A stretch of DNA of 64,000 bases, taken from assembly GCF_001428895.1 (NCBI RefSeq), contig NZ_LMJA01000009.1, positions 41,320-105,319 of the forward strand. The letters run 5' to 3'. This DNA is from Mycobacterium sp. Root265 (GTDB lineage Bacteria > Actinomycetota > Actinomycetes > Mycobacteriales > Mycobacteriaceae). How positions within the stretch are numbered: position 1 is the stretch's first letter; the number at the start of each line of letters is the position of its first letter. The notes beneath the pieces were generated by a model that ran no database searches, was not told the DNA's origin, and saw nothing but the letters and a program-made list of their open reading frames with translations. The position numbers and the translations under genes are program-made. Below, piece by piece: positions 1-64,000 of the stretch.

Positions 1-704
1 CCAGCCTGCGCCAGCTCGGTGTCGACGTGGTGATCGTGGAGCCGCAGCCGACCCCGCTGGCCTCGGTGCTCGGCGAGAAGATCGGCGCGCTGGTGACCCG
101 GCTGCACGAGGCCGAGGGTGTGCAGGTGCTGTGTGGCGTGGGTGTGGCCTCGGTGTCCGGTGTGGACAAGGTCGAGAAGGTCGTGCTCTCCGATGGCACC
201 GAGCTGGACGCCGACGTCGTCGTCGTCGGCATCGGTTCGCATCCGGTGACCGGCTGGCTCGACGGCAGCGGCATCGCGGTGGACAACGGTGTGGTGTGCG
301 ATGACGCCGGCCGGACCAGCGCCGAACACGTCTGGGCCATCGGCGATGTGGCCTCCTGGCGTTCCGAGGTGGGGCACCAGGTGCGCGTCGAGCACTGGAG
401 CAACGTCGCCGAGCAGGCCCGGGTGCTGGTGCCGGCGATCCTCGGTCAGGAACCGGGCAGCGCGGCGATCTCGGTGCCGTACTTCTGGAGCGACCAGTAC
501 GACGTCAAGATCCAGTGCCTGGGTGAGCCCGCGGCCGACGACGTGGTGCACATCGTCGAGGACGACGGTCGGAAGTTTCTCGCCTACTACGAGCGCGACG
601 GCATCGTCACCGCCGTGGTCGGTGGCGGGATGCCCGGCAAGGTGATGAAGGCCCGCGGCAAGATCGCCTCCGGTGCCGCCATCGCCGACGTGCTGCCTGC
701 CTAG
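1..704 (+). CDS. FAD-dependent oxidoreductase (ferredoxin reductase type), 3' part
   Basis: The reading frame is open from the left edge, so the N-terminal FAD-binding part lies outside the window. The visible part has the end of the NAD(P)-binding Rossmann fold, an AIGDVA motif that contacts FAD near the C-terminus, and a terminal domain with FWSDQ. This layout is typical of putidaredoxin/BphA4-type ferredoxin reductases, which pass electrons from NAD(P)H to a ferredoxin or Rieske protein. It resembles the complete reductase at 40118-41362, which carries the same FWSDQ block. The partner ferredoxin is not visible. The gene converges on the VOC gene and overlaps its 3' end by 4 bp. Confidence 0.88.
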   Translation, partial: SLRQLGVDVVIVEPQPTPLASVLGEKIGALVTRLHEAEGVQVLCGVGVASVSGVDKVEKVVLSDGTELDADVVVVGIGSHPVTGWLDGSGIAVDNGVVCDDAGRTSAEHVWAIGDVASWRSEVGHQVRVEHWSNVAEQARVLVPAILGQEPGSAAISVPYFWSDQYDVKIQCLGEPAADDVVHIVEDDGRKFLAYYERDGIVTAVVGGGMPGKVMKARGKIASGAAIADVLPA

Positions 705-1987
705 TGCTCACCTAGGTAGAACCGGGCGCCCTGGTCATCGGTGCACAACGCGGACTTGCCGTACGACTGTGTCGAGGGCTCCTCCAGGACGGTCCCGCCG
801 GCCGCCCGGACCCGTTCGACCGAGGCGTCGATGTCCTCGACGTTCCACATCGGCACCGTCGCGGGCTGCGCGTTTCCGCCGGCTGCACCGGCCATCGGAT
901 GCGATTCCTGGACAGCCCAACCGTCGTCGACCCGCCCGGATTCGAAGGTCCAGTGCAGCACCCGGGAGTAGAACGACCGGAAGTCGGCCGAGTTCTCCAC
1001 GAAGTACGTGATGTACGAAAGTTCGCCGGGCCCAGTGCCGTTGAGTGCAGGCCGTGGGGTGCCCACCGAGTCCCGGTACACCGCGAACGGTGCACCGGAC
1101 GGATCGACCGCGTCCAGCACGGTGCCGAACTCGCGCTGCTGGGGTTCGCCGACGGTGCCGCCGCCGGCCACGATGGCCTCGCGGGCGGCGTCCAGATCAT
1201 CGACGGCGTAGCAGCAGAACAGCGTGCTGGGCCCCGCGGTCTCGAAGATGCCCATGGACAGGCTGGAGCCGGCGACGTGGTGCCCGTCGAACGACCAGCC
1301 GAGCACTGCCGAGTAGAACGCCGCGGCCCGGGCTGCATCGGGGGTGTTGACCGACACGTAGCCGACGTCGCCGTGCTTGATCTGCACCGGGGCGCCGGTC
1401 ATCGGGCCGGACAGCATCCACCGGTGTCCGGAGGGGTCGATGATCGTCGCGCCGCGGGCACCGTGGTCCTCGTAGACCTCGCGCAGCACGGTGGCCCCGT
1501 GCTCGCGGGCGCGCTGCAGGACGGCGTCGGTGTCGGTCACCGGCAGCATCAAGCTCACCGAGACAGACTGCGGAGCAGGCGCTTTGAGACCCAACTCGGG
1601 GAATTCGTCGGCCAGGTAGAGCACCCCGTCGCCGATGGCGAGTTCGGCATGGCCGACCCGCCCGTCGCCCATCAGGATCGGATCGCCGATGACGGTGGCG
1701 CCCAGCGCCGCGACGTACCACGCGATGGCGGCCTTGGCATCCGCCACCGCGAGATAGGGGATGGCCGCCGGCCTCGGCGGGGCGGTGGCGGTGGTCGAAT
1801 TCAGTTCTGCGATAGCGGTATCGGTGCCACTCATGACAACTCCTTCAGCGTTCGCGGGCAGGGTGAGGGCCGATTCCAGTCGTGCGCGCAGTCGGGCCGC
1901 GAACGCCGGATCGGGTGCCACCGGGACTTCGTCGCCGTGCAGCACGGCCAGCGGATCCTGGTTGTTGATGTCCCGGTTGTTGTTCAC
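701..1987 (-). CDS. Three-domain VOC (glyoxalase/bleomycin-resistance fold) protein
   Basis: The protein has 428 residues from a GTG at 1987. Three beta-alpha-beta-beta-beta VOC modules follow each other, roughly at residues 75-190, 200-310 and 320-428, after an N-terminal segment of about 50 residues. The GTG is preceded by GAAGGAGGG and overlaps the sigma-factor stop as GTGA, so the two genes are translationally coupled. An in-frame ATG at 1834 has its own AAGGAG 6-7 nt upstream and would give a 377-residue form lacking the N-terminal segment. VOC proteins bind metals and act on small electrophiles or drugs; the substrate cannot be read from the sequence. Confidence 0.88.
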   Translation of the reverse strand: MNNNRDINNQDPLAVLHGDEVPVAPDPAFAARLRARLESALTLPANAEGVVMSGTDTAIAELNSTTATAPPRPAAIPYLAVADAKAAIAWYVAALGATVIGDPILMGDGRVGHAELAIGDGVLYLADEFPELGLKAPAPQSVSVSLMLPVTDTDAVLQRAREHGATVLREVYEDHGARGATIIDPSGHRWMLSGPMTGAPVQIKHGDVGYVSVNTPDAARAAAFYSAVLGWSFDGHHVAGSSLSMGIFETAGPSTLFCCYAVDDLDAAREAIVAGGGTVGEPQQREFGTVLDAVDPSGAPFAVYRDSVGTPRPALNGTGPGELSYITYFVENSADFRSFYSRVLHWTFESGRVDDGWAVQESHPMAGAAGGNAQPATVPMWNVEDIDASVERVRAAGGTVLEEPSTQSYGKSALCTDDQGARFYLGEH

Positions 1988-2508
1988 GACGGCCCTCCTT
2001 CCGGTGACGGGTATTGCGATCTGAAGGCGCGGCGGGCCCGCACCAGCAGGGTTTCGGTGGCGTGCACGGTGCGCCCGATCAGTGCCGCGCACTCGGGCAC
2101 CGAGCAGTCGTCGAGATAGCGCAGCGCCAGCACGGTGCGGTGGTGTTCGGGCAACCGTGCCAACACCGCCTCGGCGACGATGCGGTCCAGTTCGGCATCC
2201 CAGTCGTCCACGGGATCGATCGCTTCCGGCAGTTCGGCGACGGGCACGCTGAACCTGTCGTGCCGGCGGCGATAGTGGTCGGCCAACTTGTGCCGGGCCA
2301 CCCCGATCAGCCAGGGCACCGTCATCGGCGGCGGTGCCGGTTTGCGCGCCGCATCCATGGCCGCCAGGAAGGTGTCCGAGGTGAGATCCTCGGCGGCCGC
2401 GCGGTCACCGCAGCGCCGGGTGAAGTACCCGTACACCACAGGCAGTGCCTCGTCGTAGAGCTCAAGTAGCTCCCGAGGGGCATCGCGGTGACCCGATTCG
2501 ACGCTCAC
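1984..2508 (-). CDS. ECF-type sigma-70 factor
   Basis: 174 residues from GTG. Region 2 (about residues 15-80) includes the AAEDLTSDTF core-binding helix and the promoter-melting segment. Region 4 (about 115-165) holds the LPEHHRTVLALRYLDD helix and a helix-turn-helix. There is no C-terminal SnoaL-like extension and no obvious anti-sigma gene beside it. The downstream partner is instead the coupled VOC protein, so the pair may respond to a small-molecule stress; this is inference. It would direct RNA polymerase to a small regulon, probably including itself. Confidence 0.88.
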   Translation of the reverse strand: MSVESGHRDAPRELLELYDEALPVVYGYFTRRCGDRAAAEDLTSDTFLAAMDAARKPAPPPMTVPWLIGVARHKLADHYRRRHDRFSVPVAELPEAIDPVDDWDAELDRIVAEAVLARLPEHHRTVLALRYLDDCSVPECAALIGRTVHATETLLVRARRAFRSQYPSPEGGPS

Positions 2509-2557
2509 ACCTCTATCGTCGCCGTCCGGGGCCGAACTCCGACACCCCCACTTTCCT

Positions 2558-2610
2558 GCGATTTGTGGAGTTCTTGTCGGAATGGTTCCGACAAGAACTC
2601 CTCAAATCGC
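2558..2610. terminator. Long near-perfect inverted repeat after mftR
   Basis: Two 24-nt arms (2558-2581 and 2587-2610) match at 23 of 24 positions around a 5-nt loop. The right arm touches the mftR stop codon. Read leftward it would form a very stable hairpin at the mftR mRNA end. It lacks a clear U-tract, which is common for mycobacterial terminators. It also sits 50 bp upstream of the sigma-factor start and could serve there as a binding site. Confidence 0.6.
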
Positions 2611-3201
2611 TCAGAGGGTGTGCAGGCCGCGGCCGACCACGTCGAAAGAATCGCCCAGCAGGTGTTCCAGGGAGACCGACTCGTCGGCCAGCCACTGCTC
2701 GTAGGCGGTCAGCGCGACACCCAGCAGTGTCCAGGCGGCGGTCTGGGGGACCAGGCCGCCCGGTTCCTCGCCGCGTCTGCGGGCCACGTACTCGGCCACC
2801 ACGGTGCGCCAGCCGGCATACATGGTCATCGAATGTGCCTGCAGCGCATCGGTTCCCAGGATCAGCCGCATGCGCTGGCGATGGCGTTCCTCATCGTCGA
2901 AGCGGTTGAACGCCAGCAGTGCGGTGCGCAGGGCCACGGCGATGTCACCGCGCTGATCGCCCTCGGCGAGCAGTTCGCGCATGAGGTTCAGGTGCGCGTC
3001 GAAGTCGCCCCAGGGGATGGCGTTCTTGGACGGGTAGTAGCGGAACAGCGTGCGGCGGGCGATTCCGGCCGCCCGTGCGACATCGTCGACGCTGACCTCG
3101 TCGAAGCCGTGGCTGGCGAAGAGTTCCAGCGCGACGGAGGTGATGTGGTCCTGGGTGGTGGACGGCCGGCGACCGACACGGGGCCCGGACGACTTCGCCA
3201 T
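2611..3201 (-). CDS. mftR: MftR, TetR-family regulator of the mycofactocin locus
   Basis: 196 residues from the ATG at 3201 ([10 protein letters not shown]); a GTG or ATG 3 codons upstream is possible. The N-terminal helix-turn-helix (about residues 15-60) contains [23 protein letters not shown] split across its recognition helix. The C-terminal helical domain would bind an effector. The gene is divergent from mftA, the usual MftR position. MftR proteins repress the mft genes and are reported to respond to acyl-CoA; that effector is family knowledge, not visible here. Confidence 0.92.
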
Positions 3202-3249
3202 GAAACCCACCCTTCCATTTCTGCACTCGATGCCATATTCTTGCGACCC

Positions 3250-3271
3250 AGGTCACAATTGTCGATGACCT
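3250..3271. promoter_or_regulatory. Inverted repeat between mftR and mftA, candidate MftR operator
   Basis: AGGTCA (3250-3255) and TGACCT (3266-3271) form a perfect 6-bp inverted repeat with a 10-bp spacer. The site lies midway in the 103-bp divergent intergenic region, 33 bp before the mftA start. Position and symmetry fit a TetR-family operator controlling both directions. Confidence 0.5.
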
Positions 3272-3304
3272 AGACGTATCACAGCCAAGAAAGGTGCGAC
3301 CCCC

Positions 3305-3400
3305 ATGGACCAGAATCAGCAGGTTGAGACCGAAGCGCAGCTCGTCACCGAGTCCCTCGTCGAAGAGGTCTCGATCGACGGTATGTGCGGGGTTTACTGA
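3305..3400 (+). CDS. mftA: MftA, mycofactocin precursor peptide
   Basis: 31 codons from ATG, preceded by the purine stretch AAGAAAGG. The C-terminus reads IDGMCGVY, the invariant core of mycofactocin precursors. MftC decarboxylates the final Tyr and crosslinks it to the penultimate Val; MftE later frees the Val-Tyr-derived dipeptide. The acidic N-terminal part (about residues 7-22) is the leader bound by MftB. The gene is easily missed because of its length. Confidence 0.97.
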
Positions 3401-3402
3401 TC

Positions 3403-3699
3403 GTGAGCGCACCCACTGCTGATGCAGTGGCGTTCGACCCCGATCGCGGCTGGCGGCTGCACCACCAGGTGGCGGTGCGGCCGGAGCCGTTCGGGGCGCT
3501 GCTGTACCACTTCGGTACCCGCAAGTTGTCGTTCCTGAAGAACCGGACGATCGTCGCGGTGGTCAACTCGCTCGACGAGCACCCCGACATCCGATCCGCT
3601 TGCCGCGCCGCCGGAATCGACGACGACGCCCAAGGCCCGTACCTACATGCGCTCAGTGTGCTGGTGAAATCCAACATGCTCGTTGCCAAGGAGATCTAG
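3403..3699 (+). CDS. mftB: MftB, peptide chaperone for the mycofactocin precursor
   Basis: 98 residues from the GTG at 3403, 2 nt after the mftA stop. An upstream in-frame ATG at 3385 lies inside mftA and is less likely. The protein has the RRE/PqqD-like winged-helix size and the FGALLYHFGTRKLSFL block typical of MftB. It holds the MftA leader and presents it to MftC. The stop abuts the mftC start, so mftA-B-C form one translational unit. Confidence 0.94.
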   Translation: MSAPTADAVAFDPDRGWRLHHQVAVRPEPFGALLYHFGTRKLSFLKNRTIVAVVNSLDEHPDIRSACRAAGIDDDAQGPYLHALSVLVKSNMLVAKEI

Positions 3700-4932
3700 A
3701 TGACCGCCGTCCTGCCCCCGGCGCTCGTGCCCGTTTCAGCCCCGGAACCGACGAAAGTTCCCCGCCTGGTCGAGCAGTTCGAGCACGGGCTCGATGCCCC
3801 GATCTGCCTGACCTGGGAACTGACCTACGCCTGCAACCTGTCCTGCGTGCACTGCCTGTCCTCGTCGGGTAAGCGCGATCCCCGTGAGCTGAGCACTCAG
3901 CAGTGCAAGGACATCATCGACGAGCTCGAACGCATGCAGGTGTTCTACGTGAACATCGGCGGCGGGGAACCCACTGTCCGGTCGGACTTCTGGGAACTCG
4001 TCGACTACGCCACCGAACATCACGTCGGGGTGAAGTTCTCCACCAACGGGGTTCGCATCAACCGTGAGGTGGCGGCCAAACTCGCCGCCAGCGACTACGT
4101 CGACGTGCAGATCTCGCTCGACGGTGCGACCGCCGAGGTCAACGACGAGGTGCGTGGTCCCGGTTCGTTCGCGATGGCGATCCGGGCGTTGGAGAACCTC
4201 AAGGACGCCGGCTTCAAGGACGCCAAGATCTCGGTGGTCGTGACCCGCCAGAACGTCGACCAGCTCGACGATTTCAAGGCGCTGGCAGACACCTACGGCG
4301 CCACCCTGCGCATCACCCGGCTGCGGCCGTCCGGTCGCGGCGCCGATGTGTGGGACGACCTGCATCCCACGCCGGTGCAGCAGGTGCAGCTCTACGAATG
4401 GCTGGTCGCCCATGGCGAGGGAGTCCTCACCGGTGACTCGTTCTTCCACCTGTCGGGTCTGGGCGAGCCGGGCGCGCTGGCCGGGCTCAACCTGTGTGGT
4501 GCCGGCCGGGTGGTGTGCCTGATCGATCCGATCGGCGACGTGTACGCCTGCCCGTTCGCCATCCACGAGAAGTTCCATGCCGGAAACATCCTGCAGGACA
4601 CCGGCTTCGGCACCGGATTCAAGAACGTCTGGCAGAAGTCTCCGTTGTTCCAGGAGCTGCGCGAACCGCAGTCCGCCGGGGCCTGCAGCGGCTGCGCGCA
4701 TTACGACTCCTGCCGGGGCGGTTGCATGGCGGCCAAGTTCTTCACCGGTCTGCCCATGGACGGGCCCGACCCCGAGTGCGTGCAGGGGTACGGCGAACCC
4801 GCCCTGGCCGCCGAACGGGACAAGCCCAAGTCCTCGGTCGACCATTCCCGAGCGGGTGGGCGCAAGGGCCCGATCCCGCTCAAACTGCTCACCGTCCCGC
4901 CCAAGAAGTTCTGTAACGAAAGTCCTGTGTAG
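3700..4932 (+). CDS. mftC: MftC, radical SAM/SPASM mycofactocin maturase
   Basis: 410 residues. The radical SAM cluster motif is C45-x3-C49-x2-C52, followed by the GGGEP segment (about residue 87) that contacts S-adenosylmethionine. The C-terminal third is a SPASM domain with many cysteines (for example CSGCAHYDSCRGGC) that binds two more Fe-S clusters. The enzyme oxidatively decarboxylates the C-terminal Tyr of MftA and forms a C-C bond to Val. The start directly follows the mftB stop. Confidence 0.97.
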   Translation: MTAVLPPALVPVSAPEPTKVPRLVEQFEHGLDAPICLTWELTYACNLSCVHCLSSSGKRDPRELSTQQCKDIIDELERMQVFYVNIGGGEPTVRSDFWELVDYATEHHVGVKFSTNGVRINREVAAKLAASDYVDVQISLDGATAEVNDEVRGPGSFAMAIRALENLKDAGFKDAKISVVVTRQNVDQLDDFKALADTYGATLRITRLRPSGRGADVWDDLHPTPVQQVQLYEWLVAHGEGVLTGDSFFHLSGLGEPGALAGLNLCGAGRVVCLIDPIGDVYACPFAIHEKFHAGNILQDTGFGTGFKNVWQKSPLFQELREPQSAGACSGCAHYDSCRGGCMAAKFFTGLPMDGPDPECVQGYGEPALAAERDKPKSSVDHSRAGGRKGPIPLKLLTVPPKKFCNESPV

Positions 4933-4937
4933 AGATC

Positions 4938-6122
4938 ATGGCTCGCGATACCTGGTTCGAGACCGTTGCCATCGCCCAACAGCGTGCGAAGAAACGGCTG
5001 CCCCGCTCCGCCTACTCCTCGCTGATCTCGGCGAGCGAGAAGGGGGTATCGGTCTCCGACAACGTCGAGGCGTTCTCCCAGCTCGGCTTCGCCCCGCATG
5101 TCATCGGTGCCACCGAGAAGCGTGAGATGGCGACAACGGTGATGGGACAGGACATCTCGATGCCCGTCGTCATCTCGCCGACCGGCGTGCAGGCGGTCGA
5201 CCCCGACGGCGAGGTGGCCGTGGCCCGGGCGGCGGCCGCCCGCGGCACCGCGATGGGGTTGTCGTCGTTCGCGAGCAAGCCGATGGAGGAAGTGACCGCC
5301 GTCAACGGCAAGATCTTCTTTCAGATCTACTGGCTGGGCAGCCGGGACGAGATCCTGGCCCGCATGGTGCGGGCCCGCGAGGCCGGTGCGGTCGGTCTGA
5401 TCCTGACCACCGACTGGAGCTTCAGCCACGGCCGGGACTGGGGCAGCCCCAAGATCCCGGAGCAGATGGACCTCAAGACCATGGTGAAGATGGCACCGGA
5501 GGTCATCACCAAGCCGCGCTGGTTCTACAGCTTCGCCAAGACCCTGCGACCGCCGGACCTGCGAGTTCCCAACCAGGGCCGCCGCGGTGAGGCCGGCCCG
5601 ACGTTCTTCGAGGCCTACGGTCAGTGGATGGGCACCCCGCCGCCGACCTGGGAGGATGTGGCCTGGCTGCGCGAGCAGTGGGGCGGGCCGTTCCTGCTGA
5701 AGGGCATGGTTCGCGTCGATGACGCCAAACGTGCTGTGGATGCCGGTGTTTCGGCCATCACGGTGTCCAACCACGGTGGTAACAACCTGGACGGCACCCC
5801 GGCCGCGATCCGCTGCCTGCCGGCCATCGCCGACGCGGTCGGCGATCAGGTCGAAGTTTTGCTGGACGGTGGCGTCCGGCGCGGCAGCGATGTCGTCAAG
5901 GCTGTCGCCCTCGGCGCCCGCGCGGTGTTGATCGGACGGGCCTACCTGTGGGGCCTGGCGGCCAATGGACAGGCCGGCGTGGAGAACGTGCTCGACATCT
6001 TGTCCGGAGGCATCGACTCGGCGTTGCGGGGTCTGGGCAAGTCCTCGATCCACGATCTGACGCGCGAGGACATCCTGATCCCCGAGGGCTTCACCCGGAC
6101 GCTCGGAGTGCCGCAGTCCTGA
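4938..6122 (+). CDS. mftD: MftD, FMN-dependent pre-mycofactocin synthase
   Basis: 394 residues, a TIM-barrel protein of the alpha-hydroxy-acid dehydrogenase family (lactate dehydrogenase/glycolate oxidase type). The SNHGGNNLDG segment carries the catalytic His region, and GGVRRGSDVVKA and GARAVLIGR bind the FMN phosphate. In the pathway it oxidatively deaminates the AHDP intermediate to the redox-active alpha-keto amide. It starts 5 nt after mftC. Confidence 0.95.
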   Translation: MARDTWFETVAIAQQRAKKRLPRSAYSSLISASEKGVSVSDNVEAFSQLGFAPHVIGATEKREMATTVMGQDISMPVVISPTGVQAVDPDGEVAVARAAAARGTAMGLSSFASKPMEEVTAVNGKIFFQIYWLGSRDEILARMVRAREAGAVGLILTTDWSFSHGRDWGSPKIPEQMDLKTMVKMAPEVITKPRWFYSFAKTLRPPDLRVPNQGRRGEAGPTFFEAYGQWMGTPPPTWEDVAWLREQWGGPFLLKGMVRVDDAKRAVDAGVSAITVSNHGGNNLDGTPAAIRCLPAIADAVGDQVEVLLDGGVRRGSDVVKAVALGARAVLIGRAYLWGLAANGQAGVENVLDILSGGIDSALRGLGKSSIHDLTREDILIPEGFTRTLGVPQS

Positions 6123-6142
6123 CACGCCGGTAGCCTGATACG

Positions 6143-6169
6143 GACGTGACTGACGTGACGGACGTGACC
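6143..6169. repeat. Three direct repeats of GACGTGAC, 9-bp period
   Basis: GACGTGAC occurs at 6143, 6152 and 6161, exactly 9 bp apart, between the mftD stop and the mftE start. Each copy contains the ACGT core. No other copy array was noticed nearby. It may be a local slippage repeat or an iterated binding site. Confidence 0.55.
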
Positions 6170-6241
6170 GGTTGTCCGCCGACTGGCCGACAGGCGCGGA
6201 AATCAATTGCCGCGCATGCGCCAACAATCGGTGCACACCAG

Positions 6242-6997
6242 GTGAATTCGGCCTACCATCACCGAGTGGCTTTACCCGGGGAGCTCGGCAGTGTGACGTC
6301 GAGTGGACTGCTTGGTACCCCACGCAACCAGCAATCCGGCGGATCGCCTGCGCTCATCGTGCCGATCGGCTCCACCGAACAGCACGGCCCGCACCTGCCG
6401 CTGGACACCGACACCCGCATTGCGACCGCCGTGGCACGCGCGGTGGCAGCGCGGCTCGGCGCCGGATGGCTGCTGGCCCCCGCGCTCAGCTACGGCGCGA
6501 GCGGCGAGCACGAGGGATTCGCGGGCACGGTCTCGATCGGCACCGAGGCGCTACGGCTGTTGCTGGTCGAGTTCGGCCGGTCCGCCTGCAACTGGGCCTC
6601 CCGGCTGGTCTTCGTCAACGGGCACGGCGGCAATGTCGAAGCGCTGGCCGGCGCGGTCGGACTGTTGCGTACCGAGGGTCGCGACGTCAGCTGGAGCTCG
6701 TGCATGGTCGCCGGTGCGGACGCGCACGCCGGGCACACCGAAACATCTGTATTGCTACATATTTCGCCCGAGGCCGTACACACCGATGCGGTGGTGCCGG
6801 GGAACAGCGCGCCGTTGGCCGAACTGATGCACGCCATGCGTGCCGGCGGTGTGGCGGCGGTCAGCGCGGTCGGGGTGCTCGGGGATCCGACCACCGCCAC
6901 GGTGGCCGACGGGCAACGGTACTTTGCCGATATGGTCGACGGGTGTGCCCGCAAACTCCTGACTTGGACGCCGAACGGGCACGGGATGCTGACATGA
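6242..6997 (+). CDS. mftE: MftE, creatininase-family mycofactocin peptidase
   Basis: 251 residues from the GTG at 6242 (VNSAYHHRV). The frame is open 96 bp further upstream to 6146, but that extension reads through the GACGTGAC repeats and has no family resemblance. Metal-binding motifs are [14 protein letters not shown] and NGHGGN. The enzyme removes the leader peptide from matured MftA. No good ribosome-binding site precedes the chosen start, so its exact position is uncertain. Confidence 0.9.
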
Positions 6998-8406
6998 CCG
7001 GGCCGCGCCTGCCCGACGGATTCGCCGTCCAGGTGGACCGCCGGGTCAAGGTGCTGGGTGCCGGATCGGCGTTGCTCGGCGGCTCGCCCACCCGTTTGCT
7101 GCGGCTCGCTCCGGTGGCCCAGACGATGATCGACGACGGCCGCCTGGAGGTCCACGACGCGCTGTCGGCGCAGCTGGCCCGCACTTTGCTCGACGCCACC
7201 GTCGCGCACCCGCGTCCCCCCAGCGGTCCGTCACATCACGATGTGACGGTGGTGATTCCGGTGCGCGACAATGTGTTCGGGGTCAGCAGGCTGGTGCGGG
7301 CGCTGCGCGGCATGAACGTGGTGGTGGTCGACGACGGGTCCGCCGAACCGCTGACCGACACCGATTTCCAAGGCGCGCGCTGTGAGGTCCGGGTGCTGCG
7401 CCATGCCCGCAGTCGGGGCCCGGCGGCCGCCCGCAACACCGGCCTGCGTGCCTGCAACACCGACTTCGTGGCGTTCCTGGACTCCGACGTGGTCCCGCGC
7501 CGCGGCTGGATGGAAGCGCTGCTCGGCCACTTCTGCGACCCCGCTGTCGCGCTGGTCGCTCCCAGGATCATCAGCCTCAACGAGCCGGACAATCTGGTCG
7601 CCCGGTACGAGGCCGTGCGCTCCTCGTTGGATCTGGGCATGCGGGAGGCGCCGGTGGTGCCCTACGGCACGGTGTCCTACGTGCCCAGCGCCGCCATCAT
7701 CTGCCGGCGCAGTGCGCTGACCGAGGTGGGCGGCTTCGACGAGACCATGGAGTCCGGGGAAGATGTCGACCTCTGCTGGAGGTTCATCGAAGCCGGTGCC
7801 CGGTTGCGTTATGAACCCATCGCGCTGGTCGGCCACGAACACCGAACCCAGCTGCGGGAATGGTTCCAGCGCAAGGCTTTCTACGGGCAGTCCGCGGCCC
7901 CGCTGGCAGTCCGGCATCCGGGCAAGACGGCACCGATGGTGTTGTCACGGTGGATGCTGGTGCTCTGGCTGCTGGTGGCGACCAGATCCGGCTACGGCTA
8001 TCTCTTCGCCGCGGTGGTCGCGGCGTTCTTCGGCAGACGCATCTCGGCGTCACTGGAGTCGGTCGACACCGGTCCCAAGGACGTGGCCGCGGTGGCCGCC
8101 GGCGGGCTGTGGGGCGCCGCCCTGCAGGTGGCCTCGGCCATCTGCCGGCATTACTGGCCGGTGGCGCTGCTGGCCGCGGTGTTCTTCCGCCGATGCCGCC
8201 AGGTGGTGCTCGTCGCCGCCGTCGTGGACGGTCTGGCCGACTGGGCCAACCGCCGCAACAGCGTCGCCGAGGACACCCATCGCGTCGGCCTGCTGAGCTA
8301 CCTGCTGCTCAAACGTCTCGACGACGTGGCCTACGGGCTGGGGCTGTGGACCGGCGTGGTCCGCGAACGCCACATGGGCGCACTCAAGCCGCAGATCCGA
8401 ACCTGA
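6994..8406 (+). CDS. mftF: MftF, mycofactocin glycosyltransferase
   Basis: 470 residues; the ATG overlaps the mftE stop as ATGA. Residues about 80-300 form a GT-A family 2 domain with [11 protein letters not shown] and the metal-binding FLDSDVVP, plus GEDVDLCWR for the acceptor/base region. Hydrophobic segments near the C-terminus suggest membrane association. Known MftF enzymes add oligo-beta-1,4-glucose to the cofactor, which keeps it inside the cell. Confidence 0.94.
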
Positions 8407-8417
8407 AGCGCGACGCG

Positions 8418-9791
8418 TTGCAGACGGATGTCCTGATCGTCGGTGCCGGTAGCGCTGGTTCGATTCTTGCCGAACGTCTTTCATCCGACACCGGGCGTAC
8501 CGTGACGGTCCTGGAGGCGGGTCCGCAGGCCGGTCCGCCGCATGCCGGCGATGCGCACCTGGTGCCGATCGGGCCCGGTAGCCCGGTGGTCAGCCGGTAC
8601 CCGGCGGTCCTGACCGATGTCCCGCGCCGGGAGGTCGATCTGGTGCGCGGCGCGGTGGTCGGCGGTTCCGGCGCGATCAACGGCGGCTACTTCTGCCGGG
8701 GCGTACCCGCGGACTACGCGGACTGGAAGACACCGGGATGGTCCTGGGAGGATGTGTTGCCGCACTTCCGGGCGATCGAGACGGACCTGGACTTCAGCGG
8801 CCCGCTGCACGGCGACTCCGGGCCGATACCCGTGCGCAGGACACGTGAGTTCAGCACGGGCACCGAAAAATTCGTGCAAGCGGTGCTCGCGAAGGGGTTC
8901 GGCTGGATCGACGATCTCAACGGGGCCGGCCCCGCCGACGGAGTGGGCGCGCTGCCCCTGAACGTGCGGGACGGCACCCGGGTCGGTCCGGGCGCGGCGT
9001 TCCTGGGACCGGCTCTGCAGCGGCCGAACCTGCTGGTGCAGCCGGCAACCAGGGCGCAGCGGATCCGCTTTTCCGGATCCCGGGCGGTCGGCGTGGACGC
9101 GCTCGGTCCCTCGGGACCGGTGTACTACGCCGCCGACCGCATCGTCCTGTGCGCCGGAGCCATCGGCACCGCGCACCTGCTGCTGGTGTCCGGTTGTGGT
9201 CCCGCGGCGGTACTCGGTTCCGCCGGTATCCCGGTGCAGGCGGATCTACCGGTGGGGGAGCGGTTCAGCGATCACCCGGAGTGGGTGCTGCCCGTCGACT
9301 GGCCGGCCACCGGTGGACGCACCCCGATCGAGGCGGCGCTGTCGGTGGACGGTCTGGAGATCCGCTTGTACACATCGGGTTTCGCGCAGATGACCGGGGA
9401 AACGCCATCGGACCCGCCGCATATCGGGGTGGCGCTCATGCGCCCCGCGGCGCGTGGCCGGTTGACGGTGTCGTCCCCGGATATCGCAGTGGCTCCGGTG
9501 ATCGAGCATCACTACGACACCGTCGCCGAGGATGTCGAGGCGCTGCGGCGCGGCGCCGACCTGGCCCGGGAGATCGCCGGAGTCGTTGACCGCGAGGCGA
9601 ACTGGTCCACCACCCAACACCTCTGCGGTACCGCGCCGCTGGGCGCGGTGCTCGATCCGCAGTGCCGGGTGCTGGGTGTCGACGGGTTGTGGGTGGCCGA
9701 CGGTTCGATCATGCCGGCACCCACCTCGCGCGGGCCCCATGCCACCATCGCGATGATCGGGCACCGGGCGGCGGAGCTGATCGCGGGCTAG
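8418..9791 (+). CDS. mftG: MftG, GMC-family mycofactocin dehydrogenase
   Basis: 457 residues from a TTG at 8418, 11 nt after mftF; the first residues (MQTDVLIVGAGSAGS) begin the FAD-binding fold as expected. The start is a weak codon with little Shine-Dalgarno support, and a CTG at 8403 is the only close alternative. GMC signatures follow: GGSGAINGGYFCRG, and near the end the CGTAPLG and SRGPHATIAMIG blocks. MftG proteins link mycofactocinol oxidation to the respiratory chain (family knowledge). It converges on the efflux gene with a 4-bp overlap. Confidence 0.9.
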   Translation: MQTDVLIVGAGSAGSILAERLSSDTGRTVTVLEAGPQAGPPHAGDAHLVPIGPGSPVVSRYPAVLTDVPRREVDLVRGAVVGGSGAINGGYFCRGVPADYADWKTPGWSWEDVLPHFRAIETDLDFSGPLHGDSGPIPVRRTREFSTGTEKFVQAVLAKGFGWIDDLNGAGPADGVGALPLNVRDGTRVGPGAAFLGPALQRPNLLVQPATRAQRIRFSGSRAVGVDALGPSGPVYYAADRIVLCAGAIGTAHLLLVSGCGPAAVLGSAGIPVQADLPVGERFSDHPEWVLPVDWPATGGRTPIEAALSVDGLEIRLYTSGFAQMTGETPSDPPHIGVALMRPAARGRLTVSSPDIAVAPVIEHHYDTVAEDVEALRRGADLAREIAGVVDREANWSTTQHLCGTAPLGAVLDPQCRVLGVDGLWVADGSIMPAPTSRGPHATIAMIGHRAAELIAG

Positions 9792-11380
9792 TCGCGGTGC
9801 CTGCCGGCACCGCGGAGACGGCGCACGAGCCGCAACTGCTGATCGTCGCGGCCGGGTGCCCACAGCCCGATGACCACGGCGCTGACGCCCACGATGACCG
9901 CGAGTCCCAGCAGCGACGCACTCATCGATTCGACGAAGGCCGTCCGGCCGAGTTCGGCGATGCGTGCGCCCGCCGGTCCCAGCGTCGCCGACACCTCCAG
10001 GGCCTGGCCCAGGGATCCGAGCGCGGCGTCGCGAGCGGGTGGCGGCAGCTCGGCCGGGAGCCTGGGCGCCAGCAGAGCGGTGTACTGCGCGGCCAGCAGC
10101 GAGCCGGCCAGTGCGATGCCCAGGGCGGCGCCGATCTCTCGGGTGGTGTCGTTGACGGCGGAGGCCACGCCCTGCTTGTCGTCGGGAGCGGTGTTCATGA
10201 TCGCGGAAGTGGTTGGTGCGGTGAGTAATCCGATGCCGATGCTCATCACGAGCAAGGGCCAGCCGACGGCCGCATAGCCGTCCGCGATGGTGATGGTGCT
10301 CAGCAGCAGAAAGCCGACGGCGATGAACGTGAGCCCGGTGAAAACGACCAGTCGAAGCCCGGCGCGCGGCAGGTACCAGAACGACGTTGCGGACAGCAGC
10401 AGAACCGGCCCCATCAGCGGAGTCAGGGCGAAGGCCGTCTTGATCGGGCTGTAGCCGAGGATCAGTTGCATGTGCTGCATCACGACGTAGAAGAAGCCGA
10501 ACATGGCAAGGAAGAACACCGTGATGGCGGCCGCGCCGGTTGCGAAGGCGGGATTGGCGAACAGTCGGACGTCGAGCAGTGGATGTTCGCGTCGAAGCTC
10601 GATGACGCCGAACGCCAGCATCATCAGCGCGCCCACGACGATGCAACCGATGACCAGTGCATCGGACCAGCCACGGGCGGGCGCCTCCAGGATGCCGAAC
10701 ACGAGCACCGCGACACCGCCACCGATGACGACGGCGCCGAGCCAGTCCAGCGGTTTGGCGATCGTCTCCTTCGATGTCGCGATGGTCAGCGTGAGGACGA
10801 ACAGCAGCACCCCGGCGCCCGCGAAGGCCCAGAAGATCGCCTGCCATCCGAAGAAGTGCAGCAGTCCACCCGAGCCGAGCATGCCGACGATGGCGCCACA
10901 ACCTGCGGTGCCCGCCCAAATGCCAACGGCCTTGTTGCGCTGATCTTTCGGGTATGCGGAGGTCAACAGGGACAGGGTCGCGGGCATCACGAAGGCGGCG
11001 CCCGCGCCGGCCAGTCCGCGCGCGATGATCAGGTGCATCGGGTCCGACCAGAGCACCGGTGCGATCGAGGCGATGCCGAAGATGGCCAGACCCAGCAGCA
11101 GGGCGCCGCGGCGACCGTAGCGGTCGCCCAGTGCGCCGGCGGGCAGGAGCAGGCAGGCGAGCACCAGGGTGTAGCTGTCGACGATCCAGGTGAGTTCGGT
11201 CTGGGTGGCCGACGTCGCCTTGGCGAGATCGGGGAGCGCGGTGTTCAGCGCGACCATCGAGGAGATGACCAGCAGCACACCGAGACACGCGATGAGCAGT
11301 GTCCAGACGCGGACTCTGGTCGAAAGGCCGGCCAGGGAGGAATCGGTAGGCCGGTCCGACTCGGCAAGTGTGTCGACCAT
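9788..11380 (-). CDS. DHA2-type (14-TM) MFS multidrug efflux transporter
   Basis: 530 residues with about 14 hydrophobic segments. Motif A of the family is seen in GALGDRYGRRGALL after the second segment, and motif C-like GAGAAFVMPATLSL later. Size and order fit the EmrB/QacA/LfrA group of proton-drug antiporters. A GAAAGAGGGG ribosome site precedes the ATG. The divergent TetR gene and the palindrome between them suggest substrate-induced expression. The exported compound is not predictable. Confidence 0.92.
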   Translation of the reverse strand: MVDTLAESDRPTDSSLAGLSTRVRVWTLLIACLGVLLVISSMVALNTALPDLAKATSATQTELTWIVDSYTLVLACLLLPAGALGDRYGRRGALLLGLAIFGIASIAPVLWSDPMHLIIARGLAGAGAAFVMPATLSLLTSAYPKDQRNKAVGIWAGTAGCGAIVGMLGSGGLLHFFGWQAIFWAFAGAGVLLFVLTLTIATSKETIAKPLDWLGAVVIGGGVAVLVFGILEAPARGWSDALVIGCIVVGALMMLAFGVIELRREHPLLDVRLFANPAFATGAAAITVFFLAMFGFFYVVMQHMQLILGYSPIKTAFALTPLMGPVLLLSATSFWYLPRAGLRLVVFTGLTFIAVGFLLLSTITIADGYAAVGWPLLVMSIGIGLLTAPTTSAIMNTAPDDKQGVASAVNDTTREIGAALGIALAGSLLAAQYTALLAPRLPAELPPPARDAALGSLGQALEVSATLGPAGARIAELGRTAFVESMSASLLGLAVIVGVSAVVIGLWAPGRDDQQLRLVRRLRGAGRHRD

Positions 11381-11429
11381 TGCCCCTCTTTCGACGAGTG
11401 CGTTATTTTTGATACTGCCCGTCTAGTTC

Positions 11430-11446
11430 CGAGACTAACAGTCTCG
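11430..11446. promoter_or_regulatory. Palindromic operator between efflux gene and TetR gene
   Basis: CGAGACT-AAC-AGTCTCG is a perfect 7-bp inverted repeat with a 3-bp centre. On the minus strand TTAGTC inside it is followed 18 nt later by TATCAA, so it may cover the -35 element of the efflux promoter. It is the natural binding site for the adjacent TetR protein. Confidence 0.65.
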
Positions 11447-11472
11447 TTCTGGGTGGGGAAGGGAGTTGGACG

Positions 11473-12114
11473 ATGGCGACGCATACCGACCCGCGGCCCG
11501 CGAGGTCGCGGGCCCGGTTACTGGAGGCTGCGACGGCGCTGCTGCGCACCGGAGGTCCCAGTGCGGTGACGGTGGACGCCGTCATCCGTGCCTCCAATGT
11601 GGCGCGCGCCACCCTGTACCGGCACTTTCCCAGTGGAAATGACCTGCTGGCGGCGGCTTTTCACGCGCTGATCCCGCCCGCCCCACTACCGCCGGCGGAT
11701 GGCACCCTGCGCGATCGGCTGATCGCGGCACTGGACGGCTTCGCCGACCTGGTCGCCGAGACTCCCGTGAGCCTGGCCGCGACCTCCTGGCTGGCACTGG
11801 GCGGTGGCCTGAATCAGGCAGGGTGGAACACGGCCGACCCGCATGCCGAGAGCGACGCAGTGCGCACCCTGCGTGAGCGGGTCGCCGATCAGTACGCAGC
11901 ACCGTTCGACGCTGTCTTCGACAGTCCCGACGCGGTGTCGGGGCTGGTTCACGTTGATCGGGTGCAGGCGGTGGCGCTGCTACTCGGCCCGATCGTGCTC
12001 GGCAAGTTGAGTACGTTCGCCGACTTCGACTACCGTGCGGCCGCCAGGGCCGCGGTCGACGGCTTCCTGGCCACCCACCAGAAGGCGGTCCGAACTACCG
12101 CAGCGAGTACCTGA
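11473..12114 (+). CDS. TetR/AcrR-family transcriptional regulator
   Basis: 213 residues. The helix-turn-helix occupies about residues 10-57, with AVTVDAVIRASNVARATLYRHF split over the turn and recognition helices. The rest is a ligand-binding helical domain of usual length. It is divergent from the 14-TM transporter and probably represses it and itself through the palindrome at 11430-11446. Its 3' end overlaps the convergent P450 gene by 20 bp. Confidence 0.9.
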   Translation: MATHTDPRPARSRARLLEAATALLRTGGPSAVTVDAVIRASNVARATLYRHFPSGNDLLAAAFHALIPPAPLPPADGTLRDRLIAALDGFADLVAETPVSLAATSWLALGGGLNQAGWNTADPHAESDAVRTLRERVADQYAAPFDAVFDSPDAVSGLVHVDRVQAVALLLGPIVLGKLSTFADFDYRAAARAAVDGFLATHQKAVRTTAAST

Positions 12115-13360
12115 TCGGCAGGTGCTTGAGCCCGCCGACGAATGTCGTCGCCGACAGCTCGGGCTCACCGGCCAGCTCGATCGACTCCAGACGCGGAATC
12201 AGTTCGGAGAACAGGCTGTTCATCTCCATCCGGGCCAACGCGGCACCGAGGCAGAAGTGCACGCCGTAACCGAACGCGACATGCTTGTTGGGGTCGCGGC
12301 CGACATCGAAGCGGAACGGCTCCTCGAACACCTCTTCGTCGCGGTTGCCCGAAACATAAGCCAGATAGACGGATTCGCCCGCCGCGATGGGCACACCGCG
12401 TACCTCGGTATCGGCGGCGGCGGTGCGCATGAACTCCTTGACCGGTGTCGTCCAGCGGATCATCTCCTCGACCGCGGTGCCCATCAGCGACGAATCCGAG
12501 CGCAGCCGCTCCAGCTGGTCGGGATTCTCGATCAACGCCAGCAGCCCGCCGGAGATCGCGTCCTTGGTGGTGTCGTGTCCGGCGCTGGCGACGATCACAT
12601 AGTAGGAAACGGTGTCCACATCGGTCAGTGGCTCGCCGTCGATGCGCCCGTTGGCGATCGCGGAGGCCAGATCGTCGGTGGGGTTCTCCCGGCGGGACGC
12701 GGTGAGTTGGGAGAAGTAGGCGAAGAAGTCCAACAGCACCTGGAGCTGATCCTCCAGGGATCCGCCCTCGCGCTTGTACTCGTCATCGTCGCCGCCGAAC
12801 ATCTCCTGGGTCAGCATGTGCATGCGCTCGTAGTCGTCCTCGGGCAGGCCGAGCAGCGACATGATGACGTAGAGCGGGAAGTGCACCGCGATCTCGGTGA
12901 CGAAATCGCATTCCGGGCCGATATCGCGCATCCGGTCGACATAGCGTTTGGCGAGCTCGTCGACGCGGACCTTCAGATCGCGCATGGCCTTGGGGCGGAA
13001 CCAGTCGGCGCCGATGGCGCGGATCTTGCGGTGGTGCGGGTCGTCCATATGGATCAGCGTGCGCAGCCCCATGCCGGCTTCCAGCTGCTCCTTGGCCAGA
13101 TCGTCGGCCGCGGCGGTGGCCAGCAGCGGCCGGGGTTCGCTGAGGAACAGGTTGTTCTCGCGTTCGATGGCCATGATGTCGGCGTGTTTGGTGATGGCCC
13201 AGAACGGGCGGTAGAGCCTGGACTCGACCCGGACCACCGGTTCATGGGTCCGCAGATAGGCCAGCGCTTCGTGCAGGCGCGCGTCATCGGCGTAGGCCTT
13301 CGGCTCGACGAACACGTTGGCGTACTGGCTGGCCCGATCATCCTTGGTCGGAGTGCTCAT
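12095..13360 (-). CDS. Cytochrome P450 (class I bacterial type)
   Basis: 421 residues. Family signatures are the I-helix AGHDTT (oxygen activation), the K-helix EMIR (ExxR), and the haem-binding FGYGVHFCLG with the thiolate ligand at C370. There is no membrane anchor, so it is soluble and needs a ferredoxin and reductase; none adjoins it. P450s of this general type in mycobacteria act on steroids, fatty acids or aromatic compounds; I cannot assign a CYP number or substrate. Confidence 0.95.
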   Translation of the reverse strand: MSTPTKDDRASQYANVFVEPKAYADDARLHEALAYLRTHEPVVRVESRLYRPFWAITKHADIMAIERENNLFLSEPRPLLATAAADDLAKEQLEAGMGLRTLIHMDDPHHRKIRAIGADWFRPKAMRDLKVRVDELAKRYVDRMRDIGPECDFVTEIAVHFPLYVIMSLLGLPEDDYERMHMLTQEMFGGDDDEYKREGGSLEDQLQVLLDFFAYFSQLTASRRENPTDDLASAIANGRIDGEPLTDVDTVSYYVIVASAGHDTTKDAISGGLLALIENPDQLERLRSDSSLMGTAVEEMIRWTTPVKEFMRTAAADTEVRGVPIAAGESVYLAYVSGNRDEEVFEEPFRFDVGRDPNKHVAFGYGVHFCLGAALARMEMNSLFSELIPRLESIELAGEPELSATTFVGGLKHLPIRYSLR

Positions 13361-13466
13361 CCATCGGCTCCTTCACACTGTCTTGACGGGTGTCAAGTTG
13401 CAGTCTAAGGGGGCGTCTCAGCCCGCACGCGCGGAATGCGGGAATCGTCGTCAGTAGGCTCGGGCG

Positions 13467-15062
13467 GTGCCTTCCACGTCCCGACTCGTCCGCTGTGCGT
13501 TGGCATTACTGGCCACCGGCACGCTCACGCTCGGCTGCGCAGGCAACACCGCCGATGCGCCGGCGTCCCTACCTCCCGACCCGTCAGTGGTCAAGACGAC
13601 CGCGGGGCTGGTGCAGGGGGTGGCCACCCTCGACAAACGACATTTCGCGGGGATCCCGTACGCGGCGCCGCCGGTCGGGCCGCTGCGCTGGCAGCCGCCG
13701 CAGCCGGTGGCGCCCTGGCCCGGCGTGCGCGATGCGACCAAGGTCGGCCCGCGCTGCCTGCAGGACGAGGGCAGCGATCTGGAGATGGGCAGGCAGACCG
13801 ACGAGGACTGCCTCACCCTGAATGTCTGGACCCCGCCGCCGGCGGAAGAGCCACGGCCGGTGATGGTTTGGATCCACGGGGGCGCGTTCATCAACGGAAA
13901 TGGCGGGATGTACGACTCCCGCTGGCTCGTCGACCGCGGCGACATCGTCGTCGTCACGCTGAACTACCGGCTCGGTGCACTCGGATTCCTGGCCCATCCG
14001 GCGCTCGGCCCGGACGGTGCCGTCGGCAATTACGGATTGCAGGACCAGCAGGCGGCACTGCGCTGGGTGCACGACAACATCGCGGCGTTCGGCGGCGACC
14101 CGGACAAGGTGACCATCGCCGGCGAGTCGGCCGGCGGGATGTCGGTGTGCGATCACATGGTGGCGCCCGAGTCCAAGGGGCTGTTCCGGGCCGCGATCAT
14201 CCAGAGCGGACCGTGTCAGGCCCAGTTGGCGCTACCGCAAGCTGAGCGCATCAGCGAGGACTACGCGCGCGATCTGGGCTGCGGCGATCCGGCGGGCGCG
14301 GCGGCCTGCCTGCGCGCGTTGCCGGATCACAAACTGCGAAAACCGGTGTGGTACGACCGGATCGGTGAGGACACGCTCAGCGGGCCGGTATACGGGACCG
14401 CTGTCCTGCCCGAAGATCCGATGGCCGCCTTCCGCGAGGGCCGGGCGGCCGATGTGCCCGTGCTGATCGGCAGCAACCATGACGAGTTCACCTTGTTCGT
14501 CGCACTGCAGTATCTGCGCGGCAGCAGACAGTACGGGCCGGGCGAGTATCCCGGTCTGCTCGCCAACACCTTCGGGCCCGAGGCGGCGGAGGTCGGTGCG
14601 CGCTACCCGCTGGACCGATACGGCGGCAGCACGGCGCTGGCCTACTCGGCGGCAGTCACCGACGGTGTGTTCGCGTGTGTCGCAGACCGGATGGCCGACG
14701 AACTGTCCGGCGCCAACCAGGTCTACGCCTACGAGTTCAACGATCCGAATCCGCCGGCGCCGGAACCCATGCGCACGTTGCCCTTCCCGGTGGGTGCCAG
14801 TCATTCGCTGGAACTGCGGTATCTGTTCGACGTCGGCGGCGCACCGCCGCTGAACCCGGCTCAGCAGGAGCTGTCGAACCAGATGATCGACTACTGGGCA
14901 GAGTTCGTCAGGACCGGGGTGCCCGCGGCGGACGGGGCACCGGAGTGGCCGGCGGTCAGCGGCGACGGGCCCTGGATGTCACTGCGGCCGGACGGCCCGC
15001 GGGTCGTCACGAACTTCGACGAGGGCCACCAGTGCGACTTCTGGGCCGGCCGCACGCGCTGA
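13467..15062 (+). CDS. Secreted type-B carboxylesterase
   Basis: 531 residues from GTG. An N-terminal hydrophobic signal (about residues 8-23) ends at TLGC with C24, a lipobox-like site, so the enzyme may be lipid-anchored outside the membrane. The alpha/beta-hydrolase body has the oxyanion HGGAF (137-141), the nucleophile elbow GESAGG with S221, and a late GASHSLEL block for the catalytic His. It hydrolyses ester bonds of exogenous or envelope substrates. It stands alone between two minus-strand genes. Confidence 0.9.
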   Translation: MPSTSRLVRCALALLATGTLTLGCAGNTADAPASLPPDPSVVKTTAGLVQGVATLDKRHFAGIPYAAPPVGPLRWQPPQPVAPWPGVRDATKVGPRCLQDEGSDLEMGRQTDEDCLTLNVWTPPPAEEPRPVMVWIHGGAFINGNGGMYDSRWLVDRGDIVVVTLNYRLGALGFLAHPALGPDGAVGNYGLQDQQAALRWVHDNIAAFGGDPDKVTIAGESAGGMSVCDHMVAPESKGLFRAAIIQSGPCQAQLALPQAERISEDYARDLGCGDPAGAAACLRALPDHKLRKPVWYDRIGEDTLSGPVYGTAVLPEDPMAAFREGRAADVPVLIGSNHDEFTLFVALQYLRGSRQYGPGEYPGLLANTFGPEAAEVGARYPLDRYGGSTALAYSAAVTDGVFACVADRMADELSGANQVYAYEFNDPNPPAPEPMRTLPFPVGASHSLELRYLFDVGGAPPLNPAQQELSNQMIDYWAEFVRTGVPAADGAPEWPAVSGDGPWMSLRPDGPRVVTNFDEGHQCDFWAGRTR

Positions 15063-15070
15063 GCGCGAGC

Positions 15071-15544
15071 TCAGCCGGCGGGTGTCACCCAGGTGGTGAT
15101 GTCGGCGTGCACGACCTCCGCGCCGTTGCGGTCGGTGATGCTCACCGGCACCACCAACTCGGCACCTTCGGTGATGGCAGCGAAATCGGGCGGAGTGAAC
15201 TCGGCCCGGGCCCGCAGCGAGGTGGTGGCCTTGGCCAGGTACTGCACCGTCATCCCCTTCGGGATCCAGCGGTGGGTGCCGGGCACGGTGGCTTCCATGG
15301 CCATTCCCATCGCGACCTCGGCGGCGTTGCACGAGGCGATCGCATGCACGGTGTGCAGGTGGTTGTAGATGTAGAACCACTTCGGGACCAGCACCTCGGC
15401 GCTGCCCGGCCCCATGTGCACCACGTGGGGGAGCACCGAGGCGAAGTAAGGGACCCGGACCATCGCGGCCACCGAGAACAAGCGGCTGCCCAGTGGTTTG
15501 TCCGACAGCTGTTGCCAGGCGCGATAGGTCGGACTGTCCGTCAT
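15071..15544 (-). CDS. DUF4442 hotdog-fold (thioesterase-like) protein
   Basis: 157 residues, with the hotdog-fold layout: an N-terminal helix region, HNHLHTVHAIASCNAAE-type central helix (written NHLHTVHAIASC here, about residues 60-73), then beta strands. DUF4442 proteins are assumed to be acyl-CoA thioesterases or binders of acyl groups. The start lies 4 nt from a 26-bp palindrome containing TAAGAT on the coding strand 7 nt before the ATG, which fits a leaderless mycobacterial transcript under repressor control. Confidence 0.8.
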   Translation of the reverse strand: MTDSPTYRAWQQLSDKPLGSRLFSVAAMVRVPYFASVLPHVVHMGPGSAEVLVPKWFYIYNHLHTVHAIASCNAAEVAMGMAMEATVPGTHRWIPKGMTVQYLAKATTSLRARAEFTPPDFAAITEGAELVVPVSITDRNGAEVVHADITTWVTPAG

Positions 15545-15548
15545 CCGG

Positions 15549-15574
15549 TCTATCTTACTCTGGAGTAAGATAGA
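15549..15574. promoter_or_regulatory. 26-bp palindrome over the DUF4442 promoter
   Basis: TCTATCTTACTC-TG-GAGTAAGATAGA is a perfect 12-bp inverted repeat with a 2-bp centre. On the minus strand the -10-like TAAGAT (15557 to 15552) lies 7 nt from the DUF4442 ATG, so a bound protein would block the promoter. The half-site TTACTC resembles those of TetR-type regulators; no such gene is adjacent. Confidence 0.75.
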
Positions 15575-15937
15575 TGTCCCGGCCGGGCCGCTGCCGAGGC
15601 TCCAAGCTGCTCAAATGGGGATTTGGAGGACGCCGGGATCTGAGGCATACTGTTCGGGTTGCCTTCTGCCGGGTCCGCCTGGCTGAGAGCAACCGACCCG
15701 CGTCCTACACGGACGCACCCGGTCCCCACCTCGATTGCGACAGATTATCTACGCAAAAGAGTGTGCGTAAGGGCGACACACCCGAGCGCGGGGGTCGGTG
15801 AACCAGAGACAGGTAAACAGCGGCGGCATAGCCAGCGTGCTGTCGTGCGGGGAACACCCCGTTCGACAGAGCGCACGAAGACCAGAGGTATTTCTGCGCC
15901 CGAAGCGCGGAAGCCCTTAATAGTGAGGTAGGAAAGC
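15575..15937 (+). promoter_or_regulatory. S10 operon promoter and long leader
   Basis: No gene lies in these 363 bp. A sigma-A-like promoter is seen: TTGGAG (15623-15628), 17 bp, CATACT (15646-15651). Transcription would begin near 15658, giving a leader of about 280 nt. Two small perfect hairpins lie in it: GCGTCC/GGACGC (15700-15705 and 15711-15716) and TACGCA/TGCGTA (15750-15755 and 15764-15769). Such a leader could carry autogenous control by a ribosomal protein, classically L4; no known L4 motif was identified. Confidence 0.6.
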
Positions 15938-16243
15938 GTGGCGGGACAGAAGATCCGCATCAGGCTGAAGGCCTACGACCACGAGGCGATTGACGCCTCG
16001 GCGCGCAAGATCGTCGAGACGGTCACCCGTACGGGAGCAAGCGTGGTCGGCCCGGTGCCGCTGCCGACCGAGAAGAACGTGTACTGCGTCATCCGGTCCC
16101 CCCATAAGTACAAGGACTCGCGGGAGCATTTCGAGATGCGTACCCACAAGCGCCTTATCGACATCCTCGACCCGACGCCGAAGACCGTTGACGCCTTGAT
16201 GCGCATCGATCTGCCGGCCAGCGTCGACGTCAACATCCAGTAG
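15938..16243 (+). CDS. rpsJ: 30S ribosomal protein S10
   Basis: 101 residues from GTG with GAGGTAGGAAAG just upstream. The sequence [18 protein letters not shown] is the standard S10 N-terminus, and the loop and C-terminal [11 protein letters not shown] region are complete. S10 assembles into the 30S head and also serves as NusE in antitermination. It is first in the S10 operon, 14 nt before rplC. Confidence 0.98.
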
Positions 16244-16257
16244 GAGAACCCAGAAAA

Positions 16258-16911
16258 ATGGCTAGAAAAGGCATTTTGGGCACCAAGCTGGGCATGACGC
16301 AGGTGTTCGACGAGAACAACAAGGTCGTCCCGGTCACGGTCGTCAAGGCCGGCCCGAACGTCGTGACGCGCATCCGCACCCCGGAGCGCGACGGCTACAG
16401 CGCAGTGCAGTTGGCGTACGGCGAGATCAGCCCGCGCAAGGTGAACAAGCCGGTTGCCGGTCAGTTCGCCGCCGCCGGTGTGAACCCGCGCCGTCACCTC
16501 GCCGAGCTCCGGCTCGAAAACGAGGCCGCCACTGCCGATTACGAGGTCGGCCAGGAGCTGACCGCCGAGATCTTCGCCGACGGCGCGTACGTCGACGTGA
16601 CCGGCACCAGCAAGGGCAAGGGCTTCGCCGGCACCATGAAGCGCCACGGTTTCTCGGGTCAGGGTGCCTCGCACGGCGCCCAGGCCGTGCACCGCCGCCC
16701 CGGCTCGATCGGTGGCTGTGCCACCCCGGGCCGCGTCTTCAAGGGCACCCGCATGTCGGGCCGCATGGGTAGTGACCGCGTCACCACCCAGAACCTGAAG
16801 GTGCACAAGGTCGATGCCGAGAACGGTGTGCTGCTGATCAAGGGCGCCGTCCCCGGGCGCAACGGTGGACTCGTCGTGGTCCGCACCGCGATCAAACGAG
16901 GTGAGAAGTAA
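16258..16911 (+). CDS. rplC: 50S ribosomal protein L3
   Basis: 217 residues, usual length. [14 protein letters not shown] opens the protein, and the [12 protein letters not shown] and [13 protein letters not shown] segments are conserved L3 blocks near the peptidyl-transferase centre. L3 is an early 50S assembly protein. GGAGAA follows the rpsJ stop as ribosome site; the stop overlaps rplD as TAATG. Confidence 0.98.
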
Positions 16912-17567
16912 TGACTCTCAAGATTGACGTCCACACCCCGGACGGCAAGAAGGACGGCTCCGTCGAGCTGCCTGCCGCACTGTTCGATGTTGAGCCCAAC
17001 ATCGCGCTGCTGCATCAGGTCGTGACCGCGCAGCTGGCCGCCAAGCGTCAGGGCACGCACTCGGCGAAGACTCGTGCCGAGGTGTCCGGCGGTGGCAAGA
17101 AGCCGTACCGCCAGAAGGGCACCGGCCGCGCCCGCCAGGGTTCGACCCGCGCACCGCAGTTCACCGGTGGTGGCGTGGTGCACGGTCCGAAGCCGCGTGA
17201 CTACAGCCAGCGCACCCCCAAGAAGATGATCGCCGCCGCCACCCGCGGGGCGCTCTCGGACCGGGCGCGCAACGAGCGCATCCATGCGATCACCGAACTG
17301 ATCAGCGGGCAGGCCCCGTCGACCAAGGCGGCCAAGGCTTTCCTGGAGAGCCTGACCACCAACAAGAAGGTTCTGATCGTCATCGGTCGCAGCGACGTGG
17401 TCGGCGCCAAGAGCGTCCGTAACCTGCCGAACGTCCACGTGATCTCGGCAGACCAGCTCAACGCGTACGACGTGTTGCATGCCGATGACGTGATCTTCAG
17501 CGTCGAAGCGCTGGATGCCTACATCGGCGCGAACAGCACGGCCCAGAAAGAAGGAGCGTCGGTCTGA
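16911..17567 (+). CDS. rplD: 50S ribosomal protein L4
   Basis: 218 residues. The long loop rich in Gly/Arg/Lys (about residues 45-95, including [20 protein letters not shown]) is the part that lines the exit tunnel. L4 represses its own operon in enterobacteria; whether it does so through this leader is unknown. It overlaps rplC and rplW by one base on each side. Confidence 0.98.
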
Positions 17568-17869
17568 TGGCAACGATTACTGACCCCCGCGACATCATCC
17601 TGGCCCCGGTCATCTCGGAGAAGTCGTACTCGCTGATCGAGGACAACGTGTACACGTTCGTCGTGCACCCGGACTCGAACAAGACGCAGATCAAGATCGC
17701 GATCGAGAAGATCTTCTCCGTCAAGGTCGATTCGGTGAACACGTTGAACCGCAACGGCAAGCGCAAGCGGACCCGCAGTGGCTACGGACAGCGCAAGAGC
17801 ACCAAGCGCGCGATCGTGACCCTGGCCGCGGGCAGCAAGCCGATTGACTTGTTCGGAGCGCCGGCCTAA
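17567..17869 (+). CDS. rplW: 50S ribosomal protein L23
   Basis: 100 residues. [18 protein letters not shown] and the [15 protein letters not shown]-type core ([18 protein letters not shown] here) are standard L23. The protein sits at the tunnel exit and docks trigger factor and SRP. The ATG overlaps the rplD TGA; a 30-nt spacer follows before rplB. Confidence 0.98.
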
Positions 17870-17899
17870 CGGCGGGCAGAGAGACTCAGGAACCAAGAA

Positions 17900-18739
17900 A
17901 TGGCAATTCGCAAGTACAAGCCGACGACCCCCGGTCGTCGCGGTGCCAGCGTCTCCGATTTCGCCGAGATCACCCGCTCGACGCCGGAGAAGTCGCTGGT
18001 TCGCCCGCTGCACAGCACGGGCGGCCGCAACGCGCACGGTCGTATCACGACACGGCACAAGGGCGGTGGCCACAAGCGCGCCTACCGTTTGATCGATTTC
18101 CGTCGCCACGACAAGGACGGCGTCGACGCCAAGGTCGCTCACATCGAGTACGACCCGAACCGCACCGCGAACATCGCACTGCTGCATTACCTGGACGGCG
18201 AGAAGCGCTACATCATCGCGCCCCAGGGTCTGAAGCAGGGCACCATCGTGGAGTCCGGCGCCAACGCCGACATCAAGCCGGGTAACAACCTGCCGCTGCG
18301 CAACATCCCGGCCGGTACCGTCATCCACGCTGTGGAGATGCGTCCCGGCGGTGGCGCGAAGCTGGCCCGTTCGGCCGGTGTGAGCGTCCAGTTGCTCGGT
18401 AAGGAAGGCGCCTACGCCACGCTGCGTATGCCCTCCGGTGAAATCCGTCGCGTCGATGTGCGCTGCCGCGCCACCGTCGGCGAGGTCGGCAACGCCGAGC
18501 AGGCCAACATCAACTGGGGTAAAGCCGGCCGTATGCGGTGGAAGGGCAAGCGCCCCACCGTCCGTGGTGTCGTGATGAACCCGGTCGACCACCCGCACGG
18601 CGGTGGTGAGGGTAAGACCTCCGGTGGCCGCCACCCGGTGAGCCCGTGGGGCAAGCCCGAGGGCCGTACCCGCAAGCCGAACAAGGCGAGCGACAAGCTC
18701 ATCGTCCGTCGCCGGCGCACCGGCAAGAATAAGCGCTAG
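17900..18739 (+). CDS. rplB: 50S ribosomal protein L2
   Basis: 279 residues, standard length. [17 protein letters not shown]-type start ([19 protein letters not shown]), the SH3-like centre, and the [15 protein letters not shown] loop containing the conserved His near the peptidyl-transferase centre are all present. L2 is needed for subunit joining. Confidence 0.98.
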
Positions 18740-18750
18740 GGAGTAAAGCG

Positions 18751-19031
18751 ATGCCACGCAGCCTGAAGAAGGGCCCGTTCGTCGACGACCACCTCTTGAA
18801 GAAGGTCGACGTCCAGAACGAGAAGAACACGAAGCAGGTCATCAAGACCTGGTCGCGTCGTTCGACCATCATTCCTGACTTCATCGGTCACACCTTCGCC
18901 GTCCATGACGGTCGCAAGCACGTGCCGGTGTTCGTCTCCGAGGCGATGGTCGGGCACAAGCTCGGCGAGTTCGCCCCCACCCGCACGTTCAAGGGTCACA
19001 TCAAGGATGACCGGAAAGCGAAGCGCCGGTA

Positions 19032-19032
<1 letters not shown>
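18751..19032 (+). CDS. rpsS: 30S ribosomal protein S19
   Basis: 93 residues. [17 protein letters not shown] at the start and [17 protein letters not shown] near the end are hallmark S19 blocks. S19 lies in the 30S head and contacts the A-site finger. The stop overlaps rplV as TAATG. Confidence 0.98.
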
Positions 19033-20338
<1,306 letters not shown>

Positions 20339-20340
20339 TC

Positions 20341-20757
20341 ATGTTGATTCCCCGCAGGGTGAAGCACCGCAAGCAGCACCACCCGAGGCAGCGTGGTACC
20401 GCCAGTGGCGGCACCTCGGTGAGCTTCGGCGATTACGGCATCCAGGCACTGGAGCACGCCTACATCACCAACCGGCAGATCGAGTCTGCTCGTATCGCCA
20501 TCAACCGGCACATCAAGCGTGGCGGCAAGGTGTGGATCAACATCTTCCCGGACCGCCCGCTGACCAAGAAGCCCGCCGAGACCCGCATGGGTTCCGGTAA
20601 GGGTTCGCCCGAGTGGTGGGTGGCCAACGTCAAGCCCGGCCGCGTGCTGTTCGAGCTCAGCTACCCGGATGAGAAGATCGCCCGCGATGCTCTCACCCGC
20701 GCAATCCACAAGTTGCCGATCAAGGCACGCATCGTGACACGAGAGGAGCAGTTCTGA
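20341..20757 (+). CDS. rplP: 50S ribosomal protein L16
   Basis: 138 residues. [16 protein letters not shown] starts the protein; [20 protein letters not shown] is the conserved loop near the A-site tRNA elbow. Start is 2 nt after rpsC, stop overlaps rpmC as TGATG. Confidence 0.98.
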
Positions 20758-20990
20758 TGGCAGTGGGAGTTACGCCTGGCGAACTGCGTGAGCTCACCGA
20801 AGAAGAGCTCACCACTCGCCTGCGCGAATCGAAGGAAGAGCTGTTCAACCTGCGCTTCCAGATGGCCACCGGTCAGCTGACCAACAACCGGCGCCTCCGT
20901 GTGGTGCGCCACGAGATTGCACGGGTGTACACCGTGCTGCGTGAACGTGAACTGGGTCTGGCCTCCGGACCCGTTGGTGAGGATTCGTAA
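20757..20990 (+). CDS. rpmC: 50S ribosomal protein L29
   Basis: 77 residues. The two-helix L29 core has [31 protein letters not shown] split across both helices. The protein lies at the tunnel exit beside L23. It overlaps rplP by one base and precedes rpsQ by 2 nt. Confidence 0.97.
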
Positions 20991-20992
20991 CA

Positions 20993-21289
20993 ATGGCAGA
21001 CACTAAAGGCCCCAACCACACGCCGACCACTGAGAAAGTGCGCGGTCGTCGCAAGACGGCCATCGGCTACGTGGTGAGCGACAAGATGCAGAAGACGATC
21101 GTGGTCGAGCTGGAGTCCCGTAAGAGCCACCCGCTCTACGGCAAGATCATCCGGACCACCACGAAGGTCAAGGCGCACGACGAGAACGGCGATGCCGGTA
21201 TCGGCGACCGCGTCTCGCTGATGGAGACCCGTCCGACCTCGGCGACCAAGCGCTGGCGTCTGGTCGAGATCCTCGAGAAGGCGAAGTAG
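20993..21289 (+). CDS. rpsQ: 30S ribosomal protein S17
   Basis: 98 residues. After a short actinobacterial N-terminal extension the OB-fold core starts at [20 protein letters not shown] and ends with [15 protein letters not shown]17 binds 16S rRNA early in assembly. It is the last gene of the S10 block here; a terminator follows 25 nt downstream. Confidence 0.98.
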
Positions 21290-21313
21290 AGCACTCCTTC
21301 GGGACAGCTTCCC

Positions 21314-21348
21314 AAACCCCCGGTACCGCTTGCGCGGGCCGGGGGTTT
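21314..21348 (+). terminator. Intrinsic terminator after rpsQ
   Basis: AAACCCCCGG (21314-21323) pairs with CCGGGGGTTT (21339-21348), a perfect 10-bp stem with a 15-nt loop and a short T run. It ends the S10 transcript and isolates it from the inserted genes. Confidence 0.88.
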
Positions 21349-21650
21349 GTGCGTGTCAAGATCAATTGGCCGTTTCGGGCGTGTCGGCTCGGATAATTAG
21401 CCAGCTTGCAACTGCGGGGAACATCTATGGCTACGTCGGGGATCTCGCACCTGCATATGCGTTTGCTGAAACGTCTGTGCCATGACAATTCTTTGCCGGT
21501 TCAAGTATTCGGTGTTTGCCCGCGTATCTGGTGACCTACCATCGCGCACATGGCGCGGGGGATTGTGGTGCGAGATCGGCTCATTCGTGAATGCTGCCGA
21601 GATCGTCATCCGTCGGCGCACGTGTCACCGTCACCGTCCGGGTGATCTCG
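21349..21650 (+). promoter_or_regulatory. Upstream region of the polysaccharide operon
   Basis: About 300 bp with lower G+C than the neighbours and no long gene. It must contain the promoter of the four-gene operon that starts at 21651; no convincing -35/-10 pair with standard spacing could be fixed by eye. A short open frame (21427-21534) lies in it. Confidence 0.4.
21427..21534 (+). CDS. Possible 35-residue leader peptide
   Basis: ATG with GCGGGGAA upstream, 35 codons, with a second in-frame ATG at 21457 giving 25 codons (MRLLKRLCHDNS...). It is basic in the middle, has two Cys and ends in Trp. It does not resemble a family I know. Its place between a terminator and an operon start would suit a regulatory leader peptide, but chance is a real alternative. 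Confidence 0.22.
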   Translation: MATSGISHLHMRLLKRLCHDNSLPVQVFGVCPRIW

Positions 21651-23159
21651 ATGGCCACTACGACCACCGACGAGCAGCCGCCGCGCACACCGGTCCTCGA
21701 TCGGTACTACGGCGTCCACCCGCTGTACCGGCTGGGCCTGCGCTGGTTGCTGATCATCGTGCTGACCGCGATCGCCTTCGGCGAATCGTTCGTGAGCCTG
21801 GCGATCACCACCCGCGAAGGCGGGGTCGGCGGGTACGTGTGGACGGTGCCATTGGTGGCGACCCTGGTCGCCATCGGCGTGGCGCGGCGCAACCGTACCG
21901 AGCTACCCATCCACGACCGGCAGACCGACATCATCGTCGGCGGTATGGGTTTGGGCATGGCGGTGCTGATCATGGCCGCCCTGCTGGAGCGCTACGCGCT
22001 GTATTTCCATCTACTACGCCTGGACCTCCTCGCGGCGTGGCTGTTCGTGGCCAGCTGCTGCGTGGTGCTCTTCGGTCTACGCCCGGTGATCCGCTTCGCC
22101 TGGGTGTGGGCGATGTTCTTGCTGGCCTTTTCGCTGCCGTATTACTTCGCGGTGATCCTGCTCGGCGGCGGAAAGTTCGCTGCGGGCTCGGCAGCTCTGC
22201 TGATCGCCGCCATCGGCACCGGCACGGCAACGGGCCGCACCTTCCGGCGCGGACTTGTCGGATCACTGGGCGCCTGGGCGGTCGGATTCGCCGTCCTGAC
22301 CGCGATCTCGCAGTTCATCCCGGATGCGCCGATGGTGGTCTACCAACAGGTGCCCGCGGTGACGGCCATCAGTGTCGTCGGTCTGGTCATGTACCTCCAG
22401 GCTCGTCGGGGGGCGCCCAAGCGGCTACTGGACCGCAAGGTGGAACCACTTGCTTCCAAACAGGTCTGGGCGGGTGTACCGCTCGTGGTGGTGGCCGCGG
22501 TGGCGTTGTCGCTATGCAGCCTGCCCACACAGACCAGTACCGCCACGGTCAGCAGGCCCAGCCCGGACCGGTTGGTACAAGGACGCCCGCTGGACGTGCC
22601 GATCGGCTGGACCGTCACCGAGCAGCGTGAGTATCCCCAGGTGCATCGCCTCTACGGCGACGGCGCGGTACTGGTCCGCCAGTACATGCTGGCCGACTCG
22701 GGCAATGCGCGCTGGGACAAGCTGTCCCGGCCGCGCACGATCGTGGTCGACAGCATCGTCACCAGGCGGCCGTTCTCCCTCGGCACCTATCCCGCACGCG
22801 TCGTGTACGGCCTGACCAGCGCCCGCATCAGCCCGGCACGCCAGATCGACCTCGACATGGGGGTCCAGGGCCGCCTGACGTCGGTGGTCGACGACAGCCT
22901 GCTGGTGACCTGGAACTCGGTGCAGTTCGCTTGGGGCGATGATGAACTCGCGCAGCGGGTGACGATCTTTGCGGTCGACAACCATGATCCCGACGCCCCC
23001 TTCCCGACGCCGTCGACCAGCGTGGTCTCCAATATCCGAACGCTCATCACGTTGTTGTTCCGTGGCAATGCAGTGCTCGACGAACGGACACCGGTGTTCA
23101 AGGACGAGGACCTGCTGCGGACGTTCAGCAGAGCACTGGTGGCGGCCCAGTTCCGATGA
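21651..23159 (+). CDS. Polytopic membrane protein with exosortase/EpsI-like layout
   Basis: 502 residues from the ATG at 21651; the frame is open to 21591. Residues about 30-310 hold roughly 8-9 membrane segments, with FGLRPVIRFAWVWAMFLLAFSLPYY-like pattern (Gly-Leu-Arg then a hydrophobic run ending in Pro) reminiscent of exosortases. After a last segment near 290-310, about 190 residues form a predicted outside domain starting at DVPIGWTV, resembling the EpsI domain that follows some exosortases. I do not see the exosortase catalytic Cys. Function is unknown; coupling to BcsB-like and GT2 genes suggests a role in polysaccharide export or length control. Confidence 0.7.
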   Translation: MATTTTDEQPPRTPVLDRYYGVHPLYRLGLRWLLIIVLTAIAFGESFVSLAITTREGGVGGYVWTVPLVATLVAIGVARRNRTELPIHDRQTDIIVGGMGLGMAVLIMAALLERYALYFHLLRLDLLAAWLFVASCCVVLFGLRPVIRFAWVWAMFLLAFSLPYYFAVILLGGGKFAAGSAALLIAAIGTGTATGRTFRRGLVGSLGAWAVGFAVLTAISQFIPDAPMVVYQQVPAVTAISVVGLVMYLQARRGAPKRLLDRKVEPLASKQVWAGVPLVVVAAVALSLCSLPTQTSTATVSRPSPDRLVQGRPLDVPIGWTVTEQREYPQVHRLYGDGAVLVRQYMLADSGNARWDKLSRPRTIVVDSIVTRRPFSLGTYPARVVYGLTSARISPARQIDLDMGVQGRLTSVVDDSLLVTWNSVQFAWGDDELAQRVTIFAVDNHDPDAPFPTPSTSVVSNIRTLITLLFRGNAVLDERTPVFKDEDLLRTFSRALVAAQFR

Positions 23160-25156
23160 AACACGACAGGAAGACGATTTCAGTGGATGTAGCTCTGGCG
23201 AACGTATGGCCGCACAGGTCTTCGCGGTGGACCACTCGGATACTGCCGCTGGCGGCCGCCGTGTTGGTCGCCGGCGGGACGGCGCTGCCCGGAGTCGCCG
23301 TGGCAGAGCCCGAAGGCGATATGTCGCTGGCCAATTCGCCCACCCTGGGCCTGCGCACCATCGGACTCGACTCCACCATCTCGCTGTACGGGATCGAAGG
23401 CGTGCAGACCTTGTCGGTCCCGGTGCAACCCGGCCTGACACCCGCAGAACTCGTCGCCACCGTGGCACCGCCGGTCAATTCGCTGGGTGGCACGCTGGAG
23501 GTCAGTCAGGACGAGCGCATCATCTCGCGGGTCCCGTTGCCGCCGGAACAGGCGCCGATCACCATTCCGCTTGCCGGGGCGCGCATCGTGGACAACGCCG
23601 TCACGGTGCAGTTGCGCAGCTATCTGAATCTGCCGCAGGGGTACTGCGTCTTCGACGCCACCAACCCGCTTCGGCTGGTGGGGACCGAAGTCCGCTACTC
23701 CGGCCAGGAACTCGCGCCGGCCACCGTCGCGGACTTCCTGCCGCCGGTGCTACAACGGCTGACCCTGGCTGTTCCCTCGAATCCGTCCCGGGCCGAATCC
23801 GATGCTGCCGTGAGGCTCGCGACGGCCACGGTCGCACGGTATGGCCCGCAACAGACCGAGATCGACGTCATCTCGACCGACGGCGCGTTGCGCCCGCCGG
23901 CGCCGCTGGAACGTCAGATCATGATCCGGGAAGGTGAGGCGCCTGGCGTCAGCCTGCAGGGACCCAATGCCGTACCTGCCCTTCTGATCACGGGTTCGGC
24001 CGCAGACCTGGACAACCAGGCGCGGCTGCTGTCCAGTGACCTCTCCCAACTGGCAGTGCAGTCCACTGCAGTGGCCGGGCCGTTGTCGACCGTGCCGCAA
24101 CTGCCCAGCGACCGCACCACCATCCGCAAGCTCGGTCAGCCCGGCGTCAACGCCACCGATCTGGTCAATCCGCGGGTGACCGTCCCGCTCGACCAGACTC
24201 GGATCGGCAGGTCGGTGAAGGATGTGCGGGTCCATCTGCAGGGGTCCTACACGCCGCTGCCCGAAGGCCTCGCCGGGCAGGTGACCGTCGGAGTGGGCGG
24301 CGAGATGCTGGACCGATGGGCGACCGAGCCCAGCGGTCAGATCGACCGCTGGATCGATGTGCCGGAACGGCTGCTGGAGCGCTACACCAACCTGGACATC
24401 GCGGTCGACGCGGCGGGTAACACCGGTCAGTGCGGCGAGTTCCAGCCGATCACGTTGACCATCGACGGCGAGTCGGCGGTGGAGACCGCGCTCGCGAGCC
24501 CGCCATCCCCGGCAGGATTCCAGTCTCTTCCGCAGGCCCTGATGCCGCGCGTGGAGATCGGTGTCGACGACGGATTGGACAACCTGCGCCGCGCGGTGCG
24601 CATCGTCACCGGCCTGCAACGGTTGAGCAGTCTTCCGTTCGACACGGCGGTCGTGTCCCGCGACGATGCCATCGCCTCGAGCAACCCGGCGATCGTGGTC
24701 AGCCCGGACGGCTGGAACGACGACAGGATCGCGCTGCCGGTGACGGTCGATGCCGACGGGGTCATCACCGTCGAGAACGTGGACGGCAGCGGCAATTCCA
24801 GCACATTGGCGCTGGATCCGGCTGTCGGGTTCGGGTCCTTGCAGACCCTGTACTCCGGTGGCCGGACGGTGCTCGTCGCGACCTCCAGTGCTGCGCCCGC
24901 AGAACTCGACCGGCTACTCACCTGGCTGGACTCCGATATCGGCCGGTGGTCGGGGCTCACCGGCAACGCCGCGGTGTCGATGCCGGGACGCGAACCCATC
25001 CAGTTGACAACGCCGGCCGCCGCCGAGGAGGTCGCCGCCGCCACAGCGGACCGAAAGCCGTTGTACATCGCCATCGGCGTGGGCGCGCTCGCTCTGGTGG
25101 TGCTGGGTGCGGCATTCGTCGTGCTGCGCGGCAGGCGGTCCCGGGGCACGCCATGA
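23156..25156 (+). CDS. BcsB-like periplasmic cellulose-synthase subunit homologue
   Basis: 666 residues; ATG overlaps the previous stop as ATGA. A signal sequence (about 25-55) leads to a long extracytoplasmic region with repeated beta-rich modules, and a single C-terminal membrane helix (about 635-660, IAIGVGALALVVLGAAFVVL) followed by basic residues. This is the BcsB plan: carbohydrate-binding and flavodoxin-like modules anchored by one helix beside the synthase. Direct linkage to the GT2 gene supports a membrane synthase complex that guides the polymer outward. Confidence 0.75.
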   Translation: MKHDRKTISVDVALANVWPHRSSRWTTRILPLAAAVLVAGGTALPGVAVAEPEGDMSLANSPTLGLRTIGLDSTISLYGIEGVQTLSVPVQPGLTPAELVATVAPPVNSLGGTLEVSQDERIISRVPLPPEQAPITIPLAGARIVDNAVTVQLRSYLNLPQGYCVFDATNPLRLVGTEVRYSGQELAPATVADFLPPVLQRLTLAVPSNPSRAESDAAVRLATATVARYGPQQTEIDVISTDGALRPPAPLERQIMIREGEAPGVSLQGPNAVPALLITGSAADLDNQARLLSSDLSQLAVQSTAVAGPLSTVPQLPSDRTTIRKLGQPGVNATDLVNPRVTVPLDQTRIGRSVKDVRVHLQGSYTPLPEGLAGQVTVGVGGEMLDRWATEPSGQIDRWIDVPERLLERYTNLDIAVDAAGNTGQCGEFQPITLTIDGESAVETALASPPSPAGFQSLPQALMPRVEIGVDDGLDNLRRAVRIVTGLQRLSSLPFDTAVVSRDDAIASSNPAIVVSPDGWNDDRIALPVTVDADGVITVENVDGSGNSSTLALDPAVGFGSLQTLYSGGRTVLVATSSAAPAELDRLLTWLDSDIGRWSGLTGNAAVSMPGREPIQLTTPAAAEEVAAATADRKPLYIAIGVGALALVVLGAAFVVLRGRRSRGTP

Positions 25157-26685
25157 CCGCGACCGATGACGTGAAACGGCTGGGCCCGCAGACTGCGAGC
25201 ACACGGCAGATCTTCGACGCCGACACCGTCACGCCCGAGCAGCAGGCATGGGTGCTGGACCGGGCGATCAACGGGCTGCGCGACGATGATCCCCGGCAGT
25301 CCGCGTCCAAGCCGTTACTGGGCTGGCAGAAGCCGGTGCTGCTCAGCCTGCTGGCCGTTGTCATCGCGGTGGCGGTCTGGCGGCCGATGCAGACCGCTGT
25401 CGGTCTCATCGGATTCTGCACGCTGGCATACCTTCTGACGCTCGGCGACCGGGTGCTCATCTTCCGGCGCGGGCTGGCATCGCGGCCCATCGTCATTCCC
25501 GACGATGTCGCCAGATCGATCGCAGACGAAGACCTGCCGTCCTACACGATCCTGGTGCCCGCCTACAACGAGCCCGAAGTGGTGGCCGACCTGATCGGTG
25601 CCATGGATTCGTTGGAGTACCCGAAGGACAAGCTGCAGGTGTTGTTGCTGTTGGAGGCCGACGACCAGGTCACCATCGACGCGGCGGAGGCGTGTGGGGA
25701 TTCCGAGGTCATCACCATCCTGTTGGTGCCGCCGGCCGAGCCCCGCACCAAGCCCAAGGCGTGTAACTACGGCCTGTACTTCGCCACCGGCGATATCGTC
25801 ACCATTTTCGACGCCGAGGATCTTCCGGAGCCCCTGCAACTGCGCCGGGTGGTGGCCGCGTTCCGGGACCTACCTGATGACGTCGCGTGTGTGCAGGCAA
25901 AACTGGTCTACCACAACGGGCACCAGAATCTGCTGACGGCGTGGTTCACCGCGGAGTACGGACTCTGGTTCGGCTTCCTGCTCCCCGGCATGATGGTCAG
26001 CACCTCACCGATCCCGTTGGGCGGCACGTCGAATCATCTGCGCCGCGACATGCTGCAGGGCATCGGCGCCTGGGACCCGTTCAATGTCACCGAGGACGCC
26101 GATCTCGGATTACGCATCGCCGCAAACGGATACCACACCGCGGTCATCGATTCCTACACGCTGGAAGAGGCCAACAGCGACCCCATCAACTGGATCCGTC
26201 AGCGGTCCCGTTGGTACAAGGGCTATCTGCAGACCTGGTTGGTGCACATCCGGCGACCGCTCAAGCTCTATCGCACCCTTGGCCTGCGCAGCTTCATCCG
26301 CTTCACCCTGGTGCTCGCGGGAACCCCGATCATCGCGGTGCTCAACCTGTTGTTCTGGTTCATCACCCTGCTCTGGTTCCTCGGCCAGCCCGCCGTCGTC
26401 GGGGAGGTCTTTCCGGACCTCATCTACTTCCCGGCGCTGGTCGCCATGATTCTCGGCAACTTCACCGTCGTGTACATGAACATGATCGCGCTGCGCGAGG
26501 ACGACAGGTCCGATCTTTTGGTGGCCGCGCTGACGGTGCCGTTGTTCTGGCTGATGATGAGTATCGCCGCCGCCAAGGGCTGTTATCAGATGATCCGGCA
26601 GCCGTCGTTCTGGGAGAAGACCTATCACGGCCTCGCCGAGAAGCCCGACGAGACCACCGTGCACCAGCCCGCCGGTCAGCAATGA
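25153..26685 (+). CDS. Membrane GT2 polysaccharide synthase (XagB/cellulose-synthase type)
   Basis: 510 residues; ATG overlaps the previous stop as ATGA. Processive GT2 motifs are complete: AYNE (137-140), EADD (168-171), DAED (220-223), TED (313-315) and QRSRW (350-354). Two membrane segments precede the catalytic domain (about 60-105) and three or four follow it. QRSRWYKGYLQTW is characteristic of XagB-like synthases of extracellular glucans. There is no PilZ domain, so cyclic-di-GMP control by that route is not expected. The polymer made is not known. Confidence 0.88.
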   Translation: MTATDDVKRLGPQTASTRQIFDADTVTPEQQAWVLDRAINGLRDDDPRQSASKPLLGWQKPVLLSLLAVVIAVAVWRPMQTAVGLIGFCTLAYLLTLGDRVLIFRRGLASRPIVIPDDVARSIADEDLPSYTILVPAYNEPEVVADLIGAMDSLEYPKDKLQVLLLLEADDQVTIDAAEACGDSEVITILLVPPAEPRTKPKACNYGLYFATGDIVTIFDAEDLPEPLQLRRVVAAFRDLPDDVACVQAKLVYHNGHQNLLTAWFTAEYGLWFGFLLPGMMVSTSPIPLGGTSNHLRRDMLQGIGAWDPFNVTEDADLGLRIAANGYHTAVIDSYTLEEANSDPINWIRQRSRWYKGYLQTWLVHIRRPLKLYRTLGLRSFIRFTLVLAGTPIIAVLNLLFWFITLLWFLGQPAVVGEVFPDLIYFPALVAMILGNFTVVYMNMIALREDDRSDLLVAALTVPLFWLMMSIAAAKGCYQMIRQPSFWEKTYHGLAEKPDETTVHQPAGQQ

Positions 26686-28367
26686 CCGCGACACTCGGCG
26701 GGTCGGACCGCCGGCTGAAGTTCACCATCTTCTTCATCTGCCTGGCGGTGTACGTCGGTGTCGGATACTGGCTGCAGATCCAGAACGGATTCGTCATGGG
26801 CGACACCCTGTCCCGGGTGGCCTCCACGCGGGCGGTGTTGTTCAGCCGGGACCCGCATCTGGCCGCTCTGGGTTTCATCTTCACGCCGGTCGCGGCCATG
26901 GTGCAGATTCCCGCGGTGTGGCTCAGCCCGGTGTTTCCGGACATCGCCGGGCGTGCCTTCTCCGGATCGATGATGTCGGGACTGTTCATGGCCGGCGCGG
27001 CGGTCCAGATCTTCAGCATGGGCGCCGATCGCGGTCTGCCGCGCGCATATTCGTTGACGATCACCGCATTGTTCGCGCTCAATCCGATGATCGTCTTCTA
27101 CGGCTCCAACGGCATGAGCGAGGCGCCGTTCATCTTCTTCATGACCTGGGCGGTACGCAGGCTGATCATGTGGATGGTCGACGACGACGTGCACCACCTG
27201 GTCACCGCCGGTGGGGTGGCGATGGGCCTGGCCTACCTGACCCGTTATGACGCGCTGGCCACCGTCGGGGCCGCCGGACTGATCGTGGGCATCACCACCT
27301 ATCTCCGGGCGAAATCGCCCCCGCGACTTCATCGCGCCGCGATGGACATGTTGATCGTGAGCGGACCGGGGGTGATCGCCTTTGTGGGCTGGGCGGCCGC
27401 GGGCTGGCTCATCACCGGTGAGGCATTCGCGCAGTTCACCTCCCAATACGGAAACGCCGCGATCCTGGACCAATCCGGACTCACCGCACCGAACTTCACC
27501 GAGGGAGTGGTCTTCGCGGCCCTCTGCGTCATGTTGCTCGCACCGACCCTGATCCCGCTGGCGCTGTGGGTCCTCATGCAGCGGTGGGGCAGGCCGAACT
27601 GGCAGACGATCGTGGTCCCACTGGGGATGTTCGGCGCCGTGCTGGGTTTCCAGGCGTTCAGTTACGCACAGGGGTCCACGTTTCCATTCCTGCGGTTTTT
27701 CATCATCGCGATCCCGATGGCGGCGACGTTGGCGTTGCTCGGCGTGCCGGACGGAGTCATGGCCCGGTCCAAGCGTCCCGGTAAGCACGCCCCGGTGGTT
27801 CCCGACCACGTCCCACAGAAGCGTTCGGCGGGAACGTATGTCGCGGTGGCGGCGACGCTTGCGGTCGGGATCCCGGTGACGGTGGTGGGCATGTCTGCGC
27901 CCGACTACGCCCCGCAGGAGTACGCGCTGGCGGCGGTCCTGGCTGCCGACCCGGACGACGTGAGCGAACGGGCGGCCACCGAACAGCGCATCGCGCGGAC
28001 ATTCGGCACCGAGCGCAGGATCGCCGAGTACCTCGAAACGCTGAATCTCCCCGACAGTTCCGTGATCACCGACACCGTGTACGGCTTCGGGATCATCGCC
28101 GCATCGCCGCGGCCAAGGACCTTCGTGATTCCGTCCGATCCCGATTTCACCGAGTTGCTCAACGATCCGAGCGACAACGGCGTCCGGTATCTGCTGTCGG
28201 TGCCCCCGGTAGGTCGCGGCACCTCCGATGCCCTCAACCTGCGGTACCCGACCCTTTACGAGACCGGCGCCGAGGTGGCCACCCTGGAACTCGAGATCCC
28301 CAACGACGGTGACGGTCAACCGGATTGGCGCCTGTATCGGGTCAACCAGCCCGCCGAGTCCGGGTAG
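26682..28367 (+). CDS. GT39/ArnT-like polytopic membrane protein
   Basis: 561 residues; ATG overlaps the GT2 stop as ATGA. An early loop MGDTLSRVA after the first membrane segment resembles the catalytic Asp loop of C-family glycosyltransferases (PMT, ArnT). About ten membrane segments follow (to about residue 415), then a soluble C-terminal domain of about 140 residues. Such enzymes move a sugar from a polyprenyl phosphate to an acceptor outside the membrane. It probably decorates or finishes the polymer made by this operon. Confidence 0.75.
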   Translation: MTATLGGSDRRLKFTIFFICLAVYVGVGYWLQIQNGFVMGDTLSRVASTRAVLFSRDPHLAALGFIFTPVAAMVQIPAVWLSPVFPDIAGRAFSGSMMSGLFMAGAAVQIFSMGADRGLPRAYSLTITALFALNPMIVFYGSNGMSEAPFIFFMTWAVRRLIMWMVDDDVHHLVTAGGVAMGLAYLTRYDALATVGAAGLIVGITTYLRAKSPPRLHRAAMDMLIVSGPGVIAFVGWAAAGWLITGEAFAQFTSQYGNAAILDQSGLTAPNFTEGVVFAALCVMLLAPTLIPLALWVLMQRWGRPNWQTIVVPLGMFGAVLGFQAFSYAQGSTFPFLRFFIIAIPMAATLALLGVPDGVMARSKRPGKHAPVVPDHVPQKRSAGTYVAVAATLAVGIPVTVVGMSAPDYAPQEYALAAVLAADPDDVSERAATEQRIARTFGTERRIAEYLETLNLPDSSVITDTVYGFGIIAASPRPRTFVIPSDPDFTELLNDPSDNGVRYLLSVPPVGRGTSDALNLRYPTLYETGAEVATLELEIPNDGDGQPDWRLYRVNQPAESG

Positions 28368-28462
28368 CCCGAAGCGGCGCGCATTGTTGCGGGCGTCAAT
28401 ATCCCCGGTCCACGCCATCTGGCGGGTGTAGTGTCCGGGCGTCCGTCAAACCGGGAGGTCCG

Positions 28463-30814
28463 ATGACCGCAGAGTTCCAGGGCAAGATCGCGCTCGACAT
28501 CCGTGATTCGGAGCCGGACTGGGGACCGTATGCCGCTCCGGTGGCGCCGTCCGATGCGCCCAATGTGCTCTATCTCGTCTGGGATGACATCGGTATCGCC
28601 ACCTGGGACTGCTTCGGCGGGCTCGTCGAGATGCCGGCCATGAGCCGCATCGCGGAAAAGGGGGTGCGCCTGTCGCAGTTCCACACCACCGCGCTGTGCT
28701 CGCCCACCAGGGCCGCTCTGCTCACCGGCCGCAATCCCACCACCGTCGGGATGGCGACCATCGAAGAGTTCACCGACGGATTCCCGAACAGCAACGGACG
28801 GATTCCCTACGACACCGCACTGCTGCCCGAGGTGCTCGCCGAACGCGGATACAACACCTACTGCATCGGGAAGTGGCACCTGACGCCGCTGGAGGAATCC
28901 AGCCTGGCGGCCACCAAACGGCACTGGCCGCTGGGCCGCGGCTTCGAACGGTTCTATGGGTTCCTGGGCGGGGAGACCGACCAGTGGTACCCCGACCTGG
29001 TGTACGACAACCATCCGGTCGCGCCGCCGGCCACGCCGGAGGACGGCTACCACCTGTCGAAGGATCTGGCGGACAAGACAATCGAGTTCATCAAGGACTC
29101 GAAGGTGATCGCACCGGACAAGCCGTGGTTCTCCTACCTGTGCCCGGGCGCCGGGCACGCGCCCCACCACGTGTTCGAGGAGTGGGCCGACAAGTACGCC
29201 GGCACCTTCGACATGGGCTACGAGCGCTACCGCGAGATCGTGCTGGAGAACCAGAAGCGCCTGGGCATCGTGCCGGCCGACACCGAGCTGTCTCAGATCA
29301 ACCCGTACCTGGATGTGACGGGCCCGGGCGGAGAACCGTGGCCGACCCAGGACACGGTGCGCCCGTGGGACACCCTCGACGACGAAGAGAAGAAGCTGTT
29401 CACCCGGATGGCCGAGGTGTTCGCCGGGTTCCTGTCCTACACCGACGCCCAGATCGGCCGCATCCTCGACTATCTCGACGAGTCGGGGCAGTTGGACAAC
29501 ACCGTCATCGTGGTGATCTCCGACAACGGCGCCAGTGGCGAAGGCGGGCCGAACGGCTCGGTCAACGAGAGCAAGTTCTTCAACGGCTACATCGACACCG
29601 TGGAAGACAGCATGCGGTACTTCGACGTGCTCGGCTCGCCACAGACCTTCAACCACTACCCGATCGGGTGGGCCATGGCGTTCAACGCGCCCTACAAGCT
29701 GTTCAAGCGCTACGCCTCCCACGAGGGCGGCATCGCCGACAGCGCAATCATCTCCTGGCCCAACGGGATCGACGCTCACGGCGAAGTCCGGGACAACTAC
29801 GTCAACGTCAGCGACATCACCCCGACGGTGTATGACCTGCTCGGCATCACACCGCCCGACGAGGTGCGCGGCATCGTCCAGAAACCGCTGGACGGAACAA
29901 GTTTCGCGGCAACCCTGAAGGACGCGGCGGCGAAGTCCGGCAAGGAGACGCAGTACTACGCCATGCTCGGCACCCGGGGCATCTGGCACGACGGCTGGTT
30001 CGCCAACACCGTGCACGCGGCGAGCCCGGCCGGGTGGGGCCACTTCGACACCGACCGTTGGGAACTGTTCCACATCGAATCCGACCGCAGCCAGCGCCAC
30101 GACCTGGCCGCCGAGCACCCGGACAAGCTGGAGGAACTCAAGGCGCTGTGGTTCGCCGAGGCGGCCAAGTACAACGGGTTGCCGCTGGCCGATCTGAACA
30201 TCTTCGAGACGCTCGGCCGCTGGCGGCCGTACCTGAGCGGGGAGCGCACCAGCTATACCTACTACCCCGACAACGCCGAAGTCGGCAGTGGCGCAACCCC
30301 CGAGATCCGGGGCCGGTCGTTCTCGGTGTTCGTCGAGGTGGACGTGGACGCGGCCGGTGCCGAAGGAGTGCTGTACAAACACGGCGCCGGGCACGGCGGG
30401 CATGTGCTGTTCGTCCAGGACGGGCGGTTGCATCACGTCTACAACTTCATGGGTGAGGACGAGCAGCGGGTGTCCTCGCAGGACGTGGTGCCGTCGGGTC
30501 GCCACATTCTCGGGGTCCGGTACGAGCGCACCGGCACGGTCGAGAACAGCCACACCCCGCTCGGTGAGGTGTCGCTCTACGTCGACGGCACGGTGGTCGG
30601 GACCCGCAGCAATGTGCGCGCCCACCCGGGCAGCTTCGGGCTGGCCGGGGCGGGCATCAAGGTGGGCAGCAATCCGGGCCAGGCGGTGTGCAGTTCCTAC
30701 CGGGCGCCGTTCCCGTTCACGGGTGGAACAATCGCCAAAGGGGTGGTCGACATCTCGGGCGCGCCCTACCGTGATGGAGAGCGTGAACTGGCGCGGGCAT
30801 TCGCGAAGGACTGA
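28463..30814 (+). CDS. atsA: Arylsulfatase AtsA
   Basis: 783 residues from the ATG at 28463 with GGGAGGT 6 nt upstream. The sulfatase signature is C79-S-P-T-R, where C79 is oxidised to formylglycine; LTGRNPTT follows. Metal-site residues lie in WDDIG (near 40) and SDNGAS. The C-terminal region (from about 600) is a beta-rich module. The enzyme removes sulfate esters. M. tuberculosis has atsA at the same place after rpsQ, with the FGE partner, so the locus is conserved. Confidence 0.93.
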   Translation: MTAEFQGKIALDIRDSEPDWGPYAAPVAPSDAPNVLYLVWDDIGIATWDCFGGLVEMPAMSRIAEKGVRLSQFHTTALCSPTRAALLTGRNPTTVGMATIEEFTDGFPNSNGRIPYDTALLPEVLAERGYNTYCIGKWHLTPLEESSLAATKRHWPLGRGFERFYGFLGGETDQWYPDLVYDNHPVAPPATPEDGYHLSKDLADKTIEFIKDSKVIAPDKPWFSYLCPGAGHAPHHVFEEWADKYAGTFDMGYERYREIVLENQKRLGIVPADTELSQINPYLDVTGPGGEPWPTQDTVRPWDTLDDEEKKLFTRMAEVFAGFLSYTDAQIGRILDYLDESGQLDNTVIVVISDNGASGEGGPNGSVNESKFFNGYIDTVEDSMRYFDVLGSPQTFNHYPIGWAMAFNAPYKLFKRYASHEGGIADSAIISWPNGIDAHGEVRDNYVNVSDITPTVYDLLGITPPDEVRGIVQKPLDGTSFAATLKDAAAKSGKETQYYAMLGTRGIWHDGWFANTVHAASPAGWGHFDTDRWELFHIESDRSQRHDLAAEHPDKLEELKALWFAEAAKYNGLPLADLNIFETLGRWRPYLSGERTSYTYYPDNAEVGSGATPEIRGRSFSVFVEVDVDAAGAEGVLYKHGAGHGGHVLFVQDGRLHHVYNFMGEDEQRVSSQDVVPSGRHILGVRYERTGTVENSHTPLGEVSLYVDGTVVGTRSNVRAHPGSFGLAGAGIKVGSNPGQAVCSSYRAPFPFTGGTIAKGVVDISGAPYRDGERELARAFAKD

Positions 30815-31533
30815 TGACTGGTATCCGAGGGGCTGCAGCCGCAGCGGCGGCGACGCTGTGTCTGACTGCGCCGATGCTGGCCGCGTGCACCACGTCGAGT
30901 GAGGGCACACCGGTGGCCGACGATGTCGCCCTCACGACGACCGGCCCCACCGAGACGGCGACGGCCACTCCGACCACCGGCCCCACCACGGATCTCGACC
31001 ATCCTGATTTCGGTGTCGTCCCGACCAGCACCTCTGCGATCCCGGCGGGCACCGTCACCTGCGAACCCGAGCAGCGTCCCCCGGTCGGCATGGTGGCCAA
31101 GGTCGCCGACTCGGTGGCGCCGGTGATCACCGTCGCGGTCCCCGAGGGCTGGTCGATGCAGGGCGGGACGGGCGACGTGGGGGCGCAATTGTCGGGCCCG
31201 GACGGGATGTCGGCAACCGTGACGATCATGCCGACGACCCTCGATCCCCAGGCGGCGTTCGCCGAGTACGCGGAGGGTCTGACCGCCGACGCCGCGGTGA
31301 GCTCGCTGAGCGTGTTGCCCGCCGAACTGTGCGACTACAGCGGGCAGAAGCTGCTCGGCGCCGTGTCGGACACCCCCGAGAACGCGATCGAGTTCGTCGA
31401 CCGCGTCGTGCACGTGTGGACCAAACGTCGTGACTACCTGGTCTCGGTGCACACCGAGGCGCCCACCGGAACCGACGGATTCGACCCGGCCTCAACGCAA
31501 TTGACGGAAGACTTCGAGGTGCGGATTCCTTGA
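30814..31533 (+). CDS. Putative lipoprotein (LpqN-like layout)
   Basis: 239 residues; the ATG overlaps the atsA TGA. A signal peptide ends in the lipobox LAAC with C25, followed by a Thr/Pro-rich spacer (about 30-70) and a compact domain with VAVPEGWSMQ, two Cys and a C-terminal strand. The shape is like LpqN/LpqT lipoproteins, but the assignment is weak. It lies between the sulfatase and its activating enzyme in one overlapping operon and may help the sulfatase act at the envelope. Confidence 0.8.
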   Translation: MTGIRGAAAAAAATLCLTAPMLAACTTSSEGTPVADDVALTTTGPTETATATPTTGPTTDLDHPDFGVVPTSTSAIPAGTVTCEPEQRPPVGMVAKVADSVAPVITVAVPEGWSMQGGTGDVGAQLSGPDGMSATVTIMPTTLDPQAAFAEYAEGLTADAAVSSLSVLPAELCDYSGQKLLGAVSDTPENAIEFVDRVVHVWTKRRDYLVSVHTEAPTGTDGFDPASTQLTEDFEVRIP

Positions 31534-32381
31534 GCCTGTCCGATCTGGTCCAACTGCCCGCGGGCTCATTCCGGATGGGGTCGACCCGTTTCTATCCCGA
31601 GGAAGCGCCGATCCGCACCGCGCACGTCGCCGCGTTCGGCATCGAACGCCACCCCGTCACCAACGCCCAGTACGCCGCGTTCGTCGCGGACACCGGGTAC
31701 CTGACCGTCGCCGAACGTCCGTTGGATCCGCAGCTCTACTCCGGAGTCCCGCAGGCCGACCTGCAGCCCGGCGCGATGGTCTTCCGGCAGACCCCGGGCC
31801 CGGTGGACCTGCGGGACTGGCGGCAGTGGTGGGACTGGGCCCCCGGCGCCAGCTGGCGTCACCCGTGGGGGCCGGGCAGCGAAGGCGCTCCCGATCACCC
31901 GGTGGTGCAGGTGGCCTACGCCGACGCGCTTGCCTACGCGCAGTGGGCGGGCCGCCGGCTGCCCACCGAGGCCGAGTGGGAGTACGCGGCACGCGCGGGC
32001 GCGGAGTCGACCTATCCGTGGGGTGAGGAGGTCGCACCGGCGGGGGAGTTGATGGCCAACACCTGGCAGGGCGGCTTCCCGTACCGCAACGACGGCGCAC
32101 TGGGCTGGGCCGGAACCTCACCGGTCGGCACGTTCCCGGCCAACGGATACGGGCTGGTCGACATGATCGGCAACGTATGGGAGTGGACCGCCACCGAATT
32201 CAGCGGGCGCATCCAGAACCCGTGCTGCCTGCCGGCCGACGATCCCGGCGTCAGCCAGGCGCTCAAGGGCGGATCGCATCTGTGTGCCCCGGAGTACTGC
32301 CACCGCTACCGGCCCGCGGCCCGCTCGCCGCAGTCCCGGGACACCGCGACCACCCATATCGGGTTCCGCTGCGCGGCCTAG
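31530..32381 (+). CDS. Formylglycine-generating enzyme (sulfatase activator)
   Basis: 283 residues from a TTG that overlaps the lipoprotein stop as TTGA. FGE-fold motifs are LPTEAEWEYAARAG (144-157), MIGNVWEWT (212-220) and GGSHLCAPEYCHRYRP with the active-site pair C252 and C257 that binds copper. It converts the CxPxR cysteine of sulfatases to formylglycine with oxygen; the substrate is surely AtsA encoded two genes upstream. No signal peptide, so activation occurs before export, if any. Confidence 0.94.
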   Translation: MSLSDLVQLPAGSFRMGSTRFYPEEAPIRTAHVAAFGIERHPVTNAQYAAFVADTGYLTVAERPLDPQLYSGVPQADLQPGAMVFRQTPGPVDLRDWRQWWDWAPGASWRHPWGPGSEGAPDHPVVQVAYADALAYAQWAGRRLPTEAEWEYAARAGAESTYPWGEEVAPAGELMANTWQGGFPYRNDGALGWAGTSPVGTFPANGYGLVDMIGNVWEWTATEFSGRIQNPCCLPADDPGVSQALKGGSHLCAPEYCHRYRPAARSPQSRDTATTHIGFRCAA

Positions 32382-32385
32382 CCTC

Positions 32386-33084
32386 CTAGCTCGCGCCCAC
32401 CAGGTGCGCCCGCCGCGGTGACAACCGCAGGTGACCGAGCATCGCGACCGCGGCAGTCAGTGCCGCCGACAGCGCGAACGGGACGGCGATGTGCCACCGC
32501 AACAACAGCGCGCCGACGACCGCGCCGGCGAAGATCATGGCGATGGCGCCGAATCGCCGGTTGAGCAGCACGCCACCGCCCCTGCGTGTCCAGGTCTCAC
32601 CCGCCAGTGACGCCAGCGTGGAGGTCACCACGACGGTCGTCATATCGGCGACCGCCACGGCCCGGGCGACCATGGCCTGCGAACCCATCACCGCAGCCGT
32701 CGCGGCCGCCATCACGATCTGGATGGCCGGGCCGGAGTGGTCACCGACGACGGCGGCGACCACGGTGAGCGCGGTCAGTGTCAGTGCGCCGAGCGTCAGC
32801 AGCACGGTGACCCGGTGCTGCCACCCTTTGGCACCCGCGCGCAACACCAGGCCGGCGACGAAGGCCGCGGCGGTGAACGCCGCCAGCGCGATCGCCGGGC
32901 CCAGCACCGGCAGATCGTCCGCGCCGGCCACGCCCATGCCGAGGATCACGATGTTGCCGGTCATGTTCCCGGTGAACACCCGGTCCAGGGCCAGGAAGCC
33001 GACGGCGTCGACGACTCCGGTGACGAAGGTCAGTGTGACGGTCGCGGCCAGGGCCAGCTTCTGTTCGGTGTCGGTCAGCGCCAT
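32386..33084 (-). CDS. DUF1275 (YoaK-type) membrane protein
   Basis: 232 residues from the ATG at 33084, which overlaps the stop of the upstream transporter by one base (TGATG). About six membrane segments; the GVVDAVGFLALDRVFTGNMTGN block near the start is the DUF1275 signature. Function of the family is not established. Coupling to the transporter suggests a joint role in uptake or export. Confidence 0.88.
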   Translation of the reverse strand: MALTDTEQKLALAATVTLTFVTGVVDAVGFLALDRVFTGNMTGNIVILGMGVAGADDLPVLGPAIALAAFTAAAFVAGLVLRAGAKGWQHRVTVLLTLGALTLTALTVVAAVVGDHSGPAIQIVMAAATAAVMGSQAMVARAVAVADMTTVVVTSTLASLAGETWTRRGGGVLLNRRFGAIAMIFAGAVVGALLLRWHIAVPFALSAALTAAVAMLGHLRLSPRRAHLVGAS

Positions 33085-34655
33085 CAGAAGACGAGGATGG
33101 CGAAGACGGTGGACAGCACCAGACCGGCCATCACCGGCAGGAAGCACTTGCGCGCCAGGGTGAGGACCGGGACGCGTGCGAAGCCGGCCACCGCGACCAG
33201 GGATGACCACGCGACCAGCGTGCCGCCGCCGGACCAGATGTTGCCCATCTGCCCGATCGCGGCCAGCGTCGCCGGATCCATCCCGGCGGCGCTGCCGAGC
33301 GCACCTGCCAGCGAGCCGGTCAGGGGGAGACCGCTGAACCCGGAACCCTCCAGGCCAGCGATGACACCGACGAAGAGCACCGTGAACGCGACGATGAAGG
33401 CATTCGGTGCGACATGTGACAGCGCCGCGTTGATCAGATCGAACAGCAACGCGGGCCCGGTGGCGTCCTCGGGCATTCCCAGGATGCGGGCGGAGAAGTC
33501 GCCGTTGCCGATGAAGAAGAACCCGGCGATCGGCAGCACGATGCCCATGGCCTTGAAGGCGAACACCAGGCCGTCGACGATATGGGTCGACGAGCTCTCC
33601 AGAAATGTCCGCTTGTCGTTGGTCAGGCAGGCGGCGAACAGCAGCATCGCGGCGATACCACCGACGATGCCCGCGGCGTCACCACCTTTCAGCGGCGGTA
33701 CCAGGCTGGTGAACTTGCCCAGCAGGAGATAGACGATGAATGCCAGGTAGGCCATCGGCACGGTCACCGCGAAGGCTTTGGCCGCCAACGTTTTCGGCGG
33801 ATCGACCGGATCCGGCACGGCATCGTCGAGCACGATGGTGGCGGTCGGGGCATTCGCATCGCCACCACCGACACCGCCGCCGGCGGGGACTGGGGCGTCC
33901 CCGCGCAGGCTCACACCGGTGCCACCCGACACGTCCGTGCCAGGTTCTTCGTTGGTCGCGACGCCGAACTTGTCGGCCTTGTTCTCCCAGGCCACCAGCA
34001 GATCCGGGGACGGTTTCTGCCAGGTCCGGCGCTGGGTGAAGTAGGTGATGGCCAGCGCGACCAGACCCACGATGAGCGAGAGCACCATCGCCTTGTCGGC
34101 GACGCTGTCGGTGTCGACACCGGCCGCCGTCGCCGAGATTCCCGGGGCGACCTTGATGATGTAGTCCGACGACAGGGCCATGCCCTGGCCGGCGATGGCG
34201 ATCACCATGCCGACCGACAGCGGACTCAGGCCGGCGCGGATCGCCACCGGAATCAGCACGGCGCCCACCAGAGGTACCGCGGGAGTGGGCCAGAAGAACA
34301 GCGAGATGACATAGGTGACGATGGCCAGTACCACGAAACTGCTTGTGCCCGCCCGCATCACTCTGCGGAACGGCGTCACCATCAGTCGGTCGGCACCCAT
34401 CTCACGCAGGGCGCCGATCATCGCTGTCACGAAAGCGATGATGAGGAAGATGTTGAACAACTCGTGAGCGGCCACCAGGCTGGCATTGAAGATCGACGCC
34501 AGACCGGTCACGATGCTGCCCGAAAACACCCACGCGGTAAGCAATGTCGCGATGACCGCAGGCACCACGATGTTCTTGCGGAGCGCCATCGTGATGAGAA
34601 TGACGACAATTCCGGCCAGGTAGATCCAGTGGGCCGCGCTGAGTTGTATATCCAT
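33084..34655 (-). CDS. Polytopic transporter, paralogue of 45450-46982
   Basis: 523 residues from ATG 34655 (MDIQLSAAHW); an in-frame GTG at 34670 is possible. About 11-12 membrane segments in two halves, divided by a hydrophilic Pro/Gly/Asp-rich loop (about residues 215-285). Conserved blocks shared with its paralogue include AIAGQGMALSSD, FFWPTPAVPL, GLEGSGFSGLPLTGSLA and IWSGGGTLVAWSSL. The two-halved layout resembles ion-transporter superfamily carriers of organic anions; family not certain. It lies divergent to the MFS gene and downstream of TGTGCA motifs. Confidence 0.75.
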   Translation of the reverse strand: MDIQLSAAHWIYLAGIVVILITMALRKNIVVPAVIATLLTAWVFSGSIVTGLASIFNASLVAAHELFNIFLIIAFVTAMIGALREMGADRLMVTPFRRVMRAGTSSFVVLAIVTYVISLFFWPTPAVPLVGAVLIPVAIRAGLSPLSVGMVIAIAGQGMALSSDYIIKVAPGISATAAGVDTDSVADKAMVLSLIVGLVALAITYFTQRRTWQKPSPDLLVAWENKADKFGVATNEEPGTDVSGGTGVSLRGDAPVPAGGGVGGGDANAPTATIVLDDAVPDPVDPPKTLAAKAFAVTVPMAYLAFIVYLLLGKFTSLVPPLKGGDAAGIVGGIAAMLLFAACLTNDKRTFLESSSTHIVDGLVFAFKAMGIVLPIAGFFFIGNGDFSARILGMPEDATGPALLFDLINAALSHVAPNAFIVAFTVLFVGVIAGLEGSGFSGLPLTGSLAGALGSAAGMDPATLAAIGQMGNIWSGGGTLVAWSSLVAVAGFARVPVLTLARKCFLPVMAGLVLSTVFAILVF

Positions 34656-35025
34656 CGACGGTCTTTTCACTCACAACTGCTCGTGGGCTGTGCAGTCTGA
34701 TGTGGGAATGCTCGGCCCGTTGCCCGACCGGGTCAACGCACACTGTGCACAACGGTGTGCGGATGGCCCTGTGCAACGTGTTCCGACATTGTCATCCTGA
34801 TGTCGCGGTGTTTCGCAAACGTTAAAATCCGCGCTGGGGTGCGGTTTGTCACGAGGCACGCACCCGGCACGGCTGTGCACAATGCCTGATTCCGGGCGGT
34901 ATCGCTGTGCGCCTTGGCCCGCACATGCGGCACCTTCGCCGCGCCGGGAATGAGACAGTGGCGGTGCGGGTGCCACTGCATCTCGCGCAGCCACACCACA
35001 CAGATCGGCCACGGAAGTCCCCGCC
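34656..35025. promoter_or_regulatory. Divergent regulatory region with repeated CTGTGCA motifs
   Basis: No gene. The decamer CTGTGCACAA occurs twice (34743-34752 and 34873-34882), with related CTGTGCAA at 34769-34776 and TGTGCAGTCTGA at 34689-34700. The same TGTGCAGTYTGA occurs at 38188-38199 upstream of the PucR gene. This suggests a shared regulator for the island. Confidence 0.55.
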
Positions 35026-36420
35026 ATGACTGACACAGACAGCCGCGTCCCCGCGGGCCCGGCGGTCCCCGACGGAGCCGGCACGCCGTTGGCGCTCGCC
35101 GCGCTGCTCTCCGGAACCTTGGTCGGCACGGTCAGCAACAACGTGGTGAACGTGCCGATGCCCGCCATCCTCGCCGAGTTCGGTGCACCCCTGGGCAGCG
35201 GCGTGTTCGTGGTGGTCGGCTTCCTGATGACCTTTACCGCGACGATGCCGCTGGTCGGCTGGATCGGGGACCGGTTCGGCAGGCGCCGGATGTACTGCGC
35301 GTCGATGATCGCCACCGCGGTGTGCGCCATCGGCGCCGCGACCGCGCCGTCGCTGGAGCTGCTGATCCTGTGGCGCTGCCTGGGCGGTGCGGCCGCCTCC
35401 GCGCTGGGCCCCGCCGTGCTGGGCCTGTTGACCTGGCTGTTCGCCGGCGAGCGGCGGGGCAGGGCGGTGGGGCTGTGGGCCTCGGTGAACGGCATCGGTC
35501 AGGCCATCGGACCCACCATGGGCGGATTCATCGCCGACGGCTGGGGGTGGCGATGGGTGTTCGTGCCGCTGGTCCCGGTCGCGCTGGCCGGCCTGATCGG
35601 CACCCTGCTCCACATTCCCCGTCATCCGGGCACCACGATGCGCTTCGACACCATCGGCGCCACCGCGCTCACCGTCGGGTCGGGGCTGCTCATCCTCGGC
35701 GTCGCGCTCGTCCCGCGGCAAGGAGTGTCGGTGGTTGTCGTCGTCGCCGTGACGGTGGCCGTGGCGATCCTGGTGTTCTTCGTCCGGCACTGCCTGCGGG
35801 TGCCGGAGCCGTTCGTCGACGTGCGACTGGTGGCGGAGGCCCGGTTCGTCCGCAGCACCTTGGGCGCGTTCGCGTTCATGTTCAGCCTCGGGGCCACGCT
35901 ACTCGCGGTGCCCCTCTATCTCGTCGGCAGCGGCCGGACCGGGTCGCTGGCGGGCGTGGTGCTGCTGGCGATCCCGGCCTCGATGGTGATCCTCGGACCG
36001 CTGGTCGGGCGCTACCTGGACCGGATCGGGGCCCGGCGGGTGCTACGCACCGGGTTGGCGCTGCTGATCATCGGCCAGGCGCTGCTCGCCGCGGCCGTCG
36101 GGGCGCATCTGGTGGAGAAACGTTGGGGGCTGGCCGGCTTCGTGGCGATTCTGGTCCTGGTCGGCATCGGCACGGCATTGGTGCAGACACCGGCGGCCAC
36201 CGGTGCCACCCGCTCGCCGGCCGGGGCGCAGGGCACCGGACTCGGATTGTTCAACCTGGTGCGCTTCGGCGGCTCGGCGATGGGCGCCGCGTGGGTCGCG
36301 ATCGCCCTGGGCTTCGGCGCCACCACCGGCTTCACGATCGCGTTCGCGATGGTGTCCGGCGTCGCGGTGCTCGGACTGCTGGGCTCGTTCATCGGGCCCG
36401 ACCCGGCGCCCGAACCGTAG
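35026..36420 (+). CDS. MFS transporter (DHA2-like, 14-TM range)
   Basis: 464 residues with about 13-14 membrane segments. Motif A is WIGDRFGRRRMY (about 83-94) and a GGFIADGWGWRWVF block follows the middle of the N-terminal half. It is a proton-driven exporter or importer of an unknown small molecule. It points toward the PucR gene (convergent, 11-bp gap) and is divergent from the transporter at 33084-34655, so it probably belongs to the same catabolic island. Confidence 0.9.
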   Translation: MTDTDSRVPAGPAVPDGAGTPLALAALLSGTLVGTVSNNVVNVPMPAILAEFGAPLGSGVFVVVGFLMTFTATMPLVGWIGDRFGRRRMYCASMIATAVCAIGAATAPSLELLILWRCLGGAAASALGPAVLGLLTWLFAGERRGRAVGLWASVNGIGQAIGPTMGGFIADGWGWRWVFVPLVPVALAGLIGTLLHIPRHPGTTMRFDTIGATALTVGSGLLILGVALVPRQGVSVVVVVAVTVAVAILVFFVRHCLRVPEPFVDVRLVAEARFVRSTLGAFAFMFSLGATLLAVPLYLVGSGRTGSLAGVVLLAIPASMVILGPLVGRYLDRIGARRVLRTGLALLIIGQALLAAAVGAHLVEKRWGLAGFVAILVLVGIGTALVQTPAATGATRSPAGAQGTGLGLFNLVRFGGSAMGAAWVAIALGFGATTGFTIAFAMVSGVAVLGLLGSFIGPDPAPEP

Positions 36421-36431
36421 CGCCGTCCACC

Positions 36432-38102
36432 TCAACGGAAGCTGGCCTCCCGGTCGACAGCGGCGTGCACCTCGCTGAGCAGGTCCAGCCGGATCGCCAG
36501 CCACACGGTGAACTGGTTGTCGGGCAACCGGATATCGAGACCGATCGCCCGCGACACCCGGTCCAGTTTGGTCAGCATGGTGTTGCGGTGCACGTTGAGC
36601 ACCCGGGCGGTGGCGTTGACGTTCCCGCCGTGGGACAGGTAACCGGTCAGGAAATCGCGCAGGTCGGGAGTGGCGCGCAGGGGTCCCAGCAGGTCGTTGA
36701 CCAGAGCCTTGCTCTGCTCGGTCTCGGCGATCTCGGCCAGCACCGTGAAACTGCGCAGATCCTGGTAGGACACCGCGCCGGTGAGGCCCAGCCTGCGTGC
36801 GATGCCCAGCGCGATGCGGGCCTCGCGGTAGCTGGCCGAGACGGCCTGGGCGCCACTGGCGGGCCTGCTGTAGGACACGGCGACCGCGGCGCCGCGGCGG
36901 TTCTCGAGTTCGCCCGCCATCGCCTCGGCGTAATGGACCATCTCGCGGTGCCGCGCGGTGTCGTCATCGCCGCAGAGTGAGCGCACCACCACCAGCACGT
37001 CACCCAGCACGGTGACGTAGGAGCGGACGGCGGGATCGGGCGCCACATTGGCGGCGTACCGGGCCAGCCGGACCATGCTCGCCGCGGGGTTGTCCACACC
37101 GTGCGGAATCGCGCCCGGCGCGACGAAAACACCGAACTGCGAATCGATGTCGATATCGTGGTACTCGGCTCGTGCGCGCATATCGTGCTCGCTGGAGAAG
37201 TGGCCGTGGACCAGAGCCTGGACGAAGTCGCCGCGGGCGCGTTCCTCGGCCTCGTCGACGCTGTGCTGGCGCAGCATCTCCGAACCGATGATCGCGGTCG
37301 CCTGTTCGGTGACGACGATGTGTCGCGCCAGATCGTGGGCACCCGGTTCGGAATTCGGGACCAGGACGAGCACCCAGCCCTCGAAGGCCTTGCCGAGCCG
37401 GATGGCCGTGGAGATGGCGGTCCACGCATTGCCGTGCGGGTCCGCGAGATGCTCGACGCGGGTGTCGTGATGGCCCGGGAGCCGCGCGCCGGCCGGCAGG
37501 TCGACGGTCAACCTCGGCACGATGACCTCGGTGAGGACTCCCGCGGCCTCGGCGGCCAAGCCGTTGTGAGCCACGATCTGGCCGCGGGCATCCAGTGCCA
37601 CTGCGGGGTTGCGGGCCAGGTTGGACACCTCGCGGATCAAGATCTGTAGCCCGGCTCCGCGGTGGAAGAGCCCCGCCAGGGAGGCGTGCACGTGCGTGGC
37701 GTACCGCATCACGTGCACTTCCTGACTCAGCGCCCGCTCCGCCAGCAGCCGGTTCAGTGCGGTGAACCCGACCGGAAACGCCATCTCGATCACCACGAGC
37801 CCGGCAGGCAGGGCCGTCGGGAAATCGGCGGGGACCGCGCCGTCGACCACCAGGGTGGTGGCGCCGCGGGCGGCGAGCGCGGCCAGTGCGCCGGCGGTGC
37901 CCAGTAGGGCTTCCGGACGTGCGTAGACCGCGACGCCGTCGAGCGGCTCGTGGCGGGACAGCACCTCGGAAAGGGGCAGGACCCAATGCAACTCGCGGCC
38001 CAGGTGATCCTGGCCGGCGATCACCCGCGCGCCGGACATGAGCGACTCGTCGAGCAGTCCGGCGACCGTCATCCGGTCGCCGTGCGGGTGCTCTGCTGTC
38101 AT
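36432..38102 (-). CDS. PucR-family transcriptional activator
   Basis: 556 residues from the ATG at 38102 with AGGTGA upstream. An N-terminal PucR ligand-binding domain (about 10-130), a middle GGDEF-like domain typical of CdaR regulators, and a C-terminal PucR helix-turn-helix with NATARVLNVHRNTMLTKLDR near the end. These regulators control catabolism of purines, sugars acids or amines. Position between the two halves of the island makes it the likely local regulator. Confidence 0.9.
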   Translation of the reverse strand: MTAEHPHGDRMTVAGLLDESLMSGARVIAGQDHLGRELHWVLPLSEVLSRHEPLDGVAVYARPEALLGTAGALAALAARGATTLVVDGAVPADFPTALPAGLVVIEMAFPVGFTALNRLLAERALSQEVHVMRYATHVHASLAGLFHRGAGLQILIREVSNLARNPAVALDARGQIVAHNGLAAEAAGVLTEVIVPRLTVDLPAGARLPGHHDTRVEHLADPHGNAWTAISTAIRLGKAFEGWVLVLVPNSEPGAHDLARHIVVTEQATAIIGSEMLRQHSVDEAEERARGDFVQALVHGHFSSEHDMRARAEYHDIDIDSQFGVFVAPGAIPHGVDNPAASMVRLARYAANVAPDPAVRSYVTVLGDVLVVVRSLCGDDDTARHREMVHYAEAMAGELENRRGAAVAVSYSRPASGAQAVSASYREARIALGIARRLGLTGAVSYQDLRSFTVLAEIAETEQSKALVNDLLGPLRATPDLRDFLTGYLSHGGNVNATARVLNVHRNTMLTKLDRVSRAIGLDIRLPDNQFTVWLAIRLDLLSEVHAAVDREASFR

Positions 38103-38187
38103 GTGCTCACCTGCTCTGTGCGGCGTGTTCGTCGATGCGGTGGCGGATCGAACCACCACGATCACACTGTCGACTGCCCACAGCCTA

Positions 38188-38199
38188 TGTGCAGTTTGA
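38188..38199 (+). promoter_or_regulatory. TGTGCAGTTTGA motif upstream of the PucR gene
   Basis: Matches TGTGCAGTCTGA at 34689-34700 at 11 of 12 positions. It lies in the 234-bp divergent region between the PucR gene and the GlcG-like gene, about 86 bp from the PucR start. Candidate PucR binding element. Confidence 0.4.
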
Positions 38200-38336
38200 C
38201 CATGATGCGGCCGATAAAGCGGACATTGTGACCAAGGCGGGTGGCGGCTTGCCCCGGTAGACATTCACCAGGCGAACAGCCCGGGGCGGGATCGCCGCCC
38301 CGCAGGAACCCAGCAATTCTCAGGAGGTCAGCAGAT

Positions 38337-38789
38337 ATGCACCAGATCTACCGGATCACCCTCGACGACGCCCTTCCCCTGCTCGCCGCCGGCCGGGCCA
38401 AGGCCGAAGAGATCGGTGTCAAGCAGACCCTGTGCATCTGCGATGACGGTGGCAATGTCCTTGCCCTGCACCGGCTTCCGGGTGCCCGGCTGACCGGCGT
38501 CGATATCTCCATCGCCAAGGCGTTCACCGCTGCAGGACACGAGCGGGCCACCCACCTGTTCAACGAGGCCCCGGACGGCCCGGCACTGCCGGGCAACGAG
38601 GCCTTCGGTATCAGCCACATGCTGCCGGGCAAGTTCGCGGTCTTCGTCGGCGGGTTCCCGCTCGTCTTCAACGGCCAGATCATCGGCGGCGTCGGGATCA
38701 GCGGCGGTAACGGCACGCAGGACAAGGCCGTCGGCGCGGCGATCCTGGCCGAGTTCGAGGCGCTGACCGCTGCGGTCGCGAGTCACTGA
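38337..38789 (+). CDS. GlcG/HbpS-like (DUF336) protein
   Basis: 150 residues from the ATG at 38337 with AGGAGG 9 nt upstream. The fold signatures are CICDDGGNVLALHRLPGA and GGFPLVFNGQIIGGVGISGG, as in GlcG and the haem-binding HbpS. These proteins are often found with catabolic operons for hydroxy acids, diols or amines; some bind haem or cobalamin-like ligands. No signal peptide, so it is cytosolic here. First gene of the plus-strand half of the island. Confidence 0.88.
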   Translation: MHQIYRITLDDALPLLAAGRAKAEEIGVKQTLCICDDGGNVLALHRLPGARLTGVDISIAKAFTAAGHERATHLFNEAPDGPALPGNEAFGISHMLPGKFAVFVGGFPLVFNGQIIGGVGISGGNGTQDKAVGAAILAEFEALTAAVASH

Positions 38790-38924
38790 GGCCGGTGTGC
38801 ATCATGCCTCGTCGCCGCGTCCATCAGGGGTGATGTTGTCCATGTCGCAACCCCGGTCCGCTGGCTAACGTCGCTGGTGCAGAGTCGACTTCGCAACGGC
38901 GCGTCGCCTCGCAGCCCCCATCAA

Positions 38925-38959
38925 TCGCGAAACTGTCTCTGTTGCTGATGGTTTCGCGA
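38925..38959. promoter_or_regulatory. Inverted repeat upstream of the diiron-protein gene
   Basis: TCGCGAAAC (38925-38933) and GTTTCGCGA (38951-38959) form a perfect 9-bp inverted repeat with a 17-bp spacer, 27 bp before the start at 38987. It may be an operator or an mRNA hairpin. Confidence 0.5.
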
Positions 38960-38986
38960 AATCAACCGATCGAAGGGATCTGATCC

Positions 38987-39706
38987 ATGACTGAACTACT
39001 GGGCCGTGACGAGTTCCGCGCCGAGCTCGAGAACGCGATCAAGGGTCGTGAGGCCAAGAACGCATCGTTCTCCAAGGCGTGGGCCGAGGGCCAACTGGAG
39101 CGCCACCACTTCGCCCGCTGGGCCGAGAATCACTTCCACTACGTCGGGCCGTTCGCCGACTACCTGGCCAACATCTACGCCAACACCCCGGACCAGTTCA
39201 CCGGCGCGAAGGATTTCACGCTGCAGAACATGTACGAGGAAGAGCTCGCGGACATCCGGCACACCGACCTGCTGATCAAGTTCGGTGAGGCATGCGGCAC
39301 CACCAAGGAACGCATCGAGGACCCGAACAACATGAACGCCATCACCCGCGGCCTGCAGTCGTGGTGCTACGCGGTGTCGCAGCGCGAGCACTTCGTGGTG
39401 GCCACCGCCGCGCTGGTGGTGGGCCTGGAATCCCAGGTGCCCAGCATCTACATGAAGCAGATCGTGCCCCTGCGTGAGGTCTACAAATTCACCGAGGACG
39501 AGATCGAGTTCTTCGATCTGCACATCACCTCCGATGTGGTGCACGGCGAGCGCGGCTACCAGATCGTGCTGGACCACGCGGACACCGTGCCGCTGCAGCA
39601 GCGTTGCCTGCAGATGGTGCGGTGGGGAGCCGAGATGCGGTTCTCCTACACCAAGGGTCTGTATGACACCTACGTCGCGCCCGAGCTGGAGCCGGTCGCG
39701 GTCTGA
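38987..39706 (+). CDS. Haem-oxygenase-like diiron oxidase (TenA/PqqC/CADD fold)
   Basis: 239 residues, all-helical. Six candidate metal ligands occur in the spacing of the CADD/HDO family: E85 and H92 (in EEELADIRH), E148 (GLES), H179, D183 and H186 (HITSDVVH). In HDO enzymes these hold a non-haem di-iron centre that activates oxygen. Annotation pipelines often call such proteins TenA, PqqC or iron-containing redox enzyme. Downstream genes give a Rieske ferredoxin and a ferredoxin reductase, so I infer an oxygenase component with its own electron supply. Substrate unknown. Confidence 0.8.
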   Translation: MTELLGRDEFRAELENAIKGREAKNASFSKAWAEGQLERHHFARWAENHFHYVGPFADYLANIYANTPDQFTGAKDFTLQNMYEEELADIRHTDLLIKFGEACGTTKERIEDPNNMNAITRGLQSWCYAVSQREHFVVATAALVVGLESQVPSIYMKQIVPLREVYKFTEDEIEFFDLHITSDVVHGERGYQIVLDHADTVPLQQRCLQMVRWGAEMRFSYTKGLYDTYVAPELEPVAV

Positions 39707-39714
39707 GTGACTTC

Positions 39715-39751
39715 GGTGCGTCCACGCCCGCTGCGCGAGCGTGGACGCGCC
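39715..39751 (+). repeat. Intercistronic hairpin between the diiron and Rieske genes
   Basis: GCGTCCACGC (39718-39727) pairs perfectly with GCGTGGACGC (39739-39748) around an 11-nt loop, extendable to 13 pairs with one wobble. It sits 8 nt after the diiron-protein stop and 20 nt before the Rieske ATG, with no T run. It may trim or protect the upstream message and set unequal protein amounts. Confidence 0.6.
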
Positions 39752-39770
39752 GGATTCGGACAGGAGAATC

Positions 39771-40121
39771 ATGGAGTGGACCGCGGTCGCCACCGCGCGA
39801 CAACTGGGCAGACGCCGCAAGCTGCGGGTCGAGGTCGACGGTGTCGCCGTCGCGCTGTTCCAGACCGAAGGGCGGGTGTACGCCTTCGCCGATCTCTGTG
39901 TGCACCAGGATCGTTCGCTGTTCAAGGGGACGCTGCTGCACGGCAAGGTGATCTGCCCGGGCCATCAGTGGCAGTTCGACCTGGAGACCGGCTACGAGGC
40001 CGATCAGGACCTTTGTCAGCCCACCTACCCGGTGCGCGTCGACGACGACGGCACCATCTACGTCAATCTCGCGCCGGAGAGCCGTGTGCCGGCCCGCACC
40101 GAAGAGGAGGCGCGGACATGA
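39771..40121 (+). CDS. Rieske [2Fe-2S] ferredoxin
   Basis: 116 residues from the ATG at 39771 with AGGAG upstream. Cluster ligands are C43-x-H45 and C62-x2-H65 (CVH and CPGH), the standard Rieske box. No other domain is fused, so it is an electron carrier rather than an oxygenase. The stop overlaps the reductase start as ATGA, which ties the two together as an electron-transfer pair. Confidence 0.93.
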   Translation: MEWTAVATARQLGRRRKLRVEVDGVAVALFQTEGRVYAFADLCVHQDRSLFKGTLLHGKVICPGHQWQFDLETGYEADQDLCQPTYPVRVDDDGTIYVNLAPESRVPARTEEEART

Positions 40122-41362
40122 CACCGCGCACCATCGTCACCGTCGGCGCCGGGCAGGCTGCCGCCGTCGCCGCCCGCAACCTGCGCAGGCAGGGATTCGA
40201 CGGCCGCATCATGCTCATCGGGGACGAACCCCACGCGCCCTACCAGCGCCCGCCGCTGTCCAAGGAATTCCTGGCGGGCACCGACAGCGAGGCCGCCCTC
40301 TGGATTCTGCGCCCCAGCTGGATCGCCGACAACGAGGTGGAGATCGTCACCGGAACCAGCGTGCTGCGGGTGGACCCGGCGTCGCGGAGCGTCACGCTGG
40401 ACACCGGTACCGAGATCGACGCCGACGCAGTACTTTTTGCCACCGGAGGCACGCCGAGACCGCTGACCGTGCCCGGCCCGCGGCCCGAGCTCGTGCACTA
40501 CCTGCGCACGCTCGACGACGCCGTGGCGCTGGCCCCGGTACTGGTGCCGGGGAAGCGGCTGGCCATCATCGGCGCGGGTTTCATCGGCCTGGAGATCGCG
40601 GCCACCGCGGCCGCCGCAGGTGTGGCGGTCACCGTGTTCGAATCGGTACCCGTGCCGTTGGCCCGCATCCTCGGTGCCGCGATGGGTGAGGCCGTCAGCC
40701 GGCTGCACCGCGACAACGGCGTGCAGCTGCGCACCGGAGTGCGGTTGGACGGCATCCGGACCACCTCCGACGGTGTGCTCATCGACGTGACCGGCGCCGC
40801 AGCACCTTTCGAGGCCGACGCCGTCGTGATCGGCATCGGCATCACGCCGAACACCGCCGCCGCGGAGGCTTCCGGGCTGCGTGTCGAGGACGGCATCGTG
40901 GTGGACGCGTCGGGCCGCAGCAGCATCCCGAACATCTACGCCGCCGGAGACGTGGCACGCCGGTACTCCGAGCGGGCCGGTCGCCACATCCGCCTGGAAC
41001 ATTTCGACAACGCCAGCAGGCAGGGCGTGGCGGTATCCAACGCGATGCTCGGCCGCGATGCGCCCTCCGACGATGCGCCGTGGTTCTGGTCGGACCAACA
41101 TGGACGAAACCTTCAGTTCGTCGGTACCGCCACGGGGGATCCGGTGATCCGCGGTGACGTCGGTGCACTGGACTTCACCGGCTTCTACCTGGAGGGCGCC
41201 GCGGTGTGCGGCGCCTTCGCCATCGACCGCGGCGAGGACATCATGGCCGTGCGGGAGCTACTGGGCCGCGAGGTCGACATCGCGGCGCTGTGCGATGAGG
41301 ACACCGATCTGTGGGACCTCGCCTACGCAGACATCGACGAAGAATCGCAGGTACAGCAATGA
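40118..41362 (+). CDS. Ferredoxin reductase (FAD, NAD(P)H)
   Basis: 414 residues. The FAD site starts with VGAGQAAAVAARNLRR; the NAD(P)H site is IIGAGFIGLEIAATAAA (about 150); AAGDVARR near residue 275 contacts FAD; and the C-terminal domain has FWSDQHGRNLQFVG. This is the BphA4/putidaredoxin reductase family, the usual partner of Rieske ferredoxins. Coupled by ATGA overlaps to the Rieske gene before it and the aldehyde dehydrogenase after it. Confidence 0.93.
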   Translation: MTPRTIVTVGAGQAAAVAARNLRRQGFDGRIMLIGDEPHAPYQRPPLSKEFLAGTDSEAALWILRPSWIADNEVEIVTGTSVLRVDPASRSVTLDTGTEIDADAVLFATGGTPRPLTVPGPRPELVHYLRTLDDAVALAPVLVPGKRLAIIGAGFIGLEIAATAAAAGVAVTVFESVPVPLARILGAAMGEAVSRLHRDNGVQLRTGVRLDGIRTTSDGVLIDVTGAAAPFEADAVVIGIGITPNTAAAEASGLRVEDGIVVDASGRSSIPNIYAAGDVARRYSERAGRHIRLEHFDNASRQGVAVSNAMLGRDAPSDDAPWFWSDQHGRNLQFVGTATGDPVIRGDVGALDFTGFYLEGAAVCGAFAIDRGEDIMAVRELLGREVDIAALCDEDTDLWDLAYADIDEESQVQQ

Positions 41363-42804
41363 CCACAGGACTCAACTTCATCGGCGGCGCCTGGGTGCCC
41401 GCCCTGTCCGGGGCCACCTTCACCCGGACCAACCCGGCCGACCCGGCCGATCTCATCGGCACCTTCCCCGCCTCGGGGCCCGCCGATGTGGCCAATGCCG
41501 TGGACGGGTTGGAGAAGGCCGCGCCGGAATGGGCCGCGACGGCCCCCGAACGTCGCGCGGCGATCCTGGAATCGGCCGCGATGGAACTGCAGAAGCGCGG
41601 TCCCGACCTGATAGCCGAGTTGGTGCGCGAAGAGGGCAAGACCCTCGCCGAAGCGACCATGGAGGTCAGCCGTACCCCGGCGAATCTGCGGTTCTACGCC
41701 GCGGAGGCAACCCGCAGCGGGGGAGTGACGCTGCCCGCGGTCGGCGACACCCTGCTCTACACACTGCGCGAACCGGTAGGTGTCGTCGGTGCGATCACCC
41801 CGTGGAACTTCCCGCTCAACATTCCTTCCCGCAAGCTCGGCCCGGCCCTGGCGGTCGGGAACCCGGTGCTGTTCAAGCCTTCCGAGATCACCCCACTGAT
41901 GGGGCAGCGTCTGGTCGAGGCACTGCTGGCCGGCGGGCTGCCGCCCTCGGTGATCGCCCTGGTCCAGGGTGACGGGCTGGCCGGGGCCGCCGTGGCCGCC
42001 GACGAGCGGATCGCGGCGATCACGTTCACCGGCTCCACCGAGGTCGGTCGCGCCATCCATGGCCGGGTCGGCCCGCACCGGCGGGTCCAGCTGGAGATGG
42101 GCGGAAAGAACCCGGTGCTCGTCGCCGACGACGCCGACCTGGACCGCGCCGCGGCGCTGATCGTCAAGGGCGCCTTCGGGTTGTCCGGTCAGGCCTGCAC
42201 CGGCACCAGCCGGGTGATCGCGACCGATGCGGTGCACGACGAACTGGTCGAGCGGGTGATCCGGCGCACCGAGGCCCTGGTGGTCGGCCCGGGTGCCGAC
42301 GACGGCGTGGACATGGGCGCGCTGGCCAGCGCGCAGCAACTCGACAAGTTCGCCCACTACGTGGCGGTCGGGGTCGCCGAAGGCGCGCGGCTGCGGTGCG
42401 GCGGCACCACCGTGGACGTGGCGGCCGGTCCGGGTGGCCATTTCGTGCGACCGGCCGTGTTCACCGATACCGAACCCACGATGCGCATCGTCACCGAAGA
42501 GGTGTTCGGCCCGTTGCTGGCCTTCCAGCGGGCGGGCTCGCTGAACGAGGCGATCGAGCTGGCCAACGCGACCGAGTTCGGACTCTCGGCGGCCATCGTC
42601 ACCTCGGATCTGGCCACCGCGCAGCGGTTCGCACGCGAGTCGCGCACCGGACTGGTCAAGATCAATCAGCCGACCACCGGGATGGCGATGAACGCGCCGT
42701 TCGGCGGCTACAAGGCCTCGTCGACCGCCACCTTCAAGGAACAGGCCGGGGCGTCCATGATGGAGTTCTACCTGGCCGAGAAGACCGTCTACCTCAACGC
42801 CTGA
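41359..42804 (+). CDS. NAD(P)+-dependent aldehyde dehydrogenase
   Basis: 481 residues; ATG overlaps the reductase stop. Catalytic residues are N150 (TPWN), K173 (KPSE), E246 (LEMGGKNP) and the nucleophile C280 (GQACTG). Closest in feel to semialdehyde or aromatic aldehyde dehydrogenases such as alpha-ketoglutarate semialdehyde dehydrogenase; exact substrate uncertain. It would oxidise an aldehyde released by the upstream oxygenase, for example after N- or O-dealkylation (inference). Confidence 0.9.
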   Translation: MTTGLNFIGGAWVPALSGATFTRTNPADPADLIGTFPASGPADVANAVDGLEKAAPEWAATAPERRAAILESAAMELQKRGPDLIAELVREEGKTLAEATMEVSRTPANLRFYAAEATRSGGVTLPAVGDTLLYTLREPVGVVGAITPWNFPLNIPSRKLGPALAVGNPVLFKPSEITPLMGQRLVEALLAGGLPPSVIALVQGDGLAGAAVAADERIAAITFTGSTEVGRAIHGRVGPHRRVQLEMGGKNPVLVADDADLDRAAALIVKGAFGLSGQACTGTSRVIATDAVHDELVERVIRRTEALVVGPGADDGVDMGALASAQQLDKFAHYVAVGVAEGARLRCGGTTVDVAAGPGGHFVRPAVFTDTEPTMRIVTEEVFGPLLAFQRAGSLNEAIELANATEFGLSAAIVTSDLATAQRFARESRTGLVKINQPTTGMAMNAPFGGYKASSTATFKEQAGASMMEFYLAEKTVYLNA

Positions 42805-42861
42805 CACCCGGTAATCTCAGAATCGCAGAACCGCCAAATTATAGAAACACGGAGAGCAACA

Positions 42862-43218
42862 ATGGATTTCGTTCGGGTAGCACGATCCGGGCAGGTGCCC
42901 GAGGGTATCGTCCGGCGGTTCTACTCCGGCGATCACGAATTCGCCGTGGCACGGCTCAACGGCAAGGCCTACGCCACCTCGAACTACTGCACCCATCTGG
43001 ACTGCCTGCTGTCGTCGGGCAAGCTGCGCGACGACGGCATCGGCTGCTCCTGCCACGGCAGTGCCTTCGACCTGGAGACCGGTGAGCCGATCAGCCCGCC
43101 GGCCACCGAACCCATCAAGACCTTCCCGTGCCAGGAACGTGACGGGGAGATCTTCGTGGGTGTGGAGCCCGGGGAGATGCCCGCGGGCCCGACCCGCCGG
43201 GCCCGCCGGGGCGCCTGA
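42862..43218 (+). CDS. Second Rieske [2Fe-2S] ferredoxin
   Basis: 118 residues. Ligands C43-x-H45 and C62-x2-H65 (CTH and CSCH); an extra Cys (C64) sits beside the second His, and C48 follows the first pair. It differs clearly from the first Rieske protein, so the two may serve different partners. The stop overlaps the gamma-glutamyltransferase gene as TGATG. A 57-bp gap before it is AT-richer and could carry a secondary promoter. Confidence 0.92.
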   Translation: MDFVRVARSGQVPEGIVRRFYSGDHEFAVARLNGKAYATSNYCTHLDCLLSSGKLRDDGIGCSCHGSAFDLETGEPISPPATEPIKTFPCQERDGEIFVGVEPGEMPAGPTRRARRGA

Positions 43219-44822
43219 TGGCCGCGGCACAGCGACCGCCGGCGCTGTCGGCAGGCGGCATGGTCAGCAGCAGTCACCCGGCGGCCAGCCTCGCCGGTGC
43301 GCGGGTGCTGGCCGACGGCGGGAACGCCATCGACGCGACGCTGGCGATGGCCGCCCTGACCTGGCTGACCCTGCCCGGCCAGTGCGGTATCGGTGGCGAT
43401 GCCTTCGCAGTGGTCCGGGAACCCGACGGGCGGGTGTGGACCGTCAACGGATCCGGCTTCGGGCCCGACGGTGGAACCCCGGATTTCTATGCTGCGCAAC
43501 ACCTCGGCGCGATACCGATGGACGGCCCGCTGGCCGTCGCGGTGCCCGGCGCGCCCGCTGCGCTGGTGGCGCTGCACGGCGGCGGCGCCACCAGGTCGCT
43601 GCCGGAACTGTGGGAACCCGCCGCCCGCATCGCCGAGAACGGATTGCCCTGCTCGGCGCGCACCGCAGGTGATGTCAGCTCGGCTGCCGACGCGGTCGCG
43701 GCCGACCCCGGACTCGCCGAGATCTATGCGCCACAGGGTGTTCCGCCCGTCATCGGACGCCGCTTGGCGCAGCCCGCACTGGCGGCAACCATCCGGATGC
43801 TGGCGCACGACCCCGGTAGCTTCTACACCGGCGAGTTCGCCGAACGCGCGGTGGCCGCGCTGCGGGCCGGCGGCGCACCGTTCAGCGGTGACGAATGGGC
43901 GGCGGGCGCGCAGGTGACACCCGAACCCGCGCTCACCGGGCGCTACGCCGGCGCGGTGCTGCACCAGACGCCACTGCCCACACCGGGATGGATGGTATTG
44001 CAGCAGGCGGCGCTGTGCGACGGTGTCCTCGGCGTCGCGGAGTGGATGTCGGCGGCCGCGATCGACCGGTTGGCACGGGCGGCCCGACTGTCGTTCGCGG
44101 ACCGATTTGCCTTGTGCGGCAGCGATAACCGACGTGACGGCGCCGACTACATTCTCAACGCCGACCGTCTGGACGCGCAGCGCCGCGATCTCGACGCCCG
44201 CATCGAAGTGCGCAGCGGCATCGCGGTCGCGGCGGGGGACACCACCTCGACGGTGGCGGTCGACGCCGACGGTCGGGCGGTGAGTTTCATCCACTCGCTG
44301 GCGTTCACCTTCGGCGCGAAGTTCAGCGTGCCCGGCACCGGGGTGGTGCTCAACAACCGGCTGGGGCGGGGCGCGTACCTGATGCCCGGGCATCCCAACG
44401 AGGTGAAGCCGCGCCGAAAGCCGCTGCACACACTCAATGCCTGGATCGTCACCGACGATGCGGGCGCCCTGAAGCATGTCGGCAACACCCCGGGCGGCGA
44501 TGGGCAGGTGCAGTGGAACATGCAGCTGATCTCCCACCTGCTGGACCACGGACGCGATGCCGCCGAAGCAGTCGCGGCATCCAGGTTCACCGTCTTCCCG
44601 GGCTCGGACGCCGACGTCATCGGCGCGCCCGACGAACTGCGCGTCGAGCCCAGCCTGCCCCCCGCGGTGCGCGACGAGCTGGCCGCTCTGGGGCACCGCA
44701 TCGTCGTGCAACCCGATCTCGGTGCCGGCGGCAGCGCCCAACTCATCTCCGTCGACGACCGGGGCGTGCTGACCGGTGCCGCCGACCCCCGCCAGGAAGG
44801 TGTGGCGCTCGGTGTCGACTGA
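43218..44822 (+). CDS. Gamma-glutamyltransferase-family protein
   Basis: 534 residues, Ntn-hydrolase of the GGT family. The expected self-cleavage site is before T342 in GDTTSTVAVD; the usual TTH is TTS here. The glycine-rich NTPGGDGQVQ motif near residue 425 and an early GGNAIDATLA block are present. No signal peptide, unlike secreted GGTs, so it acts in the cytoplasm. It may hydrolyse a gamma-glutamyl or related amide made during catabolism; such proteins are also often misnamed cephalosporin acylases. Confidence 0.88.
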   Translation: MAAAQRPPALSAGGMVSSSHPAASLAGARVLADGGNAIDATLAMAALTWLTLPGQCGIGGDAFAVVREPDGRVWTVNGSGFGPDGGTPDFYAAQHLGAIPMDGPLAVAVPGAPAALVALHGGGATRSLPELWEPAARIAENGLPCSARTAGDVSSAADAVAADPGLAEIYAPQGVPPVIGRRLAQPALAATIRMLAHDPGSFYTGEFAERAVAALRAGGAPFSGDEWAAGAQVTPEPALTGRYAGAVLHQTPLPTPGWMVLQQAALCDGVLGVAEWMSAAAIDRLARAARLSFADRFALCGSDNRRDGADYILNADRLDAQRRDLDARIEVRSGIAVAAGDTTSTVAVDADGRAVSFIHSLAFTFGAKFSVPGTGVVLNNRLGRGAYLMPGHPNEVKPRRKPLHTLNAWIVTDDAGALKHVGNTPGGDGQVQWNMQLISHLLDHGRDAAEAVAASRFTVFPGSDADVIGAPDELRVEPSLPPAVRDELAALGHRIVVQPDLGAGGSAQLISVDDRGVLTGAADPRQEGVALGVD

Positions 44823-45243
44823 ACGGACCGAAGCCCCGGCGCCGCAGGGCGATTACATCCCCGCGACGTTGCACGCCGGGCTCATCTTCAGCGCCGGGAT
44901 GACGCCACGCCGCAACGGGGTACTCACGGTCACCGGTACCGGCGGCCGACAGGTCGACCTGCCCACGGCCCGCGCAGCGGCGATGCTGGCCGCCACCAAC
45001 GCACTGGCCGCGGTCCGGTCGGTGCTTCCCGCGGACGCGTCGGGAGTGCGGTGCCTGCAGATGACCGTGTACGTGGCCTGCACACCGGAATTCACCGCGG
45101 CATCGGCCGTCGCCGACGGCGCCTCCGCAGCGATCACCGCGGAACTCGGGGTGGACGCCTTACCGGCACGGAGCGCGATCGGGGTGTGCGCCCTGCCGTC
45201 CGGCGCACCCGTCGAAGTGCAACTGGTGGCCGCGGCGCTGTGA
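44812..45243 (+). CDS. RidA (YjgF/YER057c/UK114) family protein
   Basis: 143 residues from the GTG at 44812, overlapping the previous gene by 11 bp; the frame is open 36 bp further upstream. Conserved parts are ATLHAGLIFSAGMTP at the start and the late PARSAIGVCALP containing the Arg that binds imine substrates. RidA proteins release ammonia from reactive enamine/imine intermediates. This supports amine chemistry in the island. Confidence 0.86.
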   Translation: MSTERTEAPAPQGDYIPATLHAGLIFSAGMTPRRNGVLTVTGTGGRQVDLPTARAAAMLAATNALAAVRSVLPADASGVRCLQMTVYVACTPEFTAASAVADGASAAITAELGVDALPARSAIGVCALPSGAPVEVQLVAAAL

Positions 45244-45449
45244 CGGCCCAGTGGCGCTGGACACAGTGCACAGCCGCAGGGCAGGTGATGTGTGCGTTCT
45301 CGGCATTGTTCAAAGTTGGTCCATGGAACAAACTCTCGACACCCACGATTGACCTCAGCCACTGCACTCCCGGACCGTTCAGCCCCATGTGAAACCCTTT
45401 CCCGGCCGCTTCGTTTTCTGCCCCGCGCGGCGACCGCAGTCCCGATTGG
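45244..45449 (+). promoter_or_regulatory. Gap with GTGCAC motif and TTGTTC/GAACAA inverted repeat
   Basis: No gene. On the minus strand CTGTGCAC is found at 45266-45273, the same core as upstream of the other transporter. TTGTTC (45306-45311) and GAACAA (45326-45331) form an inverted repeat with 14-bp spacer. Likely a separate promoter for the transporter-amidase pair. Confidence 0.4.
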
Positions 45450-46982
45450 ATGGTGACGTCAGTGTCCATTGCGCACTGGGTGTACCTGCTCGGCCTCGTC
45501 GTGCTGATCGTCACGGTCATCGCCAAGAAGAACGTGATCGCCCCGGCGATGATCGCGACCTTCCTGACCGCACTGGCGTTCTCCGGCAGCATCACCACCG
45601 GTCTCGGCGCGGTGTTCAACGCGGCGATCATCGGTACCCGCGAGCTGCTGCCCATTTTCATCATCATCGCGCTGGTGACCGCCATGCTCGGAGCGGTGCG
45701 CCATGCCGGCGCGGACTCGGTGATGATCCGGCCACTGCGCGGGCTCTTCCGAAATGGCCACATCTCCTATGTGGTCCTGGCTGTGGTGACGTTTCTGCTC
45801 TCGGTGTCGTTCTGGCCCACCCCGGTGTTGCCGCTGATCGCCGCGATCCTGCTGCCCGCGGCGGTGAGAGTGGGACTGCCGCCGTTCGGTGCGGCCCTCG
45901 CGATCGCCATCGCCGGCCAGGGCATGGCGCTCAGTTCGGATCTGGTCATGGGAGTGGCGCCCGCCCTGTCCGCCGAGGGGGCCGACGTCTCCGCGAGCGT
46001 CATCGCCGTGCGGGCGACCATCATCGCGCTGATCGCCGGAGTGGTGGCGCTGGCAGTCGCCTACCTCCGCGACGTGCGCACCAAGATGCTGGATCCGGTG
46101 GCGGCCGCCGCGGTGACGCTGCCCGTCGCCGAGGCCTCCGCCGGCTCTGAGCCAGCAGCGGGCAGCGCCCGCGCAGGCGGCGCCGACACCTCTGGTGAGC
46201 GGGTCCGCACGACCACCCTGCGTCCCTCCGGCGCCGCGGGCGACGCTCTCGACGTCGAGGATGCCTCGCCGTCGACGAAGGCGCGACTCATCGCGATCGG
46301 TGTGCCGACCTTGTTCGCCGCCCTGCTGGCCTTCATGCTGCTGGGCCGGTTCACGCCCTGGGTGCCCGATATCGACGACGGACTGGGGGCACCCCTGGTC
46401 GGTGGCGCCGCAGCCCTGGCCCTGGTGACCATCGCCGTCGTGGTGAGCCGACGGACCTGGCTGGCAGATGTCGGTCAGCATTTCACCGACGGCATCACGT
46501 TCTCGTTCCGGTCCATGGGCATGGTCATTCCGGTGGCGGGTTTCGTCTATATCGGGTTGTCGGACTACTCCGGCGCCATCCTGGGCCTGGCCCCGGAGGC
46601 GCCCGCGCCGGCTTTCCTGCTGGATGCCGTGGCCTCGGTGGAGCCCTATATTCCCCAGGTGCCGGTGTTCGCGGCCTTCGCGATGCTGCTGATCGGCATG
46701 GTGATCGGCCTCGACGGCAGCGGCTGGCCCGGCTTGCCGTTCACCGGGTCGCTGGCAGCCTCCCTGGGTGAGAGCTCGGGTGCTGATGTCGCCACCCTGG
46801 CGGCGATCGCGCAGAACGGGGCCAGCTGGACCGGCGGGGGCACGCTGGTGATCTGGTCGTCGCTGATCGTGGTGGCGGGCCTGACCGGGGTATCGGTGAT
46901 GGATCTGGCCCGTCGACTGTTCGTCCCGGTGATGTGCGGCCTGGTGGTGGCCACCTCGGTGGCGGCGGTGCTGCTGCTGTGA
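45450..46982 (+). CDS. Polytopic transporter, paralogue of 33084-34655
   Basis: 510 residues; the N-terminus VSIAHWVYLLGLVVLIVT aligns with SAAHWIYLAGIVVILIT of the other copy. Same two-half plan of about 11-12 membrane segments with a hydrophilic loop (about 210-270), and shared blocks AIAGQGMALSSD, FWPTPVLPL, GLDGSGWPGLPFTGSLA and WTGGGTLVIWSSL. Probably imports the island's substrate or a related compound. Its stop overlaps the amidase start. Confidence 0.76.
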   Translation: MVTSVSIAHWVYLLGLVVLIVTVIAKKNVIAPAMIATFLTALAFSGSITTGLGAVFNAAIIGTRELLPIFIIIALVTAMLGAVRHAGADSVMIRPLRGLFRNGHISYVVLAVVTFLLSVSFWPTPVLPLIAAILLPAAVRVGLPPFGAALAIAIAGQGMALSSDLVMGVAPALSAEGADVSASVIAVRATIIALIAGVVALAVAYLRDVRTKMLDPVAAAAVTLPVAEASAGSEPAAGSARAGGADTSGERVRTTTLRPSGAAGDALDVEDASPSTKARLIAIGVPTLFAALLAFMLLGRFTPWVPDIDDGLGAPLVGGAAALALVTIAVVVSRRTWLADVGQHFTDGITFSFRSMGMVIPVAGFVYIGLSDYSGAILGLAPEAPAPAFLLDAVASVEPYIPQVPVFAAFAMLLIGMVIGLDGSGWPGLPFTGSLAASLGESSGADVATLAAIAQNGASWTGGGTLVIWSSLIVVAGLTGVSVMDLARRLFVPVMCGLVVATSVAAVLLL

Positions 46983-48370
46983 AAATTGCAGGGGTGAACG
47001 CGGCGACCGTGATCGAGACGGCCGATCTGGTGCGGTCGGGTCAGGTGAGCGCGCAGGACACCGTGGCGCGAGCGCTGACGGCCATCGAGGAGACCAACGG
47101 CGCGCTCAACGCCTTCATCCACGTCGACGGTGAACGGGCCATGGACTGGGCCCGCGACGTCGACCGGGTGGTGGCTCGCGGCGGCGATCCGGGTGCGCTG
47201 GCCGGGGTGCCGATGGGGGTCAAGGAACTGCAGCCGGTGCAAGGTTGGCCGTTCGCGATGGGGAGCACGCTGCACGCCGGCCGGATTGCCGACCACACCT
47301 GCACCCTGGTGTCCCGAGCTGTCGCCGCCGGTGCGGTGCCGATCGGGGTGACCGCATCCCCGGAGTTCGGCCGCGCTTCCTACACCGCATCGGTCTTGCA
47401 CGGCATCACCCGCAACCCCTGGAACACCGACCTGACGCCGGGCGGGTCCAGTGGCGGGTCGGCCGCCGCCGTCGCGTCCGGCATGGTGGCGGTGGCCACC
47501 GGCACCGACGGCGCCGGCTCATTGCGCATTCCGGCGTCCTACTGCGGACTCGTGGGTTTCAAGGCGACGTATGGAGTGGTTCCACGCGGGCCGCGGCACC
47601 GGGGAGTCGCAGACAACGACCACTACGGAGTGCTCACCCGGACCGTCGCCGATACCGCGCGGGTGCTCGACAGCATCTGCGGCATCGATCACCATGACCG
47701 GGCGTCCCTGCCGGCGCCGGCGCAATCGTTCGAAAAGAACTTGTACACAACCGATTTGAGTGCACTGCGAGTGGCTTTCACGGCGACACTCGGTGGGGCG
47801 CCGTGTGATCCCGCGATTGCCGCAGCGGCCGAAGCGGCCGCCGAGAAATTCATCGAGGCCACCGGTGCGCGCCGGGTGAGCGCCGCGGCGATACGCATCG
47901 ACGCGGCGTGCAGCACAGCGTTTCGCACGCTGTCGGCGCCGGACGTCCACGCCCAGGTCGGCTCGCCGGTGGATCTCGGGAACGTTCATCCGGCGGTGCG
48001 CCGCTACTTCGAGGCCGCCGCCGAACTGGATGCCACGACGCTGCTCGATGCGCACGAGGCGCGGGCCCGGCTGGTGGCCGGCATGGCGTCGGCGTTCGAG
48101 GCATTCGACCTGTTGCTCACGCCGGCCACCACGGTGCCGTCCTTCGCAGCCGAAGGGCCCATGCCCACCGAGATCGACGGTCGCCCGGTGGACCACTGGG
48201 GTGCGTTGGCCGCCACCTACCCGTTCAACCTCACCGGCCAACCGGCGATCTCTGTTCCTGCGGCCCTGGTGGGCGGTGCTCCCATGGGTCTGCAGATCGT
48301 CGGCCGGAGGCATGCCGATGCAACGGTGTTGGCGGCCGCGGCGGCCTTCGAGCGGATCGGCCTCTTCTAG
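46979..48370 (+). CDS. Amidase (amidase signature family)
   Basis: 463 residues from the GTG at 46979 (GTGA overlap); a GTG at 46994 is an alternative. The Ser-cisSer-Lys triad is visible: K82 (GVPMGVKEL), S158 (GGSSGGS) and the nucleophile S181 (GAGSLRIPAS). It cleaves a carboxamide to acid plus ammonia or amine. Coupling to the transporter suggests the imported compound, or its first product, is an amide. Confidence 0.92.
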   Translation: MKIAGVNAATVIETADLVRSGQVSAQDTVARALTAIEETNGALNAFIHVDGERAMDWARDVDRVVARGGDPGALAGVPMGVKELQPVQGWPFAMGSTLHAGRIADHTCTLVSRAVAAGAVPIGVTASPEFGRASYTASVLHGITRNPWNTDLTPGGSSGGSAAAVASGMVAVATGTDGAGSLRIPASYCGLVGFKATYGVVPRGPRHRGVADNDHYGVLTRTVADTARVLDSICGIDHHDRASLPAPAQSFEKNLYTTDLSALRVAFTATLGGAPCDPAIAAAAEAAAEKFIEATGARRVSAAAIRIDAACSTAFRTLSAPDVHAQVGSPVDLGNVHPAVRRYFEAAAELDATTLLDAHEARARLVAGMASAFEAFDLLLTPATTVPSFAAEGPMPTEIDGRPVDHWGALAATYPFNLTGQPAISVPAALVGGAPMGLQIVGRRHADATVLAAAAAFERIGLF

Positions 48371-48407
48371 CAGGCCACGCACGTTTTGTGCCGCTTCGGT
48401 GAGCAAT

Positions 48408-48443
48408 TTGGCTCTCAGCAGGTCGTCCCCTAGACTCTAGGGG
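48408..48443 (+). promoter_or_regulatory. spc operon promoter with palindrome over the -10
   Basis: TTGGCT (48408-48413), exactly 17 bp, then TAGACT (48431-48436): a good sigma-A promoter. The -10 lies inside a perfect 17-bp palindrome CCCCTAGA-C-TCTAGGGG (48427-48443). It gives a leader of about 120 nt before rplN, so the spc block is transcribed independently of the S10 block. Confidence 0.75.
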
Positions 48444-48563
48444 TTGCCTGGGGCAGACCTCGGTTCTCTCATGCGAGAAAACCCTGCGTGCTCTCGGGGC
48501 AACAAAGACCGCGCACGTCAGGTCGGTATCTGCCGTGCACACATAACCAGGTCAGGAGATCGA

Positions 48564-48932
48564 GTGATTCAGCAGGAATCGCGGCTGAAGGTCGCCGATA
48601 ACACGGGTGCCAAGGAGATCTTGTGCATCCGCGTTCTCGGCGGCTCGGCGCGACGCTATGCCGGCATCGGCGACATCATCGTGGCGACCGTCAAGGAAGC
48701 CATCCCGGGCGGCAACGTCAAGCGCGGCGATGTGGTCAAGGCCGTCGTGGTGCGCACCGTGAAGGAACGTCGTCGTGCCGATGGCAGCTACATCAAGTTC
48801 GACGAGAACGCCGCCGTCATCATCAAGGCGGACAACGATCCGCGCGGCACCCGCATCTTCGGCCCGGTGGGCCGCGAGTTGCGTGAGAAGAAGTTCATGA
48901 AGATCGTTTCGCTCGCCCCGGAGGTGCTGTAA
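48564..48932 (+). CDS. rplN: 50S ribosomal protein L14
   Basis: 122 residues from the GTG at 48564 with CAGGAG upstream; longer upstream frame is leader sequence. [18 protein letters not shown] and [20 protein letters not shown] are standard L14. It contacts 16S rRNA at bridges between subunits. First gene of the spc block; rplX starts directly after its stop. Confidence 0.98.
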
Positions 48933-49250
48933 ATGAAGGTGCACAAGGGTGACACCGTGCTCGTGATCTCCGGTAAGGACAAGGGCGCCAAGGGCAAGGT
49001 CATCGAGGCCTACCCGACCCGCGAGAAGGTCCTCGTCGAGGGCGTCAACCGGATCAAGAAGCACACCGCGGAGTCGCAGAACGAGCGCGGCGCCTCCTCC
49101 GGCGGCATCGTCACGCAGGAAGCGGCCATCCACGTCTCCAACGTGATGGTCATCGACTCCGACGGTAACCCCACCCGCATCGGCTACCGCGTCGACGAGG
49201 AGTCGGGCAAGAAGGTCCGGGTCTCCAAGCGCAACGGCAAGGACATCTGA
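48933..49250 (+). CDS. rplX: 50S ribosomal protein L24
   Basis: 105 residues, a KOW-domain protein: [20 protein letters not shown] is the signature at the start. L24 is an assembly initiator for 23S rRNA. Zero spacing from rplN, 2 nt to rplE. Confidence 0.98.
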
Positions 49251-49252
49251 GA

Positions 49253-49825
49253 ATGACCACAGTAGAGAACGCCGCCAAGGTGCAGCCGCGGCTGAAGCAG
49301 CGCTACCGCGAGGAAATCAAGGACGCGCTCAACAAAGAATTCAACTACGCCAACGTGATGCAGATCCCGGGCGTGGTGAAGGTCGTCGTGAACATGGGTG
49401 TCGGTGACGCCGCCCGCGACGCGAAGCTGATCAACGGCGCGGTCAACGACCTCGCCCTGATCACCGGCCAGAAGCCCGAGATCCGCAAGGCGCGTAAGTC
49501 CATCGCCCAGTTCAAGCTTCGCGAGGGAATGCCGATCGGCGCCCGGGTGACGCTGCGCGGCGACCGGATGTGGGAGTTCCTGGACCGCCTGGTCTCGATC
49601 GCGCTTCCCCGTATCCGCGACTTCCGTGGCCTGAGCCCCAAGCAGTTCGACGGCAGCGGCAACTACACCTTCGGGCTCTCGGAGCAGTCGGTGTTCCACG
49701 AGATCGACGTGGATTCCATCGATCGCCCCCGCGGCATGGACATCACCGTCGTCACCACGGCGACCAACGACGACGAAGGACGAGTGCTGCTGCGGGCCCT
49801 CGGCTTCCCGTTCAAGGAGAACTGA
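49253..49825 (+). CDS. rplE: 50S ribosomal protein L5
   Basis: 190 residues. [18 protein letters not shown] and [21 protein letters not shown] are conserved L5 blocks. L5 binds 5S rRNA and contacts P-site tRNA. 3 nt before rpsN. Confidence 0.98.
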
Positions 49826-49828
49826 GCA

Positions 49829-50014
49829 ATGGCAAAGAAGGCTCTGGTCAACAAGGCCAACAAGAAGCCGAAGTTCGCGGTTCGCGGCTACACCCGGTGC
49901 AACCGGTGTGGCCGTCCGCACGCGGTGTTCCGCAAGTTCGGCCTGTGCCGGATCTGCCTGCGCGAAATGGCGCACGCGGGCGAACTGCCCGGTGTCCAGA
50001 AGTCCAGCTGGTAA
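49829..50014 (+). CDS. rpsN: 30S ribosomal protein S14, zinc-binding type Z
   Basis: 61 residues. The zinc ribbon is C24-x2-C27 and C40-x2-C43, so this is the zinc-dependent (C+) housekeeping form. Mycobacteria usually also encode a zinc-free paralogue elsewhere for zinc starvation; not in this window. A 103-nt spacer follows. Confidence 0.98.
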
Positions 50015-50117
50015 CCAGCATTCATTCGAATTCAAATTTCGGAAGGCCCACGGAGTTGATTGACCGGAAGGCAATCGACCTCGGGGGAACCGCCGCAAGG
50101 AAGGTGAACCGGCTGTC

Positions 50118-50516
50118 ATGACGATGACCGATCCCATCGCAGACTTCTTGACGCGTCTGCGTAACGCCAATTCGGCGTATCACGACGAGGTGTCTCTGCC
50201 CCACTCGAAGATCAAGGCGAACATCGCCGAGATCCTCAAGAAAGAGGGCTACATCTCCGATTACCGCACCGAGGACGCCCGCGTGGGCAAAGCCCTTGTG
50301 GTGCAGCTGAAGTACGGTCCCAGCCGTGAGCGCAGCATCGCCGGCCTGCGCCGGGTGAGCAAGCCCGGTCTGCGGGTCTACGCAAAGTCCACCAATCTGC
50401 CTCGGGTGCTCGGCGGCCTGGGCGTGGCGATCATTTCCACGTCCTCCGGTCTGCTCACCGATCGCCAGGCAACTCGACAAGGCGTGGGCGGCGAAGTCCT
50501 CGCCTACGTCTGGTAG
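50118..50516 (+). CDS. rpsH: 30S ribosomal protein S8
   Basis: 132 residues. [15 protein letters not shown] starts the protein and [20 protein letters not shown] ends it, both standard. S8 binds the 16S central domain and represses spc operons in E. coli. The 103-nt gap before it, the longest inside this operon, has GATTG/CAATC repeats that could fold. Confidence 0.98.
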
Positions 50517-50529
50517 GGGAACGAAAAAC

Positions 50530-51069
50530 ATGTCGCGTATTGGAAAGCAGCCGGTCCTGGTTCCCACCGGGGTCGATGTGGCCATTGATGGTCAGAACGT
50601 GTCGGTGAAGGGCCCCAAGGGCACCTTGACCCTGGATGTCGCCGAGCCGATCGTGGTCTCGCGCAACGACGACGGCGCCATCGTGGTGACCCGTCCGGAC
50701 GACGAGCGGCGTAGCCGTTCGTTGCACGGGCTGTCACGCACCTTGGTCGCCAACCTGGTCACCGGTGTCACCGAGGGCTACACCAGGAAGATGGAGATCT
50801 TCGGCGTCGGTTACCGCGTGGTGCTCAAGGGTGCAAACCTGGAGTTCGCGCTCGGTTACAGCCACCCGGTCCTCATCGAAGCGCCCGAGGGCATCACTTT
50901 CGCGGTCGAGACACCCACGAAGTTCTCGATCACGGGCATCGACAAGCAGAAGGTCGGCCAAATCGCCGCGGTCATCCGCCGCCTGCGCCGCCCCGACCCG
51001 TACAAGGGCAAGGGCGTGCGGTACGAGGGTGAGCAGATCCGCCGCAAGGTCGGAAAGACAGGTAAGTAA
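50530..51069 (+). CDS. rplF: 50S ribosomal protein L6
   Basis: 179 residues. [20 protein letters not shown] starts the first of two similar domains, and [19 protein letters not shown] closes the protein. L6 lies near the sarcin-ricin loop. Confidence 0.98.
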
Positions 51070-51071
51070 CC

Positions 51072-51488
51072 ATGGCTTCCACGAAAACTGATGCAGCCAC
51101 CGGCACCAAGCACAAGCCGGTGGGGCAGAACATCTCCGAGACCCGTCGGGTCGCGCGGATCCGTCGTCACGCCCGGTTGCGCAAGAAGGTCGCCGGAACG
51201 GCCGACGCCCCGCGTCTGATGGTCAACCGGTCGTCCCGGCACATCCACGTCCAGCTCATCGACGATCTCGCCGGCGTCACCGTCGCCGCGGCCTCGTCCA
51301 TCGAGCCCGATGTGCGTGCCGTCGACGGCGACAAGAAGGCACAAAGCGTGCGGGTCGGTCAGCTGATCGCCGAGCGCGCCAAGGCAGCCGGTGTCGAGAC
51401 GGTCGTGTTCGACCGTGGCGGCTACACCTACGGCGGCCGGATCGCCGCGCTGGCCGATGCCGCGCGCGAAGGCGGGCTGAAATTCTGA
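51072..51488 (+). CDS. rplR: 50S ribosomal protein L18
   Basis: 138 residues with a short Lys/Thr-rich N-terminal extension. [20 protein letters not shown] and [20 protein letters not shown] are conserved L18 blocks. It binds 5S rRNA with L5. Two nt after rplF. Confidence 0.98.
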
Positions 51489-51513
51489 TGACTGACAACG
51501 AGAGGACTGCATG

Positions 51514-52179
51514 ATGGCCGACCAGGCTGGCGCCGGTTCGGCGCAGGACAATCGCGGCGGCCGCGGAGATCGCGGCGGCCGAGGCCGTGACGATCGTGGC
51601 GGCCGTGGCCGTGGCGACGACCGCGGTGAGAAGAGCAACTACATCGAGCGCGTCGTCACCATCAACCGCGTCTCCAAGGTGGTCAAGGGTGGTCGGCGCT
51701 TCAGCTTCACCGCTCTGGTCATCGTCGGTGACGGCAACGGCATGGTCGGCGTCGGCTACGGCAAGGCCAAGGAAGTTCCGGCCGCCATCGCCAAGGGCGT
51801 CGAGGAAGCTCGCAAGAACTTCTTCCGCGTGCCGCTGATCGGCAGCACCATCGTGCACCCGGTGCAGGGTGAGGCCGCGGCCGGTGTCGTGATGCTGCGT
51901 CCGGCCAGCCCCGGTACCGGTGTCATCGCCGGCGGTGCTTGCCGCGCCGTGCTCGAATGCGCTGGGGTGCACGACGTCCTGGCCAAGTCGCTGGGTAGCG
52001 ATAACGCGATCAACGTGGTGCACGCCACCGTCGCCGCACTCAAGATGATCCAGCGGCCCGAAGAGGTGGCGGCCCGTCGTGGGCTGTCCATCGAGGATGT
52101 GGCGCCGGCCGGCATGCTCAGGGCCCGGCGCGAAAGCGAGGCGCTGGCCGCCAGTGCCGCGCGTGAGGGGTCGGCATAG
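51514..52179 (+). CDS. rpsE: 30S ribosomal protein S5
   Basis: 221 residues from the second of two adjacent ATGs (51511 is also possible) with GAGAGGA upstream. An Arg/Gly/Asp-rich N-terminal tail of about 35 residues, usual in mycobacteria, precedes the core: [20 protein letters not shown] and the [19 protein letters not shown] helix. S5 supports decoding accuracy. Confidence 0.97.
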
Positions 52180-52181
52180 TC

Positions 52182-52361
52182 ATGGCAGAGCTCAAGATCA
52201 CCCAGGTGCGCGGCACGATCGGCGCACGCTGGAAGCAGCGCGAAAGCCTGCGCACGCTGGGGCTGCGGAAGATCCGCCAGTCCGTCGTCCGTGAGGACAA
52301 CGCTCAGACCCGTGGTCTGATCAAGACCGTGCATCACCTCATCACGGTCGAGGAGGTCTAG
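52182..52361 (+). CDS. rpmD: 50S ribosomal protein L30
   Basis: 59 residues from the ATG at 52182, 2 nt after rps[21 protein letters not shown] and the [19 protein letters not shown] part are standard L30, with the C-terminal [10 protein letters not shown]. Short enough to be missed by length cut-offs. Confidence 0.97.
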
Positions 52362-52366
52362 GAATC

Positions 52367-52810
52367 ATGAGTGTCATCAAGCTTCACGACCTGAAGCCGG
52401 CCCCCGGGTCGAAGACCAAGAAGACCCGCGTCGGTCGCGGCGAGGGCTCCAAGGGTAAGACCGCGGGTCGCGGCACCAAGGGCACCAAGGCCCGCAAGAA
52501 CGTCCCCTCGACGTTCGAGGGTGGCCAGATGCCGATCCACATGCGGCTCCCGAAGCTCAAGGGCTTCAAGAACCGCTTCCGGGTGGCCTACGAGGTCGTC
52601 AACGTCGGCGATATCGCCAAGGCGTTCCCGGAGGGTGGCACCATCGGTGTCGACGAACTGGTGGGCAAGGGTCTGGTTCGCAAGAACACCCTGGTGAAGG
52701 TCCTCGGCGACGGCAAGCTGTCCGTCAAGGTCGACGTCACCGCCAACAAGTTCAGCGGCAGCGCGCGGGAGGCCATCACGGCCGCCGGCGGTTCGGCCAC
52801 CGAACTGTAA
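52367..52810 (+). CDS. rplO: 50S ribosomal protein L15
   Basis: 147 residues. [20 protein letters not shown] and the Gly/Lys-rich [15 protein letters not shown] stretch bind 23S rRNA; the globular half starts near [13 protein letters not shown]. Last gene of the spc block here; secY does not follow, sppA does, as in M. tuberculosis. Confidence 0.98.
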
Positions 52811-52824
52811 AGCTCGTACACGCG

Positions 52825-52853
52825 AAGGCCCCTGCTCCGGCAGGGGCCTTTTG
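52825..52853 (+). terminator. Intrinsic terminator after rplO
   Basis: AAGGCCCCTG (52825-52834) pairs with CAGGGGCCTT (52841-52850) over a 6-nt loop CTCCGG and runs into TTTT. Strong rho-independent terminator closing the spc transcript. Confidence 0.93.
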
Positions 52854-52958
52854 CGTTGCCGACGAGCGTGAATCCTCGTCGGAACATCGCGAGATCGAGC
52901 GCACAGGTTTCACGATCGGCGAAAAGGCCGGGCGCTGTGGCGCCGGTAGGCTCGGAAG

Positions 52959-54728
52959 ATGTTCGGATTCTTCCCCAGCCTGCCCGGTCCCGACGACCTG
53001 AAGTCCCTGGTGCGCAAGGTCGACACCGCCCGCCACAACGGTGTGCCCGACGGCTGCGTGCTCGAACTCGACCTGCAGTCCGCGCCACCGGAATCGCTCG
53101 GGTTCGATCCGTTCACCCTCATCTCCCTCGGCGGCAAGCCGCTGACGCTGCGGCAGGCTGTCGATGCCCTGCACCGTGCGGCCGAGGACGACCGGGTCGC
53201 CGGGTTGATCGCCCGGATCCAGCTGTCGGCGGCAGCCCCGGGTCCGGTGCAGGAACTGCGGGACGCGATCGCGGCCTTCGGCACCTCCAAGCCCACCCTG
53301 GCCTGGGCGGAAACCTATCCCGGCACCCTGTCGTACTATCTGGCCTCGGCTTTCCGTGAGGTCTGGATGCAGCCGTCGGGCACGGTCGGGTTGATCGGAT
53401 TCGCCACCAGCGCACTGTTCCTGCGCGGCGCCCTGGACAAGGCCGGCATCGAGGCGCAGTTCGTGGCGCGTGGTGAATACAAGTCGGCGGCAAACCTTTT
53501 CACCCAGGACAGATACACCGATGCGCACCGCGAAGCGGACACCGCGCTGATCGGCAGCCTGCACGCACAGGTGCTGGCTGCGGTGGCCGAATCCCGCGGC
53601 CTCGATGCCGCCGAGGTGGATGTGCTGGCCGACAAGGCGCCGTTGCTGCGTGATGCCGCGGTGTCCGGGAAGCTCATCGACCGCATCGGCTTCCGCGATG
53701 AGGCCTACGCCCGGATCGCCGAACTCACCGGCGCCGCAGCGGTTGCCGACGGCGAGGACGCCCCGCCGCGGCTGTTCCTGTCGCGCTACGCGAAGGCGAA
53801 CCCGTTCACACCGGCCCCGCCCATCCCGGGGCGCAAGACCAAGCCCCGGATCGCGGTGGTCACCCTGGACGGGCCGATCGTCAGCGGCCGTGGCGGCCCG
53901 CAGATGCTGCCGTTCGGGAATTCGAATGCCGGCGGTGACACCATCGCGGCCGCCCTGCGGGAAGCCGTCGCCGACGACGACGTGTCGGCCATCGTCGTGC
54001 GGGTCAACAGCCCGGGCGGGTCGGTCACCGCATCGGAAACCATTTGGCGCGAGGTGGTTCGGGCCACCGAGGCCGGTAAACCCGTCGTCGCCTCGATGGG
54101 CGCGGTGGCTGCGTCCGGCGGCTACTACGTATCGATGGCCGCCGACGAGATCATCGCCAACGCGGGCACCATCACCGGATCGATCGGCGTGGTCACCGGC
54201 AAGCTGGTCTCCCGCCAGCTCAAGGACAAGCTCGGTGTCGGTTCGGATTCGGTGCGCACCAACGCGAATGCCGACGCCTGGTCGAGCAACGAGCGCTTCA
54301 CCGAGGAACAACAGGCGCACGTGGAGGCCGAGGCCGACCTGTTCTACGCCGATTTCGTCGAACGGGTCGCCCAGGGGCGCAACCTCACGGTGGCCGCGGT
54401 CGAAGAGGTCGCGCGAGGGCGGGTGTGGACGGGTGCGGATGCCAAGGACCGCGGCCTGGTCGACCAACTCGGTGGGTTGCGCACCGCGATCGGCCGGGCG
54501 AAGGTGCGGGCCGGGTTCGAGCCGGACACCGAAGTGCGGATCGTCAACTACCCCGGTTCGTCGATGCTGGACGTGTTGCGGCCGAAGGCCTCCTCCCAGC
54601 CGGCGGCGGCATCCCTGCCGCAGGCCGTCGGTGCGCTGCTGAGCAGCTCGGTCGCGGGCGTGTTCGACCAGGTGGAGCGCTCGATCAGCGGTGCTCACGC
54701 ACTATGGCTGGGAGACTTCAGGTTCTGA
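52959..54728 (+). CDS. sppA: SppA, signal peptide peptidase (protease IV)
   Basis: 589 residues, the long two-domain (67K) type. The Ser/Lys dyad is K175 (GEYKSAAN) in the N-terminal half and S386 (GAVAASGGYY) in the C-terminal half, as in E. coli. No clear N-terminal membrane anchor; association may be peripheral. It digests cleaved signal peptides at the membrane. M. tuberculosis also has sppA after rplO. Confidence 0.95.
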   Translation: MFGFFPSLPGPDDLKSLVRKVDTARHNGVPDGCVLELDLQSAPPESLGFDPFTLISLGGKPLTLRQAVDALHRAAEDDRVAGLIARIQLSAAAPGPVQELRDAIAAFGTSKPTLAWAETYPGTLSYYLASAFREVWMQPSGTVGLIGFATSALFLRGALDKAGIEAQFVARGEYKSAANLFTQDRYTDAHREADTALIGSLHAQVLAAVAESRGLDAAEVDVLADKAPLLRDAAVSGKLIDRIGFRDEAYARIAELTGAAAVADGEDAPPRLFLSRYAKANPFTPAPPIPGRKTKPRIAVVTLDGPIVSGRGGPQMLPFGNSNAGGDTIAAALREAVADDDVSAIVVRVNSPGGSVTASETIWREVVRATEAGKPVVASMGAVAASGGYYVSMAADEIIANAGTITGSIGVVTGKLVSRQLKDKLGVGSDSVRTNANADAWSSNERFTEEQQAHVEAEADLFYADFVERVAQGRNLTVAAVEEVARGRVWTGADAKDRGLVDQLGGLRTAIGRAKVRAGFEPDTEVRIVNYPGSSMLDVLRPKASSQPAAASLPQAVGALLSSSVAGVFDQVERSISGAHALWLGDFRF

Positions 54729-54811
54729 CGTCATCGGGTCGCCACCGCCGGTGACGGTTACGTCTATCGTTGTCGGGTCGGTGCAGGTGAGTCGAACGGA
54801 GGGCAGGCGCG

Positions 54812-55450
54812 ATGAGCGGTTCGCCCGTACGCCTGGCCATCGTGAACGACTACGAGCTCATCGTCGCGGGACTGGCCGCTCTGTTGCAGCCCTACCGGGA
54901 CCGGTTGCGCATCGTCGAACTCGATGCCAGGACCGAGGTGCAGAGCCCGGTCGATATCGCCATCTGGGACACCTTCGCGGCCGCCCAGGGGGACCGCACC
55001 GACGTCAGTGACCTGGTCGGCCAGCCGCACATCGGCCGAGTTGCGGTGTATTCGTGGAATATTGACCAGCTGCTGATCGACCGCTCACTGGCCGGTGGAG
55101 TCAGCGGGTATCTGGCGAAGTCGCTGCCGGTCGACACACTGGTGGACTGCATTGAGCGGATTCATGCCGGTGAGACCGTGATCGAACGCGGCGATGGCAG
55201 CATGTCCATGCCGATGCAGTGGCCCGGCCAGGACGCGGGCCTGTCGGCCCGTGAGGCCGAGGTGCTCGCGTTGATCACCCAGGGCCGGACGAACAACGAG
55301 ATTGCCGAACGCTGCTACCTGTCCATCAACACCGTGAAGTCGGTGGTGCGTTCCACCTATCGCAAGCTCGGGGTGACCAGGCGCGCCCAGGCGGTGGCCT
55401 GGGGGATGGATCACGACTTTCGGCCCGATGTGGCCCGATTGCATCCCTGA
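54812..55450 (+). CDS. NarL/FixJ-type response regulator (LuxR HTH)
   Basis: 212 residues. The receiver domain has D13 and the likely phosphoacceptor D53 (VDIAIWDTF), plus the late YLAKS with the conserved Lys. The C-terminal LuxR helix-turn-helix (about 145-200) has LSAREAEVLALITQGRTNNE and TVKSVVRSTYRKLGV. No histidine kinase gene is adjacent, so it is an orphan. It may control the four-gene set starting 58 bp downstream. Confidence 0.9.
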   Translation: MSGSPVRLAIVNDYELIVAGLAALLQPYRDRLRIVELDARTEVQSPVDIAIWDTFAAAQGDRTDVSDLVGQPHIGRVAVYSWNIDQLLIDRSLAGGVSGYLAKSLPVDTLVDCIERIHAGETVIERGDGSMSMPMQWPGQDAGLSAREAEVLALITQGRTNNEIAERCYLSINTVKSVVRSTYRKLGVTRRAQAVAWGMDHDFRPDVARLHP

Positions 55451-55508
55451 AACAGCAATCTCACCCTTAGGGGTGTAGTCCAGCGGGCAAGATGGGCATT
55501 GACTGGTC

Positions 55509-56528
55509 ATGATGCGGACATTGATCGATCAGGAACTGCGGTCGCGGCTGTCGGACGACAGGCGCGTCGATGTCTGCGCGGCACTCGGTGTCGCCAAGCA
55601 GTTGTCCGATCGGCAGTGCCGCCCCGGTGGCGGGCGCACCCATGACTACCTGGCCACGCTGGCCACGCTCGGCGTGGTCGACGCGTCGCTGGCCCGCGTC
55701 GTCGAACCGCATCTCGATGCGCACGCGATCCTGCAGCAGGCCGGCGTGGGCCCGGACATCCCGGCGCTCGGCGCCGACTCGGGTTCCACCTGGGGCGTAT
55801 ACGCGGCGCACGCGTCGGGACTGAGATTGGAGGCCATCGAGGGGCCTGACGGCTGGACTTTGTCCGGCACCAAGCCCTGGTGTTCGCTGGCCGGTCAGCT
55901 GTCCCACGCGGTGATCACCGCCGAGGTCGCCGGGCGGGGACAGCAGGCGTTCGCGGTCCGACTGGACCCGCGGCACGTCCGCGTCGCACCGGCGCACTGG
56001 GTATCGCGCGGGCTGGCCGCCATCCCCAGCGGCCCCATCGAGGTTCAGGCGCTGCCCGCCGTGCCGCTGGGAGATCCGGGCTGGTACGTACGCCGGCCGG
56101 GTTTCGGTTGGGGCGGGGTTGGTGTGGCCGCCGTCTGGTACGGCATCGCCCTGGCCTTCCGGGAACGGATGCTGCGTCATCTGGCCGACCGCGCTCCGGA
56201 TCCGATAGCGCTCGCCCAGTTCGGCAGCGTCGACGAGGGACTGTTCACCGCCGCAACCTGTCTGGAGTACGCGGCAGTCGCGATCGACGCCGGCACCGAG
56301 GACACCGAGCTGCTCGCACAACGGGTACGGGCCGCAGTGGCCCGGGTGAGCGAAATGGCCTTGCACACAGCGGGGTACGTGCTCGGCCCGGCACCGTTGG
56401 TCGGCGAGGAGGAGTACGCGCGTCGGGTGGCCGATCTGGGCGTGTACCTACGCCAGCATCACGGACAACGCGATCTGGCCTACCTCGGCGAGCTCGCGGT
56501 GGCAGCGCAGGAGCGCCGTCATGGATGA
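55509..56528 (+). CDS. Acyl-CoA-dehydrogenase-like flavoprotein
   Basis: 339 residues. The mid region GADSGSTWGVYAAHASGLRL and DGWTLSGTKPWCSLAGQL is the FAD-binding beta domain of acyl-CoA dehydrogenases; helical segments follow. It is shorter than typical ACADs (about 380) and the catalytic Glu is not obvious, so it may oxidise a carrier-bound or sugar-type substrate. It overlaps the PIG-L fusion gene by 8 bp. Confidence 0.82.
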   Translation: MMRTLIDQELRSRLSDDRRVDVCAALGVAKQLSDRQCRPGGGRTHDYLATLATLGVVDASLARVVEPHLDAHAILQQAGVGPDIPALGADSGSTWGVYAAHASGLRLEAIEGPDGWTLSGTKPWCSLAGQLSHAVITAEVAGRGQQAFAVRLDPRHVRVAPAHWVSRGLAAIPSGPIEVQALPAVPLGDPGWYVRRPGFGWGGVGVAAVWYGIALAFRERMLRHLADRAPDPIALAQFGSVDEGLFTAATCLEYAAVAIDAGTEDTELLAQRVRAAVARVSEMALHTAGYVLGPAPLVGEEEYARRVADLGVYLRQHHGQRDLAYLGELAVAAQERRHG

Positions 56529-57882
56529 AGCCCGCCCTTTCACCCACCGGGACAGCGGCACCGACGAAGCGACCTGGTTGCTCGACTCCGGATGGGACGG
56601 CGTGCCCAGGCTCGATCTGTCCGCGATCATCGCGCGGTGCCCGCGCGTGGTGCTCGTGGCGCCGCACCCCGACGACGAAACGCTCTCGCTCGGGGCGACA
56701 CTGGCAGACCTGGCTGCCCAAGACGCGGACGTCACCATCGTCTTCGCCACGCACGGCGGCGACGGTCCCGGATCGACGCCGCGTCGCATCGAAGGGGACC
56801 GCGCGATCGCGGCACTGGGCACCCGGATCTCGGCGCTCTGGTGGGATCTACCCGACGGCGGCCTCGATTCCGAACACGGCGAAGTGACCCGGCGACTGGC
56901 AGAACTGGTCGACGAGCGCACCGTGGTGTTCGCTCCGGTGGAATGCGACGGCCATTCCGATCACGACGCCGTCGCTCGGGCCGCCGAGGTGGCGGTCCGG
57001 CGACGATCAGCGGTGCTGATCAACTACCCGATCTGGTTGTGGCACTGGGCGACTCCGGGTGACATGGACTGGTCGCGAGTCCGGACGCTGGCGCCCTCGC
57101 TGCACGGCCTGGGCGCGAAGACGTCGGCGATCGACTGCTACACCAGCCAACTGCACTCCGATGACGGCCAGCCGATCGTCGGATCCTCCGTGCTGAGCCG
57201 GGCCCGCCGGGTTTTCGAAACCGTCTTGATGCCCGCCGCAGCCGACCTCGCCGAGCGGGTCTGCGCAGCCGTCGACCTGGGGCGGCCGCGGGATGCCATC
57301 GCCGAACCGTTCGACGCGATGATGGCGTCGGGTGAGGAGGATCCCTGGCATCTCGATGACTTCGCCTATGAGCGCCGCCGTCTCGAGCTGGTACTGGCCT
57401 GCCTGGGACGCGAGCGCTACCAGCGGATCCTGGAAGTCGGCTGCGCCACCGGCCAGCTCGCCGAGCAGCTGACGGGCCGGGCCGACACCGTGGTCGCCAT
57501 CGATGCGAGCGAACGCGCCCTGGCGGTCGCCAGGAACAGAACCGACGAGGTCCGGTGGATCTGCGGGGCCGCTCCGGCTGATCTTCCTGACGAAACCTTC
57601 GATGCCATCATTCTTTCCGAGATCGGCTACTTCCTGGACGGCCCCGACCTGATCGCGACCCTGCGCGCCGTGCGAAGGCATCTCACCACCCGTGGAGAGA
57701 TCGTATTGGCGCACTGGCGCGGATCCACCACCGGCATTCCGCTCGATGGTGCCGCCGTGCATGCGCAGGCCGCGGCGCTGCTGGATCTTCCGCTCCGCGC
57801 CCGGTACGAGGACGTCGACCTGATCGTCGAGGTTTGGGGCGAGCCCGTCTCGGTCTACCGTGAATACCGCGGTGCATCATGA
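56521..57882 (+). CDS. PIG-L deacetylase fused to NodS-like methyltransferase
   Basis: 453 residues. Residues about 40-250 are a PIG-L/LmbE zinc deacetylase: APHPDDE (47-53) and CDGHSDHD (142-149) give the zinc ligands. Residues about 270-453 are a SAM methyltransferase of NodS type with DPWHLDD, YERRRLELVLACL and the SAM motif ILEVGCATG (303-311). NodS N-methylates the amino sugar exposed by deacetylation in Nod-factor synthesis, so the fusion suggests deacetylation then methylation of one GlcNAc-like unit. Stop overlaps the GT2 gene (ATGA). Confidence 0.9.
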   Translation: MDEARPFTHRDSGTDEATWLLDSGWDGVPRLDLSAIIARCPRVVLVAPHPDDETLSLGATLADLAAQDADVTIVFATHGGDGPGSTPRRIEGDRAIAALGTRISALWWDLPDGGLDSEHGEVTRRLAELVDERTVVFAPVECDGHSDHDAVARAAEVAVRRRSAVLINYPIWLWHWATPGDMDWSRVRTLAPSLHGLGAKTSAIDCYTSQLHSDDGQPIVGSSVLSRARRVFETVLMPAAADLAERVCAAVDLGRPRDAIAEPFDAMMASGEEDPWHLDDFAYERRRLELVLACLGRERYQRILEVGCATGQLAEQLTGRADTVVAIDASERALAVARNRTDEVRWICGAAPADLPDETFDAIILSEIGYFLDGPDLIATLRAVRRHLTTRGEIVLAHWRGSTTGIPLDGAAVHAQAAALLDLPLRARYEDVDLIVEVWGEPVSVYREYRGAS

Positions 57883-58583
57883 CCGGTATCCGTCACGTCG
57901 AAGTAGTGGTGCCGGCCCGCAATGAGCAGGCGCACATCGAGGCCTGTCTGCGCAGCATAAGGGACAGCATCGACATCCTGAACGCCGAAAAGGTCGGTGT
58001 GTCAGGAGGAATCACGGTCGTGCTGAACAATTGCACCGATGACACCCTCGACATCGTGCGGGAGTTCGGGGTCCGGGTACTCACCAGCGACGCCGACAGC
58101 GTCGGCGCCGTGCGCCAGCTCGGCACCGCGGATGCGATCAACCGGGCCCAGCAGGCCGGCGTCGAGCCGGCCGAACTGTGGATAGCGTGCACGGACGCCG
58201 ACACCGTGGTGCCGGGCGACTGGCTGTCCAGGCAGATCGCGTTCGCGGATTCGGACCTCGATGCGGTGATCGGGACCGTGACGCCGGCCGATGTCAGCCA
58301 GGAGATCTACGAAAGCTGGCTACAGCACCACGATCTCACCGAGGGACACGACCATGTGCACGGCGCCAATCTCGGTTTCCGCGCCGATATCTATCTGCGC
58401 GCCGGTGGCTTCCTGGACGCCGAGAGCCGGGAGGATGTCGGCCTCGTCGAGCGCATCCGCGCCCTCACACCACGGTGGGTCGCCACCCACCAGACCAGCG
58501 TGCTCACCTCCGGGCGCACCGAGTCCCGGGTCGAAGGCGGATTCGGTACGTATATCGCCGCACTGGAATCCGAGGCGACCTGA
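57879..58583 (+). CDS. GT2 family glycosyltransferase
   Basis: 234 residues. GT-A fold with VVVPARNEQAHIEACL, VLNNCTDDT and the metal-binding CTDADTVVP (about 106), then HGANLGFRADIYLRAGGF. No membrane segment, so cytosolic. The sugar donor is unknown. ATGA overlap upstream and TGATG overlap downstream place it in a single translational unit. Confidence 0.9.
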   Translation: MTGIRHVEVVVPARNEQAHIEACLRSIRDSIDILNAEKVGVSGGITVVLNNCTDDTLDIVREFGVRVLTSDADSVGAVRQLGTADAINRAQQAGVEPAELWIACTDADTVVPGDWLSRQIAFADSDLDAVIGTVTPADVSQEIYESWLQHHDLTEGHDHVHGANLGFRADIYLRAGGFLDAESREDVGLVERIRALTPRWVATHQTSVLTSGRTESRVEGGFGTYIAALESEAT

Positions 58584-59662
58584 TGCGCATCGCCGTGATC
58601 GGGCCGGCACGTCACCCGGTGGCCGAGCCGTACGCGGGGGGACAGGAACGCTTCACCGCCATCCTGATTCGCGGACTGCGCGACCGTGGGCACGACATCG
58701 AGTTGTGGGCCCGTGCCGGCACCACTCCGGCGCTCGCCGACGACCTGCACGTCATGCCGGATACCCCGGACCTGTCCACCATTGCCTCGGACGACCCGAA
58801 CATGCCCGAACCGGACTTCCTCGACGACCAGGTCGCCTACCTGGCGGCGATACGGGATCTGTTGAACCGCAATGATATCGATGCGGTGCTGAACCAGAGC
58901 CTGCATCAGCTGCCGCTGGCGCTGAGCTCGGCTCTGCGGGTACCGATGATCACCACCCTGCACACGCCGCCGTTCCCGTGGATGGAGATCGGTGCGTGGT
59001 TGGCGGGTCCGGCCTCACACCTGGTCGCGGTGAGCGCGGCGCTTCGTGATCAGTGGGAAACGCTGCGCGGCGTCCGGGTGATCCACAACGGGGTCGACCC
59101 CGCGCGGTTCCCGGTGGGGCCGGGTGGCGAAGACCTGGCCTGGGCCGGGCGTCTCACCCCGGAGAAGGGCGCAGATATCGCCATTGCGGCGGCCGCCCGC
59201 TCCGGGCGGCGACTGCGTCTGGCCGGACCCGTGAGCGACATCGGATGGTTCGACGGCGTCATCCGGCCGATGCTCGGATCTCGGGTCGAATACGTCGGCG
59301 CGCTGGGTGATGACGAACTCGCCGAGTTCTACGGGCACAGCGCGGCAACGTTGGTGACACCGCGCTGGGAGGAGCCGTTCTGTCTGGTGGCTGCGGAATC
59401 CCAGATGTGCGGGACGCCCGTGGTGGGCCTGCGCCGAGGCGGGCTGGCCGAGGTGGTGATGTTGCCCGGCGGTGTGCTGGTGGCAGCCGGTGACGGCGAA
59501 TCGGACCGCCTGGCCGCAGCCCTGGACTCGGTGCTGCGGACAGACCGCGATCGCATCGGCATCTCGGCGCGGGTGCGGCTGAGCAGCGACCGCACGGTGG
59601 ACGGCTACGAGCAGCTGCTGACGCTGGCCAGACGCACGAACGGACTGGAGGTTTCGCGATGA
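58583..59662 (+). CDS. GT4 family glycosyltransferase
   Basis: 359 residues from the ATG at 58583. GT-B fold: N-terminal GGQERFTAILIRGLRDRGH, central IHNGVDPARF and AGRLTPEKGADIAI, and the nucleotide-sugar EX7E region in EEPFCLVAAESQMCGTPVV. Retaining enzyme family. With the GT2 gene it would build a short glycan modified by the deacetylase/methyltransferase. Confidence 0.92.
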   Translation: MRIAVIGPARHPVAEPYAGGQERFTAILIRGLRDRGHDIELWARAGTTPALADDLHVMPDTPDLSTIASDDPNMPEPDFLDDQVAYLAAIRDLLNRNDIDAVLNQSLHQLPLALSSALRVPMITTLHTPPFPWMEIGAWLAGPASHLVAVSAALRDQWETLRGVRVIHNGVDPARFPVGPGGEDLAWAGRLTPEKGADIAIAAAARSGRRLRLAGPVSDIGWFDGVIRPMLGSRVEYVGALGDDELAEFYGHSAATLVTPRWEEPFCLVAAESQMCGTPVVGLRRGGLAEVVMLPGGVLVAAGDGESDRLAAALDSVLRTDRDRIGISARVRLSSDRTVDGYEQLLTLARRTNGLEVSR

Positions 59663-59695
59663 GTGATCGAGAAGGACACGAAGGAGCAGGTGCTC

Positions 59696-60052
59696 ATGAC
59701 TAGCCAGCCGTCGGGCTGCACCATCGAAGAACGCCGCATCGGCGGTGTCATCGTGGTGGCGGTCAGCGGAACCGTCGACGCCATCACCGCACCACAAATG
59801 GATGCGGCCATTGCCGCTGCCGCGGCCGCCGCGCCCACCGCCATCGTGGTGGACCTGGCTGCGGTGGACTTCCTGGCATCGTCGGGAATGGGCGTGCTGG
59901 TGGCCGCGCACGCCGACCTCCCCGCTGAGGTGCGCCTCGTGGTCGTCGCCGACGGGCCGGCGACCAGTCGACCGCTCAAGCTGATCGGCATCGCCGATAT
60001 CATGGGAGTATTCGCCGAACTCGATGAGGCGTTGTTGGCAGTCAGCGACTGA
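59696..60052 (+). CDS. STAS-domain anti-sigma factor antagonist
   Basis: 118 residues from the ATG at 59696 with AAGGAG 9 nt upstream; a GTG at 59663 adjoining the previous stop is possible. The STAS fold has VVVAVSGTVDAITAPQMD and FLASSGMGVLV, where S62/S63 is the site normally phosphorylated by an RsbW-type kinase. No kinase gene is nearby. It would act in the partner-switching control of an alternative sigma factor. Confidence 0.88.
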   Translation: MTSQPSGCTIEERRIGGVIVVAVSGTVDAITAPQMDAAIAAAAAAAPTAIVVDLAAVDFLASSGMGVLVAAHADLPAEVRLVVVADGPATSRPLKLIGIADIMGVFAELDEALLAVSD

Positions 60053-60182
60053 CGGCGGCATTCCACTCGGCGCGGATGTTTAGCCCGCCGCGGCGCCGGG
60101 CACGTATTGGCGGACGCGGTGTGCGCTGTGTCGGTGCGCGCATCCGCGCATGTGGCGCTCACCCAGGGAGGGGTGGGCACCG

Positions 60183-61547
60183 GTGGGCACCGCATCTGAG
60201 GCCGGTGAGGCACCCTCGCCGGAAGTGGTCAAACGGGCCGTGGCGGCATCGGCTATCGGCAATGCCACCGAATGGTTCGACTACGGCATCTATGCCTACG
60301 GCGTCACCTACATCTCCGCGGCGATCTTCCCTGGCGACACGCAGCGCGCGACTCTGCTCGCACTCATGACCTTTGCGGTGTCCTTCCTGGTGCGCCCGCT
60401 CGGCGGCCTGGTATGGGGGCCGCTCGGCGACCGGATCGGGCGCAAACAGGTGCTGGCCCTGACGATCCTGCTGATGGCGGGTGCCACACTGTGCGTCGGC
60501 CTGATCCCGTCCTACGCCGCGATCGGCATCTGGGCACCCATTCTGATGGTGGCGTTGCGCATGGTCCAGGGATTCTCCACCGGGGGTGAATACGGTGGTG
60601 CGGCAACGTTCATGGCGGAGTATGCGCCATCGCGCAGGCGCGGGTTCCTGGGTAGCTACCTGGAATTCGGTACGCTGGCCGGATTCTCGCTGGGAGCCTG
60701 CCTGATGCTCGGCTGCTCGCTGGTGCTCACCGAGGAGCAGATGGGTGAATGGGGCTGGCGGCTACCGTTTTTGGTTGCCGCACCGCTCGGGCTGATCGGC
60801 GTGTACCTGCGTTCCCGGTTGGAGGAAACGCCGGTGTTCCGGGAGCTGGCCGAGTCCCACGGCACTGCGGATGACACCTCGACACAGTTCACCCAACTGC
60901 TGATCGGCTACTGGCGTCCGATCCTGCGACTCGGCGGGCTGGTGGTGGCGCTCAACGTGGTCAACTACACGCTGCTGACCTATATGCCGACATATCTGGA
61001 GCAGTCCATCGGTCTGTCGCCGAACCTGTCGCTGGTGGTGCCGATCATCGGAATGCTCGCGATGATGATCTTCGTTCCGTTCGCCGGGATGCTCTCGGAC
61101 CGCCTGGGCCGCAAGCCGATGTGGTGGTTCTCGCTGATCGGTCTTTTCGTTGCGGGCGTGCCGATGTTCCTGCTGATGGGCACCGGCGTCGGCGGCGCCA
61201 TACTCGGGTTCGCGGTGCTCGGTCTGCTCTATGTGCCCCAGCTGGCCACGATCTCGGCGACCTTCCCCGCCATGTTCCCGACCCAGGTGCGTTTTGCCGG
61301 GTTCGCCATCGCCTACAACGTCTCGACGTCGATCTTCGGCGGCACGGCTCCGGCGGTGAACGACTGGCTGGTCAATCTGACCGGAAGTAACCTGGTGCCT
61401 GCGTATTACATGATGGCGGCGTGTGTGATCGGCGCGATCGCGCTCGCCGGGATTCCGGAGACCGCCCGGTGCCCGATCGACGGCACCGAGACGCCTGGGA
61501 CTGCCGCGGCCCCACCACAGCTGGACTACGCGGACCGCAACAGCTGA
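60183..61547 (+). CDS. MFS transporter, metabolite:H+ symporter (ProP/ShiA-like)
   Basis: 454 residues from the GTG at 60183 with AGGGAGGGG upstream. Twelve membrane segments. Family signatures are ATEWFDYGIYAYG at the first segment, GDRIGRKQVL (motif A), and FSTGGEYGGAATFMAEY. These symporters import osmolytes, dicarboxylates or aromatic acids. The stop abuts the stop of the convergent methyltransferase gene with no spacer. Confidence 0.93.
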   Translation: MGTASEAGEAPSPEVVKRAVAASAIGNATEWFDYGIYAYGVTYISAAIFPGDTQRATLLALMTFAVSFLVRPLGGLVWGPLGDRIGRKQVLALTILLMAGATLCVGLIPSYAAIGIWAPILMVALRMVQGFSTGGEYGGAATFMAEYAPSRRRGFLGSYLEFGTLAGFSLGACLMLGCSLVLTEEQMGEWGWRLPFLVAAPLGLIGVYLRSRLEETPVFRELAESHGTADDTSTQFTQLLIGYWRPILRLGGLVVALNVVNYTLLTYMPTYLEQSIGLSPNLSLVVPIIGMLAMMIFVPFAGMLSDRLGRKPMWWFSLIGLFVAGVPMFLLMGTGVGGAILGFAVLGLLYVPQLATISATFPAMFPTQVRFAGFAIAYNVSTSIFGGTAPAVNDWLVNLTGSNLVPAYYMMAACVIGAIALAGIPETARCPIDGTETPGTAAAPPQLDYADRNS

Positions 61548-62465
61548 TTACGGCAATGTGCCGCTGAGGTAGACGATCTCACCGAGCACGTCGCGTTCAC
61601 CGAATTCCGGTGCGGGTAGACCGTATCGGGCGAACAGTTCGGTGCGGGGGACGCCGGTCATCTGCCAGCCTTTGCCGGCCAGATAGTCTGCCGCGGAACG
61701 TCGTTCGCCATGGTAGATCAGTGAGGGCATGTCCATGTCGAGCCCCAGCTTGGTGAAGGCATCGGTGGAAGTCCGTGCCTGCTCCGGGTTGAAATCCCGC
61801 ATACCGGGCACGAATTCGGTGGCCACTGTGCTGCCGGGCGCGCTGAGTTCGTGGATGTTGTCGAACAGCCGGTCCTGCGCGTCGGGCGGCAGATAGATCA
61901 GCAGCCCTTCCGCGCACCACGCCGTCGGTCGATCGGGGTCCAGGCCCGCCGCGCGCATCGCGGTCGGCCAGTCCTCGCGCAGGTCGATCGGCACGGTGCG
62001 CCGTTGCGCGGTGGGGGAGGCGCCCAGATCAGCCAGCGTGCGGGTCTTGAACTCGATTACCTCGGGCTGGTCGACCTCGTAGACCACGGTGCCGTCCGCC
62101 CATGGCAGCCGGTATGCGCGCGAATCCAGGCCGGCGGCCAGGATGACTGCCTGCCGGACACCGGACTCGCCGGCGCTGACGAAGTAATCGTCGAAGAACT
62201 TGGTCCGGACCGCCATCTCGTCGATATTGGATTTGACCTGCGCCGCAGCGTCGGGGGCGACGTCGGCGATGTTCAGCGTGCCGTCGACCATCATGGTGAA
62301 GGCCTCGATGCCCACCGCGCGCACCAGGGGAGCGGCCCACGGATCATCGATCAGGGCGTGCTCCTCGGTGCTGGCGATGGCGCGCCCCACCGCGACCATC
62401 GTCGCCGTCGCACCGACGCTGGAAGCCAGGTCCCAGCTGTCCCCTTCAGAGCGTGCCATCGCCAT
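61548..62465 (-). CDS. Mycobacterial SAM-dependent methyltransferase, copy 3
   Basis: 305 residues. The family N-terminus [22 protein letters not shown] and SAM-binding [16 protein letters not shown] are present, followed by YEVDQPEVIEFK and [20 protein letters not shown]. This is the large leucine-carboxymethyl-transferase-like family expanded in mycobacteria (Rv0725c/Rv0726c lie at this place after sppA in M. tuberculosis). Acceptors are unknown. Confidence 0.93.
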   Translation of the reverse strand: MAMARSEGDSWDLASSVGATATMVAVGRAIASTEEHALIDDPWAAPLVRAVGIEAFTMMVDGTLNIADVAPDAAAQVKSNIDEMAVRTKFFDDYFVSAGESGVRQAVILAAGLDSRAYRLPWADGTVVYEVDQPEVIEFKTRTLADLGASPTAQRRTVPIDLREDWPTAMRAAGLDPDRPTAWCAEGLLIYLPPDAQDRLFDNIHELSAPGSTVATEFVPGMRDFNPEQARTSTDAFTKLGLDMDMPSLIYHGERRSAADYLAGKGWQMTGVPRTELFARYGLPAPEFGERDVLGEIVYLSGTLP

Positions 62466-62468
62466 ACC

Positions 62469-63368
62469 TCACTTGCTCGCGATCAGATAGCCGGAGTCTC
62501 CCACCATCGCCGACAGTTCGTCATTGGGACGCTCGAAACCGTTGGCGGCGTATGCCTTCGAATTCGGCAGCACGGTGACCTGCCAGCCCGCTGCGCTCAG
62601 ATGATCGCCCGCCGAGGTGCGTGGACCGCTGTAGAACAGCTCGTTGAGGTCGATGTCGCTGCCGTACCGCCGACCGCGCGCGCTGAGCTCCTTGGCCCAG
62701 TCCCCGGTGAGCGCCTTCGCGTCCATGTGCTCGGTGGCCAGCGCGCTGCCTGCAGCGCTGAGCGCGGTGATGTCGTCCAACAGCCGGTCCTGGGCATCCG
62801 GGGGCAGGTAGATCAGCAGCCCCTCGGCGATCCAGGCGGTCGGCGCCGACGGATCGAAACCGGCGTCCCTCAGCGCGGCCGGCCAGTCCTCGCGCAGGTC
62901 GATGCCCACGGTGCGGCGGTCCGCGCCGGGCGCGGCACCCGCGTCGGCCAGCACCCGGGTCTTGAACTCGATGACGGCCGGCTGGTCGATCTCGAACACG
63001 ACCGTTCCGTCCGGCCAATCCAGGCGGTAGGCGCGGGTGTCCAGCCCCGAGGCGAGGATGACGGCCTGACGGATACCGGTCGCCGACGACGTCGCGAAGA
63101 AATCGTCGAAGAACCGGGTGCGCACCGCGATGTGCTGGCGCATCTGGTCCCGTCCGAAGAGGGGGTCGTGGCTGTCGTCGAACTCGCCGTTGGCCATCCG
63201 CACGAAATGGGGGAGCCCGACGGCCTCGACAAGCGTGGCGGCGTAGGGGTCGTCGATCAGGGCGTCGGGTCCGCGGCTGGCCAGTGCCCGTGAGGCGGCC
63301 ACCGATGTGGCGGTGGCGCCCACGCTGGAGGCCAGGTCCCAGCTGTCGCCCTCCGACCGTGCCATCAC
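62469..63368 (-). CDS. Mycobacterial SAM-dependent methyltransferase, copy 2
   Basis: 299 residues with the same start ([20 protein letters not shown]) and blocks as copy 3: [28 protein letters not shown] and [20 protein letters not shown]. Its ATG overlaps the stop of copy 1 as ATGA and its stop is 3 nt before copy 3, so all three are one transcription unit. Diverged enough in the last 70 residues to suggest different acceptors. Confidence 0.93.
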
Positions 63369-64000
63369 TTCACCGCGGTGAGGTAGGACGCCTGCCCGAA
63401 CTGCTGATCCTCCTCGATGAGGGGCAGCCCGTACTGCGCCAGTAGACCGTTGGTCGGGATCGCCGAGGTCTGCCAGCCCAGTTCGGTGAGGTGGGTCGTC
63501 GCGTCCTTGCGGTCACCGAGATAGACCAGCTCGCTGAAGTCCAGATCGAATCCGTGCGAGGACCACTTCTCGGTCACCGTCTGCATCCGTTCCCGGACGG
63601 CCTCCGGGTCGATGTCCATGGTGCCGGGAACCGCCTCGGCGGCGACCCGGCTACCGGGCGCACTGTTCTGGGTGATCAGGTCGAGCAGCTTGTCCTGCGC
63701 CTCGGGCGGCAGGTAACCGAAAAGGCCCTCGGCAATCCAGGCGGTCGGTGCCGCCGGGTCGAAGCCTGCCGACCGCAGCGCCGACACCCAGTCGTCGCGC
63801 AGGTCCGCCGCGACGGCGCGGCGATCCGCGGTGGGCTGCGCGCCCAGGTCGGCGAGCGTCTGGGATTTGAACGCGATCACCTCGGGCTGGTCGATCTCGA
63901 ACACCACGGTGCCGGCCGGCCACTCCAGCCGGTATGCACGGGAGTCCAGGCCGGCGGCCAGGATGACGGCCTGGCGCACCCCGGCAGCGCCGGCGTCGGT
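63365..64000 (-). CDS. Mycobacterial SAM-dependent methyltransferase, copy 1 (5' end outside)
   Basis: The frame is open to the right edge, so the first roughly 100 residues are missing. The visible part begins just before [21 protein letters not shown], equivalent to the SAM motif of the other two copies, and continues with [12 protein letters not shown] and [24 protein letters not shown] at 63979 is internal and not the true start. Confidence 0.92.

Follow-up and report, generated by a model that had tools for sequence, protein, structure and literature searches.

About a dozen dimetal oxygenases built on the haem-oxygenase fold (HDOs) have been functionally validated, and the accessible part of a 2026 review describes them in biosynthesis (PMC13108848). 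The mangotoxin acetylenase MboA requires the NADH-dependent flavin/Fe2S2 reductase MboB for its second step, and the available text of its authors presents MboAB as possibly the first characterised dedicated pair of an HDO and a redox partner (PMC13185094). A strategy based on Rieske neighbours uncovered dinuclear oxygenases of the PF04909 fold, and the Rieske protein AibG is the proposed reductant of a non-classical dinuclear oxygenase (PMC10811679, accessible sections); the AibH1H2-AibG system was described as a three-component monooxygenase of Rhodococcus (PMC7782822, accessible sections). Among the matches listed in our literature search, outside which lie most subscription journals and bioRxiv, none dealt with an HDO linked to a Rieske protein or ferredoxin, or with the gene cluster analysed here.

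This cluster lies in the window, that is, the whole stretch of 64,000 nucleotides of Mycobacterium sp. Root265 that was analysed. We think it likely that this is a catabolic island in which a multi-component oxygenase on a haem-oxygenase fold carries out the oxidative step, with the carriers feeding the HDO. As occurs with MboA/MboB, the HDO would have a dedicated reductase, and the Burkholderiaceae version also has a reductase with BenC as its best match; however, the accessible account of MboA/MboB is one of natural-product biosynthesis with a single reductase protein and a peptide substrate, whereas here there are stand-alone ferredoxins in a catabolic-looking locus. The locus shares with AibH1H2-AibG-AibF (AibF being a member of that system) a non-classical dinuclear oxygenase and, in the accessible accounts, a small Rieske protein as proposed reductant, but the oxygenase there has the PF04909 amidohydrolase fold and here a haem-oxygenase fold. 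The ferredoxins of the biphenyl dioxygenase, naphthalene dioxygenase and toluene 4-monooxygenase chains are the nearest solved relatives of our first Rieske protein (1fqt, 2.5e-11; naphthalene dioxygenase ferredoxin, 4.4e-10; T4moC, 7.1e-08); unlike here, those chains end in a Rieske oxygenase or a diiron hydroxylase of the ferritin fold. Judged from its genes, the system would be new in combining an HDO with a complete ferredoxin chain inside an island of catabolic appearance. It is not categorically new, as earlier work already provides HDOs, Rieske-linked dinuclear oxygenases and one HDO-reductase pair.

The HDO, its candidate carriers and the surrounding island

The HDO, Rieske and reductase genes form the front of a larger island, about 15 kb in length (33084-48370; Table 1). 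The sequence-only reading of this DNA had described a 239-residue protein with six HDO/CADD-type ligands, and the residues are as it named them. The protein matches PF14518 (2.2e-32, Pfam scan), and its three-His/three-carboxylate set has the spacing of the family (E85-x6-H92, E148, H179-x3-D183-x2-H186). In a phmmer alignment, with positions counted by hand, the six residues fall on CADD residues 81, 88, 142, 174, 178 and 181, which we take to be the metal ligands of CADD, and so on the metal site rather than off it. They are invariant in 8/8 aligned orthologues (from actinomycetes, one genome of a further actinobacterial order and Burkholderiaceae) and in 47/47 sequences (that of the window and 46 of the 80 loci described below). 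Moreover, the predicted structure, compared by VIA-align over Foldseek's ranked chains, has the seven-helix haem-oxygenase fold and matches, among the chains listed there, HrmI, FlcD and the two proteins that the earlier reading had singled out for comparison, CADD and UndA. A PqqC identity was put aside, since the protein scores below the NCBIfam cut-off of TIGR02111. A search of the 6.67-Mb assembly at E 0.001 or better gave one match, so that this is its only HDO of the kind; Mycolicibacterium sp. P9-22 has an identical protein (100%) and M. frederiksbergense LB 501T one with 98% identity.

As that reading had also proposed, the next two genes encode a stand-alone Rieske ferredoxin and a BphA4-type reductase; Pfam, the motifs and the ATGA overlap at 40118-40121 agree on this. 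The CxH-x16-CxxH motif of Rieske 1 spans residues 43-65, and a longer GTG start would give a protein of 126 aa. Two features had escaped the earlier reading: another ATGA overlap, between the reductase and the aldehyde dehydrogenase (ALDH) genes (41359-41362), and a second Rieske gene (Rieske 2), with the same motif spacing as the first. The claim that the island has no Rieske-oxygenase alpha subunit, P450 or diiron hydroxylase (here, of the ferritin fold) held for the 12 island proteins scanned with Pfam; the 13th (33084-34670), searched with NCBIfam, gave no match.

Two other kinds of oxygenase were tried and rejected. An AibH2/SfbO-kind, amidohydrolase-related dinuclear oxygenase was set aside since none of the 12 island proteins matched PF04909 in Pfam at E 0.01. 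A Rieske non-haem oxygenase system was dismissed since no Ring_hydroxyl_A alpha subunit accompanies the carriers: the window's contig has no such hit, and all 7 of the whole assembly are on other contigs. Three Reductase_C (PF14759) proteins are present in the genome. One further match to this domain lies on the same contig about 40 kb upstream of the HDO-Rieske-reductase genes, at about 480-686 of the window (G000:C9:41799-42005), inside an open frame of 886 aa; it is one of the three.

Table 1. Genes of the HDO island, with positions in the window and occurrence in 80 actinomycete loci
Feature	Size	Position	Strand	Matches, motifs and occurrence
HDO-fold dimetal oxygenase (predicted)	239 aa	38987..39706	+	ligands E85, H92, E148, H179, D183, H186
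Stand-alone Rieske ferredoxin 1	116 aa	39771..40121	+	PF00355 1.6e-14; CxH-x16-CxxH; adjoins HDO in 80/80 loci
BphA4/HcaD-type FAD ferredoxin reductase	414 aa	40118..41362	+	PF07992 2.2e-64, PF14759 3.6e-19; two GxGxxG/A motifs; 79/80 loci
Aldehyde dehydrogenase (ALDH)	481 aa	41359..42804	+	PF00171 2.8e-141; 75/80 loci
Second stand-alone Rieske ferredoxin (Rieske 2)	118 aa	42862..43218	+	PF00355 3.2e-19; 75/80 loci
GGT-superfamily hydrolase	534 aa	43218..44822	+	PF01019 2.8e-87; 68/80 loci
Rid/YjgF-family protein (start uncertain)		44776..45243	+	PF01042 1.3e-11; 69/80 loci
HbpS/GlcG-like protein (start probably about 38337)		38241..38789	+	PF03928 4.5e-31; 71/80 loci; near HDO in Burkholderiaceae too
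PucR-family regulator (start uncertain), divergent		36432..38264	-	PF13556 8.7e-15; 74/80 loci
MFS transporter		35026..36420	+	PF07690 1.9e-52; 72/80 loci
Membrane protein, probable permease (by eye)	528 aa	33084..34670	-	no NCBIfam match; 73/80 loci
Second membrane protein of same family, optional	510 aa	45450..46982	+	no Pfam/NCBIfam match; 17/80 loci
Amidase-signature amidase, optional (start uncertain)		46934..48370	+	PF01425 9.3e-90; 14/80 loci

The nearest NCBIfam family of the ALDH is 2,5-dioxovalerate dehydrogenase (488.8 bits, below the cut-off of 750), and the GGT protein scores 232.8 bits vs 357.85 for the gamma-glutamyltransferase family TIGR00066. No close relative of the GGT protein was found on plasmids, where 571 records were all under 60% identity. 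The paralogous membrane proteins 33084-34670 and 45450-46982 seem to belong to an unnamed permease family accompanying the cluster. One flank of the island, read by eye, has an arylsulfatase and a formylglycine-generating-enzyme-like protein and the other the ribosomal protein genes L14, L24 and L5 (28325-32381 and 48444-49825), so a probable catabolic cassette seems to border on a ribosomal protein operon.

Linkage of HDO and carriers in actinomycetes

Linkage was counted by tblastn of the 13 window proteins against 80 loci, the best 80 of 375 HDO relatives in GTDB species genomes (81-100% identical). They come from Mycolicibacterium, Rhodococcus, Gordonia, Nocardia, Streptomyces, Actinomadura, Micromonospora, Pseudonocardia, Amycolatopsis, Blastococcus, Nocardioides and others, and 74 of them from records not labelled as MAGs. 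Rieske 1 is beside the HDO in every locus, with a gap between the two matches of 9-220 bases (median 94). The order HDO-Rieske-reductase, whose conservation across actinobacteria the sequence-only reading had put forward as a check on itself, is kept on the same strand in 79/80; the exception, L045, ends 319 bases past the HDO. The five loci in which Rieske 2 was not seen are on contigs with at most 3,126 bases downstream of the HDO. Outside the core, gene order varies between genera, and thus it is the HDO-Rieske-reductase core that has stayed together. Note that the picture of gene order beyond the core comes partly from rough GC3-based picking of open reading frames, which was looked at and never counted.

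Several of the other genes are missing from loci in which 10 kb are covered on each side of the HDO: GGT in L055, L056, L071, L072 and L074; Rid in L071 and L072; HbpS in L059 and L066; PucR and ALDH in L066; MFS in L067 and L070-L072; and the permease in L067. A different ALDH, 40-43% identical to that of the window, is found in L044, L055, L056, L058, L065, L069 and L072-L077 (Streptomyces, Pseudonocardia, Amycolatopsis, Sciscionella), mostly adjoining PucR or HbpS instead of following the reductase; the ALDH of the remaining loci is 55% or more identical. Of the proteins compared, the HDO shows the highest identities (81% at the least, median 89%; minima of 46% for Rieske 1 and 42% for the reductase), values that favour it because the loci were chosen as the best HDO matches.

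The HDO is present in 31 of the 301 genomes of the window's family (82-100% identity). A Rieske 1 orthologue (E 1e-25 or better) was found in 30 of these 31, by coordinates always adjoining the HDO, and in none of the 270 family genomes without HDO. The one miss, G659, is a genome that is 74% complete; in G438 the match is interrupted by a stop codon, and the identity of the G410 copy is as low as 50%. Among 396 genomes of the phylum, 51 had some HDO match at 1e-5; only the own genome and G031 (74%) were close, the next being 29% identical. The HDO family has sharp limits and a patchy distribution, as would suit a catabolic cassette.

Other carriers beside the HDO in distant clades

In the order of G031, the HDO is found in 3 of 148 genomes (74-78%). 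By tblastn, a plant-type ferredoxin and a Rieske ferredoxin lie directly behind it on the same strand in 3/3, and Pfam confirmed both (Fer2 and Rieske) in two of them, L119 and L120. HbpS-like and ALDH matches are nearby in all three and an OCD-family match in two, L120 being the one without it. The queries used revealed no reductase in the 19-20 kb covered at these loci.

On plasmids, the HDO occurs in 6 of 72,556 records (65-69%), in Cupriavidus and Caballeronia. Four of the six were looked at, and the carrier set is that of the Caballeronia and two Cupriavidus records, in which a small orphan gene separates two plant-type (Fer2) ferredoxin genes, on the strand opposite the HDO. The reductase near the HDO is BenC/AntC-like (best NCBIfam match BenC, 217 bits, below the cut-off of 430), and ALDH, HbpS, an OCD-family protein and a permease of the window's permease family, 43-50% identical to the 33084-34670 protein, are also in these surroundings. 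The orphan protein has about 106-116 aa (L113 13078-13428, minus strand, the same in L114; L112 10400-10720, minus strand), its Caballeronia and Cupriavidus copies are 36% identical, and neither Pfam nor NCBIfam gave a match for the Caballeronia copy. The protein may serve the HDO as an effector or in coupling.

On the HDO tree, the three carrier sets sort into three groups with 3 changes, which is the minimum, vs a shuffled mean of 10.6; group supports are moderate (84/64, 88/78 and 88/88, none at the strict mark), and the distant sequences are on very long branches. Small [2Fe-2S] proteins, of whatever family, number two in all three clades. A constant oxygenase with exchanged carriers is what would be predicted if the carriers serve the HDO and no other enzyme.

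Proposed electron route and its alternatives

That the HDO-fold protein is the catalytic part of a multi-component oxygenase had already been inferred in the sequence-only reading, and comparative genomics supports it at the level of sequence. Going by what is known of these families, NAD(P)H would reduce the FAD reductase, which would pass the electrons to one or both Rieske [2Fe-2S] proteins, and a Rieske protein would then reduce the dimetal centre of the HDO. The reduced centre would bind and activate O2 and oxidise a substrate taken up by the permease. The family assignments further suggest that the product would be worked up by the GGT-fold hydrolase (amide bond), Rid (imine or enamine hydrolysis) and the ALDH (aldehyde oxidation), with the PucR regulator controlling the pathway. 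This product route is weakened because GGT or Rid is missing in some loci and an OCD protein is present in others. The two small carriers may be interchangeable, may act in series, or one of them may have a gating role.

We give hardly any credence to the HDO being a CADD/PabS-type, self-sacrificing 4-aminobenzoate synthase provided with a reductase. CADD and PabS are its nearest solved relatives by sequence, with the same six-ligand spacing, and CADD is among the nearest folds; however, the protein scores 84.2 bits vs a cut-off of 200 for the CADD/PabS family TIGR04305, and its gene setting, with a permease, an ALDH and a regulator, is another one. Moreover, CADD Tyr27, presumably the sacrificed tyrosine, and Tyr141 and Tyr170, presumably the relay tyrosines, correspond to S29, L147 and F175 (phmmer alignment, hand-counted), all three invariant in 47/47. 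It is also very improbable that the genes form a haem-degrading system of a haem-oxygenase-like protein, ferredoxin, reductase and HbpS-like haem protein. The family names Haem_oxygenas_2 and HbpS-like would suit such a system, and some bacterial haem oxygenases use a ferredoxin and a reductase, but the dimetal site is complete and invariant in its six ligands, the Pfam name Haem_oxygenas_2 also covers dimetal proteins, and the neighbours are ALDH, a GGT-fold hydrolase, Rid, PucR and a permease.

Somewhat less improbable, and still unlikely, is that the Rieske proteins and the reductase serve an oxygenase elsewhere, one of the seven Rieske oxygenases or a P450, with the HDO as an independent neighbour. 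The genome encodes seven Ring_hydroxyl_A proteins and only three Reductase_C proteins, and chemical mediators can support other HDOs in vitro, as stated in the accessible text on MboAB (PMC13185094). Against this, Rieske 1 orthologues were absent from all 270 family genomes without HDO, and carriers of other families lie near the HDO in other clades. More a refinement than a rival is the proposal, which we regard as possible though doubtful, that the two small carriers are non-redundant, one feeding the HDO and the other feeding a second redox step or gating O2 activation as an effector, as in bacterial multicomponent monooxygenases. The constant number of two such proteins and the further orphan between the two ferredoxins in Caballeronia and Cupriavidus are in line with it; nothing speaks directly against it, but the accessible part of the 2026 review has the HDOs studied so far needing no protein effector (PMC13108848).

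HDOs are known mainly from the building of natural products, and here one is found in an apparent nutrient-breakdown cluster with its own electron-supply proteins. Since distant relatives keep the HDO and use other suppliers, the electron source of such enzymes becomes directly testable. With a candidate electron chain beside the HDO and a local regulator, the at least 80 close loci make it readily possible to test whether an HDO can work as a multi-turnover oxygenase fed by ferredoxins, which addresses the question of its re-reduction for repeated turnover, while the regulator offers a route to the substrate by induction and knock-out. Rieske and plant-type ferredoxins around one oxygenase are, moreover, a natural experiment on the partner demands of the HDO surface. 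Tentatively, and with somewhat less than even confidence, we propose a class of catabolic, obligately multi-component oxygenases in which an HDO hydroxylase replaces the ferritin-fold protein and two small [2Fe-2S] carriers come from interchangeable families. This would be a further convergent solution beside the bacterial multicomponent monooxygenases and the AibH kind, and would open up an abundant nitrogen compound to catabolism through chemistry so far assigned to no HDO, perhaps with cleavage of an N-heterocycle ring first and then hydrolysis of an amide, hydrolysis of an enamine by Rid and oxidation of an aldehyde.

As to the substrate, our guess is a small nitrogen compound (amine, amide or N-heterocycle). 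Homarine was supported by none of the matches listed in the literature search; purine, pyridine and polyamine routes, also considered, were supported by no match. The leaning towards an N-heterocycle or amide comes, by analogy and not as proof, from a single record, a conjugative Arthrobacter plasmid (L116 11547-23624). There, a homologue of the permease lies among genes for an LLM monooxygenase, a flavin reductase, an amidase, an aldehyde dehydrogenase and Rid, that is, a different oxygenase with a similar downstream enzyme set.
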